NCBI GenBank assembly: GCA_025462945.1
Contig: JAOAPO010000417.1
Coordinates: forward strand, 1 to 35,458
DNA from: Bryobacterales bacterium
GTDB taxonomy: Bacteria; Acidobacteriota; Terriglobia; Bryobacterales; Bryobacteraceae
Direction of reading: 5' to 3'
DNA length: 35,458 bases
Position 1 is the stretch's first letter. Every line of letters starts with the position of its first letter. The notes below the pieces were generated by a model. That model saw only the letters and a list, made by a program, of their open reading frames with translations, was not told where the DNA came from and searched no databases. Below are positions 1 through 35,458 of the stretch, one piece after another. The position numbers and the translations under genes are program-made.

Positions 1-1
1 C

Positions 2-1198
2 TCAGCCCTTACAGCCTTCGCCCAGCCCGCACCCGCTCCCGGGCGTGCCGGCGGACGGGGGGGCCCGCCCGCACCGAAGTCGCCCGAAGTCTCGACCGAT
101 GGGCGCGTCACGTTCCGCCTGCGCGCCCCAAATGCCAAGGAGGTCGCCGTCACCGGCCTGCCCGGCGGACGTCTCGTCCTGCAGAAGGACGAACAGGGCG
201 TCTGGACCGGCACCACCGAAGCACTGAAGCCGGATATGTACGGCTACCTCTTCTCCATCGATGGCGCCAACGTGAACGACCCCGCGAATGCAGCGTTCAA
301 AACGTCGGCGACCAGCGCTGGACAGAGCCTGGTTCATGTTCCCGGCGCCGTCAGTTGGGAACCCACGCCCGGACTGCCGCGGGGCGCGGTTGCTCATCAT
401 TTCTACCACTCGAGCCTGATCGGCGATGACCGTGACTTCTACGTCTACACGCCGCCCAACTACGACCCGAACCGCAAGGAACCGTACCCTGTTCTTTACC
501 TGCTGCACGGCCTGGGCGACGACGCCTATGGCTGGATCTCGGCCGGCGCGGCGAACGTGATCCTCGATAACCTGATCGGTCAGGGTAAGGCACAGCCCAT
601 GATTATGGTGAACACTCTGGGTTACGGCGTCCCGCTCACCACCATGTTCGCGGGCGGAGGCGGCGGCCGCGGCGGAATGGGCGGCAATGGCATGATCGCC
701 AACTTCGCGAAAGCCCTTACCGACGAAGTGATGCCGCAGGTGGAAAAGCAGTACCGGGTCACAAAGGACCGCAACCAGCGCGCGATCGCCGGGCTCTCCA
801 TGGGCGGCGCCGAGGCTCTCTACACTGGGCTCAACAACCTCGACAAATTCACTTACGTTGCCTCGTTCAGCGGCGCCTTCGTGATGTGGCCCAAACCCGC
901 GGCCGCCGCGTCGGCTGCGGCTCCGGCGACGCCCGGTCCCGCTCCCGTGACCGACGAAGTCTTCGCCATGAACTTCCCCAAAGTGGATGCGAAGATCAAC
1001 TCCCAACTGAAGCTGCTTTGGATCGGCTGCGGCACTGAAGACGGACTCATCGGTGTCAATCGCCAGTTCCGTACCTGGCTCAAGTCGAAGGACGTGAAGG
1101 CGGTTGAAGTGGAGACCCCGGCAATGGCTCACGTTTGGCCGTTATGGAGGCAGAACCTGACCGAGATCGCCCCCATGCTTTTCCAGAAAGGTAAGTAA
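2..1198 (+). CDS. Secreted esterase (alpha/beta hydrolase, feruloyl-esterase-like) with N-terminal E-set/CBM48-like domain; 5' end lies outside the window
   Basis: Frame is open from base 2 (SALTAFAQPAPAPGRAGG...VTFRLRAPNAKEVAVTGLPGG) through the listed ORF at 236. GLSMGG nucleophile elbow; 'YPVLYLLHGLGDDAYGW' and C-terminal His (MAHVW). Confidence 0.85.
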   Translation, partial: SALTAFAQPAPAPGRAGGRGGPPAPKSPEVSTDGRVTFRLRAPNAKEVAVTGLPGGRLVLQKDEQGVWTGTTEALKPDMYGYLFSIDGANVNDPANAAFKTSATSAGQSLVHVPGAVSWEPTPGLPRGAVAHHFYHSSLIGDDRDFYVYTPPNYDPNRKEPYPVLYLLHGLGDDAYGWISAGAANVILDNLIGQGKAQPMIMVNTLGYGVPLTTMFAGGGGGRGGMGGNGMIANFAKALTDEVMPQVEKQYRVTKDRNQRAIAGLSMGGAEALYTGLNNLDKFTYVASFSGAFVMWPKPAAAASAAAPATPGPAPVTDEVFAMNFPKVDAKINSQLKLLWIGCGTEDGLIGVNRQFRTWLKSKDVKAVEVETPAMAHVWPLWRQNLTEIAPMLFQKGK

Positions 1199-1207
1199 CG
1201 CGGCCGT

Positions 1208-1528
1208 TCAGGCGAGGTGGAACACTTCCTCTAACCGAAGCATCCCCTCGTCTGGCCGACGCCCTTCCAGATCCTCGAAAAACTCCGCCATGCTGGCCTG
1301 CCAGCGTGCGTTCACTTCACGCCGAGCCATACCGGCGAGCGCCTGGGCGAAGTCCGGCGTTTCCAGATAGCCCACCAGCAGGCCATCGTCACGCAGGAAC
1401 AGCGAATAGTTATGCCAGCCGGTCTCAGTCAGCGCCGACTGCATATCAGCCCAGACCTCGACATGGCGGAGCTTGTACTCCGACAGCCGATCGGCCTTGA
1501 CCTTCAACAAGAAGCAGACGCGTTCCAG
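1208..1528 (-). CDS. rhaM: L-rhamnose mutarotase-like protein
   Basis: ERVCFLLKVKADRLSEYKLRHVEVWADM...GWHNYSLFLRDDGLLVGYLET is typical of the family. The listed TTG start (1510) would cut off the first beta strand; CTG at 1526-1528 is a better start. Confidence 0.8.
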   Translation of the reverse strand: MERVCFLLKVKADRLSEYKLRHVEVWADMQSALTETGWHNYSLFLRDDGLLVGYLETPDFAQALAGMARREVNARWQASMAEFFEDLEGRRPDEGMLRLEEVFHLA

Positions 1529-1539
1529 GAGCTTGCCGC

Positions 1540-2640
1540 CTAAGCTTTCGCTTCCGACAAGGCCCGCGAATATAGCGCCTTCATGTACGAGAAGCCGTAG
1601 GCCTGTTCTGCGTAACGCCCACCGGTAAACCCGGGCGTGTGATCCAGAATAACGATGCCGTCGTAGTTCACATCGCGCAGCGCCTTCATGATCTTGTACA
1701 TATCGTAGTAGCCGTTATCCATGAACGTCTCCACGAAATGCGGCAGCGGCGCGCTGACATTCCGGAAGTGAATCTTCCAGATCTTGTTGGCCCCGAAGTA
1801 GCGAATCATCTCTTCCGGATCTTTGCCCGTCAGTGCCTTGCCACCTTCGAGCCACGTCCCGCAACACAGGCAGATGCCCACGTTCGGACTACCCGCAATT
1901 TCCATCGCGCGACGATACCCATCGAAGTTGCTGAAGATGCAACGAGGCACGCCCGCCAGCACCGGCACGGGCGGATCGTCCGGATGGATGCCAATCCGTA
2001 CCCCGGCCTCCGCCGCTACGGGAGCAGCCTGTTTGATAAAGTGCGTGTAGTTCTCCCAGATCTCTTCGGGTGTGAACACGCGGCCATGCGAGAGCGGCTC
2101 CGTCCACTCCTTGCCGTCCCAAACGCCCTTCTTGTTCGGACTCGCCATGTCGAACTCGCGCGCCGAAGACCCCCGCACGTCCGCGCGACCGCTCGACCAA
2201 ATGCCGTTCCCCATGTGCGCGTAGGTGGTGTAGTAAATGCCCGCCTCGCCCAGATTGCGGATGTACTGCTTGTATTCCTCAACCTTCTTGTCGCGCCCCG
2301 GCAGGTTCAGCGTGACTTCGGGCATGTTGTGGACGGACGTATTGCCGATGTTCCAAACCGTGATGCCTGCATCCGCATAGCGCTTCTTGATCTGCCTGAA
2401 ACCATCGGCGGTCCGCAGGTCAGGCGTGGACCCGACGCTGACGTACTCGCAGCCGATCTGCTTCCAGAACTTCAGCTCTTCGTCGGACGGTTTGGCCGGA
2501 CCCTGTCCGCACAGTTTGATGCCCGGCTGCGAAGCATGAACCCTGGCGATGCCCAGCCTCTCTGAGGCCGCAGCGAAGAACGCCGCACCGGCGAGGCCGG
2601 CCATTTCGCGGCGGCTCAATACAGATCTGATGTCGTCCAT
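1540..2640 (-). CDS. Sugar phosphate isomerase/epimerase-like TIM-barrel protein with Tat-like leader
   Basis: SRREMAGLAGAAFF leader; xylose-isomerase-like TIM barrel motifs (GIHPDDPP, NVGICLCCGTWLEGG, YDGIVILDHTPGFTGG). Confidence 0.75.
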   Translation of the reverse strand: MDDIRSVLSRREMAGLAGAAFFAAASERLGIARVHASQPGIKLCGQGPAKPSDEELKFWKQIGCEYVSVGSTPDLRTADGFRQIKKRYADAGITVWNIGNTSVHNMPEVTLNLPGRDKKVEEYKQYIRNLGEAGIYYTTYAHMGNGIWSSGRADVRGSSAREFDMASPNKKGVWDGKEWTEPLSHGRVFTPEEIWENYTHFIKQAAPVAAEAGVRIGIHPDDPPVPVLAGVPRCIFSNFDGYRRAMEIAGSPNVGICLCCGTWLEGGKALTGKDPEEMIRYFGANKIWKIHFRNVSAPLPHFVETFMDNGYYDMYKIMKALRDVNYDGIVILDHTPGFTGGRYAEQAYGFSYMKALYSRALSEAKA

Positions 2641-2730
2641 TTCGAGTTCATGTTATCCCATGCGCGACAAACGAGAAAGCAAAGCCACGCACCAGCCTCC
2701 ACAGACAGATTCGCTACCCGTCAAGATGAG

Positions 2731-3741
2731 ATGATGAACCGCAACGAATTGATCCGGCTGATCGTCCTGAACGAAGTCTGTGACGATTACGAAAACCTGG
2801 ATCAAACGATCCTCGCGAACGCAAGCAGCGAAGCTCGCCGTCACGGTTTCGTAGTCAGCCGCCGAGACGTGGTCGAGGCCCTAACCGCTCTTCTGCATTG
2901 CAGCCTGATCAAAGCTTACCGGCTTGCGCCGCAACGAGCCCCAGAGGTCCTCGTTGAGATGCCGGACCTCAGTGTTGCGGAACAGAACTTCACAACCTAC
3001 TTTTTCGCGACCCCCGAAGGTATGGCAGTACAGTCGGCCACTCCCGATATCCTTGAGCTAGCCGCAATGCCCCGCTACATCGAAGTCAGTCACGTCATCG
3101 AAGCCGGAATGAAGACCTACCCCGGCCTGCCCGTACCCACCGTCGAGGTCTTGATGGACTACGAAGCCTCGCACGAAAAGTACGACAATCAGGCTGAGTT
3201 CTACATCGCTTCACTGCACCTTTGCGGCAACACCGGCACCTACGTCGATTCACCGCGCCATCGTTACCGCACCGGCACTGACCTCGCTGCCCTGCCCCTC
3301 CGCGATGTCGCGCATGTGCCTGTTACGGTCATCGACGCACGAGTTAACAATGACCGGGCGATCGGCCCCGAATTCTTCGGGACAGCCAGGATCAAAGACC
3401 GCGCCGTGCTCGTCAACACCGGCTGGTCGCAACACTGGCGTACCGACACTTACTACCAGAACAACCCCTTCCTCACTGCGGCCGCCTGCGAGTTTCTCGT
3501 CGCCGCCGGAGCCCGCTTCGTCGGCATCGATTCCCTGAACATCGACAACATTGACGACCCTGCGCGACCCGCCCACACGCTCCTTCTCGGTGCGGACATT
3601 CCCGTCTGCGAACACATGACCAACCTCGACAGCCTTGAACCAGAAGGCGGCTTCCTCCATGCGGTGCCGATCGCCTGGGCCAGCGGAGCCACCTTCCCCG
3701 TCCGGGCGTATGTGATTTATGATGGTCCCGAACTCCCATGA
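2731..3741 (+). CDS. Cyclase family (kynurenine formamidase-like) protein with about 100-aa N-terminal winged-helix-like extension
   Basis: HLCGNTGTYVDSPRHRY metal-site motif of the cyclase family; extra N-terminal domain MMNRNELIRLIVLNEVCDDYENLDQ... in the same frame. ATG at 2731 preferred over 2650. Confidence 0.8.
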   Translation: MMNRNELIRLIVLNEVCDDYENLDQTILANASSEARRHGFVVSRRDVVEALTALLHCSLIKAYRLAPQRAPEVLVEMPDLSVAEQNFTTYFFATPEGMAVQSATPDILELAAMPRYIEVSHVIEAGMKTYPGLPVPTVEVLMDYEASHEKYDNQAEFYIASLHLCGNTGTYVDSPRHRYRTGTDLAALPLRDVAHVPVTVIDARVNNDRAIGPEFFGTARIKDRAVLVNTGWSQHWRTDTYYQNNPFLTAAACEFLVAAGARFVGIDSLNIDNIDDPARPAHTLLLGADIPVCEHMTNLDSLEPEGGFLHAVPIAWASGATFPVRAYVIYDGPELP

Positions 3742-4166
3742 AGAAACTCATTCTGACTCTCGCCGCCCTGTTGCTGACATTCACCGCCGCACCGGCCCAG
3801 ACCGCGCCGCCCGCGCAGCACCGCGTCGTGATGCAGATGAATGTGAACAGCGAAGACTCCTGGACTCAGCTGATCGGTAACATTCAGAATGTTCGTAAAG
3901 CTTTCGGGCCAAGCACGATCCAGATCGAAGTTGTCGCGTGGGGTAAAGGTCTGGCGATTCTCCAGAAGACAAACACGAACTACGAGATCGCGATGAAGCA
4001 GCTCGCCACCGACGGCGTCGTCTTCGCCGCCTGCCAGAACTCCATGCGCGCGCGCAACGTGAAGACTGAAGACCTGTTCCCCTTCGCTTCGCAAGTGGAC
4101 TCCGGCGTCGCCGAAGTCATCCGCAAGCAGGAAGCCGGCTGGTCGTACGTGCGCGCCGGCGAATAG
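3738..4166 (+). CDS. Secreted DsrE/DsrF-like family protein
   Basis: Signal peptide MKKLILTLAALLLTFTAAPAQ; HRVVMQMN...IEVVAWGKGLAIL...GVVFAACQNSMRARNV resembles DsrE family. ATGA overlap with upstream gene. Confidence 0.75.
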   Translation: MKKLILTLAALLLTFTAAPAQTAPPAQHRVVMQMNVNSEDSWTQLIGNIQNVRKAFGPSTIQIEVVAWGKGLAILQKTNTNYEIAMKQLATDGVVFAACQNSMRARNVKTEDLFPFASQVDSGVAEVIRKQEAGWSYVRAGE

Positions 4167-4223
4167 CAGTAATATCCTCACAATTTCGGCTATACTCACG
4201 GGTGCCTCAATCAGGAGTGCACT

Positions 4224-6059
4224 ATGAAACGCTTAGCATTAGCTCTTTTCGTTCCCGCTCTGTTGGCCCAGAACTCCCCGCCGGACCAACTCCGTTCGGC
4301 CGCCACGAAATCTCTCACATTACTGCAAAAAGCCTCTGCAGGATTTTCAAAGGTTCAGGATTGCTACTCCTGTCACAACACCGGCCTGCCCGCAGAGGCC
4401 TTCGCCATGGCGCGGGAACGAGGCTTCACCATTGATGAGCCGGCAGCAAAGGCAGCTCTCGTCAAGAGCCTGACCCACACGCCTAATCTCAGCTCCATCG
4501 ATCACATCGTCCAGGCAACCTCAATCATCGATCCAGCAGCGTCAGAAGCTTCCGCTCTCATCGCCGCTCATTCCGCTGGCCTGAAGCCCAGCCTGACCAC
4601 GGCCATTCAGGCCCGCTACATAGCAAGCGCCCAACGGGCCGACGGTCACTGGCTGACCTTCGATGCGCGTCCGCCTCAGGGTCACAGCGAGTTCACGACC
4701 ACAGCTCTCACTATCCGGATGCTGCAGATGTACATGCCGGAGGAACTGCGCCAGGAGACAGCGGCCCGAACCGAACGTGCACGGGCCTGGCTGGCAAAAG
4801 CGACTCCTGCCACCACCGAAGACGCCACCTTCCGCCTGCGAGGCCTCGTCTGGGCGAAAGCAAGTGAAGCCGAACGTGCGCCTGCAGTTAGTGATTTGCG
4901 TAAGCTTCAGCGAGCCAATGGAGGATGGGCCCAAATCCCCAGCATGGACCCCGACGCTTACGCCACCGGTGAAGTGCTTTTAGCACTGTACGACAGCGGA
5001 GTTCCCGTCACTGACCCCGCGTGGCGCAAAGGACTTCAGTTCCTGCTTTCTTCACAGAACGCCGATGGCTCCTGGCACGTTGCAACGCGCATGGTCTCGC
5101 CCGCACAGGTCAGCCCACCGTATTTCGAATCCGGTTTTCCGTTCGGCCACGATCAGTTCATCTCGTCCGCGGGCACCTCGTACGCGACGATGGCTATCTT
5201 AGCTGCGGTGCCGAAAGCAGCGAAAGCCAGCGCGCCCCTCGCCATGCCGGAACTGGCGCCGAAAGGCGAGAAGCCGTGGATGAGAACCGCTCTCTTCGGC
5301 ACCGTTGCAGAACTAAAGACGCTTCTCGATAAGGGCCTGGACGTGAACAGCCATTCCGATGAGGGCACCACGCTCCTCATGTTCGTCGCTCCCGATACGG
5401 CCCGCATGAAGCTCCTGATGGATCGTGGCGCCAACGTGAAGGCCACGGCCAAAACCGGCTTCGACGCACTCCTGGTTACTTCCCTCTACCGAGGCTCCGG
5501 CGACGCGCTGCGAATGCTGCTCGCCAAAGGTGCCAGTCCCGCGCCCCGTACCGGAGTGCTGTTCAATGCCTCGCCGATCGTGCTCTCGGTCTATGCCGGA
5601 GACGCCGCCAATATCGCACTACTCCACTCCAAAGGCGCAGACGTGAATCGCAAGATGATGCTGCTCGGTATCTTCCCGACTTCCCCGCTCTTCGCCGCCG
5701 CTGCCTTCGGCGAAGTCGACGTGATGCGGGCGCTGATCACCGCCGGTGCCGACCTGAAAGAGCAGGACCCGACCGGCCTCAGCCTGCTGCACCAGGCCGC
5801 ACTTGCCAACCATGTGGACGCGGCACAACTCCTGATCGCGTCCGGAGCGCCGGTCGACACCGTCGACAAGAACGGGTACTCTGCACTCCTCTACGCCTCC
5901 ACCATCAACTTCGGTGACGACCGCATGGTCAAACTGCTGCTGAAGGCGGGCGCGAATGCCGCCGTCAAAGCCAAAACGGGCGAGACCGCGCTTTCACAGG
6001 CGAAGCGTTACCACCACACGAACCTGGTTGCAGCTCTCGCCCAGGTCAGCTCAAAATAG
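4224..6059 (+). CDS. Multidomain protein: c-type heme motif, squalene-cyclase-like alpha/alpha toroid, C-terminal ankyrin repeats
   Basis: CYSCH heme motif at 4362-4376; QW-like repeats (DGHW, NGGWAQ, QNADGSWH); several ankyrin repeats (ALFGTVAELKTLLDKGLDVN, AAAFGEVDVMRALITAGADL, AALANHVDAAQLLIASGAPV). Confidence 0.8.
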   Translation: MKRLALALFVPALLAQNSPPDQLRSAATKSLTLLQKASAGFSKVQDCYSCHNTGLPAEAFAMARERGFTIDEPAAKAALVKSLTHTPNLSSIDHIVQATSIIDPAASEASALIAAHSAGLKPSLTTAIQARYIASAQRADGHWLTFDARPPQGHSEFTTTALTIRMLQMYMPEELRQETAARTERARAWLAKATPATTEDATFRLRGLVWAKASEAERAPAVSDLRKLQRANGGWAQIPSMDPDAYATGEVLLALYDSGVPVTDPAWRKGLQFLLSSQNADGSWHVATRMVSPAQVSPPYFESGFPFGHDQFISSAGTSYATMAILAAVPKAAKASAPLAMPELAPKGEKPWMRTALFGTVAELKTLLDKGLDVNSHSDEGTTLLMFVAPDTARMKLLMDRGANVKATAKTGFDALLVTSLYRGSGDALRMLLAKGASPAPRTGVLFNASPIVLSVYAGDAANIALLHSKGADVNRKMMLLGIFPTSPLFAAAAFGEVDVMRALITAGADLKEQDPTGLSLLHQAALANHVDAAQLLIASGAPVDTVDKNGYSALLYASTINFGDDRMVKLLLKAGANAAVKAKTGETALSQAKRYHHTNLVAALAQVSSK

Positions 6060-7602
6060 CCTTCACGACACTCGCCTTCTCCACCCCTGTCAGCTTCACA
6101 TTGAGGCCCTGCCAGGGGTGGCTGAAGCGTTCGTGGTCGATGCCGAACTGGTGGAGGATGGTCGCCTGGAAATCGCGTACATGCACGGGGTCGCGCGTGA
6201 TGTTGTAACTGAACTCGTCCGTCTCCCCATGCACCACGCCGCCCTTGATCCCACCGCCCGCCATCCATAAGCTGAAACACCGTGGATGGTGATCGCGCCC
6301 GTAATCCGTCGCCGTCAACTTTCCCTGCGAATAGATTGTCCGCCCGAACTCTCCGGCCAGGATCACCAGCGTATCGTCCAGCATTCCCCTCTGCTTCAGA
6401 TCCTGCACCAGCGCCCAGACCGGCTGATCGATCTCTTTACACTGCGAAGGCAGCACGTCAGGCAGGTTGCCGTGTACGTCCCAGCCGCGATGATAGACCT
6501 GCACGAACCGCACACCGCGCTCAGCCAGCCGCCGCGCCATCACGCAAGTATTCGCGAACGACCCCGGCTTCTCCTTCGCATCGGCCCCGTACATCTGCCA
6601 GGTGCTCTCAGGCTCTTTGCTCATGTCCGTCAATTCGGGCACTGAAGCCTGCATCCGGAACGCCATCTCATACTGCGCAATCCGCGTCTTGGTCTCCGGA
6701 TCCCCCAGCTTGTCGTAAGTCAGCTGGTTCATCTCGGACAAGCCGTCTAACATCGACCGCCGCACCGCAGTCGGCACGCCTTCAGGATTGTTGATGAACA
6801 ACACCGGATCGCCCGCACTTCGCAAGCTCACCCCCGAGTACTTACCCGACAGAAATCCCGCGCTCCAAAGGCGCGACGAAATCGCCTGCACATTAGCCTT
6901 CGGATGATAATGCTTCGCCTGCAGCACCACAAACGACGGCAGGTTCTCATTCATGCTGCCCAGCCCGTAACTCAGCCACGACCCGATACAGGGCCGCCCC
7001 GCAATCATGAACCCCGTCTGAAAAAACGTAATCGCCGGCTCGTGGTTGATCGCGTCCGTATTCATCGACCGGATGATGGCGATGTCATCCACCATCTTCG
7101 CCGTGTACGGCAGCAACTCCGAAACCCAGGCGCCCGACTTCCCATACTGATCGAACTTGAAGATGGAAGGCGCAATCGGAAACCTGCTCTGCCCGCTCGT
7201 CATCGTCGTCAAACGCTGACCCTGCCGGATCGACTCGGGCAGATCCTTGTCGAACATGTCCTTCATCTTCGGCTTGTAGTCGAAGGTCTCCATCTGCGGC
7301 GGTGCCCCCACCAGATGCAGGTAGATGACGCGTTTCGCCTTCGCCGGAAAATGCGGCAAACCTTGCAGCGCCGCGCCGGCAGCGTCTTTTGTGCCCAGCA
7401 GCGAACCGAGCGCCAGCGCACCAATCCCCTGCGCACCGCGAGCAAAGAAGCGTCGACGCGACTCCTCCCGCCCCATCTGCGCCGCAATGCGATCCAGCGG
7501 ATGCTGCCCTGCCCCAACCTTCTTCAACGACTCGCGATCGACCCCGCGAGCGAAGGCCGAGTAGTGCCCCTCATAGTCGGGAGCCAGTGGATTCCACTTC
7601 AT
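6046..7602 (-). CDS. DUF1501 domain-containing protein (sulfatase-like, Tat-exported)
   Basis: ESRRRFFARGAQGIGALALGSLLG leader; KRVIYLHLVGAPPQMETFDYKP, GRDHHPRCFSLWMAGGGIKGG are typical DUF1501 motifs. Confidence 0.9.
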   Translation of the reverse strand: MKWNPLAPDYEGHYSAFARGVDRESLKKVGAGQHPLDRIAAQMGREESRRRFFARGAQGIGALALGSLLGTKDAAGAALQGLPHFPAKAKRVIYLHLVGAPPQMETFDYKPKMKDMFDKDLPESIRQGQRLTTMTSGQSRFPIAPSIFKFDQYGKSGAWVSELLPYTAKMVDDIAIIRSMNTDAINHEPAITFFQTGFMIAGRPCIGSWLSYGLGSMNENLPSFVVLQAKHYHPKANVQAISSRLWSAGFLSGKYSGVSLRSAGDPVLFINNPEGVPTAVRRSMLDGLSEMNQLTYDKLGDPETKTRIAQYEMAFRMQASVPELTDMSKEPESTWQMYGADAKEKPGSFANTCVMARRLAERGVRFVQVYHRGWDVHGNLPDVLPSQCKEIDQPVWALVQDLKQRGMLDDTLVILAGEFGRTIYSQGKLTATDYGRDHHPRCFSLWMAGGGIKGGVVHGETDEFSYNITRDPVHVRDFQATILHQFGIDHERFSHPWQGLNVKLTGVEKASVVKAILS

Positions 7603-10600
7603 TTGTTCAGCACCTCATCCAGATTCAGCATCTGATTCGTCAGCATCGTGAGCGCCGCATAATTCGCCTGCGGCAGCGATGGATCCGCCTTGCGCTCACC
7701 CTGACTCAGGAACTTCTGCGCATCGCTCTCATGAGACGCGTAGTAAGTTTTGAAGTTGCCGAATGACTTCTTCGCAATCACTTTTTCTTTAAGCCCCAGG
7801 GGGCGCGCCAGCAACCGCGTGGTGATGTATTCGAGCTGCGTGTCGAAGTCGGCCGACGTCTGCATGGCGCGCCCCGCAACCTCGCGCGCCGCCTCCACAA
7901 ACTGGACATCGTTCATCGTCACCAGCGCCTGCAGAGGAGTATCCGTCCGCTCCCGCCGCACCGTGCAGTTCTCGCGCGAAGGAGCGTTGAAGATCTCCAT
8001 GCTCGCCGGAGGAGCGCTCCGCTTCCAGAATGTATACATCGTGCGCCGGTACAGCCCGTCGCCCGCATCGCGCTTGTAATTGCGAGTGTTCGAGCCATCC
8101 ATCGCGACGGCTTCCCAGACGCCCTCCGGCTGATAGGGCTTCACACTCGGGCCGCCGATCTGCGGCGACAGGAGCCCCGTCGCAGCCAGCGCGTAATCGC
8201 GCACCATCTCGCCGTCCAGACGGAAGCGAACCCCGCGACTCAGCAGCCGGTTCTCCGGATCCTTCTCCAGCTTCAGCGGTGTCGCCGCAGCCATCTGCCG
8301 GTAGGTCGCCGACATCAGGATCTGCTTGTAGAACCGCTTCATATCCCAGCCATGCTCACGGAAATCCACCGCGAGCCAGTCGAGCAACTCCTTGTGCGTC
8401 GGAGGCTCTCCCTGGCTCCCGAAATCCTCGGTAGTCTTCGAAAGACCGATCCCGAAGATCTCCTGCCACATACGGTTCACAGCCACCCTCGACGTCAAAG
8501 GATGCTCATCCGTAAACAGCCACTGCGCCAGGCCTAGCCGGTTGCGCGGCATCGACGAGGTCATTGGCGGCAGAATCGCCGGAGTCCCGGCCTCCACCTC
8601 TTCCCGGCGCTGGTCATAGGCCCCGCGATAGAGGATCCACGCGTGTGGCTTCGAATCCGTGCGCTCCTGCATCACCAGCGAAACCGCCCCGCGGCGCGCG
8701 ATCAGCTTCGCCTCGGCATTCAGGCGATTCTGCTCGGCAACCAGTTTCTGCATCGGCGCATACTCACGCGCCAGGTACCACTGCAGCAGCGAAGCGCGGG
8801 CTTCCGCGGAACCGCCACCATTCTCCAGTGCTGCCGAAATCGAAGGCCACGCGCTGATCAGTTGCGCCTCGCTCTCACTCACCTCGCGATTGAAAATCCG
8901 AAGATCGGCGATTGCGCCGTCCGGCAGATTCTTCCCCAGCACCAGAGGCGCATCCACACCGATGTCGCCCGCCAGATCCTGGATCACGTTCCCGCGACCC
9001 TGCGTCGGTATCGAGCGCCCGTTCTGGTACATGCCCAGCCCGGCCTGCCGCCGCGATCCGTCGTAGGTGGCGACGATCGTATTCCACGTCCCCGGCTGCA
9101 ACTGCTCCAGATGCGCGGCACGAACGTCGATACTCTTGCCGCTGTCGCCGATCAGCCGCAGTGCAGCCACCCGCGCGCCAATCTCGAGCGACCAGCCCCG
9201 GTTTTTCTCCTTCGGATTCGTGTGCGCTGCCACAACGTAGCTCTGCTCTGCCTTCGGGAAAAAGAAGCTCACCGCAATCGTGAACGGCTTCTCCGAATCC
9301 AGCTTGGGAGCATCCTTGATCTCCACGCCTTCGTTCTTCTGGAAGTGCAGCGCCTGCCGTCCCGCCACATTCGAGGCGATCAGATCCGCCGTCTTCGACT
9401 CCTTGGCCAGAGCCGCAACATCCGCCGCCAGTACCTGCGCCTTTGCCTCCAGCGGACTCTCCGCCCTCACCTTTTTGCGCTCTGACAACCACGACGTAAA
9501 CGCACCCTCGGCCTCACGCGCCGTCTGCGCCATCTCAGCCCGAACGCCGGCGAGTCGGCTCTGGGTCTTCGCCCAGGCCTCACGGTCGTCCGGCTTGGGG
9601 ACCACCACCACAGGCGGCGTATCCGGCACATTGTCGTCCATCACCTTCTGTGTAGTATTCCGGAAAAACGCGCCCAGCGAGTAGAAATCCTTCTGTGTCA
9701 GCGGATCGAACTTGTGGTTGTGACACGTCGCGCAGCCCGTCGTCAGCCCCAGGAACACAGCGGACGCGGTCTCTGCCCGATCTTTCGCATAGATCTCCGC
9801 ATACTCGTCCTCAATCAGCCCTGCTTCATTCGTCGTGACGCCGCAACGCATGAACCCCGTCGCGATCTTCTGATCGAGCGTGGCATTCGGCAGCAGATCC
9901 CCTGCCAGTTGCTCCGTGCTGAACCGGTCGTACGGAACGTTGCGGTTTAACGCCTGAATCACCCAGTCGCGATAAGGCCAGATCTCGCGGTAATTATCGA
10001 TGTGGATCCCGTGCGTATCGCCATAGCGAGCCGCATCCAGCCAGTACCGCGCCCGGTGCTCACCATAATGCGGAGATGCCAGGTACCGGTCAATCATGTT
10101 CTCGTAGGCCTTGGGCGTCAGATCTTTCAGAAACAGATCCAGTTCCGCGGGCGTCGGCGGCAGGCCAGTCAAATCCAGCGCCACGCGTCGGATCAGAGTC
10201 CGCTTGTCAGCGCCGGGCGCAGGCGTCAAACCCGCCGCATCCAGCTTTGCCAGCACAAACCGGTCAATCGGATTCTTCGCCCAGAGCGGGTTCTTCACCA
10301 CCGGCAACTCAGCCTTCACAGGAGCCGTATACGCCCAGTGCTCCACCCACGGAGCCCCCTGCTCGATCCACAGCTTCAAACGCCCGATCTGAGCGGCCGT
10401 GAGTGCCTTGTGCGAAGCTGCAGGAGGCATGCGGCGAGCATCTTCCGTCGCGCTGATGCGCTGGTAGAGCTTGCTCTCCGCCGGCTTCCCCGCCACGATC
10501 ACGCCCGACCCCAGCAGCCCGTCCTTCAGATCCAGCCGCAGGCCCGCCATCCGGGTCCCCGCGTCCGGCCCGTGACACTGGAAGCAGTTGTCCGATAACA

Positions 10601-10688
10601 CCGGCCGGATCTCACGCTGAAAGTCGACCTTCTGCGCCTGCAGCGCGCTCACTCCTACCGCACAGACTGCAAACCAACGTAAGCGCAT
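7599..10688 (-). CDS. PSCyt1/DUF1549/DUF1553 domain protein (planctomycete-type cytochrome c) with internal LamG-like domain
   Basis: CFQCHGPD and [18 protein letters not shown] heme motifs; [61 protein letters not shown]; 4-bp overlap with the DUF1501 gene. Confidence 0.92.
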   Translation of the reverse strand: [1029 protein letters not shown]

Positions 10689-10695
10689 ATCGCTC

Positions 10696-11451
10696 CTATA
10701 ACTTCCGGTAAAGGATGTTCTTGTACTCCACGCGGAACGGAGGCCCCACGTGCATCTGGAACCCGACCAGTCCTTCAGGCACGAAGTTCTTCTGGTCTTC
10801 GTCGATGGTCGCGCTGATTAGTTGCCCGTTCAGAATCTGGATCATCACCGGACCTCTGGCGATGATGTGATACGTGTTCCAGCCCTGCACATTCACCACC
10901 CCGCGAAGCATCTTGTTGTCGCCAATCTGCGCCACAACCTTGTACGCAGGGCCGTCCGTGATCCGCGTCAATTCACCCCGCCGGGCCAGCACCACATGTC
11001 CCGGCATCCGGCCGCGCTCTTCATGCAGGTTGCCCGTGAAGCCGTTCGTGATCTCGATATCCGCCTGATACCCCTTCAAGACCCACTTGCCGATCTCCGG
11101 CATCTCGACACTGCGGTACTGAATGCCGGAGTTCGTGCCGCTGAGCTTGAAATCCACCTTCAGTTCGAAGTCCTTCACCTTGCCGCCGCGCCAGATCAGA
11201 AAGTTATTCACCTTCACGACCTTCTCGGGCGTCGTCTCACCCACCAGCGAACCGTTTTCCACGCGCCAGAAAGTCGGGTCGCCATCCCAGCCGTTCATCG
11301 TCTTGCCATCGAAGATCGGGACGAATCCGGTATCGTCGTCCGGAACATACTGCGGATAAATGCCGGGACCGCGACCCCTGCCTCCGGGCGCCTGAGCGAA
11401 GGCTGCCACAAAGGGCAGAGCGATAAGAGCGATGCGTTTCAGCGAGATCAT
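10696..11451 (-). CDS. DUF1080 (3-keto-disaccharide hydrolase-like) protein, secreted
   Basis: GFVPIFDGKTMNGWDGDPTFWRVENGSLVGET...LIWRGGKVKDFELKVDFKLSGTNSGIQYRS is the DUF1080 signature. Confidence 0.9.
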   Translation of the reverse strand: MISLKRIALIALPFVAAFAQAPGGRGRGPGIYPQYVPDDDTGFVPIFDGKTMNGWDGDPTFWRVENGSLVGETTPEKVVKVNNFLIWRGGKVKDFELKVDFKLSGTNSGIQYRSVEMPEIGKWVLKGYQADIEITNGFTGNLHEERGRMPGHVVLARRGELTRITDGPAYKVVAQIGDNKMLRGVVNVQGWNTYHIIARGPVMIQILNGQLISATIDEDQKNFVPEGLVGFQMHVGPPFRVEYKNILYRKL

Positions 11452-11493
11452 AGGTGGCTCGAATTATATCCAACAAATCACTTAAGCGCACAC

Positions 11494-11523
11494 TTGACAA
11501 TCGATTTTTAGCGCGCCGATACT
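11494..11523 (+). promoter_or_regulatory. Candidate sigma70 promoter for the SRPBCC-arsR block
   Basis: TTGACA (11494-11499), 18-nt spacer, GATACT (11518-11523); ATG of the first gene begins at 11530. Confidence 0.55.
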
Positions 11524-11529
11524 TAAGCC

Positions 11530-12006
11530 ATGGCTGAACTATCTACCCTCCATCACTCTTTCGTCATCGAACGGACCTACGCCGCCCCGCCTGAACTCGT
11601 CTTCGCCGCCCTGGCAGACCCCGTACAGAAACGCAAATGGTTCGCCGAAGGCAGCGCCAACCACCAAACCGAGGAGTTCACCATGGACTTTCGCGTCAGC
11701 GGCACCGAGCGCGTCCAGTCCCGCTTCGGTGACCAGTCCCCCTTCCCCGGCGTCGCGCTGATCGCCGAAGGCTTCTACCTCGACATCCAGCCCGATCGGC
11801 GCGTCGTCATCGCCTCCACCATGTCGGTAGGAGACAGGCGCATTTCCGCCTCCCTCGTCACCTTCGAACTCCTCCCGGCCAAAGCCGGCACCGAACTCGT
11901 CCTCACCCACCAGGCTGCATTCTTCGAGGGCTCTGACAGCCCCAAAATGCGGGAAGACGGCTGGCGCAAACTCCTCGACCGGCTCGCTGTCTCGCTTGCC
12001 TCCTGA
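11530..12006 (+). CDS. SRPBCC / AHSA1-like domain protein
   Basis: HSFVIERTYAAPPELVFAALADPVQKRKWFAEG...TELVLTHQAAFFEGSDSPKMREDGWRKLLDRLA is typical of the family. Confidence 0.88.
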   Translation: MAELSTLHHSFVIERTYAAPPELVFAALADPVQKRKWFAEGSANHQTEEFTMDFRVSGTERVQSRFGDQSPFPGVALIAEGFYLDIQPDRRVVIASTMSVGDRRISASLVTFELLPAKAGTELVLTHQAAFFEGSDSPKMREDGWRKLLDRLAVSLAS

Positions 12007-12326
12007 TGCCCCGCAAGTCTCCCGACGTTGACCGAATCTTCCAGGCGCTCGGCGACCCCACGCGCCGCAGAATGATCGAGCAGTTGAGCGAAGGCCCGGT
12101 CTCCGTCTCGGCCCTCGCGGCACCCCTCGGCATCACCCTCGCCGCAGTCGTCCAGCACCTGCAGGTGCTCGAAGAGTGCCGGTTGGTCAGTACTGAAAAG
12201 CTGGGCCGCGTCCGCACGTGCAGCCTCGACCCGGCTGGCCTCGCGGCGGCAGGCAAATGGATCGCCGATCGCCGTTCCATCTGGGACCGCCGTCTCGACC
12301 GCCTGGGCGACCTCTTGTCACAGTGA
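12006..12326 (+). CDS. ArsR-type HTH transcriptional regulator
   Basis: IFQALGDPTRRRMIEQLSEGPVSVSALAAPLGITLAAVVQHLQVLEECRLVSTEKLGRVRTCSLDP; TGATG overlap with upstream gene. Confidence 0.9.
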   Translation: MPRKSPDVDRIFQALGDPTRRRMIEQLSEGPVSVSALAAPLGITLAAVVQHLQVLEECRLVSTEKLGRVRTCSLDPAGLAAAGKWIADRRSIWDRRLDRLGDLLSQ

Positions 12327-12357
12327 GTATTCGAACGCCGTGCTAGCATTCGGGTAG

Positions 12358-12705
12358 ATGTTCAGGCGCGCCGCACAGCTTCTCGCAATGCTCGCAATGC
12401 TGACCGGCATCGTGTCAGCGCAGTGCAACTTCGCCTGCAGCCTCGAAGCGCTCAAAGCCGCCTCTCACCCCTGCTGCCCCGCGGGCGACAGCCACACTCC
12501 GTCTCCCCAGCCCTGTCCGGAAGCCGCTGTACTTCCAGGCATCAATCCGGCCACCATCGACCTCGGAACCGCGTCCACCGTATCACTCGTTCCGGTAAGT
12601 ACCAGCTTTGAATCACCGCTCGTCTTCACGGCACGTCTGCACGCGAACTTCGCTGAATCCAAAGCTCCGCGCTACCTCTCCTCCTTCGCAATTCTGCGAA
12701 TCTAG
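12358..12705 (+). CDS. Small secreted Cys-containing protein of unknown function
   Basis: Signal peptide MFRRAAQLLAMLAMLTGIVSAQ then CNFACSLEAL...SHPCCPAGD...PCPEA; 31 bp after arsR and upstream of the multicopper oxidase. Confidence 0.65.
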   Translation: MFRRAAQLLAMLAMLTGIVSAQCNFACSLEALKAASHPCCPAGDSHTPSPQPCPEAAVLPGINPATIDLGTASTVSLVPVSTSFESPLVFTARLHANFAESKAPRYLSSFAILRI

Positions 12706-12785
12706 CCCGCCCTTCAATCGGCCCTCCACCAGCGATCAGCCTCACCGGCAATCGCCTCGTCTCCACGTCCGCCCAAGGATTTCGC

Positions 12786-13946
12786 ATGAGCAATCGACGC
12801 TCGTTCTTCACCAAAGCCTCCGCCCTGACCGCGAGCCTTTTCACCGGCAAAGCCGCACTGAGCGCACAAACCAACCCCGCGCCCGTGCCCGTCACCACCC
12901 TCGATGTAGCCGACCTCCCCTTCACCATGGACAGCGGCACCAAAGTCTTCAACCTCATCGCCGAACCCGTGAAGCAGACCGTCATCCCCGGCCGCACACT
13001 CGACCTTTGGGGCTTCAACGGCAGCGCCCCTGGCCCCACCATTCAGGCCAACGAAGGCGACCGCGTCCGCATCATCTTCGACAACCACCTGCCCGAGGCC
13101 ACCGGCATCCACTGGCACGGTCTCGAACTCCCGATCGCAATGGATGGCGTTCCCGGCGTCGGCCAGGACCTCGTCCAGCCTGGTGGCCGCTTCGTCTACG
13201 AATTCACCCTCCACCAGAACGGAACCTTCTTCTACCACCCCCACATGGCCATGCAGGAGATGGTCGGCCTCCTCGGCGGCTTCATCATCCACCCCAAAAC
13301 CGCGTACACACCGCTCGTCGACAAAGACTTTCTCATTGCACTGCAGGAGTACGCCGTCCTGCCGAACACGACCATCCCCAACAGCATGGCCATGGAGTTC
13401 AACTGGCTCACGTTCAACGGCAAAGCCGGCCCGTCCACCACGCCTCTGGTGGTGCAGCAGGGCGAGCGCATTCGCGTCCGCTTCATCAACATGGGCATGG
13501 ACCATCACCCGATCCACCTCCATGGCTTCACCTTTTGGGAAACCGGCCGCGAAGGCGCGCGCCAGCAGGAGACCGCGTGGACCCGCGGCAACACCACGCT
13601 CGTCGGCGTCGCGCAGGCCCGCGACATCGAATTCATCGCTGACCGCATCGGCGACTGGATGCTCCACTGCCACCTGCCGCACCACATGATGAACCAGATG
13701 GTGCCCTCGGTCGGCCCCATGACACGAACGAACCCCAGCAAGGTCCCGCTCTATCCGCAGGACGCGTTTATGGAAGGTCCCATGATGGCCATGGATCACG
13801 AGGTCGACAAGCCCGAAACGCATGGTCTGCCCGCTGGCTGGAGCGGCTTCTCCGGCGGCATGATGACCCTGCTCCGAGTAATGCCGCCCGAGAAATACAA
13901 CGAGATCGCAGCCTTGATCGCGGCAAAGAAAGCGGGCGCACGATGA
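12786..13946 (+). CDS. Two-domain multicopper oxidase
   Basis: HWHGLELP, YHPHMAM, HPIHLHG, HCHLPHHMMNQM copper-ligand motifs; NRRSFFTKA Tat-like leader; AAGGA upstream. Confidence 0.92.
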   Translation: MSNRRSFFTKASALTASLFTGKAALSAQTNPAPVPVTTLDVADLPFTMDSGTKVFNLIAEPVKQTVIPGRTLDLWGFNGSAPGPTIQANEGDRVRIIFDNHLPEATGIHWHGLELPIAMDGVPGVGQDLVQPGGRFVYEFTLHQNGTFFYHPHMAMQEMVGLLGGFIIHPKTAYTPLVDKDFLIALQEYAVLPNTTIPNSMAMEFNWLTFNGKAGPSTTPLVVQQGERIRVRFINMGMDHHPIHLHGFTFWETGREGARQQETAWTRGNTTLVGVAQARDIEFIADRIGDWMLHCHLPHHMMNQMVPSVGPMTRTNPSKVPLYPQDAFMEGPMMAMDHEVDKPETHGLPAGWSGFSGGMMTLLRVMPPEKYNEIAALIAAKKAGAR

Positions 13947-15409
13947 AGCTGGCACTCTGCCTCCTGCTCAGCGTTTTTGCCGCCTTCGCCCAGCAACAAC
14001 TGAAAGGCATCGTGGAGAGCGTCAACACCTCCACCAGAAAGGTCGCGGTCGCCAACGAACCTATCCCGGGAGGCATGGCCGCCATGACCATGAGTTACTC
14101 GGTTGATAAGCCGGACATCCTCACCAAACTGACGCCGGGCGATCGCATCATCGCCAAATTCGACGACGCAACGCTGACGTTGTCTGACATTCAGATCGTC
14201 ACACCGCCCCCTTCCGCCCCGAAAGCCACAACAACGCTCAATTTGGAAGAACTCGAACGACTCGCGCTCACGGGGAATCCGAACGCCGCGATCGCTGAGG
14301 CCAACGTGCGCGTGGCCGCCGGCAACTTGCGCCAGTCGGGCCTTTATCCGAACCCTACCGCCGGCTACTACGGCGACGAAATCCGGGGCGGGCGATACCG
14401 TGGCGGTAAACAGGGTGGCTTCATCGCCCAAACCATCGTCACCGGCGGGAAACTCGGTGCCGCACGACGCGTGGCCGAACTCCTCCGCGACCAGCAGCAG
14501 ACCACCGCCGAGATCCAGAAACTGCGCATCCGGATGAGTGTCCGGATCCTCTTCTACCAGGTGCTCGCCGCCCAGCGACTCGTCGACGTCCGCCAAAACC
14601 TCGCATCCATCGCCGCCGACGCCACCCAAACCTCGCACCAGCTCGCCAACATCGGGCAGGCCGACCGTCCCGACGTGCTTCAGGCCGAAGTGGAGCAACA
14701 GCGCGCGGACGTGGGCGTCCGAACCGAGCAACAAAACCTTCTCGCCGCGTGGAAGTCCCTGGCAGCCGTTGTCGGCCAGCCGAATCTGCCCCTCACCCGT
14801 CTCGAAGGCGACCTGGAAGCCTTTCCAGACCTCACCTTCGACCAGTCGCTCGCCAAAACGCTCCAGGAAAGTCCCGAGGTGAAGCTCGCCCGACAAAGCA
14901 TCGAACGGACCGAAGCGTCTGTCATCCAGGAGCGGCGAAACCCTGTCCCGGACCTCGAAATTCAGGCGAATTTGACGAAGAACAACGAACCCATCGAAGG
15001 AACCTCCCGAGCCATCGGGCTCAACGGAGGTGTGCAGGTCGGAGTTCAGCTCCCGATCTTCAATCGAAACCAGGGAGCCATCGCCGCCGCCCGCGCTGGC
15101 GTCGAGACCTCGAAAGCCGAACTCACCCGCCTGCAATTCCAGATATCCAGGGACTTGGCCACCCTGTTCAGAGACTACCAAGCCTCAAGAATCACCGCCA
15201 GGCAATACAAAGACGAGATGCTGCCCAGAGCCCAGCAGGCTTACAAAATGTACCAGGCGACCTACCAGAAGATGCAGTCTGCCTGGCCGCAAACGCTGCT
15301 CTCGCAAAGGACCCTCTTCCAGCTGGAGGTCGACTACGTCGCAGCCCTGGAAGCAACCTGGACCGCTGCTCTCCAGATTCAAACCTACGCACTGACCCCT
15401 TTGCCATAA
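13943..15409 (+). CDS. CusF-like domain fused to TolC-family outer membrane efflux protein
   Basis: N-terminal LKGIVESVNTSTRKVAVANEPIPGGMAAMTMSYSVDKPDILTKLTPGDRIIAKFD (CusF-like), then NLEELERLALTGNPNAAIAEANVRVAAGNLRQSGLYPNPTAGY... (TolC/OEP). ATGA overlap with upstream gene. Confidence 0.88.
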   Translation: MKLALCLLLSVFAAFAQQQLKGIVESVNTSTRKVAVANEPIPGGMAAMTMSYSVDKPDILTKLTPGDRIIAKFDDATLTLSDIQIVTPPPSAPKATTTLNLEELERLALTGNPNAAIAEANVRVAAGNLRQSGLYPNPTAGYYGDEIRGGRYRGGKQGGFIAQTIVTGGKLGAARRVAELLRDQQQTTAEIQKLRIRMSVRILFYQVLAAQRLVDVRQNLASIAADATQTSHQLANIGQADRPDVLQAEVEQQRADVGVRTEQQNLLAAWKSLAAVVGQPNLPLTRLEGDLEAFPDLTFDQSLAKTLQESPEVKLARQSIERTEASVIQERRNPVPDLEIQANLTKNNEPIEGTSRAIGLNGGVQVGVQLPIFNRNQGAIAAARAGVETSKAELTRLQFQISRDLATLFRDYQASRITARQYKDEMLPRAQQAYKMYQATYQKMQSAWPQTLLSQRTLFQLEVDYVAALEATWTAALQIQTYALTPLP

Positions 15410-15423
15410 CCCCGAAACGCAAA

Positions 15424-15453
15424 AAAGGCCGGACTCCGAAGAGTTCGGCCTTT
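15424..15453. terminator. Bidirectional intrinsic terminator
   Basis: AAAGGCCGGACTC-CGAA-GAGTTCGGCCTTT, 13-bp stem with one G.T; minus-strand transcript has a UUCG loop closed by C-G and a U6 tract. Lies between convergent 3' ends at 15409 and 15480. Confidence 0.88.
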
Positions 15454-15479
15454 CTTCACACCCTAATCCTGAAACGAAA

Positions 15480-15755
15480 CTACTGAGTCTGGCCCAAAGC
15501 AACCTTGACGCGTTTGGTCAGGCGGCTCTTGTAACGCGCCGCATTGCCAGCCTTCACGTAACCCTTACGGGCTGCCTTATCGAGCAAAGAGAACGTGGCT
15601 GCAAGAGCCGCGTTCAAATCGCCCGGAACCTTCGCCGCCAAAGCTTTACGCATCGCGCGGATCTGATTCCGCAACCGGGTCGCAGCCATACGGTTAAACT
15701 GGGTGCGCCGTTCCGTTTGACGGACTCGCTTTAGCGCTGTAACATGATTCGCCAT
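15480..15755 (-). CDS. rpsT: 30S ribosomal protein S20
   Basis: [39 protein letters not shown]...[24 protein letters not shown]. Confidence 0.96.
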
Positions 15756-15821
15756 TTACTTCAGAATGCCCCTCTATTGAAATGAACTCTTAGGATACCA
15801 CAGTCCCGAACAACCAGGCCC

Positions 15822-17534
15822 TTATTGGACCTGGCTGGCAGTGATGGTGTTCCCGCCCTTGTGAATCCGGAAGACGATCCCGTCGATCTCATCCGCCACA
15901 TACTCCGGCTCGCGGTCGCCGAAATACACCCTCTTCTCCTGCTCACCGGTGCTCAGGTTCACGCCCACAATGCCCGGACCCTTACCCTCCGCAGTCTTCA
16001 CATCGGCCAGCATGTAGACGTAGTCCGCCGTGTTGCTCGTCTTTTTGTAGCGCTTCGCCACGGCCCGGTCCCACTGCTCCACCGTCTTCCGCCGGTTTGC
16101 GTTCGCCCAGTCATTTTCAGACGTCCCGTAGTACGTGTTGGCCGCCTGCGCGGTCTGCGCCGTGTAGATCATCGCGAACGCCGCAATCGTGGCGATCTTG
16201 TTGAAGGTCGACAATCCCGGCGGCTCGATCCGAGTGCTCCACGCGATCTCTTTCCTCGACGGATCGAAACCCAGAACATTCTGCGTCCCGCGGATCACCA
16301 CCAGACCGTTCTCGCGGCGCAGCAGCGCAATCGGCGGCTCGGCCGGAGGACCGCTCGAAGCCTTGATGGCCCCGATCGCGCCGCCACGCAGCGCCCCGAA
16401 CCCAATCTTCGCCACCTTCGTGCCCGCGCCCGGACCCTTCGCCTTGAACTCCAGCGGGACCTTAAACGCTTCCTTCACCTTGCCGCTGCCATCCGTCGAG
16501 AGCCCGATCAGGTGCTTCGCGTCTGCGATCATCACGGCCTTCTCTTCCCTCAAGACCAGCATGTTGGTCACAGACTCCTGCGCGCCCTCATACTTCCACT
16601 TCAGCTGCCCCGACGCCGGATCCAGTGCCACCACGCCAATCGGCTTCCGGCTGACAAACGCCGCGCCCGGAGCCTGGAAGACCCCGCCCATCCGGCCGTA
16701 CAGCACGCCATCCGCGAACTCGGTCTGCGCTACACCTGTCCCGAAGTCCGCCGAGGTCCACTTCAACGTACCGGACTGCTTATCGAACGCCCTCAAGATA
16801 CCTTTTCCCGACGTAAACACCGTTGTGTCCGTCACCAGGGGATCTGCATTCGTGCGTGCGAAATTCTTCTCGGTCACGTCGTACGCCAGTTTCCAGGTAA
16901 TCCTCCCGGTCGCCAGATCCACCTTGTGAAGCCCGGCGTACGGGAAGTAAATCGCGTCGTCCGTAACCGTGGGCCTCGCATGGCCGTGCAGGTCGAATTT
17001 CGGGAGAAACTTCGAGGTCTTCTCCGCCATATACAGGTCGGCCTTGTCGTCGATCTTCGACTCCCAGATCACCTTGCCGCTCGCCAGGTTCACAGCCAGC
17101 AGGTCCAGTGCCGACTTCGCGCCCACCGCATTCACCAGCACCACCATATTCTTCTTGTAAATCGGAACCACTGCGGCGATCTGACCCTTCACGCGATCCG
17201 TCTCCCACAACGTTTCGCCGGACATCAAATCCAGTGCCGTCAGATGCGATGACACGTTGATCGCGCCCGTGCTGGATGAAACCAGCATCACCGGCGTGCC
17301 CTCAACCTCCTCCACATTGGTGTCGTGGATCTTCTTCAAATCCTCGCGCTTCCACGCCATTTCGCCCGTCTTCGGCTCTACGGAATAGATTCCGCTGTCA
17401 GTGCCATAGATAAAGTTCCCTGCAAAACTGACCTTCATCCACTTCACGTCATCCGACGCGTTTTGCTTCCAGACTTCGGCGTTCGCGGCAAGTCCGCTGC
17501 ACAGCAACAGACACGCGGTAAAGATACTCTTCAT
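15822..17534 (-). CDS. Secreted PQQ-binding-like beta-propeller repeat protein
   Basis: Signal peptide MKSIFTACLLLCSGLAANA (ATG at 17532-17534 preferred over 17597); repeats such as LTALDLMSGETLWETDRVKG, LLAVNLASGKVIWESKID, LRAFDKQSGTLKWTSADF, VVALDPASGQLKWKYEGA. Confidence 0.85.
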   Translation of the reverse strand: MKSIFTACLLLCSGLAANAEVWKQNASDDVKWMKVSFAGNFIYGTDSGIYSVEPKTGEMAWKREDLKKIHDTNVEEVEGTPVMLVSSSTGAINVSSHLTALDLMSGETLWETDRVKGQIAAVVPIYKKNMVVLVNAVGAKSALDLLAVNLASGKVIWESKIDDKADLYMAEKTSKFLPKFDLHGHARPTVTDDAIYFPYAGLHKVDLATGRITWKLAYDVTEKNFARTNADPLVTDTTVFTSGKGILRAFDKQSGTLKWTSADFGTGVAQTEFADGVLYGRMGGVFQAPGAAFVSRKPIGVVALDPASGQLKWKYEGAQESVTNMLVLREEKAVMIADAKHLIGLSTDGSGKVKEAFKVPLEFKAKGPGAGTKVAKIGFGALRGGAIGAIKASSGPPAEPPIALLRRENGLVVIRGTQNVLGFDPSRKEIAWSTRIEPPGLSTFNKIATIAAFAMIYTAQTAQAANTYYGTSENDWANANRRKTVEQWDRAVAKRYKKTSNTADYVYMLADVKTAEGKGPGIVGVNLSTGEQEKRVYFGDREPEYVADEIDGIVFRIHKGGNTITASQVQ

Positions 17535-17636
17535 GCTCCGGTTTAGCTCCTGGGTATCTGGATGCGGAACTGTATCCTGGATTACCATCAGCTTCAAAGT
17601 TTTCGACGGCGGAAACTATAGTGAAGGGGCGCCGCC

Positions 17637-19019
17637 ATGTCTCTCTACAACGAAGTCGAATACGCTGGCTACCCGTTCGCCCAAACCCATCCGGACCGCC
17701 TCGCCACCATCGCCGCGCTCTGCGGCCTTGAGTTCGCGCCGATCGCAACCTGCCGGGTTCTGGAGATTGGGTGCGGCGACGGCGGGAACCTCATTCCGCT
17801 CGCGGTCGCTCTCCCTGACGCGCAGTTCACAGGTTTCGATCTGGCGGAAAGACCCATCGCCGCAGGCAACAAAGCGATCCTTGCGCTGGAGCTCAAAAAC
17901 GTCAGCCTGCGAGTAGCCGACGTGATGACCGTCGACGCCGCCTGGGGCCAGTTCGACTACATCGTCACCCACGGGCTCTACTCGTGGACTCCGCCCGCCA
18001 TCCGCGACCGAATCCTGAAGATCTCGAAGCAGAACCTGAGTCCGAACGGTGTCGCATTCGTCAGTTACAACGCCCTGCCGGGCAGTCGCCTGCGCCAGAT
18101 GCTGCGCGAGATGATGCTGTTCCAGGTCAGCGAACTGGAAGAACCCGCCGAGCGCATTGCGCAGGCGAAGGCGCTGCTCGGCTTCGTCGCCGGAGCCCGC
18201 GTCCATCCCGAACCGTTCAACGACTTCGTTGACGAAGAACTAGCGCGGATGCAGGACCGTGAGCCCTGGGCACTCTTCCACGATGAACTGGCCGACGTCT
18301 ATGAGCCCGTGTACTTCAACCAGTTCATGGAACACGCCGGGCAGCACGGCCTGCAATATCTGGCCGAAGCCGACTTCCCTCTCACGCAGGAAACCGGCCT
18401 CACCGCCGACGCGATCGCGACGCTCGATGCCATCGCCGATGACGACCGCGTTCTCCGCGAACAGTACGTCGACTTCGCAATCTGTCGACGTTTCCGCCAG
18501 ACCCTCCTCTGCCATCAGGACCGGCCTATCCACTTCCCACCCACTCCCGACCGTTTGGCAAACCTCTATGTCTCGTCCGCGGCCCTGCAGACAGCGAAGG
18601 ACGCGTTCGAAGCCCCCAACGGCATGCGCCTGAAATCGAAGGACAAGCCCACGCTGGCCGCCTTGCAATCTCTAATCGCAAATGCGCCCCAGGTGGTGCC
18701 CGTGCACCAACTGAAGCTCAACCCGGAGATTCTGCTCTCAGCGGCCATGAGTGGCGTCGTCGAACTCCACACTGAACCCCGCCCGCTCGTCATCAGACCC
18801 GGCGCAAAGCCCCTCACCAGTCCCCTGCTCCGTTACCAACTCGCGCAAGGCCTGCCACTGACAACGCTGCACCACGCGACGCTCAACGTTGAAGACGAAG
18901 CCGACTGCCAACTCCTCGCCCTCCTCGACGGCACGCGCAACCCGGCAGAAATAAAGCAAATCCCCGACGCCACAGATCGAATCGCCCGCCTCGCGAAGTT
19001 CGGCGTCTTCGCCGCCTGA
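17637..19019 (+). CDS. Class I SAM methyltransferase with methyltransferase regulatory domain
   Basis: VLEIGCGDGGNLIPLA motif; FDYIVTHGLYSWTPPAIRDRILKISKQNLSPNGVAFVSYNALPGSRLRQMLREMM. Confidence 0.88.
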   Translation: MSLYNEVEYAGYPFAQTHPDRLATIAALCGLEFAPIATCRVLEIGCGDGGNLIPLAVALPDAQFTGFDLAERPIAAGNKAILALELKNVSLRVADVMTVDAAWGQFDYIVTHGLYSWTPPAIRDRILKISKQNLSPNGVAFVSYNALPGSRLRQMLREMMLFQVSELEEPAERIAQAKALLGFVAGARVHPEPFNDFVDEELARMQDREPWALFHDELADVYEPVYFNQFMEHAGQHGLQYLAEADFPLTQETGLTADAIATLDAIADDDRVLREQYVDFAICRRFRQTLLCHQDRPIHFPPTPDRLANLYVSSAALQTAKDAFEAPNGMRLKSKDKPTLAALQSLIANAPQVVPVHQLKLNPEILLSAAMSGVVELHTEPRPLVIRPGAKPLTSPLLRYQLAQGLPLTTLHHATLNVEDEADCQLLALLDGTRNPAEIKQIPDATDRIARLAKFGVFAA

Positions 19020-19205
19020 CCTTCACGCTCCGGCCGCGCTTGGTGCCATGACGGTGACTGCGACTGAAAAACTTTTTTCTTAGTAGCTTCAACGCTTTAC
19101 GTCCCACGCCGCTTTTTCCTGTTCATCCGCGCTGATAACTCTGTGAATGAGCCGGGGCCCGTACGAAAGCGGGACCCAAACCACTCGCCACAGAGGAAAA
19201 CGACG

Positions 19206-19732
19206 ATGATCTCCGAAATGCAACTCATGGCCAACCAGGCGAACGCCCAGAAATCCACCGGCCCGCGCACCGACGAAGGGAAAGCCACCGCGCGCTTCAA
19301 CGCCCGCCGCCATGGTCTGACCGGCCAGTTTTACTGCATGTCCGAAGGCGACGAAGCGGCTTACCGCGTGTTCGAATCCAACCTCCTCGCCGACCTCAAG
19401 CCCGTCGGGGCCTACGAATCGCAACTCGCCATATCCGTCATTCAGGATCAGTGGCGCCTGAACCGTTCACGAGGAGTCGAATTCAATGCCTTCGCGCAGG
19501 GCCACGCAAAGCCGCCGAGGCCGCCGCCCGCCGCGAAGCCGAACTGCTCACCCGGCTTGCCGCTTTGGAAGGCGAAAAGCTCGACCCCAAACAATCCATT
19601 CAGATCGATGGCTTCGTTTTTTCTCAGGCCGAACTGACCGCCGGCATCAACCGAAAAGATCGGCTCGCCGACGCCGAACGTCACGAAAAAGTGAACTGGG
19701 GACGGCCTAAACCCTGTCCCAAAGCGGCGTAA
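19206..19732 (+). pseudogene. Frame-disrupted 'ANQANAQKSTGPRT' family gene
   Basis: N-terminal part MISEMQLMANQANAQKSTGPRTDEGKATARFNARRHGLTGQ... in frame of 19206; family-like C-terminal part KAAEAAARREAELLTRLAALEGEKLDPKQSIQIDGFVFSQAEL... continues in a different frame from about 19500. Confidence 0.55.
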
Positions 19733-19757
19733 AGTGCAGGGAGATGCGGGTGAAGCC

Positions 19758-21029
19758 TTACGCGCGAGGCTGAATCGCCTCGCGTACCAGCACCAGGTAC
19801 GCTATGGCTCCGCCAACCGCAATCGCCGCGCTCAACAACAGCGCTTGCGAGAAGCTCCCCGTTCGATCCACGATGAAGCCGGTCACCATCGGCGCAAGCG
19901 CGCCGCCAAGGTAGCCGCCGAAGTTCTGGATCGAGCCCAGCGAGGCGGTGAACTGGCCCGGAGCCGCCACCGGCACTGTCGCCCAGGCCGCGCTGCTCGC
20001 AATGTAGATCAGGAACAGCGATATCGAGATGAAGGTGAGGGCGAGCGAGTTGTCCTTCGCAAAGACCGTCCCTACCGTGCAGGCCGCGATACCGAACAAC
20101 GCCGACGAAACGAGCAGCTTACGGCCGCCGATCGGAGTCCAGCCCCGCCGGGTGAGGAAGTCGCAAAGCCAGCCGCCCGTGATCGCGCCCACACAGCCGA
20201 AGAAGTACGGGATGGAGCCGAGCAGCCCCACCTTGGCGATACTCATGTGCCGTTCGTGCTCCAGATAAAACGGCAGCCAGCCCGTGTAGAGCCACAGCGT
20301 GTAGATAACACCGAAGAAGCCCGCGATCATGCCCCACGTCGTCCGGTGCGCGAACAGTTGCCGCCAGTCGGCGAAAGAGGGCTTGCGCGTCGAACTGTTC
20401 TCGTCCCCTTCCGTCAGATACGCCACCTCCGCCGCAGTCAGGCCAACTTCTGCCGGATCGCGATACAGCCGCCACCAGACCAGCGCAAGAATCACCCCGA
20501 TCGCACCAACCACGATGAACATCCAGCGCCAGCTCATCCGCAGCATCAGGAACGTAAGCAGGGGAAGCGCGATGAAGTTACCCAGCGAGGAGGCCGATTG
20601 ACAGAGACCCGTAGCGAAACCGCGAGATCGAACGTCGAACCAGTCGCGGACCACCCGAGCGCCGCCTGGGAAGAGCGGAGCTTCTCCTACACCCAGGGCA
20701 AACCGGGCAGCGATGAAGGGCCCAAAACCCGTAACGAATCCACCGGCTGCCTGCGCCACGGACCAGCTGAAGAGGCCCAGGCCCAGCATTTTGCGCGGCC
20801 CGTACTTATCGATCAGCGCGCCCACCGGCAGCTGCGAGAACGCGTAAGCCCAGAGGAACGCGGAAAGCAGCAGGCCCATCTGTGCAACGGGAATTCCAAG
20901 CTCGTCCTGTATGAGCTTGTTGGCGACCGACAACGTGGCCCGGTCGACATAATTGAGCGCGCCGCCGGCGATAAGCAGGATAATGGCGCGGCGCTGAATA
21001 GACACAATGCGGGGTGAGGGTTGATTCAT
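19758..21029 (-). CDS. MFS transporter (ACS / hexuronate-glucarate-like)
   Basis: ILLIAGGALNYVDRATLSVANKLIQDELGIPVAQMGLLLSAFLWAYAFSQLPVGALIDKYGPRKMLGLGLFSWSVAQ; 12-TM-like hydrophobicity. Confidence 0.92.
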   Translation of the reverse strand: MNQPSPRIVSIQRRAIILLIAGGALNYVDRATLSVANKLIQDELGIPVAQMGLLLSAFLWAYAFSQLPVGALIDKYGPRKMLGLGLFSWSVAQAAGGFVTGFGPFIAARFALGVGEAPLFPGGARVVRDWFDVRSRGFATGLCQSASSLGNFIALPLLTFLMLRMSWRWMFIVVGAIGVILALVWWRLYRDPAEVGLTAAEVAYLTEGDENSSTRKPSFADWRQLFAHRTTWGMIAGFFGVIYTLWLYTGWLPFYLEHERHMSIAKVGLLGSIPYFFGCVGAITGGWLCDFLTRRGWTPIGGRKLLVSSALFGIAACTVGTVFAKDNSLALTFISISLFLIYIASSAAWATVPVAAPGQFTASLGSIQNFGGYLGGALAPMVTGFIVDRTGSFSQALLLSAAIAVGGAIAYLVLVREAIQPRA

Positions 21030-21060
21030 CTGTCTGCCCGTCCATCGTACAGGAGGGGTC

Positions 21061-21924
21061 CTATTTTTCTTTCGAAGGTTTAACCGTTACAGCTGCTTCA
21101 AGGCGGGCAGCAAGCTCAGTGAACTCCGGTTTCGGACCGGTCCACTCCAGTTCATCCACGTTGCTGAACAACGGGATATCCGTCCGCAGTGTGGCCAGTG
21201 TCTTGAACAGCATCGCGCGCTCGTACTCGTGCCGGAGCGTCGCCGCAAGGTTTCCGGCATTCGAAGCGTCCACATGCCAGTCGCCATGGTCGGGAGGGAT
21301 CGCTTCCAGATGGATGAACTTCGCCAGCACCGCCGCTGCCGACTTCGGGCCCCAGCCGGGCAACCCGGGATACCCATCGGCCGTGTCGCCAACCAGGGCC
21401 AGATAATCCGGGATCGACCGGGGCGCAACGCCGAACTTCGCCACCACCCCGGCTTCGTCACGCACCACGCGCGTTCGGCGATTCAGCTGAACGATGCGAT
21501 TGCCGCTAACGCACTGGGATAAGTCCTTGTCCGGCGTGCAGATGATGACCTGTTCCACTCGCGCGTCGCGCGCCGCCAGCATGGCACCCGCCGCCAGCGC
21601 ATCGTCGGCCTCGAACTCCACCATGGGCCAGACCACAACGCCCGCGGCCGTGAGCACCTGCTCCAGCAGGGGGAACTGGCTGAACAGATCAGGGTCGATA
21701 CCCTCGCCGGTTTTGTAGCCCGGCCACAGGTCGTTTCGAAACGACTCGATCACATGATCGGTCGCGACCGCTACGTGCGTTGCGCCTCCGCTGAGCATGC
21801 CCAGCACGGAGCGCAGGACGCCTCGTACCGCGCCAACCTCCTGACCGCTGCTGTCACGCGCGGAGGGAACAGCGAAATAATGTCGGAAGAGTTCGTAGGT
21901 GCCGTCGATCAGGTGGACTTGCAA
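21061..21924 (-). CDS. Stand-alone 5'-3' exonuclease / flap endonuclease family protein
   Basis: LQVHLIDGTYELFRHYF, ATHVAVATDHVIESFRNDLWPGYK, FEADDALAAGA, IICTPDKDLSQCV, LVGDTADGYPGLPGWGPKSAA. TTG start at 21922-21924 with upstream GGAG. Confidence 0.85.
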   Translation of the reverse strand: MQVHLIDGTYELFRHYFAVPSARDSSGQEVGAVRGVLRSVLGMLSGGATHVAVATDHVIESFRNDLWPGYKTGEGIDPDLFSQFPLLEQVLTAAGVVVWPMVEFEADDALAAGAMLAARDARVEQVIICTPDKDLSQCVSGNRIVQLNRRTRVVRDEAGVVAKFGVAPRSIPDYLALVGDTADGYPGLPGWGPKSAAAVLAKFIHLEAIPPDHGDWHVDASNAGNLAATLRHEYERAMLFKTLATLRTDIPLFSNVDELEWTGPKPEFTELAARLEAAVTVKPSKEK

Positions 21925-21984
21925 GCGCGCTCCATCCCCAAAGTATGGGGCAGACGTTTGGCTCGACCTCCGTCCGCGGAACGC

Positions 21985-21990
21985 TATAAT
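21985..21990 (+). promoter_or_regulatory. Consensus -10 element (TATAAT)
   Basis: TATAAT ends 7 nt before the ATG at 21998; weak -35 candidates only. Confidence 0.5.
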
Positions 21991-21997
21991 TTCGGCG

Positions 21998-22270
21998 ATG
22001 GACGACTTCGCCGATGTTGCCAGAGCCAAAGCGTCTTACAAGCTCTACGCCGATGCCATGAATAAGGGCCGCGAGATTCTCACCCGTGCGGGAATCGCCG
22101 CCGCGCCGCCGCCCGTGCCCGAGTTCGACGCCATATTCCGCCGCCTCAAGCCCGATGCCCGGCAGGAGTTGTATGCCGGGTTGCGTGAGATAGAAGAGAT
22201 AACCCCGATCGATGCGATGCGGGTCTGGAAGGCCGCGATCACCCGCTCCTTCAAAGAGGCAAAACGATGA
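21998..22270 (+). CDS. Small hypothetical protein, first gene of msrB block
   Basis: MDDFADVARAKASYKLYADAMNKGREILTRAGIAAAPPPVPEFDAIFRRLKPDARQELYAGLREIEEITPIDAMRVWKAAITRSFKEAKR; ATGA overlap with msrB. Confidence 0.65.
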   Translation: MDDFADVARAKASYKLYADAMNKGREILTRAGIAAAPPPVPEFDAIFRRLKPDARQELYAGLREIEEITPIDAMRVWKAAITRSFKEAKR

Positions 22271-22722
22271 TACTGAAATGGCAGGATGTTACAAAGCTCG
22301 CTGACGACGGTAATCCGGCACCCGCGAACAAGGTCGTCAAGTCCGATGAGGAGTGGCGGCAGCAGCTGAGCCCGGACGAATATCGCGTCACTCGCCAGGC
22401 CGGTACCGAGCGAGCTTTCAGCTCCGAGATGTGCAGCCGTTTCGAACCCGGCATTTACGGCTGCGTCTGCTGCGATACAGTGCTTTTCGATGGGCAGACG
22501 AAGTTCGAGTCGCGGACTGGCTGGCCGTCATTCACCCAGCCCGCCTCCCCAGACGCGGTCGCCTATCGGTCGGACGGTGGCTTCGGTATGCGGCGGATCG
22601 AGGCGATCTGCAATACCTGCGACGCCCACCTCGGGCATGTCTTCCCCGATGGCCCGGCGCCCAGCGGCCTTCGCTATTGCATGAATGCCGTCGCCCTGAA
22701 GAAGCTCAGCAGTCAGCACTGA
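22267..22722 (+). CDS. msrB: Peptide-methionine (R)-S-oxide reductase
   Basis: GTERAFSSEMCSRFEPGIYGCVCCDTVLFDGQTKFESRTGWPSFTQP...CNTCDAHLGHVFPDGPAPSGLRYCMNAVAL; CxxC zinc pairs and RYCMN. Confidence 0.95.
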   Translation: MILKWQDVTKLADDGNPAPANKVVKSDEEWRQQLSPDEYRVTRQAGTERAFSSEMCSRFEPGIYGCVCCDTVLFDGQTKFESRTGWPSFTQPASPDAVAYRSDGGFGMRRIEAICNTCDAHLGHVFPDGPAPSGLRYCMNAVALKKLSSQH

Positions 22723-23324
22723 TGCTGAGGCGACCCATCTTCGTCCTGCTCGCGGGCGCGCTGCTCGCATTCGGCCAGAAGGGGGACGTGGAATTACCCG
22801 AGGCGCCCGGCGTCTACGCCGTGATCGATACGTCGGCGGGCCGAATGATCGCGCTGCTCTATGACGACCTCGCGCCGGTCGCGGTCCAGAACTTCATCGA
22901 TCTCGCCAAGGGCACCAAAGAGACGAAGGACAAGAAGGGCAACATGGTGCGGAAGCCCTACTATGACGGCCTGATCTTCCACCGCATCATCAAGGGCTTC
23001 ATGATCCAGACCGGCGAGGTAAAAGGCACGGGAGCCAGCGATTGCGGCGTGCCGAACTTTAAGGACGAGATCAGCCGGAAAGTAAGCTTCGACAGTCCGG
23101 GCGCACTCGGCATGGCGAACCCCGGCAGGCCGGATTCAAACTCCTGCCAGTTCTTCATTACCGTGGGCCGCGCCAGCCACCTCGATGGCCGTCACACGCT
23201 GTTTGGACAGGTGCTGGTTGGGCAGGAAGTCGCGGTCGCTATCGCCAGCGTACCGACTGGTTCCGATGACCGTCCCAAGAAACCGGTCATCGTGAACAGC
23301 GTGACGATTCACTCGAACCGTTAG
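22722..23324 (+). CDS. Peptidyl-prolyl cis-trans isomerase, cyclophilin type, secreted
   Basis: ATG at 22722 in TGATG overlap with msrB; signal peptide; YYDGLIFHRIIKGFMIQTGEVKGTGASDCGVPNFKDE, SNSCQFFITVGRASHLDGRHTLFGQVLVG. Confidence 0.93.
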   Translation: MLRRPIFVLLAGALLAFGQKGDVELPEAPGVYAVIDTSAGRMIALLYDDLAPVAVQNFIDLAKGTKETKDKKGNMVRKPYYDGLIFHRIIKGFMIQTGEVKGTGASDCGVPNFKDEISRKVSFDSPGALGMANPGRPDSNSCQFFITVGRASHLDGRHTLFGQVLVGQEVAVAIASVPTGSDDRPKKPVIVNSVTIHSNR

Positions 23325-23330
23325 CGACGG

Positions 23331-25208
23331 CTACTGGATGATCATCTTGCCGAGCGCATCGCGCGTCATCGGCAGCGGAGTGGTACCTGCCTTGTAGCCG
23401 TTGGTTTCAAGGATGTAAGCAACGACGTTCGCGTAGGTCTCGTCGGTGAGCGAACCCGGAGCAGCGGGCGGCATCGCCTTGGCTTTCGAGTGGAAGGCGT
23501 CCATCGATTTGCCGGTCCACGTGGTTTTGAAGTATTCGCCGGCGAGGGGCGGTGCGAACGTGCCGTTCGTCATCGTGTTGCCGTGGCAGGCCGCGCAGTT
23601 CGCGTTGTAGACTGCCTTACCTGCCGCGGCCTGCGCCGCCGTGAACTGGGGCGGGTTGCCCTGCGCCGCAGGACCGGCAGCGTTCGGTGCTTTCGCGGTC
23701 GTCACAGTCGGGGGAGCCACCGCCGTCTTGGTCGTCAGCGCCGGCGCAGCGCCAGTGCCTTCGCCCTCATACGTGAATGCAAGGATCGCGCCCGGGTCCT
23801 GCATCTGCCGCGTGGTGCCGCCCGCGACATTCTCCGCCATGCCGCCAGGATCTGTGGCGATGTAGATCGTTTTGCCGTCCGGACTTAGCGCCGTGTCGCG
23901 AAAACGATTATTCGACTGGAAGTAACGGCTGAAGTGCCCTGCGGCGGCCTGACCGTTCGCCGATAACGGCAGCACGTAGAGCGAGCCGCGCTTGAGCGTG
24001 GTCACGAGGAGAACCTTGTCCCAACCGGGGATGCCGGGGCCTTCCTTAGCCCGGTAGTACTCTACGTTCGAGTTACCCGTCGTCGGCCAGCAAATGAAGT
24101 CGACGCCCTTGCAGGCCGGGTCATGGAAGTTGTAGCCGGTGGGCACCGTGAACATGGTGGCGATCGGTTCCGTAAAGGGCTTCGTGAATGCGGACTCGGG
24201 TTCGCGCGGCACAGTGGGGTGGATCTCGAGGTCGCTGAATGTCAGCTGCGAACACGGCGTCGTCGCTTCCGACCAGCGCGCGTATTCGTAAGCTTTGTTG
24301 TCTTTCTTCCCGGCAACATGAGGCCAGCCGTAGTTCTGGCCGGACTTGAGGATGTTCACCTCGTCGTCGGTCTTCGGACCCTGCTCAGCGGCGTAAAGCG
24401 TGCCGTCGGGACCGAAGTCGATACCCTGCATGTTGCGGTGTCCGTAAGTGAAGACATGGCTCTTGACGCCGTTCAGTGTCGGGTTGTCCGCAGGTACGGA
24501 ACCGTCCAGATTCAGGCGAATCGACTTGCCGACGTAGGCGACGTAATTCTTCGCCCCGAACTCCTGCGCCGTGGGCAGGCGCTGGGCTTCGATGGGCAGG
24601 CAGAAATTGCCGAGTTGGTCGTGACCCTGGTCACCGATCGTGTAGTAGAGCTTCAGGTCCGGACCGATCTTCAGGCGTCCGGAAACGTGATCGTTACCAA
24701 CCGGAAGGCCGGTAATGATGTTCAGCGGAGAGGAGAGAGTGCCCTTAGTCTTGTCGTTGGTAAAACGAACAATCTTCCCGTAGAGAAAACGGTAAGGGCT
24801 GCGTGGATCGGCGACGCTGGCGACAGGGCCCTTCGCTTCATCGACGTAGCTGTATCCGACGTAGACGTATTGGTTCTCGGTGCCCTTCAGCAGGTCGGGG
24901 TGCAGCGCCATGCCGAGCAGGCCATCCTGGCTGCCGGGGGCGGAGACGTCGGGGATGGTGACAGCTACCGATTTCTGGCCGTTTGCCGGGTTGATGCGGA
25001 CGACCCGTTTACCCGTGCGCTCGGTCACCCAAAGCATGTTGTCGGGTCCCCAGGTCACTTCCCAGGGTCCTTCCAGCCCGGACGCGAGCACCGTCTTACG
25101 AAATTGCTTGCTGCCGCGAAGTACGTCGTCCGGAGAATCCTGAGCGGACACGATGCCCAGAAAGAGAGCGGATGAGAGGACGAGAGAAACCGGAAGAAAA
25201 CGCTTCAT
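23331..25208 (-). CDS. PQQ-dependent glucose/sorbosone-type sugar dehydrogenase with C-terminal cytochrome c domain
   Basis: VLASGLEGPWEVTWGPDNMLWVTERTGKRVVRINP, VFTYGHRNMQGIDFGPDGTLYAAEQGP; CAACHG heme motif near the C-terminus. Confidence 0.9.
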   Translation of the reverse strand: MKRFLPVSLVLSSALFLGIVSAQDSPDDVLRGSKQFRKTVLASGLEGPWEVTWGPDNMLWVTERTGKRVVRINPANGQKSVAVTIPDVSAPGSQDGLLGMALHPDLLKGTENQYVYVGYSYVDEAKGPVASVADPRSPYRFLYGKIVRFTNDKTKGTLSSPLNIITGLPVGNDHVSGRLKIGPDLKLYYTIGDQGHDQLGNFCLPIEAQRLPTAQEFGAKNYVAYVGKSIRLNLDGSVPADNPTLNGVKSHVFTYGHRNMQGIDFGPDGTLYAAEQGPKTDDEVNILKSGQNYGWPHVAGKKDNKAYEYARWSEATTPCSQLTFSDLEIHPTVPREPESAFTKPFTEPIATMFTVPTGYNFHDPACKGVDFICWPTTGNSNVEYYRAKEGPGIPGWDKVLLVTTLKRGSLYVLPLSANGQAAAGHFSRYFQSNNRFRDTALSPDGKTIYIATDPGGMAENVAGGTTRQMQDPGAILAFTYEGEGTGAAPALTTKTAVAPPTVTTAKAPNAAGPAAQGNPPQFTAAQAAAGKAVYNANCAACHGNTMTNGTFAPPLAGEYFKTTWTGKSMDAFHSKAKAMPPAAPGSLTDETYANVVAYILETNGYKAGTTPLPMTRDALGKMIIQ

Positions 25209-25267
25209 GTGAGGAGCTCCAACACCAAATGATATCGTGCCTCACCCCAGTCGTCACCATGACAAAC

Positions 25268-25308
25268 GGGGCAGTCCGCCAGCGATATCAGCGCTGGTGG
25301 ACCGCCCC
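25268..25308. terminator. Long imperfect hairpin, terminator-like, 3' of the minus-strand gene 25327-25917
   Basis: GGGGCAGTCCGCCAGCG-ATATCAG-CGCTGGTGGACCGCCCC, 17 positions with one A.C mismatch and one G.T; no strong U tract. Confidence 0.5.
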
Positions 25309-25326
25309 GCGAATGTTGGGCTCTAA

Positions 25327-25917
25327 TTAAAAGCGGGTCGTACGCGTTGTGTCGTGGACGCCGGGGGTACCGGTCGTGTCCACTCCATGGCTGCCCGCAG
25401 CTTTTTCGCCGGACGAGGAAACGTCTTCAGCGCCGCTGCGCTCCAGAATGTCCTTGGCGCGGCTGGTCCAGTCGGAGTCGTCGCAGTGAACGGACAGCAG
25501 GATACCGCCATCCTTCACGCGGCCCTCATATCGCTTGGCTTCGTACTCCGGAATGCCCATGCCCACCAAAGCACCGATGATGCCTCCGGCCGCAGCGCCG
25601 ACACCCAGGCCGGCAAGTGCGCCCATGATGGGGCCCGCAGCAATGAGCGGCCCAACGCCGGGAATGGCGAGCGCCCCGATTCCGGCGAGAAGTCCCAGCG
25701 TGCCACCCACGGCACCGCCGGCAGTCGCCCCCGTGGTTGCCGCCTCGGGAGCCTTGGTGTTCTTTTCCGTGGCTAATTCGTGAGTCACGTGTTGGTCGGG
25801 GGCCAGCAGCGAGATATCGTCGCTGCGGAAACCGGCGGCCATCAGATTGTCGACGCAGTTCTCAGCCTGCATACGGGACTTAAAAATTCCGAATGCTGCA
25901 GTGTTCTTTCCAGCCAT
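25327..25917 (-). CDS. Gly-rich stress-protein-like / ActD-like membrane-region protein
   Basis: AAFGIFKSRMQAENCVDNLMAAGFRSDDISLLAPD followed by a long Gly/Ala hydrophobic segment. AAGGAGG 8 nt before the ATG at 25915-25917. Confidence 0.7.
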   Translation of the reverse strand: MAGKNTAAFGIFKSRMQAENCVDNLMAAGFRSDDISLLAPDQHVTHELATEKNTKAPEAATTGATAGGAVGGTLGLLAGIGALAIPGVGPLIAAGPIMGALAGLGVGAAAGGIIGALVGMGIPEYEAKRYEGRVKDGGILLSVHCDDSDWTSRAKDILERSGAEDVSSSGEKAAGSHGVDTTGTPGVHDTTRTTRF

Positions 25918-25976
25918 ATTCAATGCCTCCTTGACTTACCTGTAGGTACTTAGCAACTTCCGGGAGAGGCCCGGAC

Positions 25977-26390
25977 CTAGTGATCGGCTTTGGCTTTTGT
26001 GTCAGCCTTGACTGTGATTTCGTTCGTCACGTTCCCGGCACCGGCGACCGCTGTCGCTTTCTCCTCGATATTCTTGCGCTCGTCGTCGGTGTGAACGGGT
26101 CCTTTGAGCGTCACTTTGCCATGGCTCGCGATGATCTTGACGTTATGTGCGTAGGTGGACAGGGTCTTGTCGTCCACCACGGACTTGCGAATCTGCTGCA
26201 TGATCTCGCGATCGGACTTGTTGTTCTTGGCCTGATCGGCGGTTGGTTGAGCTTCAGAACGGTCGCGCTTATTGACCGCTGTGTTATCAGCCTGCGCCGC
26301 CTTGGCCGGTGCCTGCTGAGCATCGATTGCCGGCACGCTCAGGAACAGCAGCGCACCGCCAATCCATAGTTTGGAGCGTAGATTGGTCAT
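25977..26390 (-). CDS. Secreted BON-domain protein
   Basis: SDREIMQQIRKSVVDDKTLSTYAHNVKIIASHGKVTLKGPVHTDDERKNIEEKATAVAGAGNVTNEITVK; signal peptide from ATG at 26388-26390. Confidence 0.88.
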   Translation of the reverse strand: MTNLRSKLWIGGALLFLSVPAIDAQQAPAKAAQADNTAVNKRDRSEAQPTADQAKNNKSDREIMQQIRKSVVDDKTLSTYAHNVKIIASHGKVTLKGPVHTDDERKNIEEKATAVAGAGNVTNEITVKADTKAKADH

Positions 26391-26481
26391 GTCCCGACAC
26401 TTGCAGTTCTTAGGCCAGAGTGTAATTAAGACCTCTTTACTGGAAGATAGTGACTGGTGATTTGGTTGCAATCAATAAAAC

Positions 26482-26802
26482 ATGACGTTCAGTCCGGCCG
26501 CAATTAGTTCAGTCCATAACATGCTGATGCAGAGGGGGAAAATACGAGCGGAAGGTGAGGATTACGTTCACTTCGTCAGTCGCGGGTTCGAGATCACGCC
26601 GAAAAATGCGCGCGCGCTGTTGCGGCTGCTGCAGGACGGCAATCCGATCGAAGACGCGATGTTGATCATCGGTATCGAATCCAAGGTTCAGGAACTCACG
26701 CGGCTGACCAGGATTGCGCGGGCAATCGGTGCCGCATTCGGGACGTTCGTGGCGCGAATCCGCAGCCTTAGTCCCACCGGGCGGGCGCGCGCGCAAAGAT
26801 AA
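26482..26802 (+). CDS. Hypothetical protein
   Basis: Open frame MTFSPAAISSVHNMLMQRGKIRAEGEDYVHFVSRGFEITPKNARALLRLLQDGNPIEDAMLIIG...; ordinary amino-acid composition, no family recognised. Confidence 0.5.
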   Translation: MTFSPAAISSVHNMLMQRGKIRAEGEDYVHFVSRGFEITPKNARALLRLLQDGNPIEDAMLIIGIESKVQELTRLTRIARAIGAAFGTFVARIRSLSPTGRARAQR

Positions 26803-26864
26803 ACAATGGTATCCTGCAGTCAGGCGAATAAAAGGCGAAACTGCCGAGTATTCGCACCTGCACT

Positions 26865-28073
26865 TTGGACACTCGTACAAAGTTAACGATCCTGGCCGAT
26901 GCCGCTAAGTACGATGCGTCGTGCGCCAGTTCCGGATCCCGGCGAGAGCGGGTCAGCGGCGGCGTCGGTAATACCACCGGCGTTGGAATCTGCCACAGTT
27001 ATACGCCGGACGGCCGCTGCGTATCGCTGCTGAAGTTACTTCTGACTAACTACTGTATCTACGACTGTACTTACTGCATCAACCGGATCTCAAGCGATAC
27101 TCCGCGTGCTCGGTTCACTCCGGAAGAAGTGGTATCGCTGACGCTGGAGTTCTATAAACGGAATTACATCGAGGGCCTGTTCCTCAGTTCGGGCGTCATC
27201 CAGAGCCCCGACTACACCATGGAGCAGGTGATCGCTGTTGCCAAATCACTTCGCACGGACCATCTCTTCGGCGGGTACATTCACCTGAAGATTCCTCCAG
27301 GCGCATCGGCGCTGCTGATTGCCGAGGCAGGCAAGTGGGCGGATCGTTTGAGCGCCAATATCGAGATGCCGCGGCAAGCCGACCTTGACCGGTTCGCGCC
27401 GGCTAAAACGCACATCGAGATTCAGCAAACAATGGGCGAGATCAGTCAGCGCATTATCGCGGCAAAGGAGGAGAAGACGGTCTACGCCGCCGCTGGCCAG
27501 AGCACGCAGATGATTGTCGGCGCGACAGAGGCTTCCGATACTGACATTCTGCAGAAGTCGTCAGCACTGTACCAGGATTTTGGAATGCGGCGGGTCTACT
27601 ACTCGGCCTTCAGCCCCATTCCGCACAGCGATTCGAGGCTGCCGCCGCAGGCCGCTCCGCTGGTACGAGAGCACCGGCTTTATCAGGCCGACTGGTTGCT
27701 GCGTTACTACGGGTTCGATGTCGCCGAACTCACCACAGCCGAGCAGCCGGATCTGCCGCTCGACAAAGACCCCAAGCTCGCGTGGGCGCTCCGCAACCGG
27801 CATTTCTTCCCGGTTGATGTGAACACAGCGGATCGCGAGGCGCTGCTTCGGATCCCCGGTTTGGGGGTGCGCAGCGTTGACAGAATCGTGGCTATGCGAT
27901 CGCAACATCGTTTCCGCATGGAAGACCTGACGCGCCTCACCCGTGCCTTCAAGCGCATGCGCTACTTCGTGATCACCAGCGACTTCAACCCGGACTCGCT
28001 GAAGCTTGACGCTCCGCGGTTACCCGTTCCACAGCAGCTGTCGCTGTTCAGCGCGGTGACCGGAGAGTTCTGA
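26865..28073 (+). CDS. Radical SAM putative DNA modification/repair protein (TIGR03916-like), UDG-linked
   Basis: CIYDCTYC (CxxxCxxC) at 27054-27077; LTILADAAKYDASCASSGS...GICHSYTPDGRCVSLLKLLLTNYC; C-terminal HhH (VNTADREALLRIPGLGVRSVDRIVAMR). TTG start. Confidence 0.92.
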   Translation: MDTRTKLTILADAAKYDASCASSGSRRERVSGGVGNTTGVGICHSYTPDGRCVSLLKLLLTNYCIYDCTYCINRISSDTPRARFTPEEVVSLTLEFYKRNYIEGLFLSSGVIQSPDYTMEQVIAVAKSLRTDHLFGGYIHLKIPPGASALLIAEAGKWADRLSANIEMPRQADLDRFAPAKTHIEIQQTMGEISQRIIAAKEEKTVYAAAGQSTQMIVGATEASDTDILQKSSALYQDFGMRRVYYSAFSPIPHSDSRLPPQAAPLVREHRLYQADWLLRYYGFDVAELTTAEQPDLPLDKDPKLAWALRNRHFFPVDVNTADREALLRIPGLGVRSVDRIVAMRSQHRFRMEDLTRLTRAFKRMRYFVITSDFNPDSLKLDAPRLPVPQQLSLFSAVTGEF

Positions 28074-29419
28074 TGCGCCAGGTCGCCGTCGAGAACTTTC
28101 AGGAGTGGCGGGAGAAGGCACGCGCCCTGGTTGCCGGTAGCGTTCCCCCGGATGATGTGCGGTTCACCGATGGCCTGCAGGACTCGCTCTTTGCGGATGT
28201 ACCGATGCCTGCGGCAGGAAGTCGTGGCCGGATCTCCGTTCCCCGTGCCTTCCTTGCCCGGGCCGAGATCGTCAGTCTTCATCGCGACCCCAAGCGATGG
28301 GATCTGCTTTACCGTGCGTTGTTTCGCATTGTGAACGATGGCCTGTCAAACGAGCCGGACGAGCTACTTGCGATGGAGCAAGCCGTCGGCCGCGACATCC
28401 ATAAAATGCATGCCTTTGTTCGCTTCCGCAAGATTGTCGAAGATGACGGGCAGCCGCAGTACGTGGCCTGGTACAGGCCCGATCATCATATTGTGAAGCA
28501 TGTTGCGCCGTGGTTCGCGGAGCGATTCGGTGCCATGCACTGGGCCATACTCACGCCCGACCTGAGCGCGTATTGGGATACGAAGACGCTTCGTTTCGGG
28601 GATGGCGTTCCAAGGTCTGCAGCCCCACAGGAGGATGAACTGGAGGAGTTGTGGCGCTCTTACTACGCCAGCATCTTTAATCCCGCACGCGTCAATGTTC
28701 GGGCCATGACGAGGGAAATGCCGGTGCGTCACTGGTCGACGATGCCGGAGGCCACTCTCATCCCGACGCTGGTCAGCAATGCCCGAGCAAGGGAGCAGCA
28801 GATGCGCGAGCGGGCGCCAGGTTCGGCCGAACCGTTCGTCCCGGTTGGTGCTGAGCTTCCTGTGCTGGCCGCCGCGGTGCGCGCCTGCAAAGGCTGTGAG
28901 TTGTACGCCTGCGCCACGCAACCTGTCTTCGGCGAGGGCCCGGAACGCGCACGCCTGATGCTCGTCGGGGAACAGCCCGGCGATCAGGAAGATTTGCAAG
29001 GTAGGCCGTTCGTCGGTCCGGCGGGGCAGTTGCTGGACCGTGCGCTGCAGGAAGCCGGGGTCGACCGTTCGTCGGTCTACGTCACCAATGCGGTCAAGCA
29101 CTTCAAGTTCGAAGAGCGCGGCAAGCGGCGCATCCACAAGAAGCCTGACGGTGGTGAGGTGGCAGCTTGCAGGCCGTGGCTCACGGCAGAGATCGAGCGC
29201 GTGGACCCACAACTCATCGTCGCCCTGGGAGCCACGGCGGCGCTGAGTCTGGGTGGCAGAGAGTTCGCGATCCAGAAAGAGCGCGGCCGGATGATGCCCC
29301 TGCCGGGAGGACGCCAGTTGCTCATCACCGTGCATCCTTCGTTTCTGCTGCGAGTACCGGAAGCCGCGAAAGCCGCGGAGTTTGCGCGGTTCGTTCAGGA
29401 CTTGCGTTTGGCTTCCTGA
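28073..29419 (+). CDS. TIGR03915-like domain fused to UdgX-family uracil-DNA glycosylase
   Basis: CKGCELYACATQPVFGEG, MLVGEQPGDQEDLQGRPFVGPAGQLLDRAL, KRRIHKKP loop (His codon 29135-29137), HPSFLLR. TGATG overlap with rSAM gene. Confidence 0.93.
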   Translation: MRQVAVENFQEWREKARALVAGSVPPDDVRFTDGLQDSLFADVPMPAAGSRGRISVPRAFLARAEIVSLHRDPKRWDLLYRALFRIVNDGLSNEPDELLAMEQAVGRDIHKMHAFVRFRKIVEDDGQPQYVAWYRPDHHIVKHVAPWFAERFGAMHWAILTPDLSAYWDTKTLRFGDGVPRSAAPQEDELEELWRSYYASIFNPARVNVRAMTREMPVRHWSTMPEATLIPTLVSNARAREQQMRERAPGSAEPFVPVGAELPVLAAAVRACKGCELYACATQPVFGEGPERARLMLVGEQPGDQEDLQGRPFVGPAGQLLDRALQEAGVDRSSVYVTNAVKHFKFEERGKRRIHKKPDGGEVAACRPWLTAEIERVDPQLIVALGATAALSLGGREFAIQKERGRMMPLPGGRQLLITVHPSFLLRVPEAAKAAEFARFVQDLRLAS

Positions 29420-29464
29420 GCATGGAAGTGAAACTGCTCTCGACGTCGTGGGAGATTCTCACAC

Positions 29465-29620
29465 ATGGCAATGTCAACGAAGACAACTCACGGCGTTGGT
29501 TCCGATCGGGGGGGTGGTTCGAAGGCACCCCGCAAGGAAGATGGCGGCGGCAAAGGCGAGAGCAAGAACAGCCCTTCGATGGGCTCGAAAAAGCCCACCA
29601 CAACCACGAAGAAGAAGTAG
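29465..29620 (+). CDS. Small basic low-complexity protein (51 aa), not in the supplied ORF track
   Basis: ATG at 29465 to TAG at 29618-29620: MAMSTKTTHGVGSDRGGGSKAPRKEDGGGKGESKNSPSMGSKKPTTTTKKK; GGAG at 29451-29454. Confidence 0.55.
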   Translation: MAMSTKTTHGVGSDRGGGSKAPRKEDGGGKGESKNSPSMGSKKPTTTTKKK

Positions 29621-29621
29621 G

Positions 29622-31570
29622 TCAACGCGGGGGCACGTAAGAGAGCAGGAAGCCGATCACAGCCTCCTGCTCTCTTGCGTTGAACCCGGCCTGCCGGTCG
29701 ATCCAGTACTCGTGGCCCGACCCACGTACGTTCGTGCGCTGCAAGGCGGGAGACGCTGCGTTGGCAGCGATCACGCGCGCCCGCAGGTCCCGGTCAATCA
29801 TCGCGCGCAGGCTGTTCGCTGCATCGGGTGCGATGCCGTTTTGCAAGGTGCCGGAGAGCCCGAGTTGTGAACGCAGATCGCGTCCAGCCGCAACGCCCCC
29901 ATCATGCAGGTAAGGCGCGCTCCAGTAGATCCCGACGAGGGAGGGCGTCTTGTAGCCACCCGCAGAGCCGCGGCGCGCCCACCCGAGGTCTACCTGACTT
30001 GTTTCCGTGCCAGCCAAAGGGAGTTCGGCCCGCGGATCAACAGGCACGGGCAAGGAGGTTGCGTTCGCCGGCACGGGCACGGGCGTGTCAAACGCGAAGA
30101 TTACGGGCGGCGCGAAGTTCCGTTCGGACTTCTGCAAAGCCTGGGCACGAATCGGTTCAGTACCAATTTCGGGTGCGGGAACGATGAGGTTGTTGTCAGG
30201 AAGTCGCCCGCGTGGCAGCGCTCGCAGCCTGCTCTGCGGAAGACGTCGTGACCCAACAGCTTCGTCGATTCATCCGTTCTGAATGGCGCGGGTGGAGGCA
30301 CGAGCGTGTTCTGCCAGGCTGACATTGCATTGTTCTGTTGCCAGACGGGGTAGCCAGGTGAGCTGGTAAGTGTTCCGTCCGGCGTCAAGAGGGTGCCTTT
30401 CGGCCACGAGGCCGACAGCACGACCTCGTTGATGCCTGGCGAGCCCGGGGTCGAGCGGCGGGCCGCGAGAAAGGCAGAGGGAGTGCCATCGTTGCGCGGA
30501 TCGTACCTAAATGCCTTGCTGGCGGCGTTCTGGAGCAGGATGGCGACGTAGACCTCCGGGTCGATGTCGAAGAGCGGACCGCTGGCGGCCGCGAGCAGGA
30601 GCGAGTCAGAGTTCAGGGCGTGGACGTTGTTGTTCTGTGCACTGAGTCCGCGGAACGGGCCAGCGATGAAGTTTCCGCTCCAGCCGTACGGGTGGTTGCC
30701 CCAGGTGAACGATCCGGGGAGTTGAGTGGGGTCCGCCCTGAGGTCAGTCAGCGAATCGAAGTTCCCGGGAGGCCACTGCAGCAGAGCTTCATCAACCTTG
30801 TTTTCAAGATCGACAACCTTGGGCAGGGGCACACGGGTACCGGTCGTGCTTGCGACCTGACGGTCCATGTCCGGCGAGACGGAGAGAAGGGGGTTCACGT
30901 CGGTGTGCATAAAGTACGGCACGGAGTTGGTGCCGAGGGCAAGCAGCAGCCCGGCGTTAAGGTCCTGATTCGGGGCGCCTTCGATGACCTTCTTCGTTTG
31001 CGGATCGACAGTGGCATGGCAGGCCGCGCAGGTTATCCCAACGCGTATCTTCGCTCCCCTGATCACAGTCGCCATGCCGAGCGGCGCGAAAGATCCTCGG
31101 GCAACGTCGAGACCGGTATCGAAGTATGCTCCTTTGGCGAAGGTACGTCCGCCGATCGTGACTGTCTCGGGAACCTCGACGCGAAGGTTCGTTGTTCCCT
31201 CGCCGTGCAAGGCCAGGATCGCTTTGACCACGTTCGTAAGGCGAAGGGGGCCGGCGAGAATACCCATGACGTCGGTAAGGAACACCTCGTTGCGGAAGGT
31301 CTCCTTATAGAAGGCTGAGCGACCGAGCCGGAGGAGCGCGGCGTCAACCTTGACGCCGCCGGTGCGAGCGGAGACCTGAAGGCGAGCAGCCTCGCCGTCG
31401 GTGAGCGGCTTGCCCCACAACTCCCATGTCTGCGGGCTGGCGCGGTAGTGGTTGAGCACGTTGCTTTCGGCTGGTTCGTACGCATACCGGAAGCCCTTGG
31501 TTACGGTGACGAGCAGCGCAACGATAAGGATGACGAGCAGCGCTGCCAGCAGGTGGAATGCGCGGTTCAT
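29622..31570 (-). pseudogene. Diheme c-type cytochrome gene interrupted by an apparent frameshift
   Basis: N-terminal part in frame of ORF 30101-31570 (TM leader, CAACH and CERCH motifs); C-terminal part (PDNNLIVPAPEIGTEPIRAQALQKSERNFAPPV...GGYKTPSLVGIYWSAPYLHDGG) in frame of ORF 29622-30137. Confidence 0.7.
29639..29676. terminator. Perfect 12-bp inverted repeat, terminator-like, at convergent 3' ends
   Basis: AAGAGAGCAGGA-N14-TCCTGCTCTCTT, 19 nt after the stop of the small + strand ORF; lies inside the last codons of the minus-strand cytochrome. Confidence 0.5.
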
Positions 31571-31686
31571 GCTGGCGGGTGCAGCAAGGATGGCACCTTT
31601 GGCCTGGACCGCACCATTTTAAGAAGGGGTACCGCGCGCGTGTGGGAGCGCAGCGTGGCCCATGAGCTTGACGATAAGCTCTGAAT

Positions 31687-33312
31687 GTGATTTTGCGTCG
31701 GCTTGTGTTGAGTAGTCTGGTAGCTCTGAGCGGTCCGGTGTTCGGGCAGGAGAGCGCGCCTCGCTTCGGAATTGCGGACGTCCATGCGCGGTCCGCGAAC
31801 TCAATACCGGGAATGCGCACGGGTTTCACGGGCGGGCGTTATCAACTGCGTAACGCGACGATGGTGGACCTGATCCGCACGGCCTGGGGAGTCGGTGCAG
31901 AGCAGGTAGTGGGCGGCCCGGCATGGCTGGAACTCGATCACTACGATGTGGTCGCAACGGCTCCGGCCGGATCTACACCGGACACTCTCCATGCGATGTT
32001 GCGAGGGCTACTGGCAGACCGGTTCGGGCTGAAGCTGCACCGAGGCATGCAGGAAAGAGCTGCTTACGCGATCACGGCCGGCAAGAAGGTGGCTTTGGAA
32101 CGTGCCAGCGCTGCTGACGAAACGGGGTGCCGATTGCAGCCAGGGGCGAAGCCCGCTACCGCTCGCGGCGTGGCAGGCGAGCCAGTGTCGTACGAATGTG
32201 GCAGCATCACCATGGCCGCGTTCGCCCAAGCTCTGCCGAAGATGCGAGGCGCGCCAGCCTATCTGTTCAGCTATCCAGTCGTCGACCGGACGGGCCTGCA
32301 GGGTTCGTGGCGCTTCGGGCTGCACTGGTCGATGCGGGTATCGGGACCTCCCCGCCCGCCAACGGCAGACACGACAACTCTGTTCGAGGCCATCGAGAAG
32401 CAGCTCGGGCTCCGGCTCCAGCCCGTCAAAATCTCCGCGCCTGTCGTAGTGGTGGACCAGGTCAGCCAGACGCCCACGCCCAACGTTCCGCAGGTCACCG
32501 AGCTACTACCCCCGCCGAGGATGGAGTTCGAGGTGGCGACGATCAAGCTGGCTGACCCGAAGAACAGCCCACAGGGCTCCAGCGTAAACATTCAGCCTGG
32601 CGGGCGCATGCAGATCGTGATGACGCTGAAGGAATTGATTCAGGAAGCGTGGAACGAGTTGGGACCCGATTTGATCAGCGGCGGACCGAAGTCGATGGAC
32701 GAGACGAGGTTCGAAGTGCGGGCCAGAGCGCCCGCTCCTGAACTGAATGACGGTCCGGGGGTGTGGAACGGGACCGATATCAACTCTATGCGTATGATGC
32801 TTCGCGCACTGCTGATTGAGCGGTTCCATCTGGTCGCACATGAAGAAGCTCGGCTGGTAAACGGGTACGTTTTGGTGACTGCAAGGCCGAAGCTGCGGCG
32901 AGCGGATCCGCGGAATCGGCCCGGGTGCAAGGAAGGACCAGGGGAGGACCGGAAGGACCCGCGGCTGACAAATCCGATGGCACCGCGGCTGGTGACCTGC
33001 CGGAACATGACCATGACTGAGTTCGCGGCTGCGCTGGCGAATTTCGCCTACCTGCCTCCGTCCGCGTCCGTCGCCGACGAGACGGGGCTTGCAGGCAAGT
33101 ATGACCTGACGGTCAACTTTAGTCCACCGACGCTGTTCCGCGGCGTTCCGGGACCGCGGGACGCCGCCGATGAAAGCGCGGTGGACCCGAACGGCGCGAT
33201 CTCGTTGTTCGACGCCTTGCGAGGACAGCTTGGGCTCAAGGTCGAGTCACGGAAGGTGTCCGGGACGATGCTGGTGATCGATCATGTGGACGAGATGCCG
33301 GTGGAGAACTGA
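31687..33312 (+). CDS. TIGR03435-type (soil/acidobacterial) protein, internally duplicated
   Basis: GTG start, signal peptide; two homologous halves (ATMVDLIRTAWGVGAEQVVGGPAWL... / MTLKELIQEAWNELGPDLISGGPKSM...), each ending in a DxTGLxGxxxF-like block. Confidence 0.85.
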   Translation: MILRRLVLSSLVALSGPVFGQESAPRFGIADVHARSANSIPGMRTGFTGGRYQLRNATMVDLIRTAWGVGAEQVVGGPAWLELDHYDVVATAPAGSTPDTLHAMLRGLLADRFGLKLHRGMQERAAYAITAGKKVALERASAADETGCRLQPGAKPATARGVAGEPVSYECGSITMAAFAQALPKMRGAPAYLFSYPVVDRTGLQGSWRFGLHWSMRVSGPPRPPTADTTTLFEAIEKQLGLRLQPVKISAPVVVVDQVSQTPTPNVPQVTELLPPPRMEFEVATIKLADPKNSPQGSSVNIQPGGRMQIVMTLKELIQEAWNELGPDLISGGPKSMDETRFEVRARAPAPELNDGPGVWNGTDINSMRMMLRALLIERFHLVAHEEARLVNGYVLVTARPKLRRADPRNRPGCKEGPGEDRKDPRLTNPMAPRLVTCRNMTMTEFAAALANFAYLPPSASVADETGLAGKYDLTVNFSPPTLFRGVPGPRDAADESAVDPNGAISLFDALRGQLGLKVESRKVSGTMLVIDHVDEMPVEN

Positions 33313-33341
33313 CGGCTGGTTTGCTGGGATAGTATTGGGGA

Positions 33342-34496
33342 ATGTTTCGTCAAGTTACTTTGTCTGTGTGCCTGATGACGGGTTTGCAATTCGCAGTGGC
33401 TCAGGCTCCCGTCCCGCCCCCCGGCGGACGGGCCGCACGCCCCACGCCGCCCACGCGCGACCCGCACACTCCCGGGTATGTCAAGGCTACGGAACTGCCA
33501 GACCGGACGCTCCCGCCAATCGACAAAGACGGCAATTTCATCCTTGGACCGACGCACGACCCCGCCCCGGAAACGGTGGTTCAGCCTGGGGTACCGCAGG
33601 GCGAGATTTTCAATTTCACGATGGAGTCGAAAGACAGCAAGATTTATCCAGGGATTGCTCGTGAGCCCGGTACATTCGGCACGCCGGATGAGAAGGACCC
33701 TTCGAAGCTGATTGTGACGACGAGCCACCCTGCGCCGTATACGCGGCGGGTGTCGGTGTACGTGCCCAAGCAGTATGTAGCCGGGACCGAAGCTCCGTTC
33801 ATTGTGGGCGCCGACGGACCGGATCGCGGCCTGTTCACGGTGCTCGATAATCTGATCGCGCAGAAGAAGCTGCCGGTAATGATCGGCATCTCAATCAGCA
33901 ACGGAAGCGGCGATGCTCAGGGCAGCCAGCGCGGCATGGAGTACGACACGATGTCGGGCCTCTACGGCGAGTTTGTGGAGAAGGAAGTTCTGCCGCTCGT
34001 CGAGAAGCAGGCGAACGTAAAGCTGACGAAAGACCCTGACGGGCGCGCGACAATGGGCGGCAGTTCGGGCGGGTCAGCGGCGATGATCATGGCCTGGTAT
34101 CACCCGGATTGGTACCACCGGGTGCTTACGTATTCGGGGACGTATGTGAATCAGCAGTGGCCGCAGGACCCTAAGGTTCCGCACGGCGCGTGGGAGTTTC
34201 ACGAGCGCCTGATTCCGAACAGCCCGAAGAAGCCTCTGCGGATTTGGATGGAAGTGGGCGATCGCGACAATTACAATCCCAACATCATGCGGGACGAGAT
34301 GCATGACTGGGTGCTGGCGAACGAGAAGATGGCGGCAGTGCTGGCGAAGAAGGGCTATCACTACCAGTTTGTGTTCGCGACCAACGCCGGGCACACCGAC
34401 CGCACCGTGAAGGCGCAGACCCTGCCGCAGGCGCTGCAGTATGTCTGGCAGGGGTATCCAATTGAGGGCAAGAACAGCAAGAGCAAGCAAAAGTAG
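33342..34496 (+). CDS. Secreted esterase (alpha/beta hydrolase)
   Basis: ARDPHTPGYVKATELPDR...GPTHDPAPE...; GGSSGGSAAMIMAWYHPDWYHRVLTYSGTYV; AGHTDRTV. Confidence 0.87.
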   Translation: MFRQVTLSVCLMTGLQFAVAQAPVPPPGGRAARPTPPTRDPHTPGYVKATELPDRTLPPIDKDGNFILGPTHDPAPETVVQPGVPQGEIFNFTMESKDSKIYPGIAREPGTFGTPDEKDPSKLIVTTSHPAPYTRRVSVYVPKQYVAGTEAPFIVGADGPDRGLFTVLDNLIAQKKLPVMIGISISNGSGDAQGSQRGMEYDTMSGLYGEFVEKEVLPLVEKQANVKLTKDPDGRATMGGSSGGSAAMIMAWYHPDWYHRVLTYSGTYVNQQWPQDPKVPHGAWEFHERLIPNSPKKPLRIWMEVGDRDNYNPNIMRDEMHDWVLANEKMAAVLAKKGYHYQFVFATNAGHTDRTVKAQTLPQALQYVWQGYPIEGKNSKSKQK

Positions 34497-34904
34497 CTAG
34501 AACTGCTTTTCAAGCTGTTCAATCACCTTTTCGTCTTTTGCGATGTCGAGGCGCTGGCTCTTGATGTCGAGCCGCAGGCGACCGAAGACGCCCATGTAGA
34601 CGTTGGCAACCCAGACCAGTGCAAACCATGCGAGCACGAAACCGCGCCAGTCCTGCAACAGAAGACGAAAGCCCGTTAACGCGATGAAACCGAGCGCTAC
34701 GTAGTGGCTGAAGCAGTACTCACAGGTGAATACGTAAAAGAACTTGCGTTCGAGGAGTCGCCCGCGCTTCTGGCTTCGTTCGACGCACACTTCGCGGGGC
34801 TCACGGAAGATTTCTTCGTGGGTCACGGTCCACGCGACACACGCGATAGGAATAGCAAGCAGGAAGAGCCACGCGGTTTGTTCCCCGAGATTCGCCACTG
34901 CCAC
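34497..34904 (-). CDS. Small integral membrane protein (possibly DUF1360-like)
   Basis: GTG start; TM segments TAWLFLLAIPIACVAWTV, YVALGFIALTGFRLLL, FVLAWFALVWVANVYMGVF; FTCEYCFSHYV Cys motif. Confidence 0.6.
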   Translation of the reverse strand: MAVANLGEQTAWLFLLAIPIACVAWTVTHEEIFREPREVCVERSQKRGRLLERKFFYVFTCEYCFSHYVALGFIALTGFRLLLQDWRGFVLAWFALVWVANVYMGVFGRLRLDIKSQRLDIAKDEKVIEQLEKQF

Positions 34905-35013
34905 ATAGAGGCTGTATCGCGAGTGTTGTTACGCAATCCGGCCATTTCGTGCCTGAGATAAGATGATGAAGGTTTTCGTATCCGCACTTGTGAAAGAGAA
35001 GGAGTACTTATTT

Positions 35014-35458
35014 ATGTTTCTTCGTGTTAGCCTCGCGTCCCTGATCGGAATCGGATCAGCGATGGCCCAGGCTCCGGCAGCCGCCCCGGCCTCAGAACCG
35101 GCAGCCGCACCCGCTGCCGCAGCAACTCCCCGACCTCCCCGCCCTCAGGCACCAGCCCGCGACCCCAACACACCGGGCTACGTGAAGGCGACCGAGTTGC
35201 CGGATGGAGCGGTCCCCTCCCCTAAAGCGAACGGCAATTTCATCATCGGCCCGACGCATAATCCGGCACCTGAGATGACGGTGAGGGAAGACGTTCCACA
35301 CGGCACCATCTACAACTTCACGATGGAGTCGAAGGACAGCAAGTTCTATCCGGGAATCGCGCGCGATGTTCCGGCCGTCCGGCCAGATCCGGCAACGCCC
35401 GGCGCGCCGATGAACATTACGAGCCACCCGCAGCCGTATACGCGGAAGGTGGCGGTGT
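35014..35458 (+). CDS. Secreted esterase, paralog of 33342-34496; 3' end outside window; not in the supplied ORF track
   Basis: MFLRVSLASLIGIGSAMAQAPAAAP...ARDPNTPGYVKATELPDGAVPSPKANGNFIIGPTHNPAPEMTVREDVPHGTIYNFTMESKDSKFYPGIARD; AAGGAG at 34999-35004. Confidence 0.85.
   Translation, partial: MFLRVSLASLIGIGSAMAQAPAAAPASEPAAAPAAAATPRPPRPQAPARDPNTPGYVKATELPDGAVPSPKANGNFIIGPTHNPAPEMTVREDVPHGTIYNFTMESKDSKFYPGIARDVPAVRPDPATPGAPMNITSHPQPYTRKVAV

Follow-up and report, generated by a model that had tools for sequence, protein, structure and literature searches.

A CusF domain fused to a TolC-type channel, and its multicopper oxidase partner, in the Bryobacteraceae

The gene at positions 13943–15409 (+) of the window, by which we mean the whole stretch of 35,458 nucleotides of a Bryobacterales bacterium analysed here, encodes a TolC-type channel that carries a CusF domain. 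The three methionines of the CusF metal site are conserved, the histidine ligand has been lost, and the partner gene is that of a multicopper oxidase (MCO), with no RND gene adjoining. Copper modules recur at the N-terminus of such channels, and CusF recurs at the C-terminus of the oxidases. On balance we lean towards the view, by analogy with PcoA–PcoB, that a periplasmic oxidase and the channel, as the outer-membrane half, form a two-protein copper-detoxification unit in which the CusF domain on the channel would pass Cu(I) to the oxidase. The features concerned are as follows.

12358–12705 (+): candidate copper-sensing leader, a small exported CxxxC protein that ends in AILRI-stop (sequence reading and C-terminus-blind scans)
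12786–13946 (+): multicopper oxidase, 386 residues (HWH, HPH, HPIHLH and HCH motifs)
13943–15409 (+): CusF-channel fusion protein, 488 residues, with signal peptide, CusF domain and TolC/OEP channel (ORF, Pfam)
13994–14170 (+): CusF domain, PF11604 (Pfam match, fold search)
14054–14056 (+): N38 codon, at the position of CusF ligand His36 (sequence, alignment to a CusF-like PDB chain)
14075–14092 (+): M45 to M50 codons, proposed three-Met Cu(I) site of M45, M48 and M50 (invariant in 18 aligned fused domains)
14231–15385 (+): TolC/OEP channel part, limits approximate (Pfam)
15436–15448 (+): terminator-like hairpin 3' of the channel gene (weak; one found against 0.5 expected)

The original prediction, made by reading the sequence, was of a CusF domain joined to a full TolC-type channel, and it proposed profile searches and N-terminal structure prediction as checks; both bear it out. 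Behind the signal peptide (MKLALCLLLSVFAAFA), residues 18–76 match CusF_Ec (PF11604) with 44.8 bits (cut-off 27, E=1.1e-11), and OEP (PF02321) matches with 115.8 bits (cut-off 22, E=2.6e-33) in two stretches, giving two OEP repeats across the mature protein. Residues 17–92, modelled with AF2 from the single sequence, form a small beta barrel of the OB type (pLDDT 78). The closest PDB folds found by Foldseek include SilF as the best, CusF at ranks 4 and 9, and the SilB C-terminal domain 2l55; the SilF and CusF matches have a probability of 1.00 and TM scores of 0.55–0.63, with Foldseek E-values of only 2e-3 to 2e-2. The full-length single-sequence AF2 model, with a pLDDT of 41.6, is too poor to be of use. 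Since the same fusion occurs in 17 other genomes with an invariant Met triad in the aligned domains, it is not a chance event, and we rejected an assembly artefact on the ground of its recurrence in 18 genomes.

In a weak sequence match with a CusF-like PDB chain, GMAAMTM of the fused domain is paired with GWPAMTM, and the N of VANEPI stands opposite the H of ISHEAI. On this alignment the ligand set is N38/M45/M48/M50 as against H36/W44/M47/M49, in agreement with the N/M/M/M read by eye beforehand. The Met pair, which had been described as kept, corresponds to M48 and M50, neither of which varies among the aligned fused domains. The further claim of altered ligands stands for the histidine, which is replaced in 18/19 fused loci, but the change from Trp to Met is the ordinary state. 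All 17 readable CusF motifs of the phylum, including four other domains of the same genome, have Met at the Trp44 position, as do CusF proteins of Janthinobacterium and Phaeobacter plasmids, which keep the His. Met for Trp is therefore the general form, and we rejected loss of the Trp as a special adaptation.

At the His36 position, 16 of the same 17 motifs have His, whereas the 19 channel-fused loci have 14 Asn, four Gly and one His; oxidase-fused CusF domains keep the ligand in 3/3 cases. Loss of the His is thus a real departure of the channel-fused CusF, in which the fold family stands and the canonical metal site is changed. M45, M48 and M50 are invariant in 18/18 aligned channel-side domains. 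Where computable, dN/dS of the fused CusF is 0.03–0.32, rough values with dS often saturated, which indicate purifying selection; with the invariant triad, they suggest that the three-Met site is maintained. Judged by ligand chemistry, Cu(I) and not Cu(II) would be the ion bound at such a Met-only site.

This channel type is present in 67 of 237 genomes of the family, and CusF is fused to it in 18 of the 237 (19 loci). In 396 genomes across the phylum, those close relatives of the channel that lie outside the family begin after query residue ~85 and have no CusF. PF11604 matches over 297 phylum genomes place CusF mostly within frames of ~300 residues, and one such frame of the same genome, translated completely, looks by eye like a Sco-type protein. 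Beyond the phylum, spread was judged from plasmid records, none of which covered at least 80% of the fusion. When 65 channels are placed in a tree from which the CusF part was left out, the presence of CusF requires four changes as counted by a quick method; there is one large clade, with 16 fused rows and two members lacking CusF (L206 and L207), and a separate pair, G548 and G640. CusF probably joined the channel twice, with some losses afterwards. The idea that the fusion is unusual holds in that, within the library of full-text papers covered by our search, there was no CusF–TolC or other CusF–channel fusion; it does not hold in that the fusion recurs within a single bacterial family, where it also takes tandem, double-sided and alternative forms.

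The tandem version is that of G403, with three near-identical CusF repeats on the channel. This channel (L050:2524-4968 (-)) is without its last ~48 residues, and its frame stays open into that of a membrane cytochrome c, through either a deletion or an assembly join; in G411 this cytochrome c has a gene of its own further downstream, and in G398 it is found as a downstream ORF. G411 also encodes a small DUF5666 protein 3' of the channel and cytochrome c (L049:10659-11000 (+)), with a counterpart in G403.

The oxidase encoded at 12786–13946 has all four copper motifs, and its closest PDB matches are laccases and two-domain oxidases. Its stop codon and the channel start overlap by four bases (ATGA), and the two genes are probably translationally coupled. 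An MCO gene is adjacent in 36/36 close channel relatives of our first survey, and no RND gene lies beside these 36 loci, bar remote or edge cases at L062 and L081. Among more distant channel loci, 22 of the 23 checked adjoin an RND gene, and the MCO-linked channels group in a single clade (100/100) that excludes 25 RND-linked channels. The window proteins scanned include no RND pump or adaptor, with which a CusC-type channel is encoded. Of the original notion of a chaperone tethered to an export channel, the tethering is retained while the Cus-like context is not, as the partner is an overlapping MCO gene without an RND gene alongside.

On Janthinobacterium and Phaeobacter plasmids, TolC, copper oxidase and CusF are each encoded by a gene of their own, side by side, and the channels are at best distant relatives of the fusion channel; in Criblamydia a TolC gene adjoins a copper oxidase gene. 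No CopB barrel (PF05275) was found in the genome carrying the window. Many of the oxidases (e.g. L064, L052 and L079) have near their C-terminus a conserved Met-rich tail, GLRPGWTGxMMGMMTLVRVL, a candidate docking or copper-relay segment.

CusF also occurs on the other side of the gene junction. The MCO bears CusF at its C-terminus in G289, G548 and G640 (L064:8715-10535 (-), L204 and L205); G548 and G640 have CusF on both MCO and channel, and G289 on the MCO only. Channel-side and oxidase-side CusF domains group together with a free CusF from the genome that carries the window (90/96, for a short domain with weak inner support), so that a single CusF lineage seems to have changed places around the oxidase–channel junction. 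We regard these fusions on both sides as natural evidence for oxidase, CusF and channel acting together. Other MCO-linked channels have Met/His-rich tails at the N-terminus, and other modules are found as well: cytochrome c with a heavy-metal-binding domain (HMBD) in L073:7256-9340 (+), cytochrome c with His/Met repeats in L066:7243-9465 (-), and an HMBD-like CPMH...CPKCGM motif in L190 (G473). L061, L067 and L053 are MCO-linked channels without an obvious N-terminal copper module, which is thus not needed everywhere.

In function, the nearest parallel to the arrangement is pcoA–pcoB of Caulobacter, where the oxidase and outer membrane channel genes overlap by four bases, and where the His/Met-rich N-terminus of PcoB is needed for copper efflux, stabilises PcoA, and has a proposed docking role (PMC12509749). 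As with PcoA–PcoB and CopA–CopB, an MCO gene is followed by an outer membrane channel gene with a four-base overlap and putative copper-binding residues at the N-terminus of its product, and there is no RND gene. The channel, however, is of the TolC/OEP family (PF02321), whereas theirs is the CopB barrel (PF05275), and a folded CusF domain stands where PcoB has a disordered His/Met tail; adjacent, coupled genes make the layout alike without making the locus a member of that family. With the CusC and CzcC channels of HME-RND pumps (CusCFBA) the protein shares its channel superfamily and chaperone family, although it belongs to the separate MCO-linked clade with no adjoining RND gene, and its chaperone, which is without His36, is part of the channel's own polypeptide. 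Tethering of CusF to a copper export component is known from CusB–CusF (SilB-type) fusions of 22 gammaproteobacteria (PMC3548706), in which CusF is on the adaptor, unlike here, where it is on the outer membrane channel or the oxidase. The fusion protein is neither a CusC, having no RND partner, nor a PcoB, being of another channel family, though it is laid out like PcoAB.

In the paired reading of oxidase and channel that we prefer, CusF would be tethered at the channel N-terminus on the periplasmic side, would hold Cu(I) by M45, M48 and M50 with no histidine, and would dock or serve the MCO beside the channel and pass Cu(I) over; the MCO would then oxidise Cu(I) to Cu(II), and Cu(II) would exit through the channel. 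Transfer to a docked oxidase is the most likely course because a Met-only CusF would favour Cu(I) over Cu(II). Cu(I) binding, docking, the direction of transfer and export without an RND pump are inferred steps of this scheme. The pairing is favoured by the constant MCO neighbour of the close channels and their well-separated clade, by the ATGA overlap, as in pcoA–pcoB (PMC12509749), and by the requirement for the PcoB N-terminus in efflux and in stabilising PcoA (PMC12509749). It is also favoured by the variety of N-terminal modules (one or three CusF domains, Met/His-rich tails, HMBD, and cytochrome c with HMBD), by the presence of CusF on the MCO instead of the channel in G289, with G548 and G640 having it on both, by the adjacent TolC, MCO and CusF genes of the Janthinobacterium and Phaeobacter plasmids together with the absence of CopB from the genome, and by a CusF dN/dS below 1 where computable.

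TolC-type channels normally depend on an adaptor together with a pump of the RND, ABC or MFS type, and it counts against the pairing that neither an adaptor nor any such pump is encoded alongside this channel. The genome does contain several HME-RND sequences over the cut-off, whose pumps could use the channel in trans. An alternative, which we consider unlikely though the strongest of those weighed, is that the channel serves a CusA/CzcA-type RND pump whose gene lies elsewhere, with CusF feeding Cu(I) to the adaptor or pump in the manner of free CusF and of CusB–CusF fusions, and the MCO merely co-regulated. On plasmids, the closest relatives of the channel are CzcC/CusC-like channels of RND pumps, and the CusB–CusF fusions (PMC3548706) put CusF on a component of such a pump. 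However, those RND genes of this genome that lie on contigs C153, C189, C543 and C334 adjoin their own channel genes, the MCO-linked channels are a separate clade whose 36 close loci lack an adjoining RND gene (bar the remote or edge cases L062 and L081), and in relatives CusF moves to the MCO.

Two further readings concern the CusF domain itself. It could be mainly a docking or stabilising handle for the oxidase, with a metal site that senses or buffers copper and transfers none. Loss of the His ligand in 18/19 fused loci would fit this, as would the occurrence of CusF on either partner and the ability of the PcoB N-terminus to stabilise PcoA while tolerating large sequence change (PMC12509749); yet a mere handle would hardly need three invariant methionines in the aligned fused domains, and the other modules at the channel N-terminus are also copper or heme binders, so we regard it as improbable. 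It is more improbable still that the fused CusF is a passenger of the gene fusion and is being lost. The missing His and the two members without CusF inside the fused clade (L206 and L207) point that way, whereas the low, if rough, dN/dS values (0.03–0.32 where computable), the invariant Met triad, the two inferred gains on the channel and the tandem triplication in G403 all argue against it.

Upstream of the oxidase is the small ORF at 12358–12705, which ends 80 nt before the MCO gene. Its product is short, has a signal-peptide-like N-terminus followed by CNFAC, and is apparently exported; the C-terminal end reads APRYLSSFAILRI, with no PP motif in the last 15 residues. It has no match to any family, and we rejected it as a CopL or DUF2946 protein on that ground. 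We also rejected a stem-loop of the cutF–cutO kind between leader and oxidase (z = 0.1 in the window). Leader ORFs were selected blind to the C-terminus over 54 loci, and 45 of these, the window and 44 others, have one upstream of the oxidase or channel (e.g. L047, L049, L056, L072 and L210). All 45 leaders end in R-I/V/L/C-stop, mostly LRI or LRV, against a background of 3.4% of ORFs in the same loci, and all six Arg codons are in use for this Arg.

CutF and CruR, encoded ahead of copper genes, sense copper as nascent peptides (PMC9973294, PMC9426467), and the leader resembles the CutF–CutO and CruR systems as a small exported Cys-motif protein directly upstream of an MCO. It differs from CutF in ending with LR(I/V)-stop where CutF has a proline motif, and the published list of CutF-like proteins demanded PP within the last 15 residues (PMC9973294). 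Judging by its sequence and position, the CxxxC leader may represent a new class of nascent leader peptides that sense copper and are related to CutF and CruR. On a plasmid of Phaeobacter inhibens, a small Cys-containing ORF before TolC, copper oxidase and CusF genes (L216:1691-2083 (+)) ends LLRPPKA, and it may link the PP-type CutF leaders to those ending in LR(I/V)-stop.

Taking oxidase, channel and leader together, we put forward only tentatively, as an outcome we would not bet on, an RND-independent copper export unit of MCO and TolC-type channel. Its plug-in copper domains (CusF, HMBD, cytochrome c and Met/His tails), placed where oxidase and channel adjoin, would relay copper between the two proteins, and expression would be set by a copper-sensing nascent peptide of a new class, arresting at LR(I/V)-stop where known ones have a proline motif. 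Copper movement through PcoB/CopB-type outer-membrane partners of copper oxidases, which have no energy source, is under debate even as to direction; for PcoB itself one study finds efflux (PMC12509749) and another copper influx (PMC9210255), which also counts against pairing oxidase and channel as an export unit. The locus described here follows the same gene logic with another kind of channel, and its copper domain is folded and belongs to a well-studied family. As the folded CusF has a defined three-Met site, point mutants can probe how the oxidase docks at the channel and how copper passes between them.

Elsewhere in the window there is a DUF3738 match, which together with other content would fit an Acidobacteriota MAG close to Solibacter or Bryobacter, and the frame at 4224-6059 (+) has a squalene-hopene-cyclase-like match followed by ankyrin repeats.
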